From Clostridia bacterium (lineage in GTDB: Bacteria; Bacillota; Clostridia; Oscillospirales; CAG-272), in contig JAFTJZ010000026.1 of the NCBI GenBank assembly GCA_017456145.1, positions 124,001 through 188,000 of the forward strand: a stretch of DNA of 64,000 nucleotides. The letters are read 5' to 3'. Under the pieces are notes generated by a model. That model was not told the DNA's origin, did no database searches, and was given only the letters and a program-made list of their open reading frames with translations. Made by a program: the position numbers and the translations under genes. Of this stretch, positions 1 through 64,000 are shown piece after piece. The stretch's first letter is position 1, and the number at the start of each line of letters is the position of its first letter.

Positions 1-1210
1 AAGCAGCACCCGAGTTGATCAGGTGAATAAAGCCGTCAGCCTCGGCAGCCTTGCCCTCAATGGCGTAGCCCGTCGCGCGTTTGACCGCCTCACCAGACCA
101 ATAGGTGCGAACGTCTGCAAAGATCTGTGCACGGTTGGTCAGAAGTTTCATGAACATCATGCCGATGCCGTTGAGCGTGTCGTTCTCAGTCGCAAGAATA
201 TAAGGCTCGCGCGCACCGTTCCAGTCAAAGGACGTGTTGAGAATCGATTCGCCGAAGTCGCAGTTGGGATAGAAGTCGGTCCACTGTCTTTGACCTTGGA
301 AACCTGCGGCAAGGGCGTTGTGACCGACCGCCTCCTCCTCGCAGCCCGCGGGGAGATTTTTGTTTCCGTTCATCAGATCCTTAATAATGACCGCCATCAG
401 AACGCAGAACTCAAAATCCTTCTTCTTTTGCTCCTCGCTCTTTTGCAGCTCGGGGGGATTCTTGTCAAAGCCGAGCTTGCAGACGCGGCTTGCCCACTGC
501 AATGCACGGGCGTATTCCTCCTCGTCGTAGATCTTTTCTGTCATGCGGCGGATGATCTCGACCTCATCCACGGATTCTACGCGCATTCCGAGATAATCCT
601 CAATAAAGTTGACGTCGATCTGGGAGCCGGCGATGCCCATGCAAAGAGAACCGATCTGCAGATACGATTTACCGCGCATGGTTGCGGCAGCGACGGCGGC
701 ACGACCGAAACGGAGAATCTTCTCCTGCACGTCCGCGGGAATGGAGGTGTCGCTCATGTCCTGCACGTCGTGCCCGTAGATGCCGAAGGCGGGAAGCCCT
801 TTCTGCGCGTGTGCAGCAAGGACGGCAGCAAGATAAACCGCGCCCGGGCGCTCGGTGCCGTTAAAGCCCCAGACCCCCTTGATGGTGTGAGAATCCATAT
901 CCATGGTCTCAGAGCCGTAGCACCAACAGGGTGTGACGGTCAGCGTGATCTCCACGCCCTCCCGACGGAATTTTTCTGCGCAGGCAGCTGCCTCGGCTAC
1001 GCGACCGATGGTCGTGTCTGCGATGACGACGCGAACGGGCTCGCCGTTGGAGTAGCGTAAATTTTCGGTGAGCAGCTTGGCGGCACTTTTTGCCATATTC
1101 ATGGTCTGCTCCTCAAGGGATTCGCGTACACGGAGCGCACCGCGACGCCCATCGATGGTGGGGCGAATACCGATTACGGGATATTCACCGATCAATCTGC
1201 TGTTGGCCAT
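1..1210 (-). CDS. fucI: L-fucose isomerase, C-terminus cut by window edge
   Basis: FucI interconverts L-fucose and L-fuculose (and D-arabinose/D-ribulose) in the cytoplasm, the first step of fucose catabolism. About 403 residues are visible from an ATG at 1210 preceded by AAAGGAGGG. The translation follows E. coli FucI closely: [10 protein letters not shown] and [13 protein letters not shown] near the start, [30 protein letters not shown], then [11 protein letters not shown] and FADVRTYWS, which carry the catalytic Glu and Asp of the family. The C-terminal domain with the last metal-ligand His lies beyond the left edge. The gene diverges from an AraC regulator at 1373 and has its own TTGCAA-17-TATAAT promoter. 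No fuculokinase or aldolase gene is visible in the window. The identification is very secure; the gene is partial only because of the window. Confidence 0.96.
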
Positions 1211-1278
1211 ATTATAGCCCTCCTTTGAAAATCTTTGCTTATTTTGCAGTGTTTTTACATTCGATCTGCAAAAATATC

Positions 1279-1307
1279 TTGACTTTATTATAAATATGCG
1301 TTACAAT
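1279..1307 (+). promoter_or_regulatory. promoter of the AraC-family gene
   Basis: TTGACT (1279-1284), a 17-bp spacer and TACAAT (1302-1307), about 65 bp before the start at 1373. It overlaps the fucI promoter on the other strand, so the two probably compete for polymerase. Confidence 0.75.
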
Positions 1308-1315
1308 ATTTGCAA
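1287..1315 (-). promoter_or_regulatory. fucI promoter
   Basis: On the minus strand there is a -35 TTGCAA (1310-1315), a 17-bp spacer and a -10 TATAAT (1287-1292), giving a leader of about 70 nt before fucI. It lies almost wholly on top of the opposite-strand promoter of the AraC gene. Confidence 0.7.
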
Positions 1316-1372
1316 TAAAGGAAATCCACAAAAAACTTAACAAACCACACATTTACGTGTCGGAGGTGCGAT

Positions 1373-2224
1373 ATGAGCGAGAAATTTATGAATGAAAACA
1401 GTATCGACAACATCATCGGTCAGCATAATTATGCAGTTGCATTTGCCGAGAGAAGGGATATCGGTGAGGAATGGAATCGCGTTGAATGGAACGTGCGGCA
1501 TCATCATATCGGGCTGCATCGACTGTATTTTCGCACGGATACCACGGGATGTCGTGCGGTGGTGCACCTGACAGATTGTGAGCTTGAGCTGCTGCCGGGA
1601 TATGTTTACTTTGTACCTGCCTACTCGGTGCGCCAGAGCGAGCTGGAGGGGGAAATGAGCAAGTATTACATTCATTTTCAGGCGGATTCTCTGATATTTG
1701 ATCTGTACCGCTATCTGTCCGGTAAATATTCTGTTCCTGCGGATCATATGACGGAGGCGCTGTTTCAAACGGTGATTCAAAATTATACGCGAAATTCTCC
1801 GGATGCCTTTATGCGTGTGCAGGGAGCGATGTCGCTGCTGTTATCATCGTTTTTTGCAGAGCCGTTTATTGATAGGAAAAATCTGGTCCGATTTGAGGGC
1901 GTGCTGCATTATATTCGCGCACATTTTCGGGAAAAGATCACCTTATCTGAGCTTTCCTCGCTGATGAACATCAGCACCATGTATTTTTCCAACTCCTTCA
2001 AATCCGCATTTCATATCAGTCCCAAGCAATATATTTTGAATATGCGGCTGACCGAGAGCCAGCGACTGCTTTTGCAGACCGACCTCTCTGTCAAAGAGAT
2101 CGCATATGCGGTCGGATTTGATAACGAAAACTATTTTTCGGAATTTTTCGCTGCCAAAATGGGGATGTCCGCACTCAAATTTCGCAATCGTGATCTGCCG
2201 CGGAGCATGGAATCTCTCCTTTGA
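1373..2224 (+). CDS. AraC-family transcriptional regulator
   Basis: 283 aa, a typical length for an AraC-type activator. The N-terminal part (about 1-160) resembles a cupin-like sensing domain, with HHH near residue 43 and a stretch ending LPGYVYFVPAYSV that recalls sugar-sensing AraC proteins. The C-terminal part (about 175-275) is the double helix-turn-helix: ITLSELSSLMNIS followed by LSVKEIAYAVGFDNENYFS, the usual AraC signature. The start has a GGAGGTG ribosome binding site. It diverges from fucI and shares an overlapping promoter region, so control of fucI or of a nearby sugar operon is the simplest inference; the ligand cannot be read from sequence. Confidence 0.9.
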   Translation: MSEKFMNENSIDNIIGQHNYAVAFAERRDIGEEWNRVEWNVRHHHIGLHRLYFRTDTTGCRAVVHLTDCELELLPGYVYFVPAYSVRQSELEGEMSKYYIHFQADSLIFDLYRYLSGKYSVPADHMTEALFQTVIQNYTRNSPDAFMRVQGAMSLLLSSFFAEPFIDRKNLVRFEGVLHYIRAHFREKITLSELSSLMNISTMYFSNSFKSAFHISPKQYILNMRLTESQRLLLQTDLSVKEIAYAVGFDNENYFSEFFAAKMGMSALKFRNRDLPRSMESLL

Positions 2225-2351
2225 GTCTGTTTTTGATTACACTTTATTGATCGAATGTGGCGAAGATAATATTTTCAAATAAAATCAACCAATGGTTTAA
2301 TGGAACTCGCAAAACTGTAGAGAAAATACGGTAAAAATAAATGAAAGTGTG

Positions 2352-2380
2352 TTGACAATAAGACCAAGTTGTGGTATAAT
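2352..2380 (+). promoter_or_regulatory. consensus promoter for the 2485 gene
   Basis: TTGACA (2352-2357), a 17-bp spacer and TATAAT (2375-2380), a perfect sigma-A promoter. The transcript starts near 2387 and enters two back-to-back hairpins (2387-2408 and 2417-2439) before the ribosome binding site. Confidence 0.85.
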
Positions 2381-2484
2381 GAAGTCGGTAAAGATGCGCA
2401 CCTTTACCAAGTGATCCGAGTGTATCAATGCTACACTCGAAATTTGCTGAAAACCGACAAACACCGAGGACAAGGAGATATTAC

Positions 2485-3099
2485 ATGCAAGACCATTATG
2501 AAAAGCAACAAGACGAATATTATCGCCTGAAAAAGGAAAAAGACAAGAAAAAGCGTATGATTCTGAGCAATCTGGGAAAAAGCTTTCTCACCTTTTTGTT
2601 AGGAAACGCATTTGTATTTTTGATCTACACGATGTTTATCTCAAAGCTGGTCAGTGAAAAGCTGCGCGGGGGAGATGACGTCAGCTCGCTGGTTTGCGGC
2701 TATTCCATCATTGCGCAGGTCGTTGTGCTTGCGATCATCGCGCTGATCTCCTATTCCAAGAACGAGGACGAGCGGCGTGCATTGACACACGCATCAAGAG
2801 AAGAAGGCTTTGTACACGCAGCGTATTATTTGAGCACGTGGAAACGGTTTGGCTGGATGCTGCCCACGGCCTATCTTGCCATGCAGATTCCGTTTATACC
2901 TTATTACGCGTTGCTTGGATATTATTATGAGGCGGAAACCTTGTTTGCTCATTTCTACATCCCGCAGCTGTTTTTCTGTGAGCTGACGCAAAGCGGCTTT
3001 TTCGGTTGTATCCTCAATACCGTCCTGTTGGCTCTCATGTGGGGAATTGTCATGTACGCAATACAGCGTATCTGGTTGCGTGAACGCATCCGTACATAA
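2485..3099 (+). CDS. integral membrane protein of unknown function
   Basis: About 204 aa, starting at the ATG at 2485, which follows AAGGAGATATTAC; an upstream in-frame ATG at 2428 lies inside a leader hairpin and has no ribosome binding site. The first 30 residues are very charged and lysine-rich (DHYEKQQDEYYRLKKEKDKKK), followed by four likely membrane segments (about 33-52, 75-95, 130-150 and 175-195). I do not recognise the family. The next gene starts 10 bp downstream and is also a membrane protein, so the two are probably co-transcribed from the strong promoter at 2352. It may be a small envelope or stress-associated complex, but no function can be assigned. Confidence 0.75.
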   Translation: MQDHYEKQQDEYYRLKKEKDKKKRMILSNLGKSFLTFLLGNAFVFLIYTMFISKLVSEKLRGGDDVSSLVCGYSIIAQVVVLAIIALISYSKNEDERRALTHASREEGFVHAAYYLSTWKRFGWMLPTAYLAMQIPFIPYYALLGYYYEAETLFAHFYIPQLFFCELTQSGFFGCILNTVLLALMWGIVMYAIQRIWLRERIRT

Positions 3100-3109
3100 G
3101 GAAGGTACC

Positions 3110-3754
3110 ATGAGATTACGTGATGATCTGGTTGTCGATATCCGACGGGATGTCAAGGCTGCCGCGCTGCGTGCGCTGCGACGTGATGCTTGCAAGGTGC
3201 TCTTGTGGTGGGCGACCGTACCGACACTGTTCTACTTTGCGACGCAGGAAAACAAATATCTGAGCCCGGAGAATCGATTTCCTCTTTATGTTGCAATCAT
3301 GCTGATTTTGTTTGTTATTCCGCTGATCCGCAATACAATGTGGCGATACGTTTTGTGTATGTCTGACTTGAGAGGTACGGTAATAAGCAAGCGGATACGG
3401 GCGCAAAGAGTGGCAAGGACCGACCGAAATGTCGGATATGTCAACAGTGGAGGAGACATGGTAGCCGTCAACGTCATCGACGTTATCGTAAATAAGAAGA
3501 ACGGCGGGACCACAAGCGTGACGATGCTTGGTAACCATCTTTTTTCGGTGGGGCAGAGCTACTATGTGGAGGGTGACGAGGTCGAGCGCTTTGCGGGCGC
3601 GAAATATCTCTACAATTGCAATGCAGAAAGACGCTTAGATCGCCCTTTTTGCCTTTACTGCGGGCATCTCGGTGCGCCTAACGAGAGCAAATGCACCGAC
3701 TGCGGATGCACGTTGTTAAGCACTAATCTTGCAAATCAAGAAGAATCAACGTAA
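3110..3754 (+). CDS. membrane protein with C-terminal zinc ribbon
   Basis: About 214 aa from the ATG at 3110 (AAGGAAGGTACC before it); the reading frame opens earlier inside the previous gene, but that part is shadow. Two membrane segments lie near residues 30-50 and 60-80. A soluble region of about 120 residues follows, and the end carries CLYCG and CTDCG pairs separated by about 13 residues, a zinc-ribbon knuckle common in clostridial membrane proteins. It is paired with the membrane protein 10 bp upstream and closed by a strong terminator at 3758. The function is unknown; sensing or scaffolding at the membrane is a guess. Confidence 0.75.
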   Translation: MRLRDDLVVDIRRDVKAAALRALRRDACKVLLWWATVPTLFYFATQENKYLSPENRFPLYVAIMLILFVIPLIRNTMWRYVLCMSDLRGTVISKRIRAQRVARTDRNVGYVNSGGDMVAVNVIDVIVNKKNGGTTSVTMLGNHLFSVGQSYYVEGDEVERFAGAKYLYNCNAERRLDRPFCLYCGHLGAPNESKCTDCGCTLLSTNLANQEEST

Positions 3755-3757
3755 AAT

Positions 3758-3795
3758 AAGAGCCCGATTAGCATTGCCGATCGGGCTCTTGCTTA
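3758..3795 (+). terminator. rho-independent terminator
   Basis: An 11-bp stem (3758-3768 with 3780-3790, AAGAGCCCGAT and its complement) around an 11-nt loop, running into a T-rich stretch. It closes the two-gene membrane operon. Confidence 0.85.
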
Positions 3796-3823
3796 CTTTA
3801 AGGAAATCTTAAGGTATAAATAC

Positions 3824-3852
3824 TTGAAAAACGATTAGCGATATGATACAAT
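3824..3852 (+). promoter_or_regulatory. promoter of the glycosyltransferase gene
   Basis: TTGAAA (3824-3829), a 17-bp spacer and TACAAT (3847-3852), 30 bp before the start codon at 3882. Confidence 0.75.
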
Positions 3853-3881
3853 ATGCATAATCAATTGTAGGGGGGATGATC

Positions 3882-5162
3882 ATGGGCGAAACACTTTTGC
3901 GCGCGGTGAGCATTGTTTGCGAGGTCGCGGCGACCGTGCTGATGCTGCTTTACGCTTATCGCGCGCTTTATGTGGTGATCGGGCTGTTTACCACCAGAAA
4001 ATTCGCGCCGGCAAAAAAATATCACCGTTATGGGATTGTGATCGCAGCGCGAAACGAGGAGGCAGTCATCGGCTCGCTGCTTGACAGTATCGCTGCGCAG
4101 GAGTATCCCGCCGAGCTTTTGAAGGTCTTTGTTGTTGCCGATAATTGTGATCCCGATGATCGTACCGCTGCCATAGCCCGAGAAAAGGGCGCTGTCTGCT
4201 ATGAGCGGCAGGACACGCAACACAGAACCAAGGGATATGCGCTGGAATTTTTATTTGATTGTATTGCACGGGACTACGGCGTTGATGCTTGTGACGGCTA
4301 TTTTGTATTTGATGCAGACAATCTGCTCGCGCCGGATTATATTGCCCGCATGAACGATGCCGTCGATGCAGGAGAAAAGATCATTACCTCTTGCCGTAAT
4401 ACCCGCAATTTCGGCGATAATGCCATTTCATTTTCATACGGTGTTCACTGGTTCGGCACGGTGCGTGCCGAACACCGTGCCCGCTCGCTGTTGCGCCTGT
4501 CCACTCGCTTGCAGGGAACGGGGTATTATTTTACATCAGAGCTGGTTAAGGACGGCTGGCATTACACCTCGTTGACCGAGGATCGTTATCTGACCGCAGA
4601 CGCAGTGCTGCGGGGGTATCATATTTCTTATAATGACGCGGCGATGTTTTTTGATGAGCAACCGACCACGATGTCGGTCGTCATGCGGCAGCGGCTGCGC
4701 TGGGCAAAGGGGAATCTTCACGCCTTTGCCGACACGGGATGGCGGCTATTTAAGGGAATCTTCAACGGGCGCGGGTTTGTAAGCTACGATATTTTTATGA
4801 CCGTGCTGCCCGAATCTTTGATCCTTTTGGTCAAGGATATCCTTGCATTTGCAGCAAGTCTGGGGCTTTTGCTGCTCGGAAACATGACACAACAGGCGCT
4901 GCAGGAGTTTGTTTTTACGCTGGGGCTGGGGGCTATCGGCGGATATCTCGGTAAGGTCGTTTACCCTCTGTACATCATGTTCATTGAACGCAGACGCTTA
5001 CCAAAATTTGCATTTTGGAAAAAGATCACAGGGAGCTTATTGTGGTTTGTCTTTCCATTGATCGGTACGGTCACCATGGTATTTGCGCTCTTTTGCCGTG
5101 TTGAGTGGAAACCCATCCCACACAAATCCACCGCACGACCTGATCTTGAGATCGAAAAGTGA
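3882..5162 (+). CDS. processive family 2 glycosyltransferase, membrane-bound
   Basis: 426 aa. It transfers a sugar from a nucleotide sugar to a growing polysaccharide at the inner face of the membrane. Visible features are an N-terminal membrane segment (about 10-36), a GT-A fold with DNCDPDD near 87, the metal-binding DAD at 144-146, the catalytic TED at 232-234 and QRLRW at 270-274, the D,D,D,QxxRW pattern of processive enzymes such as hyaluronan, cellulose and poly-GlcNAc synthases. Several C-terminal membrane helices follow (about 305-415). The ATG at 3882 is chosen over 3876 because AGGGGGG directly abuts 3876. It stands alone between its own promoter and a terminator hairpin. The polymer is unknown. 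Confidence 0.88.
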   Translation: MGETLLRAVSIVCEVAATVLMLLYAYRALYVVIGLFTTRKFAPAKKYHRYGIVIAARNEEAVIGSLLDSIAAQEYPAELLKVFVVADNCDPDDRTAAIAREKGAVCYERQDTQHRTKGYALEFLFDCIARDYGVDACDGYFVFDADNLLAPDYIARMNDAVDAGEKIITSCRNTRNFGDNAISFSYGVHWFGTVRAEHRARSLLRLSTRLQGTGYYFTSELVKDGWHYTSLTEDRYLTADAVLRGYHISYNDAAMFFDEQPTTMSVVMRQRLRWAKGNLHAFADTGWRLFKGIFNGRGFVSYDIFMTVLPESLILLVKDILAFAASLGLLLLGNMTQQALQEFVFTLGLGAIGGYLGKVVYPLYIMFIERRRLPKFAFWKKITGSLLWFVFPLIGTVTMVFALFCRVEWKPIPHKSTARPDLEIEK

Positions 5163-5260
5163 TGGGGTGTTATCGGGCCGAAGAATAATTGGAGCGTTGT
5201 CCCAAGCCGCAAAAACTCTTTGAAAAAAGGGCTTGTGACTTCTGAAAATGAAAATAATAT

Positions 5261-5311
5261 GGGCACAATCATGTAAGAACAAGACTCTCTTACACGATTG
5301 TGCCCAAGGTT
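5261..5311 (+). terminator. long terminator hairpin
   Basis: An 18-bp stem with a single mismatch (5261-5278 with 5288-5305; arms start GGGCACAATC and end GATTGTGCCC) followed by AAGGTTTTT. It ends the glycosyltransferase transcript and faces the convergent alpha-galactosidase gene, so it may work both ways. Confidence 0.75.
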
Positions 5312-5375
5312 TTTGGAAAGGCTCGGAGGACTTTTCGGAAATTCTCCGAGAAGGTGTGGGGCGGTGCCCTACAAT

Positions 5376-7352
5376 TTAATATTCGTAGAACAAGATCAAG
5401 CCGGTGCGGATGGGGAGAGTGACGGTAAAGCCTGCGCGGAGCTGATCAGCGGTGAGGATGCGGGTATTGCCCGTTTCACGGTCGACCATGGTATACGTCG
5501 CGCCCTGATGGATGCAAGGGAGCTTGACAAGGAAGGTATCCTCGGGAGTTTGTGTATTTCGAATGACCTGTACAAAGCCGCGGCGGGTAGTCGGCTCGTC
5601 AAACTGCATAGCGTAAAAATCCTTGGGATCGCAGCGGCACTCGGTCATCGGGAAATAGTCTCCGGTCAACTCAAGCTCGGCTGCTGCGCGCCAGATCGGA
5701 ACCATTTGACGCGCCTGCTCGTACATGGTCTCGGTCTCCTTGTAATGCAGCATTTCCGTCATTGCGGGTGTGAGCGCACAGTGATAAGCATATTTATCGG
5801 TGGGTCTGCCGCCGCCCACGTATGAGCCGTCAGCAGCATTGTCCCAGTTCATGTTGTGCGCACGGAAATAGGGAATCCACTCAAACATTTCGCGATGCTG
5901 CTTTTGCTTGATGGGGTGCTTGCCATAACCAACGTCCGTGTAGTGCAGTGTGACCGCACGGCGCATCGTTTCCAGATCATTGCGACGGCCACCGCTGGCA
6001 CAGGAGTCGATCCAAAGACCGGGATTACGCAAAACCAACGCATCCCAATATGCGAGATATCCCTGCGCGTGAGCATTTTCCAGTATACCAATGCGGTCAG
6101 GCGCCTCGTTTTGGGCCCAGATGGGAGCGGGATCGAAGTTGAAATCCTGACGATAGAGGTGAACGTGAGACTCTTTGATCAGAGCGTCAACGTGCTCGAT
6201 CAGCCAATGCAGCGCCTCGAGATTGGCGAGGTTGAGCAGGCGGTCACCGTCGGGGTTGCCGTCAGCATCGCGATGATAAAGCAGCCAGTCGGCATGCTCG
6301 CGCTCCAGCCATTCGCCGTCGCGTACACGCTCGGGCTCAAACCACAAAAGCAGCTGGACGTCATGCTCCTCGCAAGCCTTGCCGATCGGGGTAAGTCCGT
6401 TGGGGAAACGTGTAGGATCGGGTGTCCACAAGCCTGTGCGCGTCCAATCGTAGTTGCACGGATACCAGCCGGCATCGACCCACCAGATGTCGGGCTTGAC
6501 ACCGCGGCGGACATATTCCTCCAGCGCCTCGATCTGGTTGCTCTCGCTGGCCCCCGTAAATTCCGGCTTATCCTCCGCCATGAAATGATGCATACAGAGC
6601 TTTGGAGGAACGGGCTGTCCGTTTTCACGGGGAAGAATGTGCTTAAAATACCAGGATCTCCAAAGGTTAATACCGCGCCAAGGAGCATCTGCGCTGGTGT
6701 AAATCATCAAATTGAGGCGAGGGGTGCGATATGTCTCTCCGCTGTGCAGCACCGTGTGGCAGCGATCCTGCCCGCAGGTGAAGACGACACCGCCCTCGGT
6801 GGGATCGATTCGAGCCGCCCACTTGGTCGGCCAGCCGATGGCTGCACGGATCTCGCAATCCGCACCGTGCAGTGTCATATAAGGAAATGCTCCTTGGCAA
6901 GAGGTGCCCGAAAAGGGGGTTTTGTAAATGCTGTGATCTACTGACTCGGTCGTGAAATGATAACCATCCTCGCCGCAGGTGTCCCCGTTTCCGTGCTCCA
7001 ATACGGGGGAAGGGCAGCCAAGGGCACCACCGATCTGTACCTCGGAGAGAACTGGTGTGTCGAACTGTCCTCGATTACTGAGCCAAGCGACCCACTCGGT
7101 GACAGGAAAATCACGATACTCCAGATATTCCACGCGGATATGCAGACCGTCGGCATTTTCTCCCTCGATGATGCACTGCTTGACGTTGGTGTTCAAAAGA
7201 CGAGTGGCAACGGTGGGAGAAAATTCCTCAGGTATACCGCAGATCATACGATCGCCAAGGCGGAAATGCAGCGGGATGGCGGCGGGCGTTGTAAAGGGGA
7301 GAATGCGGTCCAGAAGAGCCATGTCGGCTTTGGTAATGCGATAATTGCTCAT
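5376..7352 (-). CDS. alpha-galactosidase, glycoside hydrolase family 36
   Basis: 658 aa, with no signal peptide, so probably cytoplasmic. It removes terminal alpha-1,6-galactose from raffinose-type sugars, galactomannan fragments or host glycans. Domain order fits GH36: an N-terminal beta-sandwich (to about 240), then a (beta/alpha)8 barrel with WWVDAGWY (about 290-297), LLWFEPERV (about 335-343), the nucleophile region LYRQDFNFDP with Asp403, and SCASGGRRNDLE with the acid/base Asp459. Both catalytic aspartates are present. It lies 43 bp downstream of an EamA transporter gene in the same direction, so the two form an operon driven from 8363-8391. It is slightly shorter than the tetrameric 730-aa GH36 enzymes. 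Confidence 0.93.
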   Translation of the reverse strand: MSNYRITKADMALLDRILPFTTPAAIPLHFRLGDRMICGIPEEFSPTVATRLLNTNVKQCIIEGENADGLHIRVEYLEYRDFPVTEWVAWLSNRGQFDTPVLSEVQIGGALGCPSPVLEHGNGDTCGEDGYHFTTESVDHSIYKTPFSGTSCQGAFPYMTLHGADCEIRAAIGWPTKWAARIDPTEGGVVFTCGQDRCHTVLHSGETYRTPRLNLMIYTSADAPWRGINLWRSWYFKHILPRENGQPVPPKLCMHHFMAEDKPEFTGASESNQIEALEEYVRRGVKPDIWWVDAGWYPCNYDWTRTGLWTPDPTRFPNGLTPIGKACEEHDVQLLLWFEPERVRDGEWLEREHADWLLYHRDADGNPDGDRLLNLANLEALHWLIEHVDALIKESHVHLYRQDFNFDPAPIWAQNEAPDRIGILENAHAQGYLAYWDALVLRNPGLWIDSCASGGRRNDLETMRRAVTLHYTDVGYGKHPIKQKQHREMFEWIPYFRAHNMNWDNAADGSYVGGGRPTDKYAYHCALTPAMTEMLHYKETETMYEQARQMVPIWRAAAELELTGDYFPMTECRCDPKDFYAMQFDEPTTRRGFVQVIRNTQTPEDTFLVKLPCIHQGATYTMVDRETGNTRILTADQLRAGFTVTLPIRTGLILFYEY

Positions 7353-7395
7353 GGTCGAAATTCCTTTCTGTTATGTATTTGACATATTAAGGGGA

Positions 7396-8325
7396 TCAAA
7401 GGAAGAGGAAGGTGGATGCAAAGCATAACACGATGCCGATCGTCGCACGGCGAGAGAGCTTTTGCTTGAACAAGAGCAGCCCGGCGACAGCGGTCAGAAC
7501 GATGGTGCCACCTGTAACAAGAGGATAGAGCACGGTGGCGGGCAGATGGGATGCGCCGATCAGCTGCAAAAGGTAGGAAAGACCATCGACTGCAGCGCTG
7601 GCGACCATGATGCCGAAGATGGGCAGCTTGATTTTGACCGGGGCAGGGCGGCTCAGGGGCGGGAGCTTGCCGTCACGCAGACGGATGATAAGATAAACAA
7701 CCGAGAAGAAGATAACACGAATGATAGCCGTCAGCATGACAAACGTCTGAGGATTGACAGCCATGTCGACATTGGTATCCAGCTGGTGAATCTTGGAGGT
7801 GATGCTGGTCATGCCATTGAGGCAGAAAACGATAGCACAAAGGACAAAAAACATTGTGGAGGATTTTTTCTTCTCGCCATCCTCGCTCTTGTTGTCGTCA
7901 AGTCCCGAGAGGATGATCGAGACAACCATCAGAATCAACCCCAGCAAGCGAAGAATCGAAAATTCCTCATCCAGGAAAATAAGGCCATAGAAATAAGGCA
8001 GCATCATACCACCGAGCATCAGAAACAGCGTATAAACGGCGATATTCCCCATGGAAATGATCTTGAATCCGATCACGGAATAGCTGCCGCAGAAAAGTGC
8101 CAACAGTGCAGCCATCAAGATGGAGAAGGGCGTGATGGAGATAGAAAAGCCATTCATAAAACCGTTGATGAAAAAGAAGATGACGGCGGTGCAGGCGGCG
8201 GTGATGATGTTGAAGATCACGATCATGCGACTACCGCTGCCAACATGGTTCTGATAGATCTTGTTGAGGGAAAAGTTGACAGCAAGCCCGATCACAGCGA
8301 GCAGCACGAGAAAATAATAAAACAT
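7396..8325 (-). CDS. EamA/DMT superfamily transporter
   Basis: 309 aa made almost entirely of about ten hydrophobic helices arranged as two halves of five, the layout of drug/metabolite (EamA) transporters in the cytoplasmic membrane. The first helix begins at residue 2. A charged loop (DDNKSEDGEKKK, about 142-153) separates the two repeats. The ATG follows CGGAGGACATCTGTTC, and the promoter TTGACT-17-TAAAAT lies about 40 bp upstream. It is co-transcribed with the alpha-galactosidase, which suggests a sugar or its product as substrate, although family members carry very different solutes. Confidence 0.85.
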   Translation of the reverse strand: MFYYFLVLLAVIGLAVNFSLNKIYQNHVGSGSRMIVIFNIITAACTAVIFFFINGFMNGFSISITPFSILMAALLALFCGSYSVIGFKIISMGNIAVYTLFLMLGGMMLPYFYGLIFLDEEFSILRLLGLILMVVSIILSGLDDNKSEDGEKKKSSTMFFVLCAIVFCLNGMTSITSKIHQLDTNVDMAVNPQTFVMLTAIIRVIFFSVVYLIIRLRDGKLPPLSRPAPVKIKLPIFGIMVASAAVDGLSYLLQLIGASHLPATVLYPLVTGGTIVLTAVAGLLLFKQKLSRRATIGIVLCFASTFLFL

Positions 8326-8362
8326 GAACAGATGTCCTCCGTGTTGAAATAATGTTGCTGTA

Positions 8363-8391
8363 ATTTTATCATATGAACTCGCTTAAGTCAA
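8363..8391 (-). promoter_or_regulatory. promoter of transporter-alpha-galactosidase operon
   Basis: On the minus strand, TTGACT (8386-8391), a 17-bp spacer and TAAAAT (8363-8368), 38 bp upstream of the transporter start. Confidence 0.8.
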
Positions 8392-8430
8392 GGGATATTT
8401 GAAATTTTATATATGATTTTTTTATTGGCT

Positions 8431-8467
8431 GTTATATAAAAAGCTCCCCGATCTTACGGTCGGGGAG
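8431..8467 (-). terminator. spo0A terminator
   Basis: On the minus strand, the stem CTCCCCGA/TCGGGGAG (8460-8467 with 8444-8451) is followed by CTTTTTATAT, just after the spo0A stop codon. Confidence 0.85.
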
Positions 8468-8473
8468 GGAATG

Positions 8474-9259
8474 TCAATACAGCTTATATCGCAGTCGCAA
8501 ATTGTCTGCGATCATGGCGATAAATTCGGAATTGGTCGGTTTTCCGCGATTGTTCTGAATGGTATAACCGAAATAGGAATTGAGCGTGTCAACGTCACCG
8601 CGATCCCATGCGACCTCGATCGCATGGCGAATGGCTCTCTCGACCCGAGAGGTCGTCGTGGCGTATTTCTTGGCAACGCAGGGATACAGCACCTTGGTTA
8701 CGGAATTGATGATATCGCTGTCCTGCACGGTCATCAATATCGCCGTACGCAGGTATTGATAGCCCTTGATATGAGCGGGAACCCCGATTTGATGGATAAT
8801 TTTGGTGACTTGCGTTTCGATATCGGGAGTTTTTTCGTTCTCGGGGGAGGTGACGGCGTAGATCCCTGCGTCAGCACGCTTGGTGGCGATCTCCTCAATA
8901 TGTTCGCAAAGGCTCCCCATATGAATGGGCTTGAGCAAGCACATTTCTGCGCCTGCATTGGTGGCTTGAACGAAGATATTTTCGTTGGAGACTGTGGACA
9001 TCATGACGATCGCGGGGGTGCGGTCCGGGGAGAAGTCCATATTCTGAACCGAGCGCAGTACGCCGATGCCGTCCATTTTCGACAGCCAAACGTCCATTAG
9101 AATAATGTCGGGGTGATTTCGTGTGATGCGGGAGAGCGCCTCCTCTCCATTGGATGCCTCTTCAATGTGGCGGTAGCCTGCGCGGGCAAGGCCCTCGCGG
9201 AGTGTTGCGCGTTGGGATTGACTTTCGTCGGCAATGAGTATGCGGGTGGTATATTCCAT
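8474..9259 (-). CDS. spo0A: sporulation response regulator Spo0A
   Basis: 261 aa. Spo0A is the phosphorelay-controlled master regulator that commits cells to sporulation. The receiver domain (1-125) has the acidic pair at 11-12, the phospho-acceptor Asp56 in IILMDVWL and Lys110 in LLKP. After a linker, the DNA-binding effector domain (about 150-261) carries [12 protein letters not shown] and ends with the family hallmark [18 protein letters not shown]. The ATG is preceded by CGGAGGACATAACTC, with a TTGATT-17-TAAAAT promoter upstream. It has its own terminator and is monocistronic here; spoIVB, often its upstream neighbour in Firmicutes, is absent. Confidence 0.97.
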
Positions 9260-9303
9260 GAGTTATGTCCTCCGTTCCATGGTGGTGAATTTTTGACACC
9301 CTT

Positions 9304-9332
9304 ATTTTACCATAAAATGGAAAAATAATCAA
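9304..9332 (-). promoter_or_regulatory. spo0A promoter
   Basis: On the minus strand, TTGATT (9327-9332), a 17-bp spacer and TAAAAT (9304-9309), about 45 bp before the start. No clear sigma-H element or 0A box was recognised by eye. Confidence 0.65.
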
Positions 9333-9467
9333 GATATTACCAAAAATAATATTAAACAAACTTTTCATTCCAAAATTGGTAAAATTATACAAATATAGCG
9401 AATATACCTATGAAACGGCGGTTTTTCGATCGAAATATGCTCTATACCGCGAAATTCAGACAGGAAA

Positions 9468-9595
9468 GGGCTGCCATTGGCGCAGCCCCTGCGCAAAATC
9501 TTTTCACCTGCAAAGCAAGCAAAAATTGCGGTGTTCAACCGCAAAGCAAAAAAGGGAGTGAGTTTCCAATGCCTTATTTGCATTGGACTCACCCC
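9468..9595 (+). repeat. dispersed two-hairpin repeat, copy A
   Basis: Between rluB and spo0A. Hairpin 1 is GGGCTGC..GCAGCCC (9468-9488). The middle carries TTGCGGTGTTCAACCGCAAAGC, a segment shared with copy B. Hairpin 2 is GGGAGTGAGT..CCAATGC with GCATTGG..ACTCACCCC (9554-9595). Read on the minus strand, hairpin 2 is followed by CCCTTTTTTG and probably terminates rluB. The rest of 9333-9467 shows nothing recognisable. Confidence 0.8.
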
Positions 9596-9614
9596 TTAAC
9601 CGGCAATATTATTC

Positions 9615-10439
9615 TTAGTCGCTCTGAGAAGGCTTGGGAACGCGAATTTTGACGCGTGCGGGCGCCTCAACCTCCTTGGCGGGAGGCTTACGAGAGAGAT
9701 TCTTCAAAGCGGCGACTTCCGCGGGCGCCAGACGACGATAACGACCTTCGGGCAGATGCCCAAGGACAAGAGGGCCGAGCGCTACACGGTGCAAAGAGAG
9801 CACACGTAAGCCGACCTGCTCGCACATTTTTCGTATCTGACGATTACGCCCCTCGGTCAACGTCATTTCAAGCTCGGTTTTGTGCTCCCATCCGCGCAGC
9901 AAATTGACCTTGACCGGGCGCAATCGATATCCGTCAATGGTCATGGGGGAGGAGAGCCGTTTCAATTGTGTCGGACTGACCTCACCACCCACGGCGACAT
10001 GATAGACCTTTGGCAGATGATGGCGAGGGTGGGTCAGAAGATTGGCGAGCTCCCCGTCATTGGTCAGAAGTAAGAGCCCGGTGGAAAACATATCCAATCT
10101 GCCCACAGGGTAGACGCGAACGCCAAGGTCGCTTACAAGCTCCGTGACGCAAGGGCGACCGCGGTCATCGTTGGCGGTCGTGACAAAGCCGGCAGGCTTA
10201 TGGAGCATTACGGTGACGTGATCGGCGGGCGGCAGGGGGCGGATGGGCTTGCCCAGATAGGTCACGACATCGGCACTCGGATCGATTTTTTGCCCGATGC
10301 CCGCAGGAACGCCGTTGACCTGCACCTTACCTGCGAGGATTTCACTCTCGGCAGCGCGGCGGGAGAGTATACCGCAATCGGTAAAATATTTTTGTATTCT
10401 GATTTTTTCGGTGTATTCGGATTTCTTTTCAATTTCCAC
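9615..10439 (-). CDS. rluB: rRNA pseudouridine synthase, RsuA/RluB/E/F family
   Basis: 274 aa. It isomerises a specific uridine to pseudouridine in rRNA. An N-terminal S4 RNA-binding domain (about 13-60: IRIQKYFTDCGILSRRAAE) precedes the catalytic domain with YPVGRLDMFSTGLLLLTNDG, where the Asp is the nucleophile, and the later motif LTEGRNRQIRKM. The start is a GTG at 10437-10439 with AAAGGG about 11 nt upstream, a rather long spacing, so an internal start is possible. The last 25 residues are basic and variable. It follows dacF by about 40 bp at the end of the scpA-scpB-gerW-dacF cluster, the common order in Clostridia. The exact target within the family (RluB-like, 23S) is inferred. Confidence 0.9.
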   Translation of the reverse strand: MEIEKKSEYTEKIRIQKYFTDCGILSRRAAESEILAGKVQVNGVPAGIGQKIDPSADVVTYLGKPIRPLPPADHVTVMLHKPAGFVTTANDDRGRPCVTELVSDLGVRVYPVGRLDMFSTGLLLLTNDGELANLLTHPRHHLPKVYHVAVGGEVSPTQLKRLSSPMTIDGYRLRPVKVNLLRGWEHKTELEMTLTEGRNRQIRKMCEQVGLRVLSLHRVALGPLVLGHLPEGRYRRLAPAEVAALKNLSRKPPAKEVEAPARVKIRVPKPSQSD

Positions 10440-10478
10440 GTTTTTTGTATCCCTTTCCGTGCAGTTGTTGCGGTGTTG

Positions 10479-11750
10479 TCAAGCTTTTGATGAGAATAAT
10501 GTTTGAAAAAAAGTGAGGATGCGAGATAATAACGTCGGCGCGGGAAGTGGCTCGACATCATACATGGCGTGCAAGGGGACGGCTGCAATCTCTTCTTTGG
10601 TGCCGTTGTTGTCAGTGTCGCAAAGAAAGATCAGCCTGCCGATCTCGCTTTGCGCCGCAACGGGAGCCAGGAGAAAGCGAGGGAGCTCAACGCGGCACGT
10701 CAGAGCACCGTGGTCGCGCGGTAAAGTCAGTGCTGCATCAAGGCGATTGGTGACCATGACATATCCCTCCTTACCGCCGCTGACGGGGAGCAACGTCTGA
10801 TATTCGCCCATAGAGCAAAGCGTGACGTGTGTATAGCGGGAAAAACCGTAATCCAGCAGCGTTGTATGATCGTTCCAATCATCGGGAGCGTTGAGAGTTA
10901 CCGCGATCAAGGTCAAGCCGTCTCGCTCTGCTGCGCTGACAAGACAACGTCCGCTGCGCTTGGTGTAGCCGGTTTTCACACCGATGGCACCATCATAATA
11001 ACGCAGCATCTTGTTGTGATTGAGAAGAACGCGGGAGCCGACGGGTATTGTGTCCTCATCAACGGTCAAGGAGTCGTCGGTGTCAGCCATATTCGGGTCG
11101 CGCATATCACACAAGGGAATGGTTGCACGGCGGGTGGACATGATCCGCTGCAGAATCGGATGGGTAAGTGCAGCCGCAGCGATCAGACCAAGGTCGTAGG
11201 CCGTTGTGTAATGTGTTGTTGCATCCAGACCGTGTGGATTTTCAAAATGTGTGTCCTTGAGTCCGAGTGCTGCTGCTTTGCGGTTCATCAATACCGTAAA
11301 TTCCTCAACGCTGCCGCTGACCGCGATCGCCAGAGCGACGGCGGCGTCATTGGCCGACTCCAAAAGGAGCCCCATGAGCAGCTGCTCCACCGTCAGCCAT
11401 TCGCCTTCATATAGGTAAATGGAGGAGCCCTCAATCCCCACGGCACGACGGTCAATGCAAACAGAGGTGCTCGGATCGATATTCTCCACCACGACCAGCG
11501 CTGTCATGATCTTTGTCGTGCTTGCCATCGGCAAGCGTGTACGGGCGTTGTGCTCATAAAGGACAGCGCCGCTGTCAGCGTCAAGCAGCAGGGCAGCCTG
11601 TGCAGACAAAGAAAACGGGGCAGATGCCGACGTCAGTGCAGAAACGGGCAGGGGAGTGAGAATGCCGAGGGTCAAAATGACCATAGCAACAAGAACGGCA
11701 AGCATTTGCCGCGTACGGAGTTTCAAAGAGCGGGTGTGTTTTGGCAGCAT
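10479..11750 (-). CDS. dacF: D-alanyl-D-alanine carboxypeptidase (DacF-like PBP)
   Basis: 423 aa, a secreted low-molecular-weight penicillin-binding protein that trims the terminal D-Ala of peptidoglycan stem peptides. There is a basic N-terminus and a hydrophobic signal segment (about 15-38). The active-site triad is complete: STTK (Ser77-Lys80), SAN (132-134) and KTG (259-261). The C-terminal beta-rich domain ends with a hydrophobic or amphipathic stretch (about 400-423, ILTFFQTLF) that could anchor it to the membrane. In Bacillus DacF works on the forespore side to set cortex cross-linking. Its place next to gerW and scpAB supports a sporulation-linked role here. Confidence 0.93.
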   Translation of the reverse strand: MLPKHTRSLKLRTRQMLAVLVAMVILTLGILTPLPVSALTSASAPFSLSAQAALLLDADSGAVLYEHNARTRLPMASTTKIMTALVVVENIDPSTSVCIDRRAVGIEGSSIYLYEGEWLTVEQLLMGLLLESANDAAVALAIAVSGSVEEFTVLMNRKAAALGLKDTHFENPHGLDATTHYTTAYDLGLIAAAALTHPILQRIMSTRRATIPLCDMRDPNMADTDDSLTVDEDTIPVGSRVLLNHNKMLRYYDGAIGVKTGYTKRSGRCLVSAAERDGLTLIAVTLNAPDDWNDHTTLLDYGFSRYTHVTLCSMGEYQTLLPVSGGKEGYVMVTNRLDAALTLPRDHGALTCRVELPRFLLAPVAAQSEIGRLIFLCDTDNNGTKEEIAAVPLHAMYDVEPLPAPTLLSRILTFFQTLFSSKA

Positions 11751-11835
11751 ATGAGTTCCATCCTGTTTGATTTAACCGCGTGGGCTTATCAAAGTATATG
11801 GACGGAACATCGGATATATTACCCTTGGGAAAATA

Positions 11836-12279
11836 TTATGCCTCGGAAGACGGCTGCTCGGAGGAATCCTCAGCGGGCGTTTCCTTCTTTTTGAAAATGG
11901 CTTTGATTTTTTCGATCAGCTCGGGCGCGCGCTCGACCGCAGATGCGATTTGCTCAACGGGATCGGGTGCGGGTGCTCCCTGAGCCATGTTGACTACGCT
12001 GACGTTCCCCTCCTTGTCAACGACGAGGAAACAGACGGGGGAGATGGTCATTCCCGTGCCGCCGCCACCGCCAAAGCTCTGCTTTTGGGGGGAGTTCTTT
12101 CCGAAATACTCCAAGCCACCCGTGGTATAGCCCATAGAGATCTTGGAGATGGGGATGATGGTCGTGCCGACATCGGTCGTGATCGGTTTGCCGACGATGG
12201 TGTCGGAGTCAACCAGTGTACGCAGACTTTCCAGAGAAGTCGCGATCATATCTTCCAGCTTGTTATCGGTGTTTGCCAT
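11836..12279 (-). CDS. gerW: sporulation protein GerW (YtfJ)
   Basis: About 147 aa from the ATG at 12279, which follows AAAGGAATTCAAACC; an in-frame ATG six codons upstream lacks such a site. The family core is clear: MIATSLESLRTLVDSDTI, then TTIIPISKISMGYTTGGLE, a glycine run (FGGGGGTGM) and TISPVCFLVV. In B. subtilis GerW is made in the forespore and is needed for germination with some nutrients. The C-terminus here is an acidic, serine- and glutamate-rich tail. It lies directly downstream of the DUF2953 gene, the same pairing as ytfI-ytfJ. Confidence 0.94.
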   Translation of the reverse strand: MANTDNKLEDMIATSLESLRTLVDSDTIVGKPITTDVGTTIIPISKISMGYTTGGLEYFGKNSPQKQSFGGGGGTGMTISPVCFLVVDKEGNVSVVNMAQGAPAPDPVEQIASAVERAPELIEKIKAIFKKKETPAEDSSEQPSSEA

Positions 12280-12322
12280 GGTTTGAATTCCTTTCATGCT
12301 TTTATATGGATATATATTTCAT

Positions 12323-13066
12323 TCAAGTTGTTTGTGAGGGCGGCAGGCCGGGGGTGTTGGGGAGGCGATGCGCCGCGCCTTGGACGTGACGACTTTGCTT
12401 GTGACTGATGATATGGATCAGCGCCCGAAGTCCCAAGGAAAGGGCGTGCACAACACGCATCTGCAGGCGAATGTCAAGCTCAATATGAAAGGTATTATTG
12501 ACGAAATCGGGTTGAACAGACATTTGCTCAGGGTGGTGCAGATGAAGATTTGCGGAGTGATGCAGGGCCTCAAGCAGCAGCTCTGCTGCAGGACAGATTA
12601 CGCCATAAAGCAGTGCGGTTTTGGCGGCATCATCGGTGCCGATGCGAATGGCGAGCCGATGTACGTGAATGTGCGTGGAGCGGAAAAGTCGCTCATGCAA
12701 GGCATCGATCAAAGAAGTGATCAGCGATAGTGTGTCAGTCAGCTTGGCGACCTTCTGCTTGAGCGTCAAAGTAGGCTTTTTTACGGGGGCCTGTGGCTTT
12801 TTCGCTGTCCTTTTGGCGACTTTTTTTCTCTGACGAGCAAGCATCCTCGCTTTTTTCTTTTCTTTTTTTGCCATGGCGCGCGGGGTATAATCCCGAACAC
12901 GAAACGGTTTTTCCTTTGGAGGTTGAGTATAGACGGGGATAACGGATGCATATGCGCGGACTTGCAGCGCTCCATCCTCCCGAACGCGCAAGCGAACCTT
13001 AATCGGAACGAGCAGCAGCAATATCATCAGGGCGATCAACCCAAGCAGGATGTATAAAAATATCAT
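12323..13066 (-). CDS. DUF2953 membrane protein (YtfI-like)
   Basis: 247 aa. There is one N-terminal membrane helix (about 3-22), then a short beta segment (IKVRLRVREDGALQVRAYASVIPVYT), then a very basic linker (about 65-100, rich in Lys and Arg) and the DUF2953 core with THIHVHRLAIRIGTDDAAKTALLYGVIC. The family is restricted to sporulating Firmicutes and lies next to gerW, as here (43 bp). Its molecular role is not established; it is probably an inner-membrane partner in spore formation. The C-terminal 30 residues are low-complexity. Confidence 0.85.
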   Translation of the reverse strand: MIFLYILLGLIALMILLLLVPIKVRLRVREDGALQVRAYASVIPVYTQPPKEKPFRVRDYTPRAMAKKEKKKARMLARQRKKVAKRTAKKPQAPVKKPTLTLKQKVAKLTDTLSLITSLIDALHERLFRSTHIHVHRLAIRIGTDDAAKTALLYGVICPAAELLLEALHHSANLHLHHPEQMSVQPDFVNNTFHIELDIRLQMRVVHALSLGLRALIHIISHKQSRHVQGAAHRLPNTPGLPPSQTT

Positions 13067-13119
13067 GCGAGGCTCCTTTCGTTCCTTTTTTCTTTATCAT
13101 AGACCGCATGAGATGACTT

Positions 13120-13833
13120 TTATGCAGTGGGGGCTTGCTGTTCTTCGGTGGGGGGATCGTTCTCCCGGTCCTCCTGTCGTTGCTCTTCGTTCTCCGCGGC
13201 CTTCTCGCTTTGCTGACTTTCCATCTGAGCGGCAACGGCAAGAGCCTCGGTGGCGGGCAGTTCCTCCAGAGAGGAAATCCCGAAAACGCGAAGAAATTTA
13301 TCGGTGGTGCCGTAGAGCATGGGACGACCAACGACCTCAAGACGCCCGACTGCGCGGATCAATTCTTTATCAAGAAGAGAATTGACGGCGTAGGAGCTGT
13401 CAACGCCGCGTACCGTGTCAATAAAGGTGCGGGTTACGGGCTGGTTGTACGCAATGACGGCAAGTACCTCCATGGAGGCTGCGGAGAGATTTCCTCCGCG
13501 GCGCACACCCAGCACCTCGCGGATATAGGGGGCAAATTCCTCACGGGTACAGATCTGACAGGTGTCGGGGAAAAGCAGCATCTGCACACCGCGATGTGCA
13601 TCGGCGCTGTTAAAGACGGGGGCCATATGCTCCGCCAACGTGCGTACGTCGGTAGCGGGAAGTCCCAATACCTCGCCGATCTTTTTGTAGGGGACGGGAT
13701 AACCCGCAGCAAAGAGGATCGCCTCCAGTGCTGCTTCCATATCTGCGATACTCTGCAGCGCGTTTTCAGGGGTGACAGCATGGTCTGCAGGCCGTTCTTC
13801 GATATGTTCGGTATCAAGAATTTCTTGGGTCAT
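13120..13833 (-). CDS. scpB: segregation and condensation protein B
   Basis: 237 aa. ScpB is the winged-helix dimer that binds kleisin ScpA in the SMC condensin complex. The core (about 30-190) holds MEAALEAILFAAGYPV, the first winged helix, and MEVLAVIAYNQPVTR plus GRPMLYGTTDKFLRVFGI, which are the family hallmarks. The first 28 residues and the last 45 are acidic and glutamine-rich. Its ATG overlaps the scpA stop by 4 bp, so translation is probably coupled. The smc gene itself is in the rightward block at 29.7 kb. Confidence 0.94.
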   Translation of the reverse strand: MTQEILDTEHIEERPADHAVTPENALQSIADMEAALEAILFAAGYPVPYKKIGEVLGLPATDVRTLAEHMAPVFNSADAHRGVQMLLFPDTCQICTREEFAPYIREVLGVRRGGNLSAASMEVLAVIAYNQPVTRTFIDTVRGVDSSYAVNSLLDKELIRAVGRLEVVGRPMLYGTTDKFLRVFGISSLEELPATEALAVAAQMESQQSEKAAENEEQRQEDRENDPPTEEQQAPTA

Positions 13834-14630
13834 GACGCAACGGTCTCACTTTCGGGGTTGATATTTTCGTTGGGACGCTCGGGCGGGGGCGGGTTGTCGT
13901 TGAGCATAAAGCGAGTACCGATGCGGTGCAAAGCGGTGTCGTCCTCGGGTTCGTCCATGATAAGGATCTGGCGCATTTTGATCAATTCAAGTACGCCGAG
14001 AAAAATAGCAATCATATCGGGGAGAGAAACGGCATCGGAGAGAAGTGTTTCAAGTGAGCTTTGTTTTTCGGTATTCAGATGCTTGAGAATCCCGACGATT
14101 TTGAGCTCAACGGGGACGATGGGCTTACTGATCATAGGGGTAAAGGTAGCTCGCTTTTCATGCGCAATGCTTTCCTGATACGCGTTCAGACGGCGAATGG
14201 CGGCACACAGTGAGGTAATCTGTTGATCGGCTACGTACGTGCGGTCGATGGTGATCTCGTCGGTCTCCTTGACCATGCGCGCAGAGTGAACCGCATACAG
14301 CTTTGCCATTTTTGCAGCACCTTCCTTTGCGGCCTGATAACGCAGCAGCGCGTCGGTCAGCTCCATGCGGGGGTCTTTTTCTTCTTTTTCCTCCCGCGGG
14401 AGCATCATTTTGCTTTTAATATACATCAACTCGCTTGCCATGAGCAGAAAGTCGGAGGCAAGCTCCATATCCATCTGCTCCATCTCGGCGATGGCGGCAA
14501 GATATTGGTCGCAAAGCAAGGCGATGGGGAGGTCGGTGATGTTGATTTTGTTTTTTTGAATAAGTGTCAGCAGCAGATCAAGTGGTCCCTTGAAATCAAA
14601 CTGCTCCAATTGAAACGTAACTTCCTCCAT
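13830..14630 (-). CDS. scpA: segregation and condensation protein A (kleisin)
   Basis: 266 aa. ScpA bridges the heads of an SMC dimer and, with ScpB, forms bacterial condensin. The N-terminal helical domain has FQLEQFDFKGPLDLLLTLIQKNKINITDLPI and the region MASELMYIKSKMMLPREE, both diagnostic. The C-terminal winged helix (about 170-230: VEILKHL-type region, then VLELIKMRQI) binds the SMC cap. It is followed by scpB with a 4-bp overlap and preceded by the M50 protease gene (gap 18 bp). Confidence 0.95.
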   Translation of the reverse strand: MEEVTFQLEQFDFKGPLDLLLTLIQKNKINITDLPIALLCDQYLAAIAEMEQMDMELASDFLLMASELMYIKSKMMLPREEKEEKDPRMELTDALLRYQAAKEGAAKMAKLYAVHSARMVKETDEITIDRTYVADQQITSLCAAIRRLNAYQESIAHEKRATFTPMISKPIVPVELKIVGILKHLNTEKQSSLETLLSDAVSLPDMIAIFLGVLELIKMRQILIMDEPEDDTALHRIGTRFMLNDNPPPPERPNENINPESETVAS

Positions 14631-14648
14631 GGGAGATGGGATGCTCCT

Positions 14649-15419
14649 TTATAACAGAGAATTGATGTGATTGAGAATAAGGTGGAGAAAATAGAAGGGT
14701 TCGCTCGAATAATCCATTCCCGTCAGATAGAAAAGTCCGGAAGAAATACCGTTTGTGATAAATTGCAGCGGTGCATCCAAGAAACCCGTCATCAAGAGGA
14801 TAAACATTCCGATCATGATGATTCGTTCGTATTTCATAATGCCGAAATACCATTTGTTAGGCAGAAATACGTAGAAAACACGAGAGCCGTCCCATGGCGG
14901 GATCGGGAGCATATTGAACACCGCATAGCTGATATTGATGATCACGCTTAAGTAGGACATATATACAAGAATGGACAAGATGGTCCCGATTGCGGAGATG
15001 CGGTATGCACTTCCCGTGAGAATTCCGGTATAGATCAGATACAGATCGTCCACCATCGTTTGTTGGCACAAAAGCAGGAGCAGACGAAGAATGATGGCGC
15101 TGACGATTGCCAAAAGGACGTTGGAAAGAGGTCCTGCCAAAGCAGAGAGCGCCATATCACGTCGTGGCTTTTTGAAATTTCGGGAGTTGATCGGTACGGG
15201 ATTGGCAAAGCCGACGTGGAAAAACAGCATCATTAAAAATCCGAGGGGATGCAGATGCTTGATCGGGTTGAGCGTCAGACGGCCGAGATTGCGTGCCGTG
15301 GGATCGCCCAATTTCAGAGCAACGTACCCGTGGCACATCTCGTGAAACGAAAGTGCGAGCAGAATGACGGGCAAGCTGATGACGTAGGAAGGAAGTTGCG
15401 AAATGAAATTTTCAAACAT
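14649..15419 (-). CDS. site-2 protease family (M50) membrane metalloprotease
   Basis: 256 aa with five to six membrane helices. The zinc-binding HEMCH (HExxH; about residue 26) lies in the first or second helix, followed by GDPTARNLGRLTLNPIKHL, and a later NMLPIPPWDGSR supplies the third ligand Asp. This is the short YwhC-like group of S2P proteases, which lack a PDZ domain. In sporulating bacteria relatives process SpoIVFB-type substrates, but this subgroup has no firmly assigned substrate. It precedes scpA directly, a conserved clostridial neighbourhood. Confidence 0.9.
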   Translation of the reverse strand: MFENFISQLPSYVISLPVILLALSFHEMCHGYVALKLGDPTARNLGRLTLNPIKHLHPLGFLMMLFFHVGFANPVPINSRNFKKPRRDMALSALAGPLSNVLLAIVSAIILRLLLLLCQQTMVDDLYLIYTGILTGSAYRISAIGTILSILVYMSYLSVIINISYAVFNMLPIPPWDGSRVFYVFLPNKWYFGIMKYERIIMIGMFILLMTGFLDAPLQFITNGISSGLFYLTGMDYSSEPFYFLHLILNHINSLL

Positions 15420-15479
15420 AAGAAAAACCTTTCAAAAAGATACTGAAAAAGATACTGTATGAAGAAAAAATCATAAGGT

Positions 15480-16088
15480 TCAAAGGCGTACGCCGGAGAA
15501 ATCGGAGATGCATCTCCAAAGCTCCTGCTTTCCCTCACCCTTGAGGGTCGAGGTAAAGATGATGGGGGTATCGGCAGGAATATCGGGATGCTCGGAGAGC
15601 TGCGATTGGCAGGCGCGTCGCTCGGTGGCGTTGAGCTTGTCTGCCTTGGTGGCAACGATGACGCAGGGGAGGCCCGTTGCGGTGATATAACGGAGCATCA
15701 TGCGGTCATCCTCCGTGGGCCCGATACGACTGTCGATCAGCTGTACTACCAGCGCAAGGCGGTCAAGGCACGGATTTTTTGTAAAATATCCATCGGTCAG
15801 CGCGCTCCACTGTGCCTTGTCCTGCGGTGCACGCTTGGCAAAGCCGTACCCGGGCAGGTCGACAAGAAACAGCTTTTTGTCAATATTATAAAAATTGATG
15901 GTGATGGTCTTTCCGGGAGCGGAACTGACGCGAGCCAGTGATTTTCGATTCAAAAGCAGATTGATCAGCGAGCTTTTTCCGACGTTGGAGCGTCCCGAAA
16001 AAGCAATCTGAGGAATGGGATCCCCGGGGAACTGGCGGATCTGTCCTGCACTGATCTGCAGGTTGGTGTTTTGTAAATTCAATGCCAT
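15480..16088 (-). CDS. engB: ribosome biogenesis GTPase EngB/YsxC
   Basis: About 202 aa from the ATG at 16088 (AAAGGAATCCGCT before it). The frame opens 48 nt earlier inside lon, but that start has no ribosome binding site. It is an essential TrmE-Era-type GTPase needed for late 50S assembly. Motifs: G1 GRSNVGKSS, G3 DLPGYG, and G4 ATKAD in VIVATKADKLN; the G2 threonine lies in a stretch GKTITINFYN. It follows lon by 22 bp, the lon-engB pairing widespread in Firmicutes. Confidence 0.95.
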   Translation of the reverse strand: MALNLQNTNLQISAGQIRQFPGDPIPQIAFSGRSNVGKSSLINLLLNRKSLARVSSAPGKTITINFYNIDKKLFLVDLPGYGFAKRAPQDKAQWSALTDGYFTKNPCLDRLALVVQLIDSRIGPTEDDRMMLRYITATGLPCVIVATKADKLNATERRACQSQLSEHPDIPADTPIIFTSTLKGEGKQELWRCISDFSGVRL

Positions 16089-16110
16089 AGCGGATTCCTT
16101 TTGATTTTGA

Positions 16111-18567
16111 TTAAAGCAGGGCGTTTTTGAGGACATCGGCTGCGTGTGTGCAGGGGATAAAGGTCAGATTTGCTCTTGCAACCGTGTCGATGTCCTCAAG
16201 ATCGCGCTCATTTTCAGCAGGGATAAGTACGGTATGGACGCCTGCGCTGTAGGCAGCCATGGTCTTTTCGCGCAAGCCGCCGATAGGCAGCACACGACCT
16301 CGCAGCGTGATCTCACCGGTCATAGCGACATCCCGACGCACGGGGCGACCCGTCAGCGCACTGACAAGAGCGGTCAGCATGGTCACGCCCGCACTGGGAC
16401 CGTCCTTGGGAACGGCACCCTCGGGGACGTGAATATGAATATCCTTCTTTTGATAAAAATCGCTGGCGATTCCATATTCGTCGGCAATGGAGCGGGTGTA
16501 GGTGATGGCAGCGCGAGCAGATTCCTTCATGACGTCGCCAAGTGAGCCCGTCAGCTCCAGCTTGCCCGTGCCGTCAAGCACGGCGGCCTCGATGCGCAGC
16601 ATATCGCCGCCAAGCTCGGTATAAGCCAGACCGTTGACCGTTCCGATGGGATCGGTCTGATCAATGTGGTCGGGTAACAGCTTGCGACTGCCGAGATAGC
16701 CCTTGATATCGTCCAGCTTGACAGATACGCTTTTACAATTTTCGTCCACCATCCGACGCGCAGCCTTGCGAATGAGAGAGGCCAGCGTTCTTTCCAGATT
16801 GCGGACACCCGCCTCACGGGTGTAGTAATCGATCAGTTCGACGATTGCCTCATCGGTGATGCGGAACTTGGTCTTGTTCAGTCCGTGGCGGCGTAGCTGC
16901 TTTGGCAGAAGGTGATTCTTTGCGATGTTAAGTTTTTCGGTCTTGGTATAGGATTTGATTTCGATGATTTCCATACGGTCAATCAAAGGGCGGGGAACCG
17001 TGTCCAGTGTGTTAGCAGTTGCAATGAAAAGACAATCCGAAAGATCATAAGGGAGCTCGATATAATGGTCGCGGAAGGCGCGGTTTTGTTCACCGTCCAG
17101 CACCTCAAGAAGTGCTGCCGCGGGGTCGCCCTGAATACTCTGGGTCATCTTGTCGATCTCATCGAGCAGGATCAAGGGATTGGATTTTCCAGCCTGCGTC
17201 AGTGCAGTCATGATACGACCGGGCATGGACCCGAGGTACGTACGGCGATGCCCGCGGATATCCGATTCGTCACGGATGCCGCCAAGAGATACGCGCACGT
17301 ACTCGCGTTTCATGGCGCGAGCGACCGATGCTGCGATCGAGGTTTTACCGACACCGGGAGCACCAACCAGGCAAATGACCTGATTTTTCAGCTCCGGATG
17401 CAGTTGCTTGACAGCAAGATATTCCAGGATACGTTCCTTGACCTTCTCCAGCCCGTAGTGGTCTTCATCAAGAATTTTTTTGGCAGCGGCAACGTTGAGG
17501 CGCTCCTTGGTATACTTTCCCCATGGAAGAGCAAGCACAGTGTCAAGGTAGGTGGTAATAATCCCCGCCTCCTGTGAGCCGAAGGGCGTACGAGCCAGAC
17601 GGTCGTTTTCACGCAGCAGCTTTTCACGTACCTCTTTGGGCAGTGGTGCAGAGAGGATCAGATCCTCATAGCGCTCGGTCTCGGCAGCAGCGCCGTCACC
17701 AAGCTCATCGTGGATGACGCGCAGCTGCTCGCGGAGATAATATTCCTTCTGATTTCGCTGCATATTCTCACGCACCTTTTTGTGAATGCCCGCCTCACAT
17801 TGCAGCACCTCCTCCATGGTTGCCATCAACGAGAGCAACGTCTCTATACGGCGGAAGGGGTCAAATTCGCAAAGGATTTCCAGCTTGTCCTCACAACGGA
17901 AAAGCACATTTGCCGCGATAAAATCGGCGAGCTGCGCGGGATTGTGAATGTTAGCTGCGGCAGCGGCGATCTCAGTCGTCTTGCCGGGCATCAGGCGCAA
18001 AAGGCGCTTGAGAGCCACGTTCAAGGTATGCAGGTAGGAAAGGGAGCGCACATCCTCGGTGTCGCGGAGCATGACGGCCTTTGCCATGACATCCGCGGTC
18101 AGATATTCCTTGTTGGCATACAGCTTGAGAACTGTAGCACGTGCGGTACCCTCTATGCTGATACGGACATGATCCTCTACGCGGACGATCTGCTTGATAA
18201 AGGCAATGGTCCCGACGGGTGCATAAAACTGCAGATCGGTATTGAGCTGTGCAGCCGGTGCGCCTTGCGCGGAAACATCCTCATCCTGCAGAGTTTCTTC
18301 AATCTCATCTTGATATGCCGCCATCAGCTCCGAGAGGAGCTCGGTCGCCTGCTGGTGAGCCATCATGGGCATTGCCACATCCTCGATAGGAGGATTTTCG
18401 GTCAAAAGCAGAATAGGCGATTTGGCGGCGGACGCTGCGTTTGCCGCGATAATATCCTCTTTGTCGGTCAGCTCGAAATTATGCAGCGCCGACGGAAAAG
18501 CGACAAGTCCCCGCAGCGGCAAAACGGGGAGAGTCAGTTTATCGACTTTTTCGATGTATTGTGCCAT
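16111..18567 (-). CDS. lon: ATP-dependent protease Lon
   Basis: About 818 aa from the ATG at 18567 with AAAGGAATCAACC; longer in-frame starts reach into the untranslated leader. Lon is a cytoplasmic hexameric AAA+ serine protease that degrades misfolded and regulatory proteins. It has the N-terminal substrate domain (from [13 protein letters not shown] to about 220), a coiled helical part (about 250-320), the AAA+ module with Walker A GAPGVGKT (402-409) and Walker B ILLDEIDK, and the S16 domain with the Ser725-Lys768 dyad in DGPSAGVTM and GGLREK. It heads the leftward lon-engB cluster and has a TATAAT promoter 90 bp upstream. Confidence 0.97.
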
Positions 18568-18657
18568 GGTTGATTCCTTTATTCCTATCTCCCGAGAGAG
18601 GGAGAATCCTTTCATTATGAAAAAATGCTCCGCTGAGCGGATATTCGGTTTCTCTAC

Positions 18658-18686
18658 ATTATAGCATACTTTTTGAAAATAATCCA
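18658..18686 (-). promoter_or_regulatory. probable lon promoter
   Basis: On the minus strand, TATAAT (18658-18663) with a weak -35 TGGATT (18681-18686) at 17 bp. No CIRCE or CtsR box was recognised. Confidence 0.55.
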
Positions 18687-18756
18687 TAGGTATTTCAAAA
18701 TTTTTCAATGTTTTTACAATTTGTATACAATTTATGCGAAAACTCGAAGAAAAAAT

Positions 18757-18886
18757 AAAAAAAGAGGCACAACAGGGTCCGACGCCGCAGGGAGGAATAT
18801 CATGAGCTTGATATTTCGCGGTGACGAAGTATTGTGCCAAAAATAGAGCAGGCATGACCGGTCGGGGGGACACTGGTTTGTCTGCC
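18757..18886 (-). ncRNA. candidate small RNA or attenuator upstream of lon
   Basis: A complete transcription unit without a reading frame: promoter at 18892-18920, predicted start near 18886, and a terminator whose stem GGCACAA/TTGTGCC (18832-18838 with 18766-18772) runs into TTTTTTTATTTTTT (ending about 18750). Inside that stem the RNA can form CCGC/GCGG (18818-18821 with 18785-18788) and a tip hairpin AATATCA/TGATATT (18809-18815 with 18796-18802), separated by large internal loops. The 5' part can fold GGGCAG with CTGCTC. A rod with internal loops recalls 6S RNA, but it is short and I cannot match it to any known family. Confidence 0.5.
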
Positions 18887-18891
18887 CGAAT

Positions 18892-18920
18892 ATTATACAC
18901 CAAAAAGTGCGATTTGTAAA
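18892..18920 (-). promoter_or_regulatory. promoter of the candidate small RNA
   Basis: On the minus strand, TTTACA (18915-18920), a 17-bp spacer and TATAAT (18892-18897). It is 325 bp upstream of lon and separated from it by a strong terminator. Confidence 0.7.
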
Positions 18921-19020
18921 TTATCAAAAGTGACGAATATCGACCCAAAATTTCGTCAAAAACGCTGAACATTAAATTATTTCGTACCATTCGGTAAATT
19001 TATTTGTGTAAAATGCGGAT

Positions 19021-19089
19021 GACATTTTGAAACATTGAAACGTCATACGACAAAATGACGCACTGCGACATTTTGCCGTATGGAATGTC
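19021..19089. repeat. nested imperfect palindrome
   Basis: Outer arms GACATT (19021-19026) and AATGTC (19084-19089) enclose ATACG-a-CAAAATG (19045-19057) and CATTTTG-c-CGTAT (19069-19081) around an 11-nt loop. There is no T-tract on either side, so it is not a terminator. The rest of 18921-19216 shows no gene. Confidence 0.6.
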
Positions 19090-19216
19090 GTTCCCCTCAA
19101 AGTTACTTTGACCGTCTTGCGCTTTGAAGAGAGAGGAGGAGCAAGAGCGGATAAATAGGGAAAGACGCGAATAAAAAACAATGGAGAAAAAAGTTAAATT
19201 TTTTTTGCAAAAAGTA

Positions 19217-19245
19217 TTGACAATTGCTGTGCTTTGTGGTATAAT
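19217..19245 (+). promoter_or_regulatory. infC operon promoter
   Basis: TTGACA (19217-19222), a 17-bp spacer and TATAAT (19240-19245), a perfect consensus sigma-A promoter giving a leader of about 155 nt before infC. Confidence 0.9.
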
Positions 19246-19251
19246 ACTCGG

Positions 19252-19407
19252 GAAAAGAAAGCAGAACAGCCGTTCTCACCCTGCCGCAACGGCGCGCATG
19301 GGTTAATCGTGATGCAACAATGGACCTTTTGGGGCTTTGTGGCAATCGCTTGGGCGGCATATGCTTTCCGAGCGATTTTTTATTTTAATTTTCGGAGGTA
19401 CACTGCT
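19252..19407 (+). promoter_or_regulatory. infC-rpmI-rplT attenuator leader
   Basis: The leader ends with an intrinsic terminator (stem AATCGCT/AGCGATT, 19344-19350 with 19371-19377, then TTTTTTATTTT) placed only 20 bp before the infC ribosome binding site GGAGG. In Firmicutes this operon is repressed by L20, which binds a leader structure that mimics 23S rRNA and favours a terminator. Position and terminator fit that L20 leader; the L20-binding fold itself was not verified. Confidence 0.7.
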
Positions 19408-19923
19408 ATTAGCGCAAAAGAAATGCTGATCAATGAGGACATTCGCGTCAATGAGCTGCGTGTCACCGGCGCTACGGGCGAGACCTTGGGCATTATGAGC
19501 ACCAAGGCTGCGCTGCGTATGGCGGATGATGCAGGGCTTGATCTGGTTCTCATAGCACCGCAGGCAACGCCCCCCGTCGCACGAATCATGGATTACGGAA
19601 AATACCGTTTCGAGTGCGAAAAGCGGGAAAAAGAGGCGAAGAAAAAGCAGCAGGTTGTCGAGCTCAAGGAAATTCAGCTCTCCTGCCGCATTGACACCCA
19701 CGATTTTGAAACCAAAGCACGTCAGGCGCGCAAGTTCCTGGAGAGCGGCAACAAGGTTCGTGTCGTGATGAAGTTTAAGGGAAGAGAAATGAGCCACCAG
19801 TCTATCGGACGTGAGGTTATGACCCGTTTCTCCGACGCGCTTTCCGATATCGGCGGATCCGATAAGCCCCCAGTGCTTGACGGGCGCTTTATGAGCATCG
19901 TGCTCGCACCCCTCAAGAAGTAA
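19408..19923 (+). CDS. infC: translation initiation factor IF-3
   Basis: 171 aa. IF-3 binds the 30S subunit, prevents premature 50S joining and proofreads start codons. The best start is ATT at 19408, 8 nt after GGAGGT, giving I/M-SAKEMLINEDIRV; the first in-frame ATG (19423) would delete conserved residues. Rare ATT/ATA/ATC starts are a known infC autoregulation device because IF-3 discriminates against them. The N-domain (LINEDIRVNELRV), linker (RIMDYGKYRFECEKREKEAKKKQ) and C-domain (GREMSHQSIGREVMTRF) are all present. It heads infC-rpmI-rplT behind an attenuator leader. Confidence 0.95.
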   Translation: MSAKEMLINEDIRVNELRVTGATGETLGIMSTKAALRMADDAGLDLVLIAPQATPPVARIMDYGKYRFECEKREKEAKKKQQVVELKEIQLSCRIDTHDFETKARQARKFLESGNKVRVVMKFKGREMSHQSIGREVMTRFSDALSDIGGSDKPPVLDGRFMSIVLAPLKK

Positions 19924-20061
19924 TCGTTCGCACGGCGAACGGTTGGTTCGTCACATCTTATGATTCATCGGTCGCCGACGGCGATCTGCATGATAGAGCA
20001 CCGCGGCATCCCACGCGATATGCGAGCTGCGGGAAAACAAAACGAAAAGGAGTTTTACAAA

Positions 20062-20256
20062 ATGGGAAAAGTTAAGACACATAAAGCAAGCGCAAAAAGA
20101 TTTTCCGTGACCGGTACCGGCAAGGTTAAGCTGAACCACTGCCATCGCCGTCACAAGACCGGTAACAAGAGCGGTAACAAGCTGCGTCATCTCCGCGGCA
20201 GTGCGTACGTTCAGGGCAAGATGGCTGAGAACGTAAAGGCGCTCATCTGCAAATAA
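20062..20256 (+). CDS. rpmI: 50S ribosomal protein L35
   Basis: 64 aa from the ATG at 20062 (AAAAGGAGTTTTACAAA before it); the frame is open further upstream but only in the intercistronic region. L35 is a small basic protein of the large subunit: KVKTHKASAKRFSVTGTGKVKLNH, spelled here in its first third, then a histidine- and arginine-rich middle (CHRRHKTGNKSGNKLRHLRG). It lies between infC and rplT in the usual order. The 138-nt gap after infC contains short hairpins (for example GTTCGC..GCGAAC near 19924) that could take part in L20 control. Confidence 0.96.
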   Translation: MGKVKTHKASAKRFSVTGTGKVKLNHCHRRHKTGNKSGNKLRHLRGSAYVQGKMAENVKALICK

Positions 20257-20287
20257 TTTGAGTTCTAAGAAAGTTGAGGATTGAAAA

Positions 20288-20641
20288 ATGGCAAGAGTTA
20301 AGGGCGCGATGATGACGCGCAAGAGAAGAAATAAGGTTCTGAAGGCTGCGAAGGGCTATTGGGGTGCAAAATCCAAGCACTTCAAGATGGCTAAGCAGCA
20401 GGTCATGAAGAGCGGTAACTATGCATTTGCCGGCCGTAAGATGAAGAAGAGAGACTTCCGCAGCCTCTGGATCACCCGTATCTCCGCACAGGCGAAGGTC
20501 AACGGCATGAACTACTCCACCATGATGCATGGTCTGAAGAAGGCAGGCGTTACGCTCAACCGCAAGATGCTCGCAGAGCTTGCTGTCTCCGATAAAGAGG
20601 CATTTGCAGCACTGGCAGCACAGGCAAAGGCTGCTCTGTAA
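20288..20641 (+). CDS. rplT: 50S ribosomal protein L20
   Basis: 117 aa, standard length. L20 is a primary binder of 23S rRNA needed for early 50S assembly, and is the autorepressor of this operon in Firmicutes. The sequence runs [25 protein letters not shown], a long basic N-terminal helix, and then [20 protein letters not shown], which is highly conserved. It is the last gene of infC-rpmI-rplT and is followed at 20655 by a terminator. Confidence 0.97.
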
Positions 20642-20654
20642 TGCTTTTTGATAG

Positions 20655-20681
20655 AAACCCGCTTAAGTACAGCGGGTTTTT
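20655..20681 (+). terminator. terminator of the infC operon
   Basis: Stem AAACCCGCT/AGCGGGTTT (20655-20663 with 20671-20679) followed by TT. A further hairpin GGTGCTT/AAGCACC (about 20704-20744) precedes the next gene and has no T-tract. Confidence 0.85.
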
Positions 20682-20781
20682 GTCATAATTACAGCAATCT
20701 TAATGGTGCTTGAAAATCGGAAATTTTCGATAAAAAGCACCGAAATATTACCAATAATGGAAACAATAGGAGGATTGTGTG

Positions 20782-21639
20782 ATGCTCGGCAAGGATGTAG
20801 AGTCGTTCTTTTTGACCCCGCCCATTACCTCAAGACAAAACGCGCGTGTCTCGGAGCTGGCAAAGCTGACCGAGCGTAAGCACCGAAGGGCGCTGGCTCG
20901 CTTTCGCTTTGATGGCGTAAAGTTGGCGTCGGAGGCACTAAAAAACGGGCTGCCCGTACATACAGTCTTCCTCAGGCAAAGTGAGGCAGAGCACCTTATG
21001 ACAAGGCTTTCGGCAGAGGTCGGAGAGTTTCCGACCAAGACGGAATTTTTACGTCTTGAGGATCGACTTTTTGATCGTGTCAGTGAAGAGAGCGCCCCTG
21101 AAGGGGTGATATGTGTCTGCGACTTTCTCCCCTTGCATCAGGCCTCCCAAATTGCAGCATCCTTGTCGTCAGAGACGCGCGTCGTGCTGCTGGAATCGGT
21201 ACGCGACCCCTCCAATCTCGGCGCCATTGTGCGCAGTGCAGCGGCATTTGGCGTGGATGCGCTGATCATCAGCGAGGATTGCGCCGATATATACAATCCA
21301 AAGACCGTACGAGCATCGATGGGGACGTTGTTCACCCAGAAAATTTGTCGTGTGCCAAGCATCCCCGAAACAATTGCGACACTGCGCGGCACGGGAAGAC
21401 GCGTTTTTGCGGCGGCGCTGGACCGCGATGCCTTGTGTCTGGGATCCTTTACGCCGATCGTCGGCGATTGTGTCGTCATCGGAAACGAGGGACATGGATT
21501 GACCCAAGAGACCATTCGGGCGTGTGATGCCTGCGTTTATATTCCCATGACCGAGCGCGCCGAGTCGCTCAACGCTGCGGTAGCGGCATCGATTTTGATG
21601 TGGTCGTTTCGAGCAGAGTGTAAGGATCGGCTGATATAA
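20782..21639 (+). CDS. TrmH-family (SpoU) RNA 2'-O-methyltransferase
   Basis: About 285 aa; the ATG at 20782 lies 8 nt after AGGAGG, better than the GTG at 20779. It uses SAM to methylate a ribose 2'-OH in rRNA or tRNA. The N-terminal substrate-binding domain (about 8-100) is followed by the knotted SPOUT domain with the three family motifs: DPSNLGAIVRSAAAFGV, VVIGNEGHGLTQE and RAESLNAAVAASILMW. The target nucleotide is not known; 23S rRNA (RlmB-like) is the commonest role. It opens the rightward dprA-topA block. Confidence 0.9.
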   Translation: MLGKDVESFFLTPPITSRQNARVSELAKLTERKHRRALARFRFDGVKLASEALKNGLPVHTVFLRQSEAEHLMTRLSAEVGEFPTKTEFLRLEDRLFDRVSEESAPEGVICVCDFLPLHQASQIAASLSSETRVVLLESVRDPSNLGAIVRSAAAFGVDALIISEDCADIYNPKTVRASMGTLFTQKICRVPSIPETIATLRGTGRRVFAAALDRDALCLGSFTPIVGDCVVIGNEGHGLTQETIRACDACVYIPMTERAESLNAAVAASILMWSFRAECKDRLI

Positions 21640-21661
21640 CAGACCAAGGAGAGTGAGAACA

Positions 21662-23095
21662 ATGGGCGAAAATACACAATATACCCTGCAACAAAAATCA
21701 GAGCAAATGTTCTGGATCTGGCTTTCCTTGCGCCTGGGTGCCGGAAATAAGCTCTATCCGCTCCTGCTGGAGCGTTTCGGCAGTGCTTATGATGTCTTCG
21801 AGGCGGGAGCTGAGCGCTTGCGTGAGATGGTTCCCGAACTTTCCGAGGCACAGCTTATCGCGCTCTCCGACAAACGTCTGGAGGATGCGTTTGCGGTGGA
21901 GGAATATTGCCGTACGCACGGTATTCGGATCCTTCGCTACAATGAAAATGCCTATCCCTTCAGTTATCGTGCGTTGACCGATCCACCGCTGCTCCTTTAT
22001 TGCCGGGGTGAGCTGCCAAGCTTTCAAAATCAACTCTGTGTCGCGATCGTCGGCACCCGAAGGATGAGTGAATACGGACGGGGGATGGCGTATAAAATAG
22101 CATACGAGCTTGCAAGCGCGGGTGTTATCATCGTCAGCGGTATGGCACTTGGAATTGACAGTGTTGCCGCTTGCGCCGCGATGAAGGCGGGCGGTAAAAC
22201 CGTCGCTGTCCTTGGCGGCGGCATTGACGTGCCGTATCCGCCGGAGCATGAGCACTTTATGGATATCATTGCCAATAACGGCGTTTTGTTTTCTGAATTT
22301 GCGCCCGGAAGCGAGCCGAGAAAAACGCATTTTCCCATCAGAAATCGATTGATCAGCGGCTTGTGTCAGGCGACCGTTGTCATCGACGCAGATGAAAAAA
22401 GCGGTGCTCTGATCACAGCGGATCGCGCACTGGAGCAGGGGAGAGACCTCTTTGCTGTCCCCGCAAACGTCGGTGCTGCCAACGCATCGGGAACCAATCG
22501 TCTCATCCGTGACGGGGCCCACGTGGCACTGTCTGCCAACGATATTCTTTCGCACTACGAATTTTTGTACACCAATTTACAGCGTCCTGTTTGCGGCAAG
22601 CTGTCCGACTACGACCCTGCGACCATAGCGAGCATGGGAGTTTATAGTCGGGTCGTCGGCGGTTACGTTCGCGTACCCGCGCAGCAAGCAGGGGCAACGG
22701 TGCCTACCGAGAGGACCTCGGCGCCAGCGGTCTCTCCGCTCTCTCAAAAGAAAACGGATCGCATCAAGGACAAAAGGTCTCCCGATGCTACTGTATCGGG
22801 AAAGGAAACATCCAAGGCACCGACTACAAGCAAGATCAATAACGAAGAAGAAAAGGATCCAAGGCTCTCGCCACGTGATGCTAATAATCAGGGCGACCGC
22901 TCCGCAGCTGCTGTTGCATCGCTCAATGATACGCAGCGTACGATCCTTGACGCCATTCCTGCAGACGAGCCCATCGCCGTAGATAAGCTCAAGCGTCTCG
23001 GCTATCCCATGGGTGCGCTGCTTGCTGCCATCTCCGTGTTGCAGATCAAGGGTCTGGTTCGATCTCTGCCCGGTGGTATGATCAGCAGAAATTAA
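21662..23095 (+). CDS. dprA: DNA-processing protein DprA/Smf
   Basis: About 477 aa from the ATG at 21662 (AAGGAG 10 nt upstream). DprA loads RecA on incoming single-stranded DNA during transformation. It has an N-terminal SAM-like helical domain (about 1-80), a Rossmann core with AIVGTRRMSEYGR, IVSGMALGIDSVAA, LGGGIDVPYPPEH and FSEFAPGSEPRKTHFPIRNRL, and a C-terminal winged helix (about 420-477: LNDTQRTILDAIPADEPIAVDKLKRL). It is longer than the usual 290-370 aa because of a polar, low-complexity linker of about 90 residues (roughly 325-415) between core and winged helix. No other competence gene is in the window. Confidence 0.95.
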   Translation: MGENTQYTLQQKSEQMFWIWLSLRLGAGNKLYPLLLERFGSAYDVFEAGAERLREMVPELSEAQLIALSDKRLEDAFAVEEYCRTHGIRILRYNENAYPFSYRALTDPPLLLYCRGELPSFQNQLCVAIVGTRRMSEYGRGMAYKIAYELASAGVIIVSGMALGIDSVAACAAMKAGGKTVAVLGGGIDVPYPPEHEHFMDIIANNGVLFSEFAPGSEPRKTHFPIRNRLISGLCQATVVIDADEKSGALITADRALEQGRDLFAVPANVGAANASGTNRLIRDGAHVALSANDILSHYEFLYTNLQRPVCGKLSDYDPATIASMGVYSRVVGGYVRVPAQQAGATVPTERTSAPAVSPLSQKKTDRIKDKRSPDATVSGKETSKAPTTSKINNEEEKDPRLSPRDANNQGDRSAAAVASLNDTQRTILDAIPADEPIAVDKLKRLGYPMGALLAAISVLQIKGLVRSLPGGMISRN

Positions 23096-23181
23096 TTGGG
23101 TTTTGCAAACAACTCCGCAAAGCGGAGACAAAATAAACGTCAAACAACATCAATGAAACAGAAAGGGATTGAAGTAAGAAT

Positions 23182-25479
23182 ATGTCTTATTTGGTCATTT
23201 TGGAGTCACCGAACAAGATCGGAACAATCAAGAGCTACCTTGGCTCCAATTATCGCGTCATTGCCTCCAAAGGGCACGTGCGCGACCTGCCCAAGAGCTC
23301 CTTGGGAGTGGATATTGAAAACAATTTTGAACCGCATTATATCAACATCCGCGGCAGAGGCGATCTGATCCGCGACATCCGCAAGGAGGCAAAGGCTGCC
23401 AGCCGTGTTTATCTGGCAACCGACCCTGACCGCGAGGGGGAGGCGATTTCCTGGCATCTGGCCACCGTGCTCGGCATCCCCACGGAGAAGGTCATGCGCG
23501 TCTCCTTCAATGAGATCACCAAAGCCGCTGTCAAGGCTGCCATCAAGTCGCCCCGTCCGCTGGATATGAATCAGGTCAACGCGCAGCAGGCGCGCCGTAT
23601 TCTTGACCGTATCGTAGGTTATAAGATCAGTCCGCTGCTCTGGAAAAACGTACAGAGTGGCCTGAGTGCGGGCCGTGTGCAATCGGTCGCAGAGCGTATG
23701 ATTGTCGAGCGTGAGCAGGAGATCCGCGCTTTCGTTCCGGAGGAATATTGGACAGTTGACGCACAACTGGAATGTCCTGATGATAGCGGACGTACCTTTT
23801 CCGTGCACTACGTCGGAAATCGGGGAGGCAGAGTACGCCTTGGCAACGAAAATGACGCCATGGCAATTGCAAAAGCCGCAGCAGAGCATCCCTTTGTCGT
23901 GCGCGAGGTGAAAAAATCCACCAGAAATAAGCTGCCTGCACCTCCGTTCACGACCTCCACCATGCAGCAGGAGGCATCCCGCAAGCTTGGTTTTCAATCC
24001 CAGCGTATCATGCGTGTCGCACAGGAGCTGTACGAAGGTATCAACCTTGGCGCGGAGAACGGTGGAGCACAAGGTCTGATTACCTATATGCGTACCGACT
24101 CCTTGCGCGTCAGTGCCGAGGCGCAGGAGGCTGCGCGTGCATATATCGGTGAAAAATATGGTACGGAATATTATCCCGAGTCCCCCCGTCAATATAAATC
24201 CCGCGCAGGTGCACAGGATGCGCACGAGGCTATTCGTCCCGCGCGTGTCGACCTGGAGCCGCTGAAAATCCGAAAGATGCTTACCCCCGATCAATATCGT
24301 CTTTATAAGTTGATCTGGGAGAGATTCGTTGCGAGCCAGATGCAGTCTGCGACGCTTGCTGTTGTCAGCGTTGATCTGGAATGTGCGGAAAACTTGTTCC
24401 ACGCAGGTGGTTACAGCGTGACGTTCCCCGGTTATATGGCTCTTTACGAGGAGACCGAGGAAGAGAGCGGCGCACAGGACGGCGAGCCCAAGGAAGAAAA
24501 GGATGCTCGCATCCCTGCGCTGGAGGCAGAGATGTCCCTGCATTGTGAGGGAGTCTCCCCTGAGCAGCACTTCACCGAGCCTCCCGCGCGCTTTAATGAG
24601 GGTTCCTTGATCAAAGCACTGGAGGACAAGGGGATCGGTCGTCCCTCGACCTTTACCCCGATCATCACGACCATTCTCGAACGCGGCTACGTCAAGCGCG
24701 AGGGAAAGGCTTTGATGCCCACCCCGCTTGGAGAGGTCACGACGGGCTTGATGGAAAAGCATTTCCCCTCCATTGTGGATTACGGCTTTACTGCCGATAT
24801 GGAAAATCGGCTGGACGATATCGAAAAGGGCGAGACGACCATGGATCACGTTCTTGCTGAGTTCTGGCAGCCATTCTCCAAGCAGCTTGAGACGGCTGAG
24901 GAAAAGCTGCGCGATGAGATCGCCAAGGTCCCCGTTGAGGAGACCGATCTGATCTGCGATAAGTGCGGCAGCCGCATGATCGTCAAGAAAGGACGCTTTG
25001 GTAAATTCGCCGCTTGTCCCAATTATCCCACCTGCCGCAGCACCAAGCCGCTTGTTTCCACGCCCACGGGTGAGATGGAAGGCATCGGTGAGGTCGTTGA
25101 GGGCATGAAATGTGAGCTGTGTGGCGGTGAGGTCGTACTGCGCACGGGGCGCTACGGTGCCTTTTACGCTTGCGCCCGCTACCCGGAGTGTAAATTCACC
25201 AAGCCGAAGGATAAGGAGATCGGTGTGGACTGTCCCAAGTGCGGTAAGCCTCTGGTCTCTAAGCTCGGCAAGAAAAAATCCTTGTTCTACGGGTGCTCCT
25301 CATATCCTGCTTGTGATTTTTCCTCTTGGGATCTTCCCACAAATGAAAAGTGCCCCAGATGCGGAGAGATGCTGTTCCGTAAAAAAAGCAAGGGACAGTT
25401 GATCTGTCACAATGAGACCTGCGGTTATACGGTCGATGCACCCGAGACCGATCCCGGCGAGAGTGAAGGCGAACAATAA
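23182..25479 (+). CDS. topA: DNA topoisomerase I (type IA)
   Basis: 765 aa. It relaxes negative supercoils by cutting one strand through a 5'-phosphotyrosine. The toprim domain has YLVILESPNKIGTIKSYLG and the acidic ATDPDREGEA (79-88); the catalytic Tyr302 lies in GLITYMRTDS. The C-terminal 180 residues hold four C4 zinc ribbons (CDKCG..CPNYPTC, CELCG..CARYPEC, CPKCG..CSSYPAC, CPRCG..CHNETC). It follows dprA, as in most Firmicutes (dprA-topA-trmFO). A short acidic insert (about 428-450) interrupts the core. Confidence 0.97.
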   Translation: MSYLVILESPNKIGTIKSYLGSNYRVIASKGHVRDLPKSSLGVDIENNFEPHYINIRGRGDLIRDIRKEAKAASRVYLATDPDREGEAISWHLATVLGIPTEKVMRVSFNEITKAAVKAAIKSPRPLDMNQVNAQQARRILDRIVGYKISPLLWKNVQSGLSAGRVQSVAERMIVEREQEIRAFVPEEYWTVDAQLECPDDSGRTFSVHYVGNRGGRVRLGNENDAMAIAKAAAEHPFVVREVKKSTRNKLPAPPFTTSTMQQEASRKLGFQSQRIMRVAQELYEGINLGAENGGAQGLITYMRTDSLRVSAEAQEAARAYIGEKYGTEYYPESPRQYKSRAGAQDAHEAIRPARVDLEPLKIRKMLTPDQYRLYKLIWERFVASQMQSATLAVVSVDLECAENLFHAGGYSVTFPGYMALYEETEEESGAQDGEPKEEKDARIPALEAEMSLHCEGVSPEQHFTEPPARFNEGSLIKALEDKGIGRPSTFTPIITTILERGYVKREGKALMPTPLGEVTTGLMEKHFPSIVDYGFTADMENRLDDIEKGETTMDHVLAEFWQPFSKQLETAEEKLRDEIAKVPVEETDLICDKCGSRMIVKKGRFGKFAACPNYPTCRSTKPLVSTPTGEMEGIGEVVEGMKCELCGGEVVLRTGRYGAFYACARYPECKFTKPKDKEIGVDCPKCGKPLVSKLGKKKSLFYGCSSYPACDFSSWDLPTNEKCPRCGEMLFRKKSKGQLICHNETCGYTVDAPETDPGESEGEQ

Positions 25480-25525
25480 TTCCACGAAAATTCAACACAG
25501 AAACTGAAAACAGAAAGATAAAGAA

Positions 25526-26869
25526 ATGGCAGAAATTCATGTGCTCGGTGCAGGACTTGCCGGATGCGAGGCAGCATGGCAGGCGGCGCACCTTGGTGTG
25601 ACGGTATATCTTTACGAGATGAAACCGCACAAATATTCCCCCGCGCACCATTCTCCGAAGATGGCAGAGCTGGTTTGCTCCAACTCATTGCGCTCGGACA
25701 GCGTGACCAATGCGGTGGGACTTCTGAAAGAGGAAATGCGTCGCTGCGGCTCACTGATCATGGAGGCAGCCGCAGTGGCAAAGGTTCCCGCCGGCTCGGC
25801 GTTGGCGGTTGACCGCGAGGTGTTTTCCTCCTATATCACTGAAAAAATCACCAATCACCCCAATATTCATCTCGTGGATCGAGAGATGAGCAACATTGTC
25901 ACCGGGGCAATCAATGTCATAGCCACAGGACCCTTGACCTCGGACGGCATGGCAGCATATATTCAGGACACGCTCGGCTGCAGCGGTTTGCATTTCTTTG
26001 ACGCAGCTGCTCCTATCGTTGACGCAGCGGGGATCGATATGGATATTGCATACTTCGCCTCCCGTTATGATAAGGGAGATGCGGATTATATCAATTGCCC
26101 GATGACAAAAGAGCAGTACGATGCCTTTTATGAGGCGCTGATCTCGGCTCAGGAGGCACCTTTGAAGGATTTTGATCGTGAAAGTCAGAAGGATCTGACG
26201 GTGTTTGAGGGATGTATGCCTGTGGAGGTTATGGCGCGTCGCGGTCATGATACTCTTCTTTACGGGCCGCTCAAGCCCGTGGGGCTGATCGATCCGCGTG
26301 TGGGAAAAGAGGCGTATGCCGTGGTGCAGCTGCGCAAGGAAAACAAAGAGGGAAGTATGTACAACCTGGTTGGATTCCAGACACATCTGACCTTCCCCGA
26401 GCAGCGGCGGGTATTTCGCATGATTCCCGGACTTGAAAGCGCGGAATTTTTACGCTACGGTGTCATGCATCGAAACACCTATCTCAATTCCCCCGGTCAG
26501 CTCACGCCCACCTATGCCATGCTCAGCTGCCCGGAAATCTTCTTTGCGGGACAGATGACGGGTGTGGAGGGCTATGTGGAGTCGGCGGGCTCGGGGCTTG
26601 TAGCGGGACGAAACGCCGCGTATATGGCACTGGGGCAAGCGGAGAGGATCTTTCCGAAGGAAACCATGCTCGGTGCAATGGCAGCATATGTCAGCGAGGG
26701 TGGTACGGGAAAATTCGTCCCCATGAATGCGAACTTTGGTATTATTCCCACGCTTGGCTATCGTGTCAAGGGGGGAAAGATGGCAAAATATGAAAAATAT
26801 GCACAGCGCGCACTGGAGGCACTGGATGCTTTTTTTGCCGCTGATGCAGCCAGTGAGGATAGAACATGA
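25526..26869 (+). CDS. trmFO: tRNA (uracil-54-C5)-methyltransferase, folate/FAD-dependent
   Basis: 447 aa. TrmFO makes ribothymidine at position 54 of tRNA using methylene-tetrahydrofolate and FADH2. The N-terminal FAD-binding GAGLAGCEAAWQAA and the signature KMAELVCSNSLRSD are typical, as are GPLKPVGLIDPR and GQMTGVEGYVESAGSGLVAG. Length matches the family (435-460 aa). It belongs to the topA-trmFO pairing of low-GC Gram-positives. Its stop overlaps the plsX start by 4 bp, so the two are translationally coupled. Confidence 0.96.
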   Translation: MAEIHVLGAGLAGCEAAWQAAHLGVTVYLYEMKPHKYSPAHHSPKMAELVCSNSLRSDSVTNAVGLLKEEMRRCGSLIMEAAAVAKVPAGSALAVDREVFSSYITEKITNHPNIHLVDREMSNIVTGAINVIATGPLTSDGMAAYIQDTLGCSGLHFFDAAAPIVDAAGIDMDIAYFASRYDKGDADYINCPMTKEQYDAFYEALISAQEAPLKDFDRESQKDLTVFEGCMPVEVMARRGHDTLLYGPLKPVGLIDPRVGKEAYAVVQLRKENKEGSMYNLVGFQTHLTFPEQRRVFRMIPGLESAEFLRYGVMHRNTYLNSPGQLTPTYAMLSCPEIFFAGQMTGVEGYVESAGSGLVAGRNAAYMALGQAERIFPKETMLGAMAAYVSEGGTGKFVPMNANFGIIPTLGYRVKGGKMAKYEKYAQRALEALDAFFAADAASEDRT

Positions 26870-27915
26870 TGAAATTGATCATTGACGTGATGGGCGGCGA
26901 CAAGGCCCCCGAGGAGACGGTGCGCGGTGCTCTTGCCGCGATTGCCGAATACGGTTCACGCGCTGAATATATTCTTGTCGGCGATGAGCCGCAGATCCGT
27001 AAAATCGCAGAGGAGGCCGCAGCGAGCCTTGACGGCATCCGTATCGTTCATACCGAGTCGGTTATTACCATGGAGGATAATCCCGTGTGCGTCGTGCGCA
27101 CAAAAAAAGATTCCTCCATGTCCACGGCACTGCGTATGTTGGCTGAGGGTGAGGGAGATGCCGTTGTCAGCACGGGCAACACCGGGGCACTTTTTACCGG
27201 TGCGATGTTGATCGTCAAAAAGATCAAGCATCTGCAGCGCGCCGGCATTGCATCCATACTTCCGTTGAAAAATCACGTTCTTCTTCTGGATACAGGAGCG
27301 AACGTAGAGGTTACGGAGGAAAATCTTGAACAATTCGCTTACATGGGCGCGGTTTACATGAAAAAGCTGTACGGGATCAAAAAGCCCCGCGTGGGTCTTC
27401 TCAACAACGGAACGGAATCCCACAAGGGCACGCCGCTGCAGCAGGCAGCATATGCAAGACTTTCCGAAAACGATGCAATCAACTTTATCGGAAACGTAGA
27501 AGGAAATATGGTATCCAGAGGTGTCTGTGACGTTCTGGTCACCGACGGCTTTACGGGAAATGTCTTTCTCAAGAGCGTAGAGGGCACGGGTAAATATATC
27601 CTCAGCCTTCTCAAGGAGGTATTTCTTTCCGGGGCTGCCGGGAAAATTGCTTATCTGATGGTCAAAGCACCTCTTTCCAAAATGAAAAAGCAGCTGGATC
27701 CCAATGAGACCGGCGGCGCTCCCATTCTGGGCATCTCTAAGCCCGTGATCAAGGCGCATGGTTCCTCCAATGCCAAGGCCTTTAAGAACGCCATCGGACA
27801 AGCTCTTTCTTATGCTGAGAGCGGTGCGATTGAGGAGATCACCGCTGCTATGGCAGAGTTTACCGAAAAAAAGAAAGAAGACAAGGCGACCGCGGATGTC
27901 GCACCGCAAGCCTGA
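26866..27915 (+). CDS. plsX: phosphate acyltransferase PlsX
   Basis: 349 aa. PlsX converts acyl-ACP to acyl-phosphate for phosphatidic acid synthesis with PlsY. The N-terminal IIDVMGGDKAPEETVRGA is the family hallmark; VVSTGNTGALFTGAM, LLDTGANVE and LLNNGTESHKGT follow. It starts with tandem ATG codons (26866 or 26869) overlapping trmFO. The C-terminal 20 residues are a lysine- and alanine-rich tail. The usual downstream acpP gene is missing between plsX and rnc. Confidence 0.95.
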   Translation: MMKLIIDVMGGDKAPEETVRGALAAIAEYGSRAEYILVGDEPQIRKIAEEAAASLDGIRIVHTESVITMEDNPVCVVRTKKDSSMSTALRMLAEGEGDAVVSTGNTGALFTGAMLIVKKIKHLQRAGIASILPLKNHVLLLDTGANVEVTEENLEQFAYMGAVYMKKLYGIKKPRVGLLNNGTESHKGTPLQQAAYARLSENDAINFIGNVEGNMVSRGVCDVLVTDGFTGNVFLKSVEGTGKYILSLLKEVFLSGAAGKIAYLMVKAPLSKMKKQLDPNETGGAPILGISKPVIKAHGSSNAKAFKNAIGQALSYAESGAIEEITAAMAEFTEKKKEDKATADVAPQA

Positions 27916-27958
27916 ACAAATCATATGCCGCACGGGCGGCAGAACGGAGAATTGATAC

Positions 27959-28675
27959 ATGGAAACATATCCGCGTCCGATGGGTGAGCTGGAATATACC
28001 ATCGGCTACGATTTTCGCAACCGTGCATATCTTGAGCGTGCACTGACACATTCGACTTATTCCAACGAGTCGGGGGCGCCCAATCACCATTTGATGTGCA
28101 ACGAGCGATTGGAATTTTTGGGGGACTCGGTTCTCTCGATCATCACCAGTGAATTTTTATTTGAACATTTTAAGGACTGTCCCGAGGGTGATCTCACGCG
28201 CATGCGCGCGGACGTCGTCTGCGAGAGAGCTCTTGCAAAATATGCCGATAAGATCGGGCTTGGAAAATATCTGCTGCTGGGACGCGGCGAGGATCGCAAC
28301 GGGGGACGGCAAAACCGTTCTATCATTGCGGACGCCTTTGAGGCGCTTTTGGCGGCAATGTATCTGGATGCCGGAAAGGCGCAGGTAACCGAATTTTTGT
28401 TACCCTTTATCCAAGAGGAGATCGATGCACTCAAGCCGGGCGGCTTTTTCGGCGATTTCAAGACGAGGCTGCAACAATTTGTCCAGCAAAATGAGGGCGA
28501 TTTTCTTGAATACAAGACAGTCGGCGAGAGCGGACCCGATCACAAAAAAGAATTTGAAGTCAATGCCATGCTCAACGGAAACATCATCGGTCGCGGCAAG
28601 GGAAGCTCCAAGCGCGCGGCAGAGCAAAGAGCTGCGCAGGATGCGCTGATTCTATTCGGCATTGAGAAAGAATGA
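27959..28675 (+). CDS. rnc: ribonuclease III
   Basis: 238 aa. RNase III cuts double-stranded RNA, including rRNA precursors. The catalytic domain has the signature NERLEFLGDSVLSIITSEFLF (around residues 43-62) and the second acidic cluster DAFEALLAAMYLDAG. The dsRNA-binding domain (about 165-235) carries DFKTRLQQFVQ and GKGSSKRAAEQRAAQDAL. The stop overlaps the next ORF by 4 bp. The rnc-radical SAM-smc-ftsY order is a conserved clostridial arrangement. Confidence 0.96.
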   Translation: METYPRPMGELEYTIGYDFRNRAYLERALTHSTYSNESGAPNHHLMCNERLEFLGDSVLSIITSEFLFEHFKDCPEGDLTRMRADVVCERALAKYADKIGLGKYLLLGRGEDRNGGRQNRSIIADAFEALLAAMYLDAGKAQVTEFLLPFIQEEIDALKPGGFFGDFKTRLQQFVQQNEGDFLEYKTVGESGPDHKKEFEVNAMLNGNIIGRGKGSSKRAAEQRAAQDALILFGIEKE

Positions 28676-29712
28676 CGAAATCACAAAAAAATTATCATAT
28701 TCCCGTATTTATTCCGCATCTTGGCTGCCGTCATCGTTGCGTTTTTTGTGATCAAAGAGCAATTTCCGGGATGCGCGCATTCGATCTGAGCGAGGTAAAG
28801 ACAACCATTGATATGGCGCTTGCCACCATTCAAAAAGAGCAGCGAGACAGGGTGGAAATTGCATTCTTTGGCGGCTCATTTACAGCGATCGATCCCGCAC
28901 TGATGCATACGTTGCTTGATTTGGCACAGAGGTATGTTGATGCGGGAGAGGTGGACGGGATTCGCTTTTCTACCCGTCCCGATGCGGTGAGCGAGGATGT
29001 GCTCGATGCCATAAAACCATACCGCATCAATGCCATTGAGCTCGGGCTGCAGAGTCTTGACGATCGGGTGCTGCTCGCCGCCAAGCGAGGACACACCGCC
29101 CATCAAGCCAAGGACGCGTGCAGGCGCATCGTCTCGCGAGGGTATACCTTGACAGGGCAGATGATGCTCGGTTTGCCAAAGAGTACGGCCGAGTCGGAGG
29201 ATATGACCGCCCGCAGTATTTGCGAGCTGGGAGCGACGGAATGTCGCATCTACCCGACGGTCGTTCTTCGCGGCACGCCTCTCGGAGAAATGGCCCTGCG
29301 CGGTGAATATACTCCGTTGTCTGTTGAGGATGCTGTAGAGCGAGCGGCGACGGTGTTGGATATTTTCGAGCGACGGCAGGTGCGCTGCCTGCGCATCGGG
29401 CTTTGCGAGAATGACGGACTTCATGGCGACCGAGTGATCGGCGGTGCTCACCACCCCGCACTTGGAGAACTGGTCCACGCAGCGGTGTTTTACCGTCGCA
29501 TGGATGCGTTGCTTGGCAAAAACGCATCGGAAATCCGCGAAAACGCGGTTACTTTGCACGTCGCGCGCGGAAAGCGGTCGCAGGCACTTGGCCAGCGCCG
29601 TGGGAATGCGATCGCGCTTTGCGAAAAATACGATGTGCTGCGCATGGATATTGCGGAGGATGACGCACTGACAGGGCATGAGGTGTGTTTGGGATCGGTC
29701 AAGCATATTTGA
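28672..29712 (+). CDS. Elp3-like radical SAM protein
   Basis: 346 aa. The iron-sulphur motif is CRHRCVFC (Cys19, Cys23, Cys26: Cx3Cx2C). Downstream are EIAFFGGSFTAID, an Elp3-type GGSF element, and RFSTRPDAVSEDVLD with ELGLQSLDDRVL, which match the short Elp3-like group encoded between rnc and smc in Clostridia. There is no acetyltransferase domain like that of archaeal and eukaryotic Elp3, so it may act on tRNA or another molecule that is not established. It overlaps rnc by 4 bp. Confidence 0.87.
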   Translation: MTKSQKNYHIPVFIPHLGCRHRCVFCDQRAISGMRAFDLSEVKTTIDMALATIQKEQRDRVEIAFFGGSFTAIDPALMHTLLDLAQRYVDAGEVDGIRFSTRPDAVSEDVLDAIKPYRINAIELGLQSLDDRVLLAAKRGHTAHQAKDACRRIVSRGYTLTGQMMLGLPKSTAESEDMTARSICELGATECRIYPTVVLRGTPLGEMALRGEYTPLSVEDAVERAATVLDIFERRQVRCLRIGLCENDGLHGDRVIGGAHHPALGELVHAAVFYRRMDALLGKNASEIRENAVTLHVARGKRSQALGQRRGNAIALCEKYDVLRMDIAEDDALTGHEVCLGSVKHI

Positions 29713-29750
29713 ACGAATCCACGTAAGACTATACAAGGAGGTTGCATTCA

Positions 29751-32700
29751 TTGTATCTCAAATCATTGGAAATGCAGGGCTTTAAGTCCTTTCCCGATAA
29801 AACCAAGCTGGTCTTTGATACGGAAGACGAGAAAAACCGCGCGCGCGTCGACGTCGGATCGACGGGGGTAACGGTGATCGTCGGACCAAACGGAAGCGGA
29901 AAATCCAATATTTCCGACGCAATGCGTTGGGTTTTGGGCGAGATTTCTTCCAAGAGTCTTCGCGGCTCGAAGATGGAGGACGTTATCTTTGGCGGTGCTG
30001 ACAGTCGCAAGCCGATGAGCTATGCCGAGGTTTCGGTTACTTTCGATAACAGAGACGAAAATAACAAGTTGGATTGTCCTTACGATGAGGTGACGGTGAC
30101 CCGTCGTTATTATCGTGCGGGAGAAAGTGAATATTTTATCAATCGGCGCGCCGTGCGTCTGAAGGATATCTATGAGCTGTTTATGAACACGGGTATCGGG
30201 CGTGACGGCTACTCCATCATCGGACAGGGTAAAATTGCCGAGATGGTATCGAGAAAGAGCGAGGAGCGCCGATCGATTTTTGAGGATGCCTCGGGAATTG
30301 CGAAATATCGTCATAAGAAGACGGATGCCGAGCGAAAGCTGGCGCATACCGAGGAAAATATGGTAAGACTTCGTGATATTTTCGGAGAGATCGAGTCACG
30401 TGTCGGACCGTTGGAAAAAGAGGCGGCGAAGGCAAAAAGAGCCATTGAGCTTTTGGACAGCAAAAAGCGCGCGGATGTCAGTCTTTGGTTGTACGATACG
30501 GAAAAGCTGCGACACGAGCTGGATCGCGCCGAGGAGGAGCTCGGTCGCTCCGCATTTGAACTCAAAACAGCGCAAGAATCCGTGGCATCCATGGAGGAGC
30601 AGAATAACCGTCTGTTTGAGCAATCGCAGAGCAACAAAATGCAGAGCGAGGAGCTGTTGACCGAAATTCGGGCGCAGACCGATGCCAATCACGCACTTGA
30701 CAGCGAATATCGTGTCAAACAGACAACCGTTGAGCACACAAAAGAGCTGCTTGCCGCTACCCGCGGCACGGCGCAGAGTGCGCAGCAGTCGATGACACGA
30801 GAGATGGAAGAGGTCAAGCGCCATCGTGAAAAAATAGCGACGCTGTGTGATGAGGATGCTCTGCTTTTGGATGAGCAGAGCGCGTTGGAGCAAGAGCAAT
30901 CGGCAAATGAAAGTACGATTCGCCATTTGGAAGAGAATATTGCCACGGCAGGGAGCGATCTTCGTACACGCGAGGCGCAGGCGACCGATCTGCGGGTGCG
31001 CTTATCCGTCATTGAGAGTGCACAGCAGAGTGATGACGGCAAAAATGACAGCATGAGAGAAGAGCTCAATCGCTACGAAAGCATCGGCGAGGAGATTCGC
31101 AAGCAGATCGACCGGACGGCAAAGACCATCGCCGAGTACGATGCAACGCTGGAATCTCTGCAAGAGCAGACTCGCGTGATTCAGGAAAAGCGAGCCGATC
31201 GCCAGACAGGGCGAGATCAAGCCGTATCAAGTCGCAACGCATCAGCTCTGCGGCGCGATACCGTAGAGCAGCGCATCCATACCTACCGTGTGATGGAGGA
31301 GCAATTTGAAGGATATTCCGGCAGCGTCCGATTCGTCATGAAACGGTATGGCGAAGGAAGAATTAAGGACAAAAGCGGAAATCCCTGCGGTACGATCTAC
31401 GGGCCGCTCTCCAAGCTGATCTCTGTGCAGGAAAAATTCATTATCGCCATTGAGACCGCTCTGGGAGCGAATTTACAAAATATAGTCGTGGAAAACGAGG
31501 CAACTGCCAATGCCGCCATTTATGCTCTTAAGCATGGCGAGGCAGGAAGAGCGACGTTTCTTCCTTTGACCTCCATGCGCGCAGGCGGCGCGCTTCAGGA
31601 GCTGTCGCGCGCCAAGGGGGCTCGCGGTTTTATCGGAGTAGCCAATGAGTTGGTCGATGCAGATCAAAAATTCGGCGGCGTGCTTTCCAGTCTTTTGGGT
31701 AAAACACTGGTCTTTGATCATTTGGAAAACGCAACGGCTTATACCAAGGGCGCAGGATATCATTCCCGCATTGTTACGCTCGACGGTCAGCAGATCAACG
31801 CCAACGGTTCCTTTACCGGTGGTAGTGTACGCCAAAGCGGCGGTATCCTTTCCCGCGCGGGGGAGATCAAAAAATTGCAGCGCGAGCTGGACGAAATCAA
31901 TCGTACGCTTGGTGTGCTGGATGAGCGACTCAAGGAATTTGATGGGGAGCTTTCCGATATTAACGATCAGCTCTCAACGCTTGATGAGCAGATGAATCTG
32001 ATCGCCGTTTTGCGAAACAGCGAGTCAAGCGCGATGGAGCAGCTCAACGCCAAGCTGGATGCCAACGATACACTGACCCAAAAGCTGCGCGGCGAATATG
32101 AGCAGATCACGGTCATGCATGCGCGTTATGAGGAGGAGCTGGAGGCTCTGCGTGCCGAGGATCGTGCACTGCAGACACAGATCAGCGAAATTGCCGCAGC
32201 GAGAGAGGAGCTGCACGATCGTCAAGTAACCTTGGAGGATCGGCAGGAGGAGATTGCCACAAAGCTGACCGAATATCTGGTGCGGCACAGTGCGCTGCAA
32301 AAGGATATTGAGACTGCGAATATGTTCGTAGTAACCTGCGAGGAGCGCATTTCTGCCTTCTCGGAGCAGCTGCAAGCCCTGCAAAGCCGCAGTGAGGAAT
32401 ACGAAAAGCAAATTGAGACGCTGACGGCAGAGTTAGAGCAAAATCGCGATAATTATGCGGTCGGTGTGACGCGCCTTGATGGGCTGACCGCGCGCAGAAA
32501 GCTGGTTGAGACTGATGGCTTTGCCTTCGAGAAAAAGCTTAATGAGCTGGGGCGCAGGATGCGCGAGAAAATGGACGAGAAGGAGCAGATCTCCCGCGCC
32601 CATGTAAAGAACGAAAATCGTCTCTCCCAGCTGCGAGCCGATCAGGATAAGCTCTCCGGCAAGCTTTGGGAGGAATATGAGCTGACCCGCGCGGATGCAC

Positions 32701-33425
32701 TGGCGCTGGGTTATCCTCCGGTCACGGCGGAAAATCGCATGAGCATCCTCGGACTCCAGACCGAATGCCGCAATAAGCTGCGCGGCATCGGAAACGTGGA
32801 TCTGGATGCGGTGGAAAAATACACCGAGCTCAAAGAGCGTTATGACACCATGAAGGTACAGATCGACGATCTGGAGAAGAGCCGCAAGGAGCTCAACGAT
32901 ATTATCGTTACGCTGGAAGCGGATATGAAAACCTCGTTTGTGGAATCCTTCAATCAAATCAATGAAAACTTCGGGCGTGTCTTTGCCGAGCTGTTCGGCG
33001 GCGGCAGCGCCGAGTTGTCCCTGACCGATCCCGAGAACGTGCTGGAAAGCGGCATTGAGATCAAGGCGGCGCCTCCCGGTAAGATCATCAAGAGCTTGAT
33101 GCAGCTCTCCGGCGGTGAACAATCGTTCATCGGTGTTGCGTTGTTCTTTGCGATTCTGCAGGTCAATCCCACGCCGTTCTGTATTCTCGATGAGATCGAG
33201 GCCGCACTGGACGAGGTCAACGTCGAGCGACTTGCACAGTACATCAAGCGCTACGCGGATGGAACGCAGTTTATTATGATCACACACCGTCGCGGTACCA
33301 TGGCCGCGGCAACACGCCTGTACGGCGTAACCATGCCCGAGCATGGCATTTCCAAGGTGCTCGCTCTGGATGTGGAAAGTATTACCAAGGAAAAAGGAGA
33401 TGACTGGAATGGCATTTTTGGATAA
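29751..33425 (+). CDS. smc: chromosome condensation protein SMC
   Basis: About 1224 aa. SMC dimers with ScpA/ScpB organise and segregate the chromosome. The TTG at 29751 is chosen because AAGGAGG ends 9 nt upstream and the protein then starts YLKSLEMQGFKSFPDKTKL, the standard SMC N-terminus; the TTG at 29742 directly abuts the ribosome binding site. Walker A GPNGSGKSN lies at about 45-53. Two long coiled coils flank the hinge (about 515-670: FEGYSGSVRFVMKR to GGSVRQSGGIL). The C-terminal head has LSGGEQSF and Walker B FCILDEIEAALDE. A short polar insert (DTEDEKNRARVDVGS) sits before Walker A. Its last 17 nt overlap ftsY. Confidence 0.97.
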   Translation: MYLKSLEMQGFKSFPDKTKLVFDTEDEKNRARVDVGSTGVTVIVGPNGSGKSNISDAMRWVLGEISSKSLRGSKMEDVIFGGADSRKPMSYAEVSVTFDNRDENNKLDCPYDEVTVTRRYYRAGESEYFINRRAVRLKDIYELFMNTGIGRDGYSIIGQGKIAEMVSRKSEERRSIFEDASGIAKYRHKKTDAERKLAHTEENMVRLRDIFGEIESRVGPLEKEAAKAKRAIELLDSKKRADVSLWLYDTEKLRHELDRAEEELGRSAFELKTAQESVASMEEQNNRLFEQSQSNKMQSEELLTEIRAQTDANHALDSEYRVKQTTVEHTKELLAATRGTAQSAQQSMTREMEEVKRHREKIATLCDEDALLLDEQSALEQEQSANESTIRHLEENIATAGSDLRTREAQATDLRVRLSVIESAQQSDDGKNDSMREELNRYESIGEEIRKQIDRTAKTIAEYDATLESLQEQTRVIQEKRADRQTGRDQAVSSRNASALRRDTVEQRIHTYRVMEEQFEGYSGSVRFVMKRYGEGRIKDKSGNPCGTIYGPLSKLISVQEKFIIAIETALGANLQNIVVENEATANAAIYALKHGEAGRATFLPLTSMRAGGALQELSRAKGARGFIGVANELVDADQKFGGVLSSLLGKTLVFDHLENATAYTKGAGYHSRIVTLDGQQINANGSFTGGSVRQSGGILSRAGEIKKLQRELDEINRTLGVLDERLKEFDGELSDINDQLSTLDEQMNLIAVLRNSESSAMEQLNAKLDANDTLTQKLRGEYEQITVMHARYEEELEALRAEDRALQTQISEIAAAREELHDRQVTLEDRQEEIATKLTEYLVRHSALQKDIETANMFVVTCEERISAFSEQLQALQSRSEEYEKQIETLTAELEQNRDNYAVGVTRLDGLTARRKLVETDGFAFEKKLNELGRRMREKMDEKEQISRAHVKNENRLSQLRADQDKLSGKLWEEYELTRADALALGYPPVTAENRMSILGLQTECRNKLRGIGNVDLDAVEKYTELKERYDTMKVQIDDLEKSRKELNDIIVTLEADMKTSFVESFNQINENFGRVFAELFGGGSAELSLTDPENVLESGIEIKAAPPGKIIKSLMQLSGGEQSFIGVALFFAILQVNPTPFCILDEIEAALDEVNVERLAQYIKRYADGTQFIMITHRRGTMAAATRLYGVTMPEHGISKVLALDVESITKEKGDDWNGIFG

Positions 33426-34317
33426 GCTGAAGGCAGGCTTGCTCAAAACAAAAAAAGCGCTCTTTGGCGGACTTGAAAATCTGCTCAAGGGATTCGGTAA
33501 GGTGGATGAGGATCTGCTTGATGAGCTGGAGGAGATATTGATCTGCGCTGACGTCGGTGTCGGTGCGACCGAGGAGATCCTTGACGAGCTGCGGGCGCGC
33601 ATCAAGGACGGCAGACTCAAGGAAAAGGAGCAGATCGTTACAGCGTTGCGTGAGATTCTCTCCGAGATGATCGGACAAAGTGCGCCGCTGTGCCTTGAAA
33701 ATACTCCTGCAGTCATTCTCGTCATCGGTGTCAACGGTGCGGGAAAGACGACATCTATCGGAAAGATCGCAAACAGCCTAAAGCGGCAGGGAAAAAAGGT
33801 AGTCGTAGCGGCAGCCGATACCTTCCGTGCGGCGGCAATTGATCAGCTGCAGGTCTGGTGTGATCGCGCAGGTGTCGATATGGTCAAGCAAAGTGAGGGC
33901 TCCGACCCCGCTGCTGTCGTATATGACGCCATCAATTATGCGAAGAATAAGAAGGCCGATGTGTTGCTGGTCGATACGGCAGGGCGCTTGCACAACAAGG
34001 TAAATCTGATGAACGAGCTTGCCAAGATCAACCGCGTCATTGACCGAGAGCTGCCCGGTGTCAGTCGCGAGAATTTCTTGGTGCTGGATGCCACGACCGG
34101 TCAGAACGCTGTTATGCAAGCAAAGGAATTTCGCAATGCTGCGGCGCTTACAGGTCTGATCCTGACCAAGCTGGACGGTACGGCAAAGGGTGGTATGATC
34201 ATTTCGATCCGCCGCGAGCTGAACATCCCCGTCAAGTTTATCGGTGTCGGAGAAAAGATCGACGACATGGAGGTCTTTGACGCCGAGGAATTTGTCAGTG
34301 CGCTGTTTGAAAACTGA
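33409..34317 (+). CDS. ftsY: signal recognition particle receptor FtsY
   Basis: 302 aa from the ATG at 33409, inside the end of smc. FtsY docks SRP-ribosome complexes at the membrane for co-translational insertion. The four-helix N-domain begins FLDKLKAGLLKTKKALFGGLENLL, followed by the GTPase G-domain with GVNGAGKTTSIGKIA, DTFRAAA, LLVDTAGR and TKLDGTAKGG. The acidic A-domain of E. coli FtsY is absent, as in most Gram-positives. The smc-ftsY pair is conserved in Firmicutes. Confidence 0.96.
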   Translation: MAFLDKLKAGLLKTKKALFGGLENLLKGFGKVDEDLLDELEEILICADVGVGATEEILDELRARIKDGRLKEKEQIVTALREILSEMIGQSAPLCLENTPAVILVIGVNGAGKTTSIGKIANSLKRQGKKVVVAAADTFRAAAIDQLQVWCDRAGVDMVKQSEGSDPAAVVYDAINYAKNKKADVLLVDTAGRLHNKVNLMNELAKINRVIDRELPGVSRENFLVLDATTGQNAVMQAKEFRNAAALTGLILTKLDGTAKGGMIISIRRELNIPVKFIGVGEKIDDMEVFDAEEFVSALFEN

Positions 34318-34330
34318 CGAGGTGCGACCA

Positions 34331-34930
34331 ATGAAACTGGTTTTGGCCTCAAAAAATCAAAAAAAGATTGCCGAGCTGCAAGCAATTCTTGGCGAGCTTT
34401 TACCCGACGTGCAGGTACTCTCACTTGCCGATGTCGGAATCACCGAGGACATCGTCGAGGATGGCGAGACCTTCCGCGAAAATGCATTGATCAAAGCAAA
34501 AGCAGCTGCAGCAGCAGGATATATCGGGGTGGGAGATGATTCCGGACTTTGCGTCAATGCGCTTGGAGGTGCCCCCGGCATCTATTCGGCGCGTTATGCG
34601 GGAGAGCATGGCGACGATGCTGCGAATACGGCGCGCTTGCTTGACAATATGAAGGGCAAGGTGGATCGTCGCGCGGCATTTCACTGTGTGATCGCTTGTG
34701 TCTTTCCCGGGAGCGATGAACCGATTGTAACGGAGGGCTCGGTCCGGGGACTGATTACGCAGGCCCCCTGCGGCAACGGTGGCTTTGGCTACGATCCTGT
34801 CTTTTATTACCCGCCGTTCAACTGTACACTGGCAGAGGTGGACGCGAAGAGAAAAAATGAAATATCCCATCGGGGCATGGCACTTCGCGCCTTTGCCGAG
34901 GCGCTGGCTGCACGGCTGAAAAACGAATAA
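34331..34930 (+). CDS. rdgB: XTP/dITP diphosphatase (RdgB/HAM1)
   Basis: 199 aa from the ATG at 34331; the frame runs on inside ftsY without a ribosome binding site. It hydrolyses dITP, XTP and other non-canonical purine triphosphates to keep them out of DNA and RNA. The N-terminus LVLASKNQKKIAELQAIL is the HAM1 signature; later come GDDSGLCVNALGGAPGIYSARYAG and GFGYDPVFYYP. It follows ftsY by 13 bp. Confidence 0.95.
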   Translation: MKLVLASKNQKKIAELQAILGELLPDVQVLSLADVGITEDIVEDGETFRENALIKAKAAAAAGYIGVGDDSGLCVNALGGAPGIYSARYAGEHGDDAANTARLLDNMKGKVDRRAAFHCVIACVFPGSDEPIVTEGSVRGLITQAPCGNGGFGYDPVFYYPPFNCTLAEVDAKRKNEISHRGMALRAFAEALAARLKNE

Positions 34931-34948
34931 CAGTAAGAGGAATACAAA

Positions 34949-35248
34949 ATGGAATTAACAACCAAGCAAAGAGCATATCTTCGTTCTCTGGCAACCAATC
35001 TTGACACCATTATGCAAATCGGCAAGGGCGGTGTCGCCGATGCACTGATCAAAACGGTCAGTGATGCGCTCAAGGCGCGCGAGCTGATCAAAATGCGTGT
35101 TCTGGAAACCGCGGGCTATACCCCGCGTGAGGTTGCACAGGAGCTGGCACAGGCGTGTGAGGCTGAAGTCGTGACCGTGATCGGCAGCAAGATCGTGCTG
35201 TATCGCCCTAACGACGAAAAGCCGAAAATTGAGCTGCCTTCGGCGTAA
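34949..35248 (+). CDS. yhbY: CRM-domain RNA-binding protein YhbY
   Basis: 99 aa, the whole length of one CRM (CRS1-YhbY) domain, which binds pre-50S ribosomes. Visible pieces are LTTKQRAYLRSLATNLDTIMQIGKGGV, the GKGG loop preceded by the helical start, and ITVIGSKIVLYRPN at the end. It lies between rdgB and nadD, a common clostridial order. The C-terminus ends in a short charged tail. Confidence 0.94.
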   Translation: MELTTKQRAYLRSLATNLDTIMQIGKGGVADALIKTVSDALKARELIKMRVLETAGYTPREVAQELAQACEAEVVTVIGSKIVLYRPNDEKPKIELPSA

Positions 35249-35253
35249 GTCTC

Positions 35254-35865
35254 ATGCGTATCGGAATATACGGTGGTACGTTCTCCCCGCCACACAAGGG
35301 ACACGTTGCCGCGGCCAAGGCGTTTATGGAGCAGATGTGGCTGGACCTGCTCTACATCATTCCTACAGGGATCCCTCCGCACAAATCCGCTGACGTCGTT
35401 GTCACACCGCTTGAGCGGCTTGCGATGTGCGAGCGTGCGTTTTCCACACTTGAGGGCGTTATTATCAGCGATATGGAGCTCCGACGCGAGGGAAAAAGCT
35501 ATACGGCGGATACGTTGCGGGAGCTGCACTCGCGCTGCGAAGACGGATCAAGATTATTTTTGCTTATGGGGACGGATATGCTGCTGACGCTTGACAGCTG
35601 GTATCAGCCCGAAGAGATCTTCCGACTTTCTTATCCCGTTTATATGCGGCGAGAGGGGAGCGACCCCATTCTGGATGCGCGGATCGTCAAGCAGATCGAG
35701 AACCTCAAGAATCGTTATGGAAAAGTAGTGAGACGCATTGTCGGCGACGCGTTACCGATCTCAAGCACCATGGTCCGTCGTGCGATTTCCGAAGGGAAGA
35801 GCATTGACGGACTTGTGCCGACTGCGGTGGCACAATATATTCGCGACCATAAATTGTATGTATAA
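35254..35865 (+). CDS. nadD: nicotinate-nucleotide adenylyltransferase
   Basis: 203 aa. NadD adenylates nicotinate mononucleotide in NAD synthesis. The nucleotidyltransferase signature GIYGGTFSPPHKGH lies at 4-17 and the second phosphate-binding motif PISSTMVRR near 170. Its ATG follows the yhbY stop by 5 bp. The following gene yqeK is its usual partner in Firmicutes. Confidence 0.95.
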   Translation: MRIGIYGGTFSPPHKGHVAAAKAFMEQMWLDLLYIIPTGIPPHKSADVVVTPLERLAMCERAFSTLEGVIISDMELRREGKSYTADTLRELHSRCEDGSRLFLLMGTDMLLTLDSWYQPEEIFRLSYPVYMRREGSDPILDARIVKQIENLKNRYGKVVRRIVGDALPISSTMVRRAISEGKSIDGLVPTAVAQYIRDHKLYV

Positions 35866-35886
35866 AACAGAAAGGCGGGATCCAAA

Positions 35887-36549
35887 ATGATGGGGGATGA
35901 AAATAACACTGTCATGACGATTACCGAGCAGATGCTGGATGAGCTCAGGGCTGCACTGCGCGACACCATGTCCGAAAAGCGGTATGCGCATACACTCGGC
36001 GTGGAGCGCATGGCAAAGCGATTGGGCGAACTGTATTGCCCGGATAAAATTGCCCTGTTGCGTGCTGCTGCACTGCTGCACGACATAACAAAAGAAGAAA
36101 CTTTTGAAAAACAATTGCAATTATGCGAACAATTTGGTATAATAGTAGATGAGCTTGACCGCATGGCGCCAAAAACCTTCCACGCCAAGACGGCAGCTGC
36201 GCTGATTCCCGTGAAATATCCCGAATTTGCCGATCCGATCGTCATTGGTGCGGTGCGTTGGCATACAACGGGGCGGGCGGAAATGACGCTGTATGAGCAT
36301 CTGATCTATCTTGCCGATTATATTGATGATACGAGAAAATTTGAAGATTGTGTCAAGCTGAGAGATATGTTCTGGAATCCTGCACCCGCTTGTATGGGGG
36401 AAAAAGAACGGATGCGGCATCTGTTACGGATATTGATCGCCTCTTATGATTTCACGATCAGCGGTCTTCTTGAAGAGGGTGCTCCCATCAGCGCAGACAC
36501 CTTCCATGCGAGAAATCAACTTCTGCTGCGTTTGAAAAAAGAAACATAA
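35887..36549 (+). CDS. yqeK: YqeK HD-domain Ap4A hydrolase
   Basis: 220 aa. YqeK hydrolyses diadenosine tetraphosphate symmetrically to ADP, acting on a stress-linked nucleotide. HD-domain residues are seen as RYAHTLGVERMAKRLG, LLHDITKE (the HD pair) and HAKTAAALI, with TTGRAEMTLYEHLIYLADYID towards the end. It starts at tandem ATGs after AAAGGCGGG. A promoter-like TTGCAA-17-TATAAT lies inside its coding sequence at 36115. It is followed by LCP and rsfS, a typical nadD-yqeK-lcp-rsfS order. Confidence 0.93.
   Translation: MMGDENNTVMTITEQMLDELRAALRDTMSEKRYAHTLGVERMAKRLGELYCPDKIALLRAAALLHDITKEETFEKQLQLCEQFGIIVDELDRMAPKTFHAKTAAALIPVKYPEFADPIVIGAVRWHTTGRAEMTLYEHLIYLADYIDDTRKFEDCVKLRDMFWNPAPACMGEKERMRHLLRILIASYDFTISGLLEEGAPISADTFHARNQLLLRLKKET
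36115..36143 (+). promoter_or_regulatory. possible internal promoter within yqeK
   Basis: TTGCAA (36115-36120), a 17-bp spacer and TATAAT (36138-36143), in frame-neutral position inside yqeK. It could give separate transcription to LCP, rsfS and leuS. The match may be chance. Confidence 0.4.
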
Positions 36550-36571
36550 GATAGGCCTCTTCTCCGTTTCT

Positions 36572-36604
36572 GTTTACATACCATATCGAAAGGAGTATGT
36601 AAAC
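36572..36604 (+). promoter_or_regulatory. hairpin overlapping the LCP ribosome binding site
   Basis: Perfect 10-bp inverted repeat GTTTACATAC/GTATGTAAAC (36572-36581 with 36595-36604) whose 13-nt loop contains AAAGGA of the ribosome binding site, 12 nt before the start codon at 36607. It could regulate translation or serve as a DNA operator. Confidence 0.55.
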
Positions 36605-36606
36605 TC

Positions 36607-37716
36607 ATGAAAAGAGAGCTGTTAGCCCGTCGGCTGATCCTTCCCATCCTTACGGCGTTTCTGATCCTTGCGCCGCTGCTCGGCGTTGCTGTGGTCGGTG
36701 AGCATCGATATGAGGTGCGTCATCCCGCTTATGCCAAGCATATGATGGCACGTCTTCTCGGTGAGGAGAGTGCAGAGTGCGATGCGGACAACTGGGAGAG
36801 CATGGAGGAAATACCCGTAGGAGGCGATGGCGGTGTGACCAATATTTTAGTGCTTGGACGTGATGCTGCGGCGGGGCTGACCGATGTTATGATGCTGGTT
36901 TCGCTGGATGCGGATCAACATTCACTCTCCATCCTGCAGCTGCCGCGGGACACTTATGCCAATTATACACGAAATAATTATAAGAAATTGAACGGCGCAT
37001 ACAGAGAATTGGGTGGCGCGGCACTTGCCGAGTTTCTTTCGCACCATATGGGCGTGGACGTCGATCGCTACCTTTGCATCGATCTTGCGGTCTTCGGTGA
37101 GATCGTTGATACGCTGGGCGGCGTTTCCATCAATATACCCGCCGATATGGATTACGATGATCCGACGCAATCGCTGCACATCCATTTGGATGCGGGAGAG
37201 CAGGTGCTCAACGGAGAGCAGGCGCAAATGTTCGTGCGATTCCGCTCAGGATATACCCAAGCCGATCTTGGAAGGATGGATGCGCAAAAGCTGTTTTTGG
37301 CTGCGCTTGCCAAGCAGGTGAAAAGTACCCTGACACTTGGTCGTGCCGCAGAGCTTGCCTGCAGCTGCTTTGGAAAGGTCAAGACCAATCTGTCGCTCAG
37401 GGAGTGCATTTCCTGCGCACGGGCACTGATGGATGTCGATCTGACGGCGGTCAGTATGAGCACGCTGCAAGGGGAGGCTGTCAAGCCCAAATCCGGCGGC
37501 GCATGGTATTATATTTTGAATCGAGAGGGTGCCGCAGAGCAGCTGGCGCAAATGTTCGATCAAACGGGGGAATTTGATCCCGATCGTATTTTTACCAATG
37601 CATCTCGTTCAGAATACCAGAATATTTATCTGTCCTCTGCATCGAGGTTTGCGCCCAAGGCGCATACGGCACAGGATCTGCTGGATGGAGCACTGGCACC
37701 TGCACGCATCTCATAA
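36607..37716 (+). CDS. LytR-CpsA-Psr family phosphotransferase
   Basis: 369 aa. LCP proteins attach teichoic acids or other glycopolymers to peptidoglycan outside the cell. It is a type II membrane protein with one N-terminal helix (about 9-30) and the LCP domain (about 75-260): NILVLGRDAAAGLTDVMMLVS, LQLPRDTYANY with the pyrophosphate-binding Arg, and a later FVRFRSGYTQADLGRMDAQK. The N-terminal and C-terminal tails are weakly conserved. It lies between yqeK and rsfS and has an unusual hairpin around its ribosome binding site. Confidence 0.9.
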   Translation: MKRELLARRLILPILTAFLILAPLLGVAVVGEHRYEVRHPAYAKHMMARLLGEESAECDADNWESMEEIPVGGDGGVTNILVLGRDAAAGLTDVMMLVSLDADQHSLSILQLPRDTYANYTRNNYKKLNGAYRELGGAALAEFLSHHMGVDVDRYLCIDLAVFGEIVDTLGGVSINIPADMDYDDPTQSLHIHLDAGEQVLNGEQAQMFVRFRSGYTQADLGRMDAQKLFLAALAKQVKSTLTLGRAAELACSCFGKVKTNLSLRECISCARALMDVDLTAVSMSTLQGEAVKPKSGGAWYYILNREGAAEQLAQMFDQTGEFDPDRIFTNASRSEYQNIYLSSASRFAPKAHTAQDLLDGALAPARIS

Positions 37717-37786
37717 AACGACCGCCGACGGCGGTTACATAAAAAATGATTTTGAAAATTATCACAATAGAAAGGAATTTACAATC

Positions 37787-38248
37787 ATGAGTGAAAACAT
37801 TCTTCATCCGATTCTTGAAGATACCCGGGATGCGGTGTTATCTGACGAAGAATATGCCGCGCTGCCGACTTTGGCGGGCGCGGAGCCCGGACTGCTTGCC
37901 GAGGCGATCGCACAGGTGTTGGACAGCCGTCGCGGTCGTGACGTCAAGGTCATGTACGTAGAGGATAAGACGGAAATTGCCGAATATTTTGTACTCTGCA
38001 CAGGTAACTCGAGTACCCATGTCAAGTCGTTGATGGGCGAGGTTGAACATAAAATCGCATTGCGCGGCGTTGAACCCCATCACGTGGAGGGAAGAGACAA
38101 CAGCGCTTGGATCATTGCGGATTACAGTCACGTTCTGGTGCACGTCTTCAGCCGCGAGGCTCGCGAATTTTATAATCTGGATAAGCTGTATGGCGACGGC
38201 TCCTCGCCGAAAACCGCCGATGGGGCACCAGATCAAAGCGATAAATAA
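37787..38248 (+). CDS. rsfS: ribosome silencing factor RsfS
   Basis: 153 aa from the ATG at 37787 (AAAGGAATTTACAATC). RsfS binds L14 and blocks subunit joining to silence translation in poor conditions. The core (about 40-140) has VKVMYVEDKTEIAEYFVLCTGNSSTHVKSL and WIIADYSHVLVHVFSREAREFYNLDKLYGDG. It carries about 40 extra N-terminal residues of unknown role (ILHPILEDTRDAVLSDEEYA..) ahead of the core, compared with 105-120 aa in many species. A short hairpin (ACCGCC/GGCGGT, about 37720-37735) separates it from the LCP gene. Confidence 0.93.
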   Translation: MSENILHPILEDTRDAVLSDEEYAALPTLAGAEPGLLAEAIAQVLDSRRGRDVKVMYVEDKTEIAEYFVLCTGNSSTHVKSLMGEVEHKIALRGVEPHHVEGRDNSAWIIADYSHVLVHVFSREAREFYNLDKLYGDGSSPKTADGAPDQSDK

Positions 38249-38283
38249 ATTTTGACATATATACAACGAAAGGATTTCATCTG

Positions 38284-40680
38284 ATGAAGTACAATTTCTC
38301 CGAAATCGAGAGCAAATGGCAGAAAAAATGGGATGACGCAGGTATTTTCCGCGCCAAGGACAACGATGACCGCAAGAAGTTTTATGCGCTGGTCGAATTT
38401 CCTTATCCCTCCGGTGCAGGTATGCACGTTGGACACATCAAGGCGTATTCCAGCCTTGAGGTGATTTCCCGTAAAAGACGGATGGAGGGCTACAACGTTC
38501 TTTTCCCGATCGGATTTGATGCCTACGGTCTGCCCACAGAAAATTATGCCATCAAAACAGGGATTCACCCCAGACAAGTCACGGATCAGAACATCGCGCG
38601 CTTTTCCGCACAGCTGCGTCGCGTCGGTTTCTCGTTCGATTGGGATCGCGTGATCGATACCACGCAGGAGGATTATTACAAGTGGACGCAATACATATTC
38701 CTCAAGCTGTTTGAGAAGGGTCTTGCGTTCCGCGATACCGCGCTGGTCAACTATTGCCCGCACTGCAAGGTCGTCCTCTCCAACGAGGACTCTCAGGGCG
38801 GCAAGTGCGATATCTGCCACAGCGACGTGGTTCAGAAGTCCAAGGACGTTTGGTATCTTCGTATTACCGAGTATGCAGATAAGCTGCTGCAGGGACTTGA
38901 CGAGGTCGATTATCTCCCCAACGTCAAGCAGCAGCAGGTCAACTGGGTCGGCAAGTCCACGGGTGCTTTTGTCAACTTCAAGGTTGCGAACACGGATGAA
39001 ACGTTGCGCATCTACACGACGCGCTGCGACACGCTCTTCGGCGTAACCTTTATGGTCATCGCGCCCGAGCATCCCTTGATCGACAAGATGGCAGATCGCA
39101 TCGGCAACATGGAAGCAGTTCTCGCTTACCGCGCCGAGTGTGCCAAGAAGACAGAGTTCGAGAGAACGCAGCTGGTCAAGGATAAAACGGGTGTATGCCT
39201 GGATGGCTTGCGTGCCGTCAACCCCATCACGGGTAAGGAAATTCCCATCTTCATTGCAGATTACGTAATGATGGGCTACGGTACCGGTGCGATCATGGCA
39301 GTTCCTGCGCATGATGAGCGCGACTACGAATTTGCCAAGAAGTTCGGCATCGATATCGTTGAGGTCATCAAGGGCGGAAATATTGATGAGGCTGCCTATA
39401 CCGGTGACGGTGAGATGATCAATTCCGACTTCCTCAACGGTTATACCAACAAAAAGGATTCGATCGCCCGTATGCTGGAGTACCTCAAGGAAAAGGGAAT
39501 CGGTGAGATGGGCGTACAGTACAAGATGAAGGACTGGGCGTTCAACCGTCAGCGTTATTGGGGTGAGCCGATCCCGATTGTACATTGCCCCAAGTGCGGC
39601 ATGGTCCCCGTCCCCTACGATCAGCTGCCCTTAAGGCTCCCCAATGTTACCGAGTTTGCTCCCGGCGAGGGCGGTGAGAGCCCCTTGGCGAAGATCGAGG
39701 AATACGTTAACTGCGAGTGCCCCAAGTGCGGCGGCAAGGCAAGACGCGAGACCGATACCATGCCCCAGTGGGCAGGATCCTCCTGGTATTTCCTGCGCTA
39801 TATTGATCCTAAGAACGATCATGCGCTGGCCGATCCCGAAAAGCTCAAGTACTGGCTGCCTGTTGACTGGTATAACGGCGGTATGGAGCACGTTACCCGT
39901 CACATGATCTACTCTCGTTTCTGGCATCACTTCCTGTACGATATCGGCGAGGTTCCTTGTGCCGAGCCGTATGCCAAGAGAACTGCGCAGGGCTTGATTC
40001 TCGGCCCGGACGGAGACAAGATGAGTAAATCCAAGGGGAACGTGGTCGATCCCAACGAGGTCGTTGATGCTTACGGTGCCGATGTGCTGCGCACCTATAT
40101 CCTCTTTATGGGCGATTATGGCAGTGCTACGCCTTGGTCGGATAACGGCGTGAAGGGATGTAAGAGATTCATCGATCGTTTTGCGGACGTTTACGATCTG
40201 ATCAGTGATAAGCCTATCTCAAAGAAACTGGAAAGTGCCGTCCATAAGACGGTCAAAAAGGTCACGGAGGATATTGAGGAGCTGAAATTCAATACCGCCA
40301 TTGCTGCGATGATGGGACTCCTCAACGATATTTATGCCGAGGGCAACATCACCAAGGATGCGTACAATATGCTGGTACGTCTGCTTTGCCCCATCGCACC
40401 TCACGTCTGCGAGGAGCTGTGGGAGATGCTGGGCGAGAAGGGCTTTTGCGCATTGGCGCCTTGGCCGCAGTATGACGAGGCAAAGACGATCGACGAGGAG
40501 ATCGAGCTGCCCGTGCAGATCAATGGCAAAGTAAGAGGAAAGATCACAGTCGCAGCGGATGCTGCCAAGGAGGATATTCTCACTGCGGCCAAGACTGCTG
40601 TTGCGGTATCGATTGAGGGGAAGACCGTGATCAAAGAGATCCTGGTTCCCGGCAAGATGGTCAGCCTTGTGGTGAAATGA
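38284..40680 (+). CDS. leuS: leucyl-tRNA synthetase
   Basis: 798 aa, bacterial-type. It charges tRNA-Leu with leucine and edits mischarged amino acids. The HIGH motif is PYPSGAGMHVGHIKAY near 43-57; the CP1 editing domain follows (about 220-410, with TTRCDTLFGVTFMV); the KMSKS loop is DKMSKSKGNVVDP at about 577-590; an anticodon-binding helical domain and a small C-terminal domain end the protein. There is no T-box in the 35-nt gap behind rsfS, so it is transcribed with the upstream block. A terminator is not obvious before the rpsU promoter at 40753. Confidence 0.97.
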   Translation: MKYNFSEIESKWQKKWDDAGIFRAKDNDDRKKFYALVEFPYPSGAGMHVGHIKAYSSLEVISRKRRMEGYNVLFPIGFDAYGLPTENYAIKTGIHPRQVTDQNIARFSAQLRRVGFSFDWDRVIDTTQEDYYKWTQYIFLKLFEKGLAFRDTALVNYCPHCKVVLSNEDSQGGKCDICHSDVVQKSKDVWYLRITEYADKLLQGLDEVDYLPNVKQQQVNWVGKSTGAFVNFKVANTDETLRIYTTRCDTLFGVTFMVIAPEHPLIDKMADRIGNMEAVLAYRAECAKKTEFERTQLVKDKTGVCLDGLRAVNPITGKEIPIFIADYVMMGYGTGAIMAVPAHDERDYEFAKKFGIDIVEVIKGGNIDEAAYTGDGEMINSDFLNGYTNKKDSIARMLEYLKEKGIGEMGVQYKMKDWAFNRQRYWGEPIPIVHCPKCGMVPVPYDQLPLRLPNVTEFAPGEGGESPLAKIEEYVNCECPKCGGKARRETDTMPQWAGSSWYFLRYIDPKNDHALADPEKLKYWLPVDWYNGGMEHVTRHMIYSRFWHHFLYDIGEVPCAEPYAKRTAQGLILGPDGDKMSKSKGNVVDPNEVVDAYGADVLRTYILFMGDYGSATPWSDNGVKGCKRFIDRFADVYDLISDKPISKKLESAVHKTVKKVTEDIEELKFNTAIAAMMGLLNDIYAEGNITKDAYNMLVRLLCPIAPHVCEELWEMLGEKGFCALAPWPQYDEAKTIDEEIELPVQINGKVRGKITVAADAAKEDILTAAKTAVAVSIEGKTVIKEILVPGKMVSLVVK

Positions 40681-40752
40681 GCCGCGTGATACAAGATTTT
40701 GTTCTTTGTCATAAAAAAATCAAAAATATTGAAAAAAATAGCAGAAAAGCCC

Positions 40753-40781
40753 TTGACAAAATACACGGAAAAGTGTATAAT
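40753..40781 (+). promoter_or_regulatory. rpsU promoter
   Basis: TTGACA (40753-40758), a 17-bp spacer and TATAAT (40776-40781). The leader of about 60 nt includes AGGGGAGGG before the start at 40846. Confidence 0.88.
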
Positions 40782-40845
40782 ATATGGGTGAATTTCCCCA
40801 AAGAGTGAGAGCTCTTGGAAATGTGAGGGGAGGGAAAAAGAAACC

Positions 40846-41022
40846 ATGGCTGAAGTTAGAGTTAAGGAAGGCGAGTCTTTGGACAGCGCTCTTCGCCGCT
40901 TTAAGCGTCAGTGTGCTCGTTCCGGTGTTCTTACCGAGCTCCGTAAGAGAGAGCACTACGAAAAGCCCAGCGTAAAACGCAAGAAGAAGTCTGAGGCTGC
41001 AAGAAAGCGCAAGTATAAATAA
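40846..41022 (+). CDS. rpsU: 30S ribosomal protein S21
   Basis: 58 aa, so short that it is easily missed. S21 is a basic protein of the small subunit that helps Shine-Dalgarno pairing. The sequence shows [40 protein letters not shown], and a lysine- and arginine-rich tail, all characteristic. It has its own consensus promoter and a strong terminator, so it is expressed independently. Confidence 0.97.
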
Positions 41023-41034
41023 TGCTTTGCCACC

Positions 41035-41064
41035 AAGCAGGCATCCGATGGATGCCTGCTTTTT
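41035..41064 (+). terminator. rpsU terminator
   Basis: Perfect 12-bp stem AAGCAGGCATCC/GGATGCCTGCTT (41035-41046 with 41050-41061) with a 3-nt loop and TTTTT. Confidence 0.93.
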
Positions 41065-41121
41065 GTCACTTTCATTTGTGTCAAAACCGTGAACAATTTT
41101 TGTCATTTTCGCCTTTTTGAC

Positions 41122-41150
41122 TTGACAAATTCTTCGGAATGTGCTATACT
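41122..41150 (+). promoter_or_regulatory. promoter of the 41185 small membrane protein gene
   Basis: TTGACA (41122-41127), a 17-bp spacer and TATACT (41145-41150), 34 bp before the start codon. Confidence 0.85.
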
Positions 41151-41184
41151 AATATCACAACACTTGAAAGGAGTCATACATATT

Positions 41185-41433
41185 ATGGCTAACAATTCTA
41201 TCACTGCTCAGTACAATGAACTGCCCAAGTGGGTCAGAGTTCTTCTTCAACTGTTCCTTGGGAGCGTGATCGGCGGTGTCTATCGCATCATCCGTTTCTT
41301 CGAGACCAAGAACGTCGTAACTTTGGTTGTTGGTATTCTCGTTCTGGTTACCGGTATCGGTAACGGCATTGCTTGGATCGTTGACCTGATCACGACCATT
41401 TTCGGCGGCGGTATCACCGTTCTTGCTGACTGA
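41185..41433 (+). CDS. small two-helix membrane protein, unknown function
   Basis: About 82 aa from the ATG at 41185, which follows AAAGGAGTCATACATATT. It has a soluble N-terminus with LPKWVRVLLQLFLGSVIGGVYR, a first helix (about 18-33), a basic turn (RIIRFFETKN) and a second, glycine-containing helix (about 43-68, VVTLVVGILVLVTGIGNGIAWI), then ITTIFGGGITVLAD. The gene has its own consensus promoter and terminator, which argues that it is real and well expressed. I do not recognise a named family. Confidence 0.8.
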   Translation: MANNSITAQYNELPKWVRVLLQLFLGSVIGGVYRIIRFFETKNVVTLVVGILVLVTGIGNGIAWIVDLITTIFGGGITVLAD

Positions 41434-41445
41434 TTCTGAAAAAAG

Positions 41446-41491
41446 ATGCTGTATCTCGGTTCACATCTGTGTCCGTGATACAGCATTTTTT
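41446..41491 (+). terminator. terminator
   Basis: Stem ATGCTGTATC/GATACAGCAT (41446-41455 with 41477-41486) followed by TTTTTT. Confidence 0.9.
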
Positions 41492-41622
41492 ATATTTATT
41501 CACGATTTGTCATCAAAGCTGTATGATCCAACCAAGACTCAGGTAAGAACCGATCATGCCGAGCTGATGCATAAAGGGACAGGCCGCGTAATTGCTCCCG
41601 ATCTCTTTGGGGCAAAAGCAGC

Positions 41623-41666
41623 AAGGATCGGACACCGTAAATGAAAGCATACGGTGCCCGATCTTT
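41623..41666. terminator. hairpin downstream of rsmI
   Basis: A 16-bp imperfect stem (41623-41638 with 41651-41666, AAGGATCGGACACCGT against its complement) located just after the leftward rsmI stop. The T-tract is weak on both strands. A 45-codon minus-strand frame (41513-41650) starts in its loop. The rest of 41492-41622 shows no other feature. Confidence 0.5.
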
Positions 41667-41671
41667 ATGAT

Positions 41672-42571
41672 TTATAAAACCTGTTGATATACTTCGTTTT
41701 TCGCCACGCCTCGGTCATGCGCGGCGGCCTTGATGGCATCATTTTTCCGCATTCCCTGTGCCATATAATATTCGACGTGCTCACGGACGCTCATTCCGTC
41801 CCAGAAAGTATTTGTTCCTTCAGCTATCATAGAGGCACCCTCGATGACAAGGACGTATTCACCGCGCGGTTCCTTTACGGCGTAGCAGGCAACGGCGCCG
41901 CCAAGCGTCGTGCGAAAGACCTCTTCGTTTCGCTTGGTCAGCTCGCGGCACAGCGTGATGCGACGGGTCTCGCCAAAGGTTTGGCAGAGATCGGAAAGGG
42001 TGGTGCGCAGCTTGTGCGGCGCCTCGTGCAAAATTATGGTACGGCTCTCACCTCGTAATGCGGCAAGATGCTCACGCCGCTCGGCCTTGTTGACCGAGAG
42101 AAAGCCCTCAAAGCAAAATCTGCCCGTAGGAAGACCGGAGAGCGTCAGGGCATCCACGGCAGCGCAGCACCCGGGAACGCCCGTCACAGGGATTCCTCGC
42201 TCGCCACAGAGGACCACCAAGTCTTCTCCGGGGTCGGAGATGGCGGGAGTTCCCGCATCGGTGATCAATGCGCAGGATTCTCCCTTTTGCAGACGCGCGA
42301 CGATCTCCTCACCGCGCTCTCTTTTATTATGCTCATAATAAGAAACCATCGGCTTTTGTATACCGAGATAGGTCAACAGCTTGAGCGAATTTCTGGTGTC
42401 CTCGGCAGCGATGAAATCAACGCCGGATAACACCTTGATGGCGCGCAGTGAAAGATCGTCGAGATTTCCGATCGGTGTGGCAACAAGATACAGGGTACCA
42501 CCGATAATGCGATTCTTCTCCTCGCGCACGGTGGGGAGAGCGGACTCTCTTTCTTGGTGATCGAGTTCCAT
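41672..42571 (-). CDS. rsmI: 16S rRNA (cytidine-1402-2'-O)-methyltransferase
   Basis: 299 aa. RsmI methylates C1402 in the decoding centre using SAM. The tetrapyrrole-methylase-like fold starts GGTLYLVATPIGNLDDLSLRAIKVL and has DFIAAEDTRNSLKLL, LITDAGTPAISDPGEDLV and LYEGFLS-like FCFEGFLSVNKAERR. The C-terminal part is a helix-turn-helix-like tail. The ATG follows GAAAGGAGTTCACC. It diverges from the amidase gene at 42657. Confidence 0.95.
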   Translation of the reverse strand: MELDHQERESALPTVREEKNRIIGGTLYLVATPIGNLDDLSLRAIKVLSGVDFIAAEDTRNSLKLLTYLGIQKPMVSYYEHNKRERGEEIVARLQKGESCALITDAGTPAISDPGEDLVVLCGERGIPVTGVPGCCAAVDALTLSGLPTGRFCFEGFLSVNKAERREHLAALRGESRTIILHEAPHKLRTTLSDLCQTFGETRRITLCRELTKRNEEVFRTTLGGAVACYAVKEPRGEYVLVIEGASMIAEGTNTFWDGMSVREHVEYYMAQGMRKNDAIKAAAHDRGVAKNEVYQQVL

Positions 42572-42656
42572 GGTGAACTCCTTTCAAAAAGTTTTCGAAA
42601 CATCAGACCTCTTGCAACATACAATAAAAACAGGGTGACAAAAGGAGGTTTGACGT

Positions 42657-43220
42657 ATGGCAATCAAGGTCTACATAGATCAAGGACATAATCCGGTCAA
42701 TCCCAACGCGGGAGCGGAGGGAAACGGTCTGCGCGAGCAGGATGTGGTGTATCGTATCGGGCAGGAGCTGGCGACACTTTTGCGGCAGAACGGGAATTTC
42801 GAGGTGCGTCTGTCTCGCCCGACGGCAACGACGCAGGTAGGAAATTCACTTTCGGATAGTTTGCGCACAAGGGTCAGTGATGCCAACAGCTGGGGGGCAG
42901 ATTATTTTCTGAGTTTGCATACCAATGCGTCGGATATCACGGCCGCAAGCGGCGTTGAGGCATATGCCTATCGCCGCGGTTCACAAGCATTCATTCTTGG
43001 CGACCATATTGTCCGATCGATCAGTGCAGTGACGGGGCTGCCCAACCGCGGCATGAAGGTACGCACCAATCTGTACGTTCTTCGACGCACGGCAATGCCT
43101 GCGGTGCTGATCGAGCTGGGATTCATCACAAATCCGGGAGATGCCGCACTGATGTCACAACAGCCGGAGCTGTTTGCACAGGGAATCTACCGGGGGTTAT
43201 TGGAATATCTTGATCTGTGA
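42657..43220 (+). CDS. N-acetylmuramoyl-L-alanine amidase (Amidase_3)
   Basis: 187 aa, made of one Amidase_3 domain and nothing else. It cleaves the bond between MurNAc and L-Ala in peptidoglycan, zinc-dependent. Ligands and catalytic residues are visible in YIDQGHN (His), GAEGNGL (Glu), LSLHTNAS (His) and AVLIELGFITN (catalytic Glu). There is no signal peptide, membrane helix or wall-binding repeat. This resembles the sporulation amidases CwlC/CwlD, with mother-cell lysis or cortex maturation as inference. AAAGGAGG precedes the start. Its stop codon directly abuts the stop of convergent ligA. Confidence 0.92.
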   Translation: MAIKVYIDQGHNPVNPNAGAEGNGLREQDVVYRIGQELATLLRQNGNFEVRLSRPTATTQVGNSLSDSLRTRVSDANSWGADYFLSLHTNASDITAASGVEAYAYRRGSQAFILGDHIVRSISAVTGLPNRGMKVRTNLYVLRRTAMPAVLIELGFITNPGDAALMSQQPELFAQGIYRGLLEYLDL

Positions 43221-45428
<2,208 letters not shown>

Positions 45429-45491
45429 TTAAGTGAAAAATGTGCAGCTTGCACGAAATTGCGAGAAACGCGATTTTTTTCATATCAGATA

Positions 45492-45520
45492 TTTACAAGT
45501 TCGCTTTTTTATGGTATAAT
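45492..45520 (+). promoter_or_regulatory. hpf promoter
   Basis: TTTACA (45492-45497), a 17-bp spacer and TATAAT (45515-45520). The leader (about 45527-45634) can fold two hairpins: GTGAC/GTCAC (45553-45565) and TGGGGG/CCCCCA (45573-45598). Confidence 0.82.
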
Positions 45521-45634
45521 ATAAGTGGCTCCGAGAAGGATCCATGTGACATGTGACGTTGTCACGCGGGAGTGGGGGCTGCCCAAAGGATTCCCCCATT
45601 GCCGATTCGCAAGATACACAAAGGAGGAAGAACC

Positions 45635-46162
45635 ATGAAACTGACAGTCGTTGGTCGCAAAATGAACGTGTACGAGGAAACTAAGGATCTGATTGCCAAG
45701 AAATTGGAAAAGCTGGACAAATTCTTTTCCGAAGAAGGTGATGCCACGGTGACCCTCTCGCGCAAGCGCGGAATCTCCAGCATGGAGGTGACCATCAGCG
45801 CCGCAGGAACGCTTTTCCGCAGTGAGCAGGACGCGGATGATTTCCGCGAGGCTTTGGATCGCTGCGTTGAAATCATTGAGCGTCAGATTCGCAAGAATAA
45901 GACGCGTCTGGCTAAAAAACTGCGCACGGCGACGATCCCCGAGATGGTGGCATTCTCCGAGGAAGAGGAGGACGAGGAGCAGGTGCTCCGTGTCAAGCGT
46001 TTCCCGTTGAAACCAATGTCGGTGGATGAGGCGATACTGCAGATGAATCTGCTCGGACACGATTTCTTTATGTTTTTGAACGACGAGGAGGGTAAGGTCT
46101 CCGTCGTATATACCCGTAAGGACGGAAATTACGGTATTATCATTCCGTCCAATGAGGATTGA
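45635..46162 (+). CDS. hpf: ribosome hibernation-promoting factor, long form
   Basis: 175 aa from the ATG at 45635 (AAAGGAGG). Long HPF makes 100S ribosome dimers in stationary phase. The N-terminal beta-alpha-beta-beta-beta-alpha domain starts MKLTVVGRKMNVYEETKDLI and KKLEKLDKFF; the C-terminal dimerisation domain begins KRFPLKPMSVDEAILQMNLL and ends NYGIIIPS. Between them is an acidic linker (EEEEDEEQ). It stands alone with its own promoter; repeat copy B follows. Confidence 0.95.
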   Translation: MKLTVVGRKMNVYEETKDLIAKKLEKLDKFFSEEGDATVTLSRKRGISSMEVTISAAGTLFRSEQDADDFREALDRCVEIIERQIRKNKTRLAKKLRTATIPEMVAFSEEEEDEEQVLRVKRFPLKPMSVDEAILQMNLLGHDFFMFLNDEEGKVSVVYTRKDGNYGIIIPSNED

Positions 46163-46171
46163 AGCATTTTT

Positions 46172-46319
46172 GGGGCTGCGTCATTGACGCAGCCCCTTGC
46201 AAACAAGCCGAAGGTAGACTATCTTGACGCACGGAATTTGCAAATTTGCGGTGTTCAGCCGCAAAGCAAAAAGCGACGGGGGTGAGAATCAAATGTGTTT
46301 TTGCGTTTGACTCACCCCC
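46172..46319 (+). repeat. dispersed two-hairpin repeat, copy B
   Basis: Downstream of hpf. Hairpin 1 is a perfect 12-1-12 inverted repeat GGGGCTGCGTCA/TGACGCAGCCCC (46172-46196). The middle shares AAGCCGAAGGTAG with copy C, GGAATTTGC with copy D and GCGGTGTTCAGCCGCAAAGC with copy A. Hairpin 2 is GGGGGTGAG..TCAAATG with CGTTTGA..CTCACCCCC (46278-46319), followed by GAGATTTTT. The next 110 bp hold only the asd promoter. Confidence 0.85.
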
Positions 46320-46433
46320 GAGATTTTTCGCAAAAGCAGTATAAGTCCTTGTTTTTGTGAAAAAGAACGGTTTTGAGCGCATGGGCGCGCAATATTTCGG
46401 TGAATTGAAAAATGAAAGATTTCGCTCTCCCAC

Positions 46434-46462
46434 TTGCATTTTTATAAACTTTATGATATAAT
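46434..46462 (+). promoter_or_regulatory. asd promoter
   Basis: TTGCAT (46434-46439), a 17-bp spacer and TATAAT (46457-46462). The leader of about 95 nt can form a hairpin GTGCGTC/GACGCAC just before the ribosome binding site AAAGG. Confidence 0.72.
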
Positions 46463-46565
46463 ATTTCATATTTATTTTATCCGGCATCCGCGCATAATCC
46501 TGCGTCGGATATTGAGGATAGTGCGTCTCGTTTCTGCGCGACGCACGGAAAGGTTGGTATTTCAT

Positions 46566-47642
46566 ATGGATAAAAAGAGAGTAGGTATCGTTGGTGCGAC
46601 CGGCATGGTCGGTCAGAGATTTTTGACCTTGCTGGACGGTCACCCTTATTTTGAAGTGACTGCTCTGGTTGCAAGCCCCCGCACAGCGGGAAAGCCTTAT
46701 TGTGAGGCGGTCGGTGACAGATGGAAGATGACAACACCCATCCCCGAGAGCATGAAGGATATGATCGTTATGGATTCCACCGACATCGCAGCAGTCAAAG
46801 AGAAGGTCGATTTCGTTTTCTGCGCCGTTGATATGAAGAAGGATGAGGTCAAGGCTTTGGAGGAGGCATATGCCAAGGCGGAAATTCCCGTGGTTTCCAA
46901 CAATTCTGCAAACCGCTGGACACCCGATGTGCCCATGATCATTCCCGAGATCAATGACGATCACCTCGCCGTCATCGAGGCACAGAAAAAGAGACTTGGC
47001 ACCAAGCGCGGCTTTATTGCCGTCAAGCCCAACTGCTCCATCCAGTCCTACGTTCCCGCACTGACCCCTCTGCGTGAGTACGGCATTGAGTTGGTTGTCG
47101 CAACGACCTATCAGGCAATTTCCGGTGCGGGTAAGACCTTCAAGGATTGGCCCGAGATGATCGACAACGTCATTCCTTACCTCGGCGGCGAGGAAGAGAA
47201 GAGCGAGCAGGAGCCCTTGCGTGTCTGGGGCAAGGTTGAAAACGGCGAGATCATTAAGACCGATGCACCCTTAATCACCACGCAGTGCATCCGTGTTCCC
47301 GTTTCCGACGGCCACACCGCGGCTGTGTTTGTCAAGTTTAAGAATAAGCCCACCAAGGAGCAGATTCTTGAGGCTTGGAAAAACTTCTCCGGTAAGCCTC
47401 AGGAGTTGGGGCTGCCCCACGCTCCCGAGCAGTTTATCACCTACTTTGAGGAAGACAACCGTCCTCAGGCTGCTCTTGACCGCGATATCTACGGCGGCAT
47501 GGGCGTGACAGTTGGCAGATTGCGCGAGGATACTTACTTTGACTATAAGTTTGTCTGCCTTTCCCACAACACGCTGCGCGGCGCTGCCGGCGGAGGACTT
47601 CTCACCGCAGAGCTGCTGTACCGTTTGGGATATTTTGATTGA
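46566..47642 (+). CDS. asd: aspartate-semialdehyde dehydrogenase
   Basis: 358 aa from the ATG at 46566; the frame is open upstream in the leader only. It reduces aspartyl phosphate to aspartate semialdehyde, feeding lysine/diaminopimelate, threonine and methionine. The NADP-binding loop is GIVGATGMVGQRFLTLL, and the catalytic Cys157 lies in VKPNCSIQSY. Length and motifs place it in the archaeal/fungal-like Asd branch rather than the E. coli or Bacillus branches. It is monocistronic, between repeat copies B and C. Confidence 0.93.
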   Translation: MDKKRVGIVGATGMVGQRFLTLLDGHPYFEVTALVASPRTAGKPYCEAVGDRWKMTTPIPESMKDMIVMDSTDIAAVKEKVDFVFCAVDMKKDEVKALEEAYAKAEIPVVSNNSANRWTPDVPMIIPEINDDHLAVIEAQKKRLGTKRGFIAVKPNCSIQSYVPALTPLREYGIELVVATTYQAISGAGKTFKDWPEMIDNVIPYLGGEEEKSEQEPLRVWGKVENGEIIKTDAPLITTQCIRVPVSDGHTAAVFVKFKNKPTKEQILEAWKNFSGKPQELGLPHAPEQFITYFEEDNRPQAALDRDIYGGMGVTVGRLREDTYFDYKFVCLSHNTLRGAAGGGLLTAELLYRLGYFD

Positions 47643-47651
47643 TAAAAATTC

Positions 47652-47787
47652 GGGGCTGCGTCACTGGCGCAGCCCCATTTTCATAAAAGCCGACGGTAGG
47701 CCTTTATCTGGAGCTTTATTTTTTTCTGAAAAGCAAAAACGACGGAGTGAGAATCAAATGCCTTTTGCATTTGTCTCACTTTTTTTA
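47652..47787 (+). repeat. dispersed two-hairpin repeat, copy C, and asd terminator
   Basis: Hairpin 1 GGGGCTGCG/CGCAGCCCC (47652-47676), then AAGCCGACGGTAGGCC, then hairpin 2 AGTGAGA..CAAATGC/GCATTTG..CTCACT (47747-47779) followed by seven T residues to 47787. Hairpin 2 is a complete rho-independent terminator for asd. It lacks the GCGGTGTTCAGCCGC segment of copies A and B. Confidence 0.85.
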
Positions 47788-47852
47788 CGGAAGATTAAAA
47801 AGTGGGGAGCCGATGATTGCGAAACCGGCTCCCCGAATGGAGGTTTTTCGAT

Positions 47853-48062
47853 TCAGTTTTTGTTGGATTGCTCGGTTTCGTCGCAATGGCAGTCTGAACC
47901 GCAATTGCCGCATGAACCGCTGCATTTTCCTGAGCTGCAGGAGGAACTGTCGGGGCAACCGATGCACTTCTTGCCGCTCTTTTTTGCTTTGATGATATAA
48001 GCGGTAGCACCGCCCACGATCAAAGCGATGATCAATACTACGATAATATCAACAGGTCCCAT
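47853..48062 (-). CDS. FeoB-associated Cys-rich membrane protein
   Basis: About 69 aa from the ATG at 48062 (AAAGG 11 nt upstream). One membrane helix (about 4-26: VDIIVVLIIALIVGGATAYII) precedes a basic turn and a cysteine-rich tail with CIGCPDSSSCSSGKC, then CGNC and DCHCD. This matches the FeoB_associated family, small proteins linked to feoB in Firmicutes, with a possible iron-delivery or FeoC-like role that is not proven. It lies 37 bp downstream of feoB in the same direction. Confidence 0.88.
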   Translation of the reverse strand: MGPVDIIVVLIIALIVGGATAYIIKAKKSGKKCIGCPDSSSCSSGKCSGSCGNCGSDCHCDETEQSNKN

Positions 48063-48099
48063 GTGTGATGCCACCTTTCTGTGTAGCGTTGTTTTCGGA

Positions 48100-50160
48100 T
48101 TACGCGGTAAGCGCGTACTCGTTCTTCAGCTCTTTATTCTTCTTGATGATCAGGGCTGCGATGATCACAGCGATCACTGCTACGATGGCCCAGCCAACGA
48201 TCGGCATCCAAGCAGAGCCAAAGCTGCCGCCGGTGAACAGCGTACCGAAGAAGAAGGTCAAGAAACCGATGGAATAACCGACTGCAAACTGCAGACCGAT
48301 GCCGGCCCAGAGCCACTTGCGGCTCTTGATCTCGGAGTTCATAGCACCGATAGCTGCAAAGCAGGGAGGTGTGAAGAGGTTGAACATCAGGAATGCAAGT
48401 GCTGCGACAGCAACCATGGCACCACCGCTGCCGGTGCCGAAGGCGGTAGCAATTTCAGAGACGTTCGCGCCCTCAGCAACGACTGTATCAAAGTCAAGGC
48501 TGATCAGGTGAGAGATGCCAAAGCAAACGGCCAGAGTACCAACGACGTTCTCCTTGGCGATAAAGCCGGTGATGGCTGCTGCAGCGAGCTGCCAGGAAAC
48601 GTAGCCGATAATGGGAGCAAATATGTAAGCAAAGGGAGTTGCGATGGTTGCAAGGATAGAGGTGTTCTCCATACCCTCCTCAACGACCTGGAAGCTCCAG
48701 TTGAAGGTTTGCATCAGGTGCACAACGAAGTTACAAACCAGAATGATGGTACCTGCCTTAACGATGTAAGCCCACCCGCGCTGGCACATGGACTTGAGGG
48801 CCTTCAGGAAACTGGGTGCCTTGTACTCGGGCAGCTCAATGATGAAGAAGGACTTTCTGTTCTTGTGACCGGTCAGCTTATTGACAAGCAGGGCGCACAG
48901 AAGGATCAGGGCAATACCAACGAAATACATCAGCGTGCTGACCCAAGAGGCATTGGCGAAGAAGGTGCCGACAAAAAGGATGATGACAGGCATTTTTGCA
49001 CCGCAAGGCATGAAGGGCGTCAGCATAGCCGTGGCTCTGCGCTCGCGTTCGTTGCGGATGGTGCGGCAAGCCATGACACCGGGGATGGCACAGCCAGTAC
49101 CGATGACAAAGGGAATAACCGATTTACCGGAGAGACCAACCTTCTTGAAGATGGGATCAAGAACAACGGTAGCACGTGCCATGTAACCGCAATCCTCAAG
49201 CAGAGCGATCAGGAAATACATGACCATGACCAAGGGCAAGAATCCGACAACGGCACCGACACCGCCGATAATACCGTCGACAATGATCGAGGCGAGCAGG
49301 GGATTTGCATTCTCAAGCAGCCCTGCGACCCATTCACTGAACATCTCGATAAGGGAAACAAGACCGGGAATGACCGTTCCGTTCTCAAACTCATAGCCCT
49401 CGGCGATCCAAGCACCCAGCCATGTCTGCGAGATGTGGAACACGAGGAACATCACAACGGCGAAGATCGGAATACCGAGCCATTTGTTGGTGATCACGGC
49501 ATCGATCTTATCCTGGAAGTTCTTTTCTTTGGTAAGTACCTTACGTGTTTCGACCTCTTTGACAATCTTGTTGACAAAATCGAAACGGGCTCTGTCGGCA
49601 GTCTCAACGACCTTCTTGTCGGTCAAATCAATGTCACCCTGATGATAGGGAGCATTCTGACCCTTGCCGATCACCGCTACAGCGGCGGCGACGACGTCCT
49701 TCAGACCCTCCGCAGAGGTGGAAATGGTCTCGACGACAGGACAGTTCAGCTTTGCGCTGAGTGCGGCAACGTCGATCTTGTTTTCCTTTTTCTTGTTGAT
49801 GTCGGTCTTGTTGAGCGCGACGACAACGGGAATTCCCAACTCAAGCAGCTGCGTCGTGAAGAAGAGGCTGCGGGAGAGGTTGGTTGCATCGACGATGTTG
49901 ATGATGGCATCGGGATGCTCGTTTTTGACGTAAGAGCTGGTGATACTCTCCTCGGAAGTGAAGGGAGACATGGAATAAGCACCCGGTAAATCCACCGCGA
50001 TCAGATCATCGCTGCCTCCGTAATAGTTCTTTTTGATGGGATGCTCCTTCTTTTCAACGGTAACACCTGCCCAGTTGCCGACTTTCTCATTGCGTCCGGT
50101 CAAGGCGTTGTACATGGTGGTTTTTCCGCTGTTTGGATTGCCTGTCAGTGCAATTCTCAT
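48100..50160 (-). CDS. feoB: ferrous iron transporter FeoB
   Basis: 686 aa. FeoB imports Fe2+ across the membrane with a G-protein-like N-terminus. The NFeoB domain has ALTGNPNSGKTTMYNALTG (G1), a switch with GNWAGVTVEKKE, DLPGAYSM (G3) and NKTD (G4). About eight to ten membrane helices follow, with two Gate motifs, including CGAKMPVIILF and the related Gate region around VIPFVIGTGCAIPGVMA. The ATG follows AAGGAGAGTTTTCC. It has its own promoter next to a palindromic operator and is followed by the FeoB-associated gene. Confidence 0.97.
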   Translation of the reverse strand: MRIALTGNPNSGKTTMYNALTGRNEKVGNWAGVTVEKKEHPIKKNYYGGSDDLIAVDLPGAYSMSPFTSEESITSSYVKNEHPDAIINIVDATNLSRSLFFTTQLLELGIPVVVALNKTDINKKKENKIDVAALSAKLNCPVVETISTSAEGLKDVVAAAVAVIGKGQNAPYHQGDIDLTDKKVVETADRARFDFVNKIVKEVETRKVLTKEKNFQDKIDAVITNKWLGIPIFAVVMFLVFHISQTWLGAWIAEGYEFENGTVIPGLVSLIEMFSEWVAGLLENANPLLASIIVDGIIGGVGAVVGFLPLVMVMYFLIALLEDCGYMARATVVLDPIFKKVGLSGKSVIPFVIGTGCAIPGVMACRTIRNERERRATAMLTPFMPCGAKMPVIILFVGTFFANASWVSTLMYFVGIALILLCALLVNKLTGHKNRKSFFIIELPEYKAPSFLKALKSMCQRGWAYIVKAGTIILVCNFVVHLMQTFNWSFQVVEEGMENTSILATIATPFAYIFAPIIGYVSWQLAAAAITGFIAKENVVGTLAVCFGISHLISLDFDTVVAEGANVSEIATAFGTGSGGAMVAVAALAFLMFNLFTPPCFAAIGAMNSEIKSRKWLWAGIGLQFAVGYSIGFLTFFFGTLFTGGSFGSAWMPIVGWAIVAVIAVIIAALIIKKNKELKNEYALTA

Positions 50161-50193
50161 GGAAAACTCTCCTTTTTCTTAAGTGATAATTTT

Positions 50194-50222
50194 ATTTTAA
50201 CAGCAGGGGCTGTAAAATACAA
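50194..50222 (-). promoter_or_regulatory. feoB promoter
   Basis: On the minus strand, TTGTAT (50217-50222), a 17-bp spacer and TAAAAT (50194-50199). An operator-like palindrome sits immediately upstream of the -35 (50231-50247). Confidence 0.65.
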
Positions 50223-50229
50223 GGTTGGG

Positions 50230-50247
50230 AGTTAGCGTTCGCTAACC
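50230..50247. promoter_or_regulatory. palindromic operator 1 (feoB side)
   Basis: AGTTAGC-GTTC-GCTAACC. It has the same half-sites and 4-bp centre as operator 2 at 50533. GGTTAG/CTAACC half-sites resemble DtxR/IdeR-type iron-repressor sites, so an iron-dependent repressor is the probable ligand. Confidence 0.75.
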
Positions 50248-50254
50248 AATGGCC

Positions 50255-50280
50255 AAAAAATAATCCGTAGATTATTTTTT
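50255..50280 (-). terminator. feoA terminator
   Basis: On the minus strand, an 11-bp stem (50270-50280 with 50255-50265, AAAAAATAATC against GATTATTTTTT) directly after the feoA stop, ending in TTTTTT. It separates feoA from the feoB promoter. Confidence 0.7.
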
Positions 50281-50492
50281 TAGATTTTGATTGCTGCAGC
50301 GAGATCGCTGTCAATGGTGTAACGACCATCCTTAATGGAGACGACGCAAGCATGCTTTTTATGTGCGATCACAGTGATCGGCTCACCTGCGTAGCACCCC
50401 AGAGTGAAGAGAAACGAATTCAGCTCTTCATCATCGGTTTCGATCGACTGAATGATATATTCTTTTCCTTCTTCAGCCGTACGCAAATCCAT
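50280..50492 (-). CDS. feoA: FeoA, SH3-like partner of FeoB
   Basis: 70 aa, a single SH3-like beta-barrel of the FeoA family, thought to support FeoB GTPase or assembly in the cytoplasm. Visible segments: DLRTAEEGKEYIIQSIETDD, LFTLGCYAGEPITVI with the conserved G-x-G/P turn, and RYTIDSDLAAAIKI at the end, where an A-x-I tail is conserved. It is upstream of feoB (gap about 120 bp), under a consensus promoter with an operator at the start site. Confidence 0.9.
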   Translation of the reverse strand: MDLRTAEEGKEYIIQSIETDDEELNSFLFTLGCYAGEPITVIAHKKHACVVSIKDGRYTIDSDLAAAIKI

Positions 50493-50532
50493 AATCAGTC
50501 ACCTCAATTTTTGAAATCATGATGGGGCTTTC

Positions 50533-50550
50533 GGTTAGCGCGGGCTAACC
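50533..50550. promoter_or_regulatory. palindromic operator 2 (feoA side)
   Basis: GGTTAGC-GCGG-GCTAACC. It lies just downstream of the feoA -10 box, at the predicted transcription start, the place where a repressor would block polymerase. Confidence 0.8.
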
Positions 50551-50564
50551 ATCAATCCTTAAAT

Positions 50565-50593
50565 ATTATACCCCCAAAATGGTGATTTGTCAA
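50565..50593 (-). promoter_or_regulatory. feoA promoter
   Basis: On the minus strand, TTGACA (50588-50593), a 17-bp spacer and TATAAT (50565-50570), perfect consensus. Confidence 0.88.
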
Positions 50594-50733
50594 TACTCTT
50601 TTGAAATTTGTTTAAAATTTGGGAAATAGCACAGGAATTGATTTTCCAAACTTGGGATATTGTAAAAATTGCGCATGAAATCTCGGGTGATGCGAAAAAA
50701 TATAAAGAAATTCAAAAAAAGAGAAAAAACACC

Positions 50734-50762
50734 TTGACTTTTATTCGGGATTGTGTTAAAAT
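50734..50762 (+). promoter_or_regulatory. thiT promoter
   Basis: TTGACT (50734-50739), a 17-bp spacer and TAAAAT (50757-50762), about 20 bp before the TPP riboswitch. Confidence 0.8.
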
Positions 50763-50781
50763 ATGTCGAACCGCATAAAAA

Positions 50782-50858
50782 TAGGGGTGCTGGAAACGGC
50801 TGAGATGGGAGAGATCCCGAACCCTAAACCTGATACGGATAATGCCGGCGTAGGGAGA
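50782..50858 (+). promoter_or_regulatory. TPP (THI-box) riboswitch
   Basis: The conserved core is easy to read: GGGGTGC, GGCTGAGA, then CCCGAACCC and ACCTGAT..GGATAATGCCGGCG..AGGGA. It senses thiamine pyrophosphate. A downstream hairpin CCGCACG/CGTGCGG (50907-50927) followed by TTACTTTATTTTT, just before the thiT ribosome binding site CGGAGGTG, is the likely expression platform (terminator or sequestering stem). A reading frame starting at 50763 is an artefact across this RNA. Confidence 0.95.
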
Positions 50859-50954
50859 TTTTTGAGAAGGATTTACAGTCGCGAATGTAAGCTGAAACGT
50901 AATCTGCCGCACGGAGTTTTCGTGCGGTTACTTTATTTTTCGGAGGTGTTTGCT

Positions 50955-51635
50955 ATGGAAGCGAACCTGAAAACGAGGCGGCTGACCGTCTCGGCTATGA
51001 TGATCGCCATTGCGACGGCTATGTCCTTTCTTTGTTCGGTCATCCCATTCCTGAACCAGCTCTTTGGCGGTTCATTTACCTTTGGCAGTATGATCTGTAT
51101 TGTCATCGTATCGTATATGTTCGGTGTGCGCTGGGGTGTCTTTACCGGCGTGGTCTATGCGGTATTACAGATGTTGCTCGGTCATGGCACCATCGTTGCG
51201 CTGTTCACCCCAACGGATGACAGCTATATGGGGCTTGGCGTTGCACTTTTGGTCTGCCTGATCGATTATCTGCTGGCTTATACCGTGCTCGGGCTTGGCG
51301 GTATCTTCCGTCATCGGGTCAAAGGAAAGGGAATGGCGATGTGCCTTGGCAGCATTGTTGCTCTTTTTGCACGGTATCTGTGCCATATTGTTTCCGGTGC
51401 GCTGTTTTACGGCTTGTGGGCGGAATGGTTTTTCACGCAGGAGGGAATATATGATCTTTTCGGTGAGTGGGTGCTTTCGACCTTCAGCGGCGCATCGTTG
51501 TCGATCATTTATTCGATCGTATATAACGGTATGTACATGATCCCGGAGATCATCCTGACAGCCGTTCTTGCCTTTGTTCTGGCTCGTATTCCGCAGATTC
51601 GTGTTCTGCCGACCGAGGCGATTCACGAGGCATAA
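50955..51635 (+). CDS. thiT: thiamine ECF transporter S component ThiT
   Basis: 226 aa from the ATG at 50955, 8 nt after CGGAGG. ThiT is the membrane-embedded thiamine-binding subunit of an energy-coupling-factor transporter; the shared EcfAAT subunits are elsewhere. There are six membrane helices (for example ISMVCIV-like region MICIVIVSYMFGVRWGVFTG, and YTVLGLGGIF). Conserved ThiT residues are seen in FGVRWGVFTGVVYAVLQML and AEWFFT / SIVYNGMYMIPE. Control by the TPP riboswitch directly upstream supports the assignment. A terminator follows. Confidence 0.93.
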   Translation: MEANLKTRRLTVSAMMIAIATAMSFLCSVIPFLNQLFGGSFTFGSMICIVIVSYMFGVRWGVFTGVVYAVLQMLLGHGTIVALFTPTDDSYMGLGVALLVCLIDYLLAYTVLGLGGIFRHRVKGKGMAMCLGSIVALFARYLCHIVSGALFYGLWAEWFFTQEGIYDLFGEWVLSTFSGASLSIIYSIVYNGMYMIPEIILTAVLAFVLARIPQIRVLPTEAIHEA

Positions 51636-51653
51636 TTGACAGATCATGAAAAG

Positions 51654-51700
51654 AAACGGTGGGAATCGCCCTTTATCGGGGGATCAACCCACCGTTTTTA
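51654..51700 (+). terminator. thiT terminator
   Basis: Stem AAACGGTGGG/CCCACCGTTT (51654-51663 with 51688-51697), with a small inner hairpin in the loop, then TTTTTATT. Nothing else is visible until the rsmE promoter. Confidence 0.88.
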
Positions 51701-51861
51701 TTATGATTTTCGGCATATCGCACGAAGGCTTTGAACATTTTTTCCTTGAATCAATCGGATGGTGCACATTTTCTTTCGGTGTTTTGCCATGCAAAACGGG
51801 GAAAAATAAGAATAAATTGTAAACATTGTAGGTTTTCAGAGCAGAATTTACAAAAAAGGGT

Positions 51862-51890
51862 TTGACAAATTGGGCATAATGTTGTATAAT
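51862..51890 (+). promoter_or_regulatory. rsmE promoter
   Basis: TTGACA (51862-51867), a 17-bp spacer and TATAAT (51885-51890). Confidence 0.88.
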
Positions 51891-51963
51891 ACATCTGTGA
51901 AACATGACCAATCGGTAAATCCACGCGTTTTCATCTTTTGTTTTGGTGAAGGAAAGGATCGGT

Positions 51964-52716
51964 ATGCCTCGCTTTTTTGTCAGAAAAGAGCAAATTGACG
52001 ACACAATCGTGCACATACACGGTGACGATGCACATCATATTGCTCGCTCTCTTCGCATGGCGGTGGGAGAGAGGATCACCGTCTGCGATATGCAGAGAAC
52101 CGAATATCTTTGTGAGCTGTGCAGCTTTGACGGGGAGAGAGAGGTGTGCGCCCGCATCATTTCATCTCAGGTCATGAATACCGAGCCGCCCTTTGCCGCA
52201 CACTTATATCAGGCACTTCCCAAGGGGGACAAGCTTGACACCGTCATCCAAAAGGCGGTGGAATGCGGTGTGGCGAGCGTAACGCCGTTTGAGAGCGAGC
52301 GCTGTGTCGTCCGCTGCAAGCCGGAGCAGGAAGAGAAGAGGACGGAACGGCGCCGTCGTATCGCGGCGGAGGCTGCCAAGCAGTGTGGGCGGGGATGTAT
52401 TCCCGAGGTTCTACCAACCTGTGATTTTGATCAGATGCTGCGCCGTGCCGCTGCTGTGGATCTCCCGATTTTTTGTTATGAGGGTGACGATACCGTACCG
52501 CTGCGTACGCTCCTGCGCCCACATCTGGCGCAGCTGCAGGGAAGTACCCCTTCGGTTTCCGTGGTCATCGGCAGTGAGGGGGGGTTCTCCCAAAGGGAGG
52601 CGGCCTTGGCGCGCGAGATGGGCTTTTTAATGGCGGGTCTTGGGCAGCGTATCCTTAGGACGGAAACCGCATCGTCCTTTGTTCTCAGTGCTCTTGTTTA
52701 TGAGCTGGAGTTGTAA
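51964..52716 (+). CDS. rsmE: 16S rRNA (uracil-1498-N3)-methyltransferase
   Basis: 250 aa from the ATG at 51964 (GAAAGGATCGGT). RsmE methylates U1498 using SAM. An N-terminal PUA-like domain (about 1-70: RFFVRKEQIDDTIVHIHGDDAHHIARSLRM) and the SPOUT domain with LPKGDKLDTVIQKAVECGVASVTPF, VVIGSEGGFSQREAALAREMGF and LGQRILRTETASSFVLSALVYEL. The usual partner prmA is absent; the gene is monocistronic. Confidence 0.95.
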   Translation: MPRFFVRKEQIDDTIVHIHGDDAHHIARSLRMAVGERITVCDMQRTEYLCELCSFDGEREVCARIISSQVMNTEPPFAAHLYQALPKGDKLDTVIQKAVECGVASVTPFESERCVVRCKPEQEEKRTERRRRIAAEAAKQCGRGCIPEVLPTCDFDQMLRRAAAVDLPIFCYEGDDTVPLRTLLRPHLAQLQGSTPSVSVVIGSEGGFSQREAALAREMGFLMAGLGQRILRTETASSFVLSALVYELEL

Positions 52717-52802
52717 TTTCAGCATCCTTACGAATTGACGGCAATTGAGATAAAAAAAACGAAAAAAATCGAGTTTTTTTATAAAAAAGATGGAATTCCC
52801 TA

Positions 52803-52831
52803 TTGAAATTTCACAAAAAATGTGGTAGAAT
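52803..52831 (+). promoter_or_regulatory. promoter of the PucR-type regulator
   Basis: TTGAAA (52803-52808), a 17-bp spacer and TAGAAT (52826-52831), 55 bp before the start. Confidence 0.7.
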
Positions 52832-52885
52832 ATAGGGCAGTATATACAAACCCAGTTCCAAATACATATACAGGAGAGGAAAACT

Positions 52886-53971
52886 ATGTCAAACAGATTA
52901 TTTCAGGGTGTCATCCATCAGATGAAGGATGCGGTTGATCGCGTGATCGGTGTAATTGACGAGAACGGCGTGATCATCGCTTGCTCTGAGCTGGTAAAGA
53001 TCGGTGAGATCCGCCAGGGCGTGCGCGACGAGCTCGCGTATACCTCGGACATGATCGCTGCGGGTGGCTACACCTACCGTCCCATTGCCGGTAACTCCAA
53101 GGCGGAGTATATCGTTTTTGTGGAGGGTGAGGATAAGACCGCCGAGAAGACCTCCAAAATGCTTGCGATTGCACTCAGCAATATCAAAAACTTGTACGAT
53201 GAAAAGTATGACAAGGGTTCATTTATCAAGAATATCATTCTGGATAATATTCTGCCCAGTGATATTTACATCAAGAGCAAGGAGCTGCATTTCAATACCG
53301 AGGAGACCCGCGTTGTCTTCCTGATCAAATTCTTCGGAAAAACCGACGTACTGCCCTTTGAAATGCTGCAGAATATGTTTCCCGATAAGACTCGCGACTA
53401 CGTGATCAGTGCAAGCGAGCATGACATCGTGCTGGTCAAGGACATTAAGCCCGATACCGATTCCCGCGATATCGATCGCATCGCTACCAACATTGCCGAT
53501 ACGCTCAGCTCCGAGTTCTATACCAAGGTTTCCATCGGTATTTCGACCATCGTCGATAATATCAAGGATCTGGCAAGAGCTTATAAAGAGGCGCAGGTCG
53601 CGCTGGAGGTCGGCAAGGTATTTGAGACCGAGAAGAATATCATCAATTATGAAAATCTCGGCATCGGTCGTCTGATTTATCAGCTGCCTACCACGCTTTG
53701 TGATATGTTTTTGCAGGAGGTCTTCAAGAGAGGCTCGCTGGAATCTCTGGACCGTGAGACGCTGATGACCATTCAGTGTTTCTTTGAGAACAACCTCAAC
53801 GTTTCCGAAACGTCGCGTAAGCTGTTTGTTCACCGTAACACTCTGGTCTACCGTCTGGAAAAGATCCGCAAGCTGACCGGGCTTGATCTGCGTGAATTTG
53901 AGCACGCGATCACCTTCAAGGTCGCTTTGATGGTCAAGAAATATCTTGGCTCCAAGCCTTCCAAATTCTGA
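52886..53971 (+). CDS. PucR/CdaR-family transcriptional regulator
   Basis: 361 aa. An N-terminal CdaR-like sensory part (about 1-105: FQGVIHQMKDAVDRVIGVIDENGVIIACS) precedes a GGDEF-like middle (about 130-260) seen in sugar-diacid and PucR regulators, and a C-terminal PucR helix-turn-helix (about 295-355: LMTIQCFFENNLNVSETSRKLFVHRNTLVYRLEKIRKLTGLDL in essence). Such proteins bind DNA through the C-terminal HTH and respond to small organic acids or purine-pathway signals. The ligand is not apparent here. AGGAGAGG precedes the start. It is monocistronic, followed by a 220-bp hairpin-rich intergenic region. Confidence 0.86.
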   Translation: MSNRLFQGVIHQMKDAVDRVIGVIDENGVIIACSELVKIGEIRQGVRDELAYTSDMIAAGGYTYRPIAGNSKAEYIVFVEGEDKTAEKTSKMLAIALSNIKNLYDEKYDKGSFIKNIILDNILPSDIYIKSKELHFNTEETRVVFLIKFFGKTDVLPFEMLQNMFPDKTRDYVISASEHDIVLVKDIKPDTDSRDIDRIATNIADTLSSEFYTKVSIGISTIVDNIKDLARAYKEAQVALEVGKVFETEKNIINYENLGIGRLIYQLPTTLCDMFLQEVFKRGSLESLDRETLMTIQCFFENNLNVSETSRKLFVHRNTLVYRLEKIRKLTGLDLREFEHAITFKVALMVKKYLGSKPSKF

Positions 53972-54193
53972 TTATTTACGGTTTTATACATAAGCCGTTC
54001 CCGCATTGTCATTTTGATCTTCGTCTGCTTTGATGTGCGCCGTTCCTGTCATGGCAGGGATGTTGCGTGGGCTGTCGCACGACCTTTTGCTTGTGCGCCA
54101 GCCCATTCGCGTGCGTATACGGTTTTATGCGCGTGATGATGTTGCCGTGTGCATACGGCGAAAGTTGATGAAATAAATTGTAAACGAGGATTT
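53972..54193 (+). other. hairpin-rich intergenic region before the S41 protease gene
   Basis: No gene found. Hairpins: ACGG..CCGT (53978-53998), CCTG/CAGG (about 54045-54060), and a strong TGGGCTGtCGCAC/GTGCGcCAGCCCA (54068-54080 with 54093-54105). GCGTATACGG and CCGTGTGCATAC near 54112-54156 may pair. There is no T-tract, so it is not a standard terminator. It may be a structured 5' leader for the protease gene. Confidence 0.45.
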
Positions 54194-55816
54194 ATGATGA
54201 AATTAACCTACGCTATTTACGGATTGAACAGTGAGGCCGACGAAACACGGCTGATCGAGACGATCAAGCTTGCTTATCCTTCGCTGGACGTTTCTGCAAG
54301 CTATCTTTGTGCAACAATGACCATCCGCATGGAAAATGAAGGAGAGCAATCGTTTGACGAGCAGCTGAAGGCGCTCTGCGCGACAGCAGGCTTTGATCTG
54401 CAGCTGCCCCCCACCAAAAGTCAAGAACCCAATATAAAGAAAAAGAAACCGAAGAGCGGCAAAGGCACCGTTCCCGTTGCGGTCTTTGTTGCATCTCTTT
54501 GCGCTGTACTGGTTCTCTCTGTTCTGCTCACTTATACCTTTACCACAGGGATGTTCAACTCCAAGCTGCGCGAGCTTTATTTATCCGGCAACGGCACACT
54601 GATCTCCGGCTCGGTGGAAAAGGATGAATATCAGGAGCTGGATCTGATCAGAGAGCTGTTCGATGCATATTCTGTCTACGATCTTGACGACGAAGAAATG
54701 ATGACCTCCATCCTGAAGTCTTACGTCGCCGCGACAGGAGATATTTACGCCGTCTATTATACCGCCGAGGAGCTTGAGGAGCTGTTTACCGATGATTCGG
54801 GCGAGATGGTCGGAATCGGGGTCAGCGTTGTCAACACCTTGGTGCCGGTCAACGGTGTGGAATACAATCTTCTTACGGTTATCACAACCTACAAAGACAG
54901 CCCCGCAGCCGAGGCGGGGATTCAGCCCGGTGATATCATTTACAGCCTGATTGATCAGAACGGTGAGACGGTATACGTCGACGTTGTAGGTCAGACACAG
55001 GCGATCAACATGATCCGCGGTCTTGAGGGCAGTGAAGTAACACTTACCATTCTTCGCCCTGAGGGGGATGAAACTTATACCCCCATGACGCTGACCATGG
55101 AGCGACGTGCCATTGAAACACTTTCGGTGGAATACAGTATATCCAGTGCCGATCAGACAATCGGTATTGTAACCATCAGCGAATTTGATATGACCACGCC
55201 TACGCAGTTCAAGCAGGCCATGGATGATCTGATCGGGCAGGGCTGTGATAAATTTGTCTTTGACCTGCGATATAACGGTGGCGGAGACCTGCAGTCTATC
55301 GAGGCTGTGCTGAGCACCATGCTGCAAGCCGGAGATCCCATGATCTACACGGTCGACAAAGAGGGGAATGAAGAGGTCGACGTTGTCAAGGTCGTGAAAT
55401 ACAGCGGCTATTTTGAGAGCTGCAGTGTTACTGCCGAGGATATCGGAAAATATCGCGGCTATGACATGGTGGTCTTGACCAATGAATATACGGCGAGTGC
55501 CGCGGAGCTCTTTACTGCAAATCTGCGTGATTACGACATTGCCACGCAGGTCGGTGTGACAACCTTCGGTAAGGGATGTATGCAGACGATTCTGGATCTT
55601 TCCTATTTTGGCGTAGAAGGCGGTCTTCGCCTGACCACGGCCTGGTATCTGCCGCCTTGCAAAGAGACGTATCACGATATCGGCATCGTTCCCGATCCTG
55701 AAAACGAGATTCCCTTTGATCAAACGCTTTTGGAAAAATACAGCAACGTATATCTGATCCCCGAAGATGAGGACAATCAGCTTGCTGCAGCAATTGATTT
55801 GTTACTCGGAAAATAA
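54194..55816 (+). CDS. S41-family (C-terminal processing) protease with PDZ domain
   Basis: About 540 aa from tandem ATG codons at 54194. A cytoplasmic N-terminal domain of about 80 residues (TYAIYGLNSEADETRLIETI.. to AGFDLQ) looks like a beta-alpha-beta fold of the HMA type without its Cys pair. A lysine-rich stretch (80-91) and one membrane helix (about 93-117) follow, so the rest is outside. A PDZ domain (about 230-310: DSPAAEAGIQPGDIIYSL) and the S41 domain contain the catalytic Ser in TASAAELFTANL and Lys in TFGKGCMQT, as in CtpA/CtpB. CtpB-type enzymes act in sporulation signalling. Substrate unknown. Confidence 0.9.
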   Translation: MMKLTYAIYGLNSEADETRLIETIKLAYPSLDVSASYLCATMTIRMENEGEQSFDEQLKALCATAGFDLQLPPTKSQEPNIKKKKPKSGKGTVPVAVFVASLCAVLVLSVLLTYTFTTGMFNSKLRELYLSGNGTLISGSVEKDEYQELDLIRELFDAYSVYDLDDEEMMTSILKSYVAATGDIYAVYYTAEELEELFTDDSGEMVGIGVSVVNTLVPVNGVEYNLLTVITTYKDSPAAEAGIQPGDIIYSLIDQNGETVYVDVVGQTQAINMIRGLEGSEVTLTILRPEGDETYTPMTLTMERRAIETLSVEYSISSADQTIGIVTISEFDMTTPTQFKQAMDDLIGQGCDKFVFDLRYNGGGDLQSIEAVLSTMLQAGDPMIYTVDKEGNEEVDVVKVVKYSGYFESCSVTAEDIGKYRGYDMVVLTNEYTASAAELFTANLRDYDIATQVGVTTFGKGCMQTILDLSYFGVEGGLRLTTAWYLPPCKETYHDIGIVPDPENEIPFDQTLLEKYSNVYLIPEDEDNQLAAAIDLLLGK

Positions 55817-55860
55817 TCGCGATCATGAACAAATTCAAATAAAAAGGAGAAAATACAATC

Positions 55861-56343
55861 ATGGCTAAAAAGCAAATGTACACCAGCGAAGGTTTGAAGA
55901 AACTGCAGGAAGAGCTGCTTTATCTGAAAACAACCCGCCGCGATGAAATTAAAAACGATATTGCCGTCGCACGTTCTTTTGGAGACTTGTCCGAGAATTC
56001 CGAGTACGATGAGGCAAGAAATGAGCAAGCGAAGAACGAGGCTCGCATCAAGGAGCTTGAGGAGCTGATCGATAATGCAGAGGTCATTGATGAAAATGAG
56101 ATCGATACCTCCGTTGTCAGCCTTGGCTCGGTCGTTCGCGTATTTGATGAGGAGCTGCAGGAGGAGATCGAATATTCTCTGGTCGGTTCCAACGAGGCAA
56201 ATCCGCTGCTGAGTCGTATTTCCGACCAGTCTCCGGTCGGCAGAGCATTGATGGGAACCCGCGAGGGTGCCGTACTGCACGTTGAGACCCCCTCCGGAGA
56301 GATCGTTTTGCGTGTGCTTGAGGTCACAAGACCCAAAGTCTGA
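55861..56343 (+). CDS. greA: transcription elongation factor GreA
   Basis: 160 aa. GreA rescues back-tracked RNA polymerase by stimulating transcript cleavage. An N-terminal coiled coil (about 1-75) with YTSEGLKKLQEELLYLKTTRR, and DLSENSEYDEARNEQ, which carries the acidic Asp/Glu tip. The C-terminal FKBP-like domain has SPVGRALMGTREGAVL and ends EIVLRVLEVTRP. It follows the S41 protease gene by 44 bp, with AAAAGGAG upstream. Confidence 0.96.
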   Translation: MAKKQMYTSEGLKKLQEELLYLKTTRRDEIKNDIAVARSFGDLSENSEYDEARNEQAKNEARIKELEELIDNAEVIDENEIDTSVVSLGSVVRVFDEELQEEIEYSLVGSNEANPLLSRISDQSPVGRALMGTREGAVLHVETPSGEIVLRVLEVTRPKV

Positions 56344-56350
56344 TGAACAA

Positions 56351-57139
56351 ATGGAAGACATGATGAACAATTCACTTCCCGATAACGACGAGCAAAAGCT
56401 GTCCGGTGAGGACGTCGATGTTGTGGAGCGCAGCCCTTTTTTGAAGTGGCTCGATAACTTTTGGTACCATTATAAATGGACGGTCATCATTATTGCTTTC
56501 TTTGCGATCGTTTTGATCGTCTGCGTAGCGCAGATGTTCAGCGATCCCGTATACGATATCAATATCACATATTGCGGTCCGTACGGTTTCAGCGCTGCAG
56601 AGGCTGAGCAGATGTACCTGGATCTTTCCGATGCACTTCCTGCAGATTTGAATGGCGACGGTGCCAAATATGCGGGCTTTATCCGTTATCAGGTCTATTC
56701 CGAGGCAGAGATCGAGGAGGAATGGCGACAGGTGGAGGCCGCAAGAAAAGATGCGGAGGCGAAGGGAGAGGATCCCGGTAAGATCACCTCCTCTATCAAT
56801 CTGGCGTATAACAGCGACCAATATTCGCAGTTTACCAATTCACTCCTGACGGGGCAGTGCTACATCTTCCTTTGCAGTCCTTTTATCTACGAAGAAATGA
56901 AATCGAGCGGTCGCGTCTGCCCGCTTTCCGACGCGCTGGATACCTTGCCAAGCTACGCTAATGACGAGTACACCGTGCTTTTGAAAGACACGCCGATGTA
57001 TCAAAATTCAGAGATCCTTCAAAAGCTGCCCGAAGACACGGTGGTATGCCTTTTGAATGAAATTCCGCAGCTTTTCGCACAAAGCAGTGAGGATGATCAT
57101 CTAAATGCGGTCAACACCTTTGCAGGAATGATCAAATAA
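56351..57139 (+). CDS. single-pass membrane protein of unknown function
   Basis: 262 aa from the ATG at 56351; the ribosome binding site is weak and the gene starts 7 bp after greA, so translation may be coupled to greA. The N-terminal 40 residues are acidic, followed by one membrane helix (about 44-65: WTVIIIAFFAIVLIVCVAQMF) and an extracytoplasmic domain of about 195 residues with INITYCGPYGFSAAEAEQMYL and the acidic segment EAEIEEEWRQVEAARKDAEAK. I recognise no family. It is closed by a terminator at 57145. Confidence 0.72.
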   Translation: MEDMMNNSLPDNDEQKLSGEDVDVVERSPFLKWLDNFWYHYKWTVIIIAFFAIVLIVCVAQMFSDPVYDINITYCGPYGFSAAEAEQMYLDLSDALPADLNGDGAKYAGFIRYQVYSEAEIEEEWRQVEAARKDAEAKGEDPGKITSSINLAYNSDQYSQFTNSLLTGQCYIFLCSPFIYEEMKSSGRVCPLSDALDTLPSYANDEYTVLLKDTPMYQNSEILQKLPEDTVVCLLNEIPQLFAQSSEDDHLNAVNTFAGMIK

Positions 57140-57144
57140 AAAAT

Positions 57145-57193
57145 AACGACTCTCTTTGACTGTCCGTTTGTCGACACAAAGAGAGTCGTTTTT
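57145..57193 (+). terminator. terminator
   Basis: A 14-bp stem AACGACTCTCTTTG/CAAAGAGAGTCGTT (57145-57158 with 57177-57190) followed by TTTC. The next gene has an extended -10 TGGTATAAT near 57208-57216 but no clear -35. Confidence 0.9.
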
Positions 57194-57269
57194 CATTCTT
57201 TTTCTGGTATAATACATTTGCGCGTAGGAAACTTAAAAATTTACGCCAAAAAACGAAAGGGGAAGAACG

Positions 57270-58103
57270 ATGAAAAACAACAAGATCAAAGCAAAAACCC
57301 GGGTCATCGCCTGTGTGCTTGGATGCACTCTGCTCTTGAGCGGCTGCGCACCGCAAGAGCAAATCAAAGATGACGTGGAGAATACAGGGGCATCCTCCGG
57401 GAACGACACTGCTGTGTATCAGGCACGATTGATGTATTATGAATCGCAGCTGAAGAGTCTGGAAGAGCAGCTGACCACCATGGACGAGCAGATGGCAGAG
57501 CTGCAAGCGGAGTATCTGGAGGAGGCGCAATCGATGCAAGAGGAAATCGAGGCACTGCGAGCCGACAACCAAAGGCTGCAGGAGGAAGTGGAAACAACGA
57601 AACAAAGCAGTAGCGAAGGAGACGCGCAAAGCGGCAATGACACTCCCAAAAATCCGGAGCCGCATCCGGAAAATGTCGGCACGGATCAGAATTCAGATGA
57701 AACACAAGGCAGCGGTAGGGAAGGTGTAACAAGCGCATATACCTATCAAACGACACAAAGCGGAATTATTCTGACAAAGTACATAGGCAAAGACAGTATC
57801 GTTACCGTGCCGGCTGCGTTGGATGGACAGAAGGTGATCGGACTTGCCGACAGCGTATTTGCGGGAACACAGGTCACAAAGGTAGTATTGCCGGAAACCG
57901 TACAAACACTTGGTTGGTTTACCTTCTACGGCTGCACCGCGCTGTGTGAGGTGAGCATCCCCGCGTCGGTCACAAATATCGGTTATGCTTCCTTTGACGG
58001 GTGCAGCAGCACTTTGACATTGACGGTTGCGGAAAATTCATATGCGCAAAAGTATGCAGCCAGCTTTGCGTTGCGTTATACGGTCGCAGACGTGCGATCA
58101 TAA
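57270..58103 (+). CDS. BspA-like leucine-rich-repeat lipoprotein
   Basis: 277 aa. A lipoprotein signal: basic start, hydrophobic core and lipobox LLSGC at about 24-28, so it is anchored to the outer face of the membrane. Residues about 52-110 form a charged coiled coil (ESQLKSLEEQLTTMDEQMAELQ..). After a Ser/Asn-rich linker comes a C-terminal BspA-type LRR_5 segment (about 160-265) with VTVPAALDGQKVIGLADSVFAG, VVLPETVQTLGWFTFYGCTALC and VSIPASVTNIGYASFDGCS. Such proteins are usually surface adhesins or binding modules in gut bacteria. The partner is unknown. Confidence 0.82.
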   Translation: MKNNKIKAKTRVIACVLGCTLLLSGCAPQEQIKDDVENTGASSGNDTAVYQARLMYYESQLKSLEEQLTTMDEQMAELQAEYLEEAQSMQEEIEALRADNQRLQEEVETTKQSSSEGDAQSGNDTPKNPEPHPENVGTDQNSDETQGSGREGVTSAYTYQTTQSGIILTKYIGKDSIVTVPAALDGQKVIGLADSVFAGTQVTKVVLPETVQTLGWFTFYGCTALCEVSIPASVTNIGYASFDGCSSTLTLTVAENSYAQKYAASFALRYTVADVRS

Positions 58104-58153
58104 GTATATACAGTCTGTTCACGCTTTACGCTCAACTGCCTAAAAGCATTTAT

Positions 58154-58220
58154 AAGGAAAAGCGGCACCCGATAAGGTACCGCCTTTCCTTGTGATAGTC
58201 GTCGAATGATCGGCGGCTTA
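58154..58220 (-). repeat. direct repeat R1, 3' of the anti-sigma gene
   Basis: Same sequence as R2 (59556-59617): a hairpin AAGGAAA..GCGG/CCGC..TTTCCTT (58154-58191) and the core GATAGTCGTCGAATGATCGG (58194-58213) followed by CGGCTTA. On the minus strand it forms a terminator-like stem with GCGGTACC. It begins 1 bp after the anti-sigma stop. Confidence 0.8.
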
Positions 58221-58221
58221 T

Positions 58222-58866
58222 TTATTCGTTAAGCAATGCATTGAGATTATCCCAAAATACACTTTCATCAGAATTGCCCATTGAAAGAATTTGATAGTAA
58301 CAATCGTTATACTCAAATTCAGCCGCAAAATTGTATTTATAGGTGGATCCATCTGTCCCACGTTTTTCATATTGAACAGTGACTCCATTAATTATTACCG
58401 TTTCTCCCTCGTCAACAAGATTTGCAATTTTGTTATTGTAAGGGGAAAAATGAATACCAAAACCAAATTCATCTTCGGGCATAATATTCACAAAGCTCAC
58501 GGCGTGATAGTTATTGACATTGTCAAGCTCGTGTACTAACCGCAGTTCGTAATCATTCAAAGTCGCAAAATCAATATTTTCTAACAAAGTATCGTTGCCA
58601 ACTACGGCGGCAAGTTCTTCATAGTTATCAAAGTATGTGTTACTTCTCTCAAAGATTTCATCTTCTGATAAGCACGAATGATAACCTATCAAATTAGGTA
58701 TTGCAAATACTCCTACCATAACAACAAGGCAGAGGCACGCTGCTATCGATGCCCACTTTATCCAAGCGTTCTTTTTCTTCTTTTGCACCTTCTCGGCAGG
58801 TGCAGCCTTCATGATGAGCTCGGGATCAAGACCGCTGAGGCTCATATAAATATTCTTATTCGTCAT
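58222..58866 (-). CDS. putative anti-sigma factor membrane protein
   Basis: 214 aa. It overlaps the ECF sigma gene by 4 bp and is probably its regulator. The N-terminal 30 residues are cytoplasmic (ALGLDPELIMKAAP, then a KKKK patch), one membrane helix spans about 36-54 (WIKWASIAACLCLVVMVGVFAI), and the extracellular part of about 155 residues has repeated acidic and asparagine-rich segments and no recognised domain. The sigma-antisigma layout, topology and translational coupling support the call, but no zinc-binding motif is seen, so this is only inferred. The DNA is visibly AT-rich relative to neighbours. Confidence 0.6.
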   Translation of the reverse strand: MTNKNIYMSLSGLDPELIMKAAPAEKVQKKKKNAWIKWASIAACLCLVVMVGVFAIPNLIGYHSCLSEDEIFERSNTYFDNYEELAAVVGNDTLLENIDFATLNDYELRLVHELDNVNNYHAVSFVNIMPEDEFGFGIHFSPYNNKIANLVDEGETVIINGVTVQYEKRGTDGSTYKYNFAAEFEYNDCYYQILSMGNSDESVFWDNLNALLNE

Positions 58867-59420
58867 ACGTCAAAGCCCTCCTTGTGTAAAAATTCTTTCA
58901 GCTTTTTTCTTGTGCGGAGCAAGAGGACGGTTACGGAGCTTTCTTTCATTCCGTACTCCTCCGCGATCTCGGCTACGGAGCTTGAGTACCAATACCGTCG
59001 CACAAAAACATTCTGCGTTTTGTCGGGCAAAGACCAAACGAACTTATTTAACGCTTCTCTCAAAGCAACACTCTCGCCAATGTTCTCTCCGCTGTCGCCC
59101 GCGGGAATACACTCGGCAAGCTCGTCAAGAACAAGCATCACTTGTCCTCCTCGTTTCTGCGTGTGGTATTCCTCATAACGGTCAAGGGAAAGCTGTCGGC
59201 TTATCATCCCAACGTATGGTTTTAGCGGGTCGGGACGATTGGGTGGAACGGTGTTCCACGTTTTGAGATAAGTATCGTTTACGATTTCTTTTGCATCTTC
59301 GTCATTTTCGAGAATGCGATATGCGATGTAATGGCAGTACCGTCCGTACTTCTTTTCAGTTTCGGATATAGCAGACTCCGAGCGCTCAAAATATAGATCT
59401 ACTATCTGCTTATCTTCCAT
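58863..59420 (-). CDS. ECF-type RNA polymerase sigma factor
   Basis: 185 aa. Sigma-2 region: SETEKKYGRYCHYIAYRILENDEDAKEIVNDTYLKTWN (about 19-56). Sigma-4 region with the helix-turn-helix: ALREALNKFVWSLPDKTQNVFVRRYWYSSSVAEIAEEYGMKESSVTVLLLRTRKKLKEF (about 120-178). ECF factors direct transcription in response to envelope signals and are usually held by a membrane anti-sigma factor, here the overlapping gene. The ATG follows GAAAGGAGTGTGAGTT. No convincing sigma-A -35 lies before it, so it may be autoregulated. Confidence 0.92.
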   Translation of the reverse strand: MEDKQIVDLYFERSESAISETEKKYGRYCHYIAYRILENDEDAKEIVNDTYLKTWNTVPPNRPDPLKPYVGMISRQLSLDRYEEYHTQKRGGQVMLVLDELAECIPAGDSGENIGESVALREALNKFVWSLPDKTQNVFVRRYWYSSSVAEIAEEYGMKESSVTVLLLRTRKKLKEFLHKEGFDV

Positions 59421-59555
59421 AACTCACACTCCTTTCGTGTGTTCTTGAAGGTCCTTCACCCTAAATAACGGGAAAATTACCATCCACACGACACTCTGAC
59501 GAAAACTTTTTTATATTATATCATATTTTTTCTAAATATATGTGAACTGAAATCA

Positions 59556-59617
59556 AAAAGCGGCACCCGATAAGGTACCGCCTTTCCTTGTGGTAGTCGT
59601 CGAATGATCGGCGGCTT
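59556..59617 (-). repeat. direct repeat R2, 3' of the lipoprotein gene
   Basis: Near-identical to R1: AAAAGCGGCACCCGATAAGG and the core GGTAGTCGTCGAATGATCGG. On the minus strand it gives GCGGTACC..GGGTGCCGC followed by TTTTTG, a terminator for the lipoprotein gene. It separates the lipoprotein unit from the sigma/anti-sigma unit. Confidence 0.8.
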
Positions 59618-59618
59618 G

Positions 59619-60242
59619 TTATTGAGAACTTTGCAACTCTGCAACTTCATCTAAAGATGTAACTAACTTAATATCTCCAACCTCTGCGTTTCCAAGCAAT
59701 AATCCATTTTGGGCAATAGTCTGAATTGCAATTACTTCATAATCACCAAGTGGCTCAACGGTTTCAAGTCGTATAAACATTTCTCTGAATATGTTTCGGA
59801 AAGTTTGAGCATTGACCTGCGATTCTGTCGGTATAATTGCTCGGAGTACAGCAAATGACAGTTCAGAGCTTGGCGTAAATTCAATCACTTTATTATTGAT
59901 CTTAATTATTTCGCTATCAATTTTAATAGTTATTTCCTTGTCCTTATCGGGTACAGCATCATATAATTGCATAATATCAAGCCGTAATTCTCTGCGGAGC
60001 AGATTATGCCAAACATACACGGTCTGAATCGTATCTGTTTCGGTTTTAGTAATCGCATAAGCAAACAACGCTTCATTTGGCAGGAGCATTTCTTCAATTA
60101 CATCATCGTTGGGATCATTTCGATCTTGGCTATTAAGCATATATGATGAAAAGAAAGCGTAGTTTTCTGACGACTTGTTGCACCCCGAAAACGCCGCAAG
60201 GCACAGAGTTATTGCAAATATCGTCAATAATATTCGTTTCAT
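59619..60242 (-). CDS. lipoprotein of unknown function
   Basis: 207 aa. The N-terminal signal has the lipobox AAFSGC (about 16-21), so it is a membrane-anchored extracytoplasmic protein. The mature part is acidic and mixed alpha/beta, with DDVIEEMLLPNEALFAYAI and IIPTESQVNAQTFRNIFREMFIRL; no known domain was recognised. The DNA is AT-rich compared with neighbouring genes. GGAGACAAAT precedes the ATG, and a partial copy of the same repeat (R3) lies just upstream. It is flanked by R2 and R3 in the same orientation, suggesting insertion or duplication of a module. Confidence 0.7.
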   Translation of the reverse strand: MKRILLTIFAITLCLAAFSGCNKSSENYAFFSSYMLNSQDRNDPNDDVIEEMLLPNEALFAYAITKTETDTIQTVYVWHNLLRRELRLDIMQLYDAVPDKDKEITIKIDSEIIKINNKVIEFTPSSELSFAVLRAIIPTESQVNAQTFRNIFREMFIRLETVEPLGDYEVIAIQTIAQNGLLLGNAEVGDIKLVTSLDEVAELQSSQ

Positions 60243-60260
60243 ATTTGTCTCCTTTTTTAT

Positions 60261-60287
60261 GATAGTCGTCGAATGATCGGCGGGCTT
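60261..60287 (-). repeat. direct repeat R3, partial, before the lipoprotein gene
   Basis: Core GATAGTCGTCGAATGATCGG (60261-60280) followed by CGGGCTT. On the minus strand it lies just before the ribosome binding site of the lipoprotein gene. Its other side reads GGAGAATAAAT, close to the CGAATAAAT that ends the anti-sigma gene at R1, so it may mark the 3' end of a lost gene. Confidence 0.65.
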
Positions 60288-60319
60288 AATTTATTCTCCA
60301 AGTAAGGTGCAGGAAAAAA

Positions 60320-60391
60320 CGCAAATTCCGCGCGGCAAAAAAGCCTATCGTCGGAATTTTTACGTAGGGGCTGCGCCAATGACGCAGCCCC
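60320..60391 (-). repeat. dispersed two-hairpin repeat, copy D (partial)
   Basis: Hairpin 1 GGGGCTGCGccaatGACGCAGCCCC (60367-60391). On the minus strand it continues through CCGACGATAGGC and CGCGCGGAATTTGCG, segments shared with copies B and C; hairpin 2 is missing. It sits directly after the alpha-mannosidase stop and may end that transcript. Confidence 0.75.
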
Positions 60392-60406
60392 ACATTTGAT
60401 AAATGA

Positions 60407-62962
60407 TTATGACAGTGCGATGGTGAGGATCTTCTTTGCGGGAACCTCAATGACCAGCTTGCCGTCCTTGATCGGGAGTGCCTCAAGCTTTTCCTCTCCC
60501 ATGGTAGTCAGAGCCGCGGTCTTGTACGCCTCGCCAAGCGAGATGGTCAGCGTGACGGTATGTGTGTCGGTGTTGAACAGACGCATGATGGTGGCACTGC
60601 TGTCCTCAGCCTTCTTGAAAGCAGACATACGGATGTACTCGTTATCGAAAGCAACGTAATCGGCCTTTGCGGGAGCAGAGCCTTCGTGAATGCCCGTACC
60701 GATCGCAAGAACGGCATTGCCGGCAAAGACGTAGCCAAGCCCGTAAGCCTCAGCCTGCTTGTCGGTTTCGTAAGGAACAACGGCATACTCCAGCGTGTAC
60801 TCGCCCTTGCATTGACCCTTCGGCGTGGGGAATTTACCCCAGTCACCGATCTCACCCACGCAGCGCAGCAGCGTGATGGCGATGGTATTCTTACCATTGC
60901 GCAGTATCTCATACTCGCAAAGTCCGCGGTTGGCGACCATCAGCGCGTCGCCGCCGTTGTCTGTCTCCAGCGTTACAAACGCCTGATCTCTTTGCGTGTT
61001 ATAGGGGATTCTCCAGGTGTGCGCGGGCTCGATACTGCGGCGAACCACGTCAAACTGACCCTCTGCAAGAACCGTGGTCGTCTGAATCTCGCTGTCAAAC
61101 AGCGCGCGGATGCGGTGGTTCTCAGCGCGGTTGTTGACGACCGTGCGGACGTCGGCACGGGCAACACCGTCGGAGAGTGTGACATAAGTGGTGATATCCG
61201 CATCCATGGCAATGTCGATCACTGCTTTGAAGGTGACGGAGTAGGGAGTGACCTTGTCCAGCGTGATGGTAGCCTTGGTGTCGGCGTTGGTCACGGGGAT
61301 ATCGCCCTCAACGGGACCGTAGTTATAAAGGTTACCGTAATCCTTGGTATCCTCAAACAGGTTCTGTGCAGCGTATACGCGGCCGGAACGCTTGTTGGTC
61401 AGATCGAAGGTACCGTTCTCGTTGAACTGAACGCGGACGTACTCGTTCTCCATGTAATCATTGCCATATTTGATGGCGGTCTTGAGATCGGCAGCCTGCT
61501 TTTTAACACTGTAGACCGAATATCCGATGCCGTGCGTTCTGACCTGCATCTCAACCTCAAAGCGATTGACGTACTTGGGTTGACGGAAACGGTCGTCGGG
61601 CAAGGTGTAGGTGAACTGGTTTCTGATGAGCTTGGTTTCAGCGGGAACGGGATTGCCGTTCTCATCAAAGATGGCAATGGCCTCAACCATATCGTCTTTC
61701 TCAAAATCAACGTTGGCGCGGACAGTAATGACAGAGTCGTTGGGCTCAAGGGAAAGAACGACGATTGCATGGTCGCCACCGCATCCCGAGGTGTCCACGG
61801 CAGCTGCCAGATAATCAAGAGAGCCGTCGCGCAAGCCCTCGCCGCAGGCGATGGACTTGGCAAAGCGCTGTTTCATCTCGTCGTAAATCTCGTCGCAGGA
61901 GCAGGAGCATATGGAGTCGTGCGGATGGTTCTGCATCAGCTTACGCCAAGCGTAGGTGAAGAAATCCTGCTTATACTTGCCGCCGTTGAGCATGGCAAGC
62001 ACGGAGACCGGCTCGGCAATTCTCTCCAGCAGATGCTGTGCGTCGTGGTTGTCCTGCTTGATGTCCACGCGCGCGGATGCGGTGTTGATCAGAAGGTTAT
62101 GCCCCGAGGTCAGCTGACCTGCGATCTCACCCTCGAAAACGCTGAGGTTATCCTTATTCTTGCGGATTTCCTCGATATATTCACCGAAGTTGGACTGTTT
62201 GACGACAACCTCGTCCTGTACCTCGTTAGCCAGCTTGATGGCCTTGTGAAGATCCATCTGAATGGGCTGATGGTCGCAGCCGTTCATACCGAGCAGGTGA
62301 TCGGTGGTGGCAAAACGGGAGGTGGAGGCAACGATATGCTTGAGTCTTTGCTTAAGCGCTTCGGGCTCGGTGGGGAGCTCCATAGCGTTGTGATACCAGT
62401 TGGCAAACATAACGCCGATGATCTCGGAGCCGTCGGGAGAGCGCCAGATGATCTCGCTCTTGGTCATGCCGTTTTGTTTGACGACCTCATTGTCCGTGCC
62501 GATGTCGTTGACACCACGACCGAAAATCGCGTTGTCAAAGCCGAAACCGCGCACGATCTGCGGCGCCTGAGAGACGTTACCGAAGGAATCGGGGAAGTAG
62601 CCGCTGTGAACGGGATCGGCGCCGATCTCCTTACAAAAACGGATGCCGTAGAGCATATTGCGGACGTTCGCCTCGCCGCTGGTGAGGTATTCGTCCTGCA
62701 GCTGATACCAAGGACCGATCTGAATCCGTCCTTCGCGGATCAGCTTATACAAACGATCCTTCATCTGAGGACGAATCTCCAGATAGTCCTCAACCACGAT
62801 GAACTGGCCGTCCATGTGATAATACGTGTAGTCCTCGTTTTCCTCCATGACCTGAATGAGATTGTCAAACAGATCGATCAAGCGAATGCGGTGCTTTTCA
62901 AAGGGAAGATACCACTCTCTGTCCCAATGGGAGTGAGGAATGATGTGCAACGTCTTTTTCAT
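60407..62962 (-). CDS. alpha-mannosidase, glycoside hydrolase family 38
   Basis: About 851 aa from the ATG at 62962 (AAAGGAGTAGTGATC before it); upstream in-frame codons lie in the promoter region. It removes alpha-linked mannose from glycans or their fragments, probably in the cytoplasm because no signal peptide is present. The family N-terminus is HIIPHSHWDREWYLPFE with zinc ligands His12 and Asp14, and GYFPDSFGNVSQAPQI carries the nucleophile/ligand Asp125. A helical middle (HDSICSCSCDEIYDEM, with the fourth ligand His) and a large C-terminal beta-sandwich follow. It has a TTGACT-17-TATAAT promoter and is monocistronic. Confidence 0.93.
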   Translation of the reverse strand: MKKTLHIIPHSHWDREWYLPFEKHRIRLIDLFDNLIQVMEENEDYTYYHMDGQFIVVEDYLEIRPQMKDRLYKLIREGRIQIGPWYQLQDEYLTSGEANVRNMLYGIRFCKEIGADPVHSGYFPDSFGNVSQAPQIVRGFGFDNAIFGRGVNDIGTDNEVVKQNGMTKSEIIWRSPDGSEIIGVMFANWYHNAMELPTEPEALKQRLKHIVASTSRFATTDHLLGMNGCDHQPIQMDLHKAIKLANEVQDEVVVKQSNFGEYIEEIRKNKDNLSVFEGEIAGQLTSGHNLLINTASARVDIKQDNHDAQHLLERIAEPVSVLAMLNGGKYKQDFFTYAWRKLMQNHPHDSICSCSCDEIYDEMKQRFAKSIACGEGLRDGSLDYLAAAVDTSGCGGDHAIVVLSLEPNDSVITVRANVDFEKDDMVEAIAIFDENGNPVPAETKLIRNQFTYTLPDDRFRQPKYVNRFEVEMQVRTHGIGYSVYSVKKQAADLKTAIKYGNDYMENEYVRVQFNENGTFDLTNKRSGRVYAAQNLFEDTKDYGNLYNYGPVEGDIPVTNADTKATITLDKVTPYSVTFKAVIDIAMDADITTYVTLSDGVARADVRTVVNNRAENHRIRALFDSEIQTTTVLAEGQFDVVRRSIEPAHTWRIPYNTQRDQAFVTLETDNGGDALMVANRGLCEYEILRNGKNTIAITLLRCVGEIGDWGKFPTPKGQCKGEYTLEYAVVPYETDKQAEAYGLGYVFAGNAVLAIGTGIHEGSAPAKADYVAFDNEYIRMSAFKKAEDSSATIMRLFNTDTHTVTLTISLGEAYKTAALTTMGEEKLEALPIKDGKLVIEVPAKKILTIALS

Positions 62963-63011
62963 GATCACTACTCCTTTAGTGTAATCGTTGCCCCCGCAGG
63001 GGATTTGGTTT

Positions 63012-63040
63012 ATTATACCATGGGACGGGCAGCAAGTCAA
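63012..63040 (-). promoter_or_regulatory. alpha-mannosidase promoter
   Basis: On the minus strand, TTGACT (63035-63040), a 17-bp spacer and TATAAT (63012-63017). The leader contains the hairpin CCCCTGCGGGGG just before the ribosome binding site. Confidence 0.82.
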
Positions 63041-63091
63041 GCATTCACGAAAAAGATTTTCGAATATTTGAAGGATTTTTTTGAAAATCTC

Positions 63092-63120
63092 TTGCATTGC
63101 GATACAAGATGTGCTATAAT
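63092..63120 (+). promoter_or_regulatory. promoter of the HPr-kinase-like gene
   Basis: TTGCAT (63092-63097), a 17-bp spacer and TATAAT (63115-63120), 37 bp before the start codon. Confidence 0.75.
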
Positions 63121-63157
63121 TATGACAATGTTATCACAAGGGAGGGTGGTTTACCGG

Positions 63158-63877
63158 ATGATGAATTTCAAAATTCTCGTCGCCGGGCTGTACGTCACCG
63201 TGTCAGCACGGTATGAGCTGACGCGAGACATATGCCGTCCATATATGACCGATCGCCCTTGGTCGGATATCACAATCTACGCTACACCGCGGGAAATCGA
63301 ACAAAAAAAGCGCCATATGTCTATCCCCCTCACCGACGAGCAGGCAGAGTGCATTTGCTTGAATGACCAGTTGAGCCTTAAGCTGCTCCCGCATGACGCG
63401 TTCTTGCTCCATGCAGCAGTTATTCAAAAAGGGGAGCGCTGTTACGCCTTTTGTGCACCTCGTGGTGTGGGAAAATCCACGCACGCGGCAATGTGGATGG
63501 AGGCATACGGTAAAGAGAATATCTGCGTCATTAACGGAGACAAGCCGATCATCCGTCGGGGTAAAGATGGACGCTTTATCGCGTACGGAACACCATGGTG
63601 CGGCAAAGAAGGCTTGAATTCTTTGCACGGTGCCGAACTGCATTGTATCACCTTTATTGAACGCGGTATGCAGGACAAGGTCGATCTTGTCACAGAGCGG
63701 GAATATCTGGATCGTTTGATCGGTCAGGTGGTCTTTCCCGCCGACCGGAAGACAATGTCTCGCGGCGCTGCGTTGCTTGCCGACTTCATGCGTGCGACCC
63801 CTGCAGCTCTTGCAACCTGCACCATGACGAAAAATGCAGCAATGACAGTACACGATTTCTGGAAAACAATGAAATAA
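63158..63877 (+). CDS. HPr-kinase-like ATPase
   Basis: 239 aa from tandem ATGs at 63158 (GGGAGGG 8 nt upstream). A P-loop APRGVGKST lies at 100-108 after LLHAAVIQKGERCYAF, followed by VINGDKPIIRR and YGTPWCGKEG, which is the layout of the HPr kinase/PEP-carboxykinase C-terminal fold. It lacks the N-terminal domain of true HprK and resembles the short serine-kinase-like ATPases found near PqqD-type or peptide-modification genes. None of those neighbours is present here. A strong terminator follows. The long open frame that continues upstream on this strand is the antisense shadow of the mannosidase gene. Confidence 0.75.
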   Translation: MMNFKILVAGLYVTVSARYELTRDICRPYMTDRPWSDITIYATPREIEQKKRHMSIPLTDEQAECICLNDQLSLKLLPHDAFLLHAAVIQKGERCYAFCAPRGVGKSTHAAMWMEAYGKENICVINGDKPIIRRGKDGRFIAYGTPWCGKEGLNSLHGAELHCITFIERGMQDKVDLVTEREYLDRLIGQVVFPADRKTMSRGAALLADFMRATPAALATCTMTKNAAMTVHDFWKTMK

Positions 63878-63878
63878 A

Positions 63879-63921
63879 CCGAGCGGATGATACGCATATT
63901 ATCATCCGTTCGGCGTTTTTT
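63879..63921 (+). terminator. terminator
   Basis: A 14-bp stem with one G-T pair, CCGAGCGGATGATA/TATCATCCGTTCGG (63879-63892 with 63900-63913), followed by CGTTTTTTT. Nothing is recognised from there to the window end. Confidence 0.92.
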
Positions 63922-64000
63922 TGTTGTTTTGTCCTTATTTCTTGCCCACGTGACAAAGAATTTTCATAAATTCAAAAAAATATTTGAAAAAAAGTTGAAT

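What the first reader, a model, noticed from the sequence alone, without database searches (positions are those of the whole stretch)
58154..60293. Repeat-delimited sigma/anti-sigma and lipoprotein modules that look like cassettes
Three direct copies of one sequence (core GATAGTCGTCGAATGATCGG) sit at 58194, 59592 and 60261, all in one orientation. They bracket two leftward AT-rich units: an ECF sigma factor with its putative anti-sigma factor, and a lipoprotein. R1 and R2 also share the preceding terminator hairpin. R3, in front of the lipoprotein, carries beside it an ORF-end-like GAATAAAT that resembles the end of the anti-sigma gene, as if a third gene had been lost. This pattern suggests modules exchanged or duplicated by recombination at a shared 3' element. 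The repeat and order are read directly; mobility is inferred.
Basis: partly seen in the sequence, partly recalled or inferred. Interest (0 to 1): 0.75.

Follow-up and report, generated by a model that had tools for sequence, protein, structure and literature searches.

The report
Shuffled sigma-operon modules with shared 3' repeat
Three copies of a short repeat in a gut-type bacterium mark the downstream edges of sensor-type gene units; in related genomes the genes in front of this repeat differ as whole blocks while the regulator genes upstream stay nearly the same, which could let bacteria re-wire what an existing regulator senses.

Summary
The repeat is real: three same-orientation copies (58194, 59592, 60261; 0.01 expected) and only four in the genome (up to two mismatches), so it is not a common terminator. 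I collected 22 copies from 13 genomes; 18 begin within 31 nt of a stop codon, mostly in ECF sigma/anti-sigma/lipoprotein operons, and 21 are followed by a terminator or by the next gene's ribosome site. In seven genome pairs DNA homology (88-95%) covers sigma and the first 43-49 anti-sigma codons and then stops; in six it resumes at the repeat, in one at an island end. One cassette is 97% identical in two genera with different neighbours, bounded by the repeat at both ends. In the window GC falls from 46.7% to 35.2% across that seam. In two relatives such an operon lies in a 2-4 kb element behind guaA; the window copy does not. So "exchanged modules" is supported by relatives, but the seam is two-sided (anti-sigma membrane codons and 3' repeat) and mobility is not shown in the window. 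Homology-driven exchange is my best mechanism; a recombinase acting on the 22-bp dyad is not excluded.

The parts
58158..58217 (-). R1: 22-bp dyad core (58196-58217) plus spacer and terminator hairpin, directly 3' of the anti-sigma gene
   Evidence: (44.1 bits)
58222..58735 (-). anti-sigma gene, variable part (presumed extracytoplasmic sensor), GC about 35%; no DNA homology to G337, whose sigma is 95% identical
58736..58866 (-). anti-sigma gene, conserved 5' part (about 43 codons, up to the presumed membrane segment WIKWASIAAC), GC about 47%
   Evidence: weak DUF4179 match below cut-off
58863..59420 (-). ECF sigma factor
   Evidence: Sigma70_r2/r4; TIGR02937
59421..59555 (-). presumed promoter region of the sigma operon; part of a block 91% identical to G337 over 824 nt
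   Evidence: no promoter scan run
59556..59615 (-). R2: core plus terminator, 3' of the lipoprotein gene
   Evidence: (45.2 bits)
59619..60242 (-). lipoprotein (MKRILLTIFAITLCLAAFSGC...), no family match; its last 52 aa and the following R2 match a shortened copy on G000 contig C23
60251..60284 (-). R3: core followed by the lipoprotein's ribosome site; no terminator, no ORF ending just before it
   Evidence: (35.2 bits)
57270..58103 (+). left flank: lipoprotein-like gene, syntenic in G001
60407..63097 (-). right flank: alpha-mannosidase-like gene (name from recall), syntenic in G001

Best explanation
The window holds one complete and one truncated copy of a family of modular signalling operons. 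The 5' scaffold (promoter region, ECF sigma, first 43-49 codons of the anti-sigma gene) is kept. The payload (sensor part of the anti-sigma protein and/or small lipoprotein and membrane genes) is replaced as a block. The 3' edge is a conserved 22-bp imperfect dyad (AGYCGYCGA-TCAT-TCGRCGRCT), usually followed by a terminator. Shown: block-wise mosaicism with seams at the anti-sigma membrane codons and at the repeat. Inferred: the exchanges are made by homologous or homology-assisted recombination between horizontally acquired copies, the repeat being the 3' homology shared by otherwise unrelated modules, so that an old sigma factor gets a new sensor. In the window R1 and R2 end two such units, and R3 is the stump of a unit whose upstream genes are gone. 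A role for the repeat itself as an enzyme's recombination site is possible but unproven.
For: In seven pairs DNA identity of 88-95% runs up to anti-sigma codon 43-49 and then stops; in six it resumes at the repeat. Sigma proteins 89-95% identical carry anti-sigma C-termini without similarity and mostly of different length. The MEQRK cassette (L040/L042) is 97% identical over 461 nt with different neighbours; mismatches are 7/36 in the outer halves of its two bounding cores against 7/422 inside, Fisher 2.4e-5. GC drop at the seam: mean 7.8 points in 9 modules (8 with the repeat, 1 without from the same kind of island) against 0.6 in 33 other paralogues, p=2e-4. 18 of 22 copies within 31 nt of a stop codon. 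Patchy presence: 12 of 395 family genomes, own included and one judged chance; 0 of 5 other genomes of the own genus. Vehicles: elements at guaA.
Against: One related pair (L044/L047) keeps homology through most of the anti-sigma gene. In L040/L042 the matching second operon of L042 has no repeat; homology resumes at the island end instead. Two of nine modules show almost no GC drop (1.1 and 1.8 points). Only one cassette was caught core-to-core. Some lipoprotein payloads share their signal-peptide DNA, so part of the exchange could be anchored there. In 3 of 14 loci (L039, L045, L049) no sigma gene was seen upstream. The window array has no clean empty site: G001 has another gene there. Most operons of the same sigma family that I fetched lack the repeat. 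No recombination was observed; the genomes are drafts in many contigs.
Confidence: 0.62

Rival explanations
1. The 22-bp dyad is the site of a dedicated site-specific recombinase, an integron-like system in Clostridia that places genes 3' of a sigma/anti-sigma operon; each gene carries its site behind its stop codon.
For: Site directly after the stop codon in most copies, one orientation per operon, flanks on both sides variable; dyad arms 7/9 identical (36 of 20000 shuffles, fixed centre); L042 array core-gene-core-gene-core-gene-core-terminator; breakpoints inside the bounding cores; the bottom strand can fold (91.4% of cells paired, against 67.9% on the mRNA strand).
Against: No attC R boxes in any of 22 copies; no recombinase tied to the repeat: no tblastn hit in the window for the two recombinase sequences tried, IntI itself not searched; some payloads start inside the anti-sigma gene with no site there; no compensatory changes and pairing not above shuffles.
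Confidence: 0.15
2. The repeat is a conserved post-transcriptional element (3' stabiliser, processing site, part of the terminator) kept by selection; gene differences are unrelated gain and loss.
For: 12 of 22 copies are followed by a terminator by my reading, strong in all seven that I folded; the repeat lies between cistrons in nine others.
Against: The core folds no better than shuffles on the mRNA strand in the two copies without terminator (z -0.36 and 0.33) and keeps C-A mismatches; no Rfam match reaching its gathering score in 57000-61000; among 27 further loci, most with operons of the same sigma family, the only match was L157, a locus of an already known copy; does not explain the seam within the anti-sigma gene.
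Confidence: 0.13
3. Ordinary tandem duplication of one operon followed by divergence.
For: The sigma family is large in these genomes (14 matches in G000, 42 in G325 at E<=1e-25); R1/R2 97% alike.
Against: The lipoprotein and the sigma/anti-sigma genes of the window give no match to each other; abrupt DNA boundaries between genera; GC break.
Confidence: 0.06
4. The repeat is a small mobile element (REP/MITE-like) that inserts after stop codons.
For: Palindromic, after stop codons, and a GTAG foot on the bottom strand in 15 of 22 copies (resemblance to REP recalled).
Against: At most 4 copies found per genome, one orientation relative to the genes, mostly at the same kind of operon; REP elements are numerous and scattered (recalled).
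Confidence: 0.04

Closest known systems
Integron gene cassettes (attC)
   Same: Genes followed by an imperfect palindromic site, all in one orientation, assembled behind a fixed 5' part
   Different: No attC R boxes, no integrase linked to the repeat, some payloads are spliced into the anti-sigma reading frame; repeat seen only in one clostridial order in what I searched
RsiV/RsiP-type DUF4179 anti-sigma factors (ECF30)
   Same: ECF sigma plus anti-sigma factor; weak DUF4179 match over residues 30-87; DUF4179 reported in ECF30 anti-sigma factors RsiV and BAS1627 (PMC6066255, passages)
   Different: Match is below Pfam's cut-off; sensor parts match no family convincingly
RsgI anti-sigma factors of Clostridium thermocellum
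   Same: Nine paralogous anti-sigma factors said to sense different substrates (PMC12203970, abstract start in listing)
   Different: Different sigma class (SigI, recalled); no shared 3' repeat known to me
Integrative elements at the 3' end of guaA
   Same: Some relatives' operons sit right behind guaA with a 13-bp direct repeat of its end; guaA 3' end is a tyrosine-integrase ICE site in streptococci (PMC4701971, passages)
   Different: 2-4 kb, no integrase seen inside by reading the ORFs; the window array is not at guaA
Polymorphic toxin C-terminal replacement (recalled)
   Same: Fixed N-terminal part, variable C-terminal part exchanged as a block
   Different: Here sensors and lipoproteins, not toxins, with a defined 3' repeat

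Membership tests
Integron cassette array | attC site with R'/R'' boxes (GTTRRRY / RYYYAAC, motifs recalled) | tested here: not met
   0 of 22 copies (36-nt rows of A1) contain either box
Integron cassette array | cognate integron integrase (IntI) | not tested
   IntI model not run; only two other recombinase sequences were compared with the window
Integron cassette array | cassette = ORF plus 3' site, same orientation, exchangeable | tested here: met
   L040/L042 cassette core-to-core with different neighbours; one case only
ECF sigma / anti-sigma pair | sigma regions 2 and 4, no region 3 | tested here: met
   PF04542 and PF08281 above cut-off, 185 aa, no region 3 family listed
ECF30 / DUF4179 anti-sigma | DUF4179 domain at gathering score | tested here: not met
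   20.5 bits against cut-off 30.1
guaA-integrated element (relatives) | direct repeat of the guaA 3' end at both boundaries | tested here: met
   GAGTGGGARTAA at both ends in L040, L041 and L108; in L042 only for the second, repeat-less element, whose left boundary is the end of the preceding one
guaA-integrated element (window array) | located behind guaA | tested here: not met
   no guaA end near the array; guaA is on contigs C101 and C110
REP/BIME element | many dispersed extragenic copies (recalled) | tested here: not met
   4 copies in G000 at up to two mismatches
Intrinsic terminator | stable GC hairpin followed by T run | tested here: met
   R1 and R2 yes, with short T runs; R3 no; the terminator scan was not run

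The most novel reading that the evidence does not exclude
The 22-bp dyad is the recombination site of an unknown, integron-like cassette system in gut Clostridia whose purpose is to plug new sensors, lipoproteins and small effector genes into ECF sigma operons, with guaA mini-islands and ICEs as carriers.
Probability: 0.15. Interest if true: 0.9.

Novelty: new variant of a known kind. Interest (0 to 1): 0.6.

Why it matters
How bacteria give an existing regulator a new input is an open question. Here a sigma factor stays almost unchanged between genera while the sensor part of its anti-sigma factor is exchanged at a fixed seam, and a DNA mark shows the downstream edge. That makes sensor swapping traceable by sequence and gives a way to find the many unnamed payload genes in gut metagenomes. 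Small elements at guaA that carry such operons, and CBASS genes next to an end of the same type, suggest a small-cargo mobile pool there.

Tried and rejected
Common terminator genome-wide: rejected, four copies in G000; a sequence model of 22 copies gave 1 match in 27 further loci, in L157, which is the contig of L012 again. Phage or plasmid origin: no match in plasmids or phages, no exact 18-mer in viral contigs; a looser pattern gave 3 viral hits without the flanking sequence of the repeat, judged chance. Rfam: two sub-threshold matches only. mRNA hairpin. Another 3' repeat in the other paralogue operons: shared 18-mers only in groups that I take for homologous or duplicated stretches. Empty site of the own-genome C23 copy: the relative's contig ends. 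Integrase in trans: a relative of the G026 integrase (E<=1e-50) in 5 of 31 genomes, absent from 6 of the 9 genomes with mini-island ends, so those islands may be fossils. Structure prediction was not run.

Rows dropped: G104 (2 mismatches, no such operon; L043) was left out of the 22 copies; one of the 22 (L042:2206) has 4 mismatches and was kept because of its place. L010, L013, L015 (actinobacterial-type and acidobacterial records, no stop-codon/terminator context) judged chance. Of 41 sigma matches in L151-L170, 38 had an anti-sigma ORF that my script could call; five of these (three of L157, L167, L159_1472) were left out, so 33 were used. The set of nine modules left out L039, L045, L049-L051, the first operon of L042 and the second of L047; scaffold limits were set slightly differently for the two groups.

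Full report
Observation. The three copies are real, same-oriented and far above chance. R1 and R2 share 65 nt including a strong terminator; R3 has only the core. The genome (G000, 2.92 Mb, 117 contigs) holds one further copy at up to two mismatches, on contig C23, behind another ECF sigma/anti-sigma/short lipoprotein operon. On the gene strand the order is stop codon, GCCGCCGATCATTCGACGACTAYCACAAGGAAAGG, then terminator (R1, R2); R3 has no gene before it and is followed by the ribosome site of the lipoprotein gene.

Distribution. With up to two mismatches the pattern occurs in 12 of 395 family genomes (9 of 71 genera; own included; one, G104, I judge chance) and in 4 of 394 order genomes, of which own and G026 were already counted; the reversed control gave none. 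A stricter pattern found only the own genome among 391 of the class. Nothing in plasmids or phages. Presence is patchy, also within genera: 0 of 5 other genomes of the own genus, 2 of 12 in genus g3.

Anatomy. I aligned 22 copies from 13 genomes (86% mean identity over 36 nt, 93% over the 22-nt core). By my ORF calls, 18 of 22 start within 31 nt after a stop codon; the exceptions are L040:6307, L047:6161, L047:6982 and R3. In 11 of 14 loci a sigma gene lies upstream or in the array; in L039, L045 and L049 none was seen in the stretch fetched. Downstream, 11 have the common terminator, one (L051) another terminator type, nine a ribosome site and start codon within about 60 nt, and one (L046) neither clearly. 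Thus the flanks vary on both sides and the 22-bp dyad is the constant. On the mRNA strand the core hairpin is weak and 67.9% of cells pair; on the other strand 91.4% pair, partly through G-U type pairs, but without compensatory changes and not above the shuffles. This argues against an mRNA hairpin and is neutral to mildly favourable for a DNA-level role.

Block structure. DNA comparison of 15 chosen pairs shows seven in which homology runs through sigma and stops at anti-sigma codon 43-49: window/G337, L044/L048, L048/L047, L012/L046, L012/L042, L042/L046, L040/L042 (second operon). In the first six it resumes at the repeat; in the last, whose L042 operon has no repeat, it resumes at the island end. 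In window/G337 sigma is 95% identical; the DNA block is 91% over 824 nt, then nothing for about 510 nt (window) or 1140 nt (G337), then 88% over core and terminator. The seam is the presumed membrane segment WxKWASLAAC, whose DNA is similar even between sigma groups (35 nt at 88.6% in L012/L047). The replaced parts include soluble-looking and multi-membrane-helix sequences (my reading) and mostly match no Pfam family. L044/L047 is the exception, with homology through most of the anti-sigma gene, and some lipoproteins share signal-peptide DNA.

Cassette exchange. L042 reads anti-sigma, core, zinc-ribbon-like gene (DUF6487), core, MEQRK gene, core, lipoprotein, damaged core, terminator; L040 reads another anti-sigma, core, MEQRK gene, core, terminator. 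The MEQRK unit is 97% identical over 461 nt, limited by the cores. Mismatches concentrate in the outer halves of the bounding cores (7/36) against the inside (7/422), Fisher 2.4e-5, so the breakpoints most likely lie within the cores. This does not tell homologous from site-specific recombination, since the cores are the only homology there. The KYKGPL lipoprotein (L047_lipo3, L048_lipo, L049_lipo) occurs in three contexts, and a 219-aa gene of L047 looks chimaeric. GC drops at the seam in the window (46.7 to 35.2%) and on average by 7.8 points in nine modules, against 0.6 in 33 other paralogues (p=2e-4; two of the nine show almost none).

Vehicles. In G325 and G158 a repeat-bearing operon lies in an element of about 2.5 and 4 kb directly behind guaA, with a repeat of the guaA end (GAGTGGGARTAA) at both boundaries. 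In G373 the repeat-bearing element has the right end, its left part being off the contig, and is followed by a second, repeat-less element; guaA of G373 was not recovered. G110 has the left end behind guaA and, further on, a repeat-bearing operon, but its contig ends before a right end. G134 has the left end and a sigma/anti-sigma operon without a repeat in the stretch seen, and a right end on another contig. G337 has ends of the same type away from guaA. G270 has a 2.0 kb element with other cargo, and G026 has a right end next to CBASS genes and a tyrosine integrase. In all, the left end follows guaA in 6 of 24 genomes with a guaA match, 30 searched, and a right end occurs in 7 of 48. The guaA 3' end is a known ICE site in streptococci (PMC4701971, passages). 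I saw no integrase in the ORFs of the small elements (reading, not every ORF scanned), and a close relative of the G026 integrase is missing from 6 of the 9 carriers. The window array is elsewhere, in a neighbourhood of housekeeping genes (gene names there are my reading); in G001 both flanking genes are syntenic but an unrelated gene lies between. So the site is variable, but how the window copy arrived is unknown.

Interpretation. Inferred: exchange by homology-driven recombination of horizontally moved copies, giving a kept sigma factor a new sensor. An enzyme acting on the dyad is possible; the attC box test fails and no enzyme was found, though IntI was not searched. Literature searches for a cassette or sensor-swap description found none on this (six papers listed, none on it by title and abstract start; none; open-licence library only, so this is weak).

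Noticed in passing
L110 (G026:C3), 6269-10497: CBASS-type genes (SMODS nucleotidyltransferase, SAVED-HNH) lie before a guaA-type att end, beyond which lies a tyrosine integrase; the same element end as the sigma mini-islands.
   Followed up: partly
L108 (G270:C4): A 2.0 kb guaA element of the same ends with an HTH regulator and a membrane protein (both by reading; the latter matched no Pfam family), no sigma factor or integrase seen.
   Followed up: partly
G000 contigs C101/C110, C25/C94, C33/C92: guaA and sigma loci with the same scores on pairs of contigs, identical flanks where compared, genome larger than its congeners and 7.5% contamination: the assembly may hold redundant or second-strain contigs.
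   Followed up: no
G325, G158, G337: Large sets of one ECF sigma family (42, 29 and 21 matches), on G325:C266 four copies about 1.7 kb apart (L151).
   Followed up: partly
L047:6204-6863: A 219-aa protein whose first half matches L045_g4 and whose last third matches the KYKGPL lipoproteins: likely gene fusion.
   Followed up: no
L045, L050, L051: A second downstream type of the repeat (YAAGCGAACACGGTGGTAC...), in L051 a full terminator, in L045 and L050 cut off by the next gene.
   Followed up: partly
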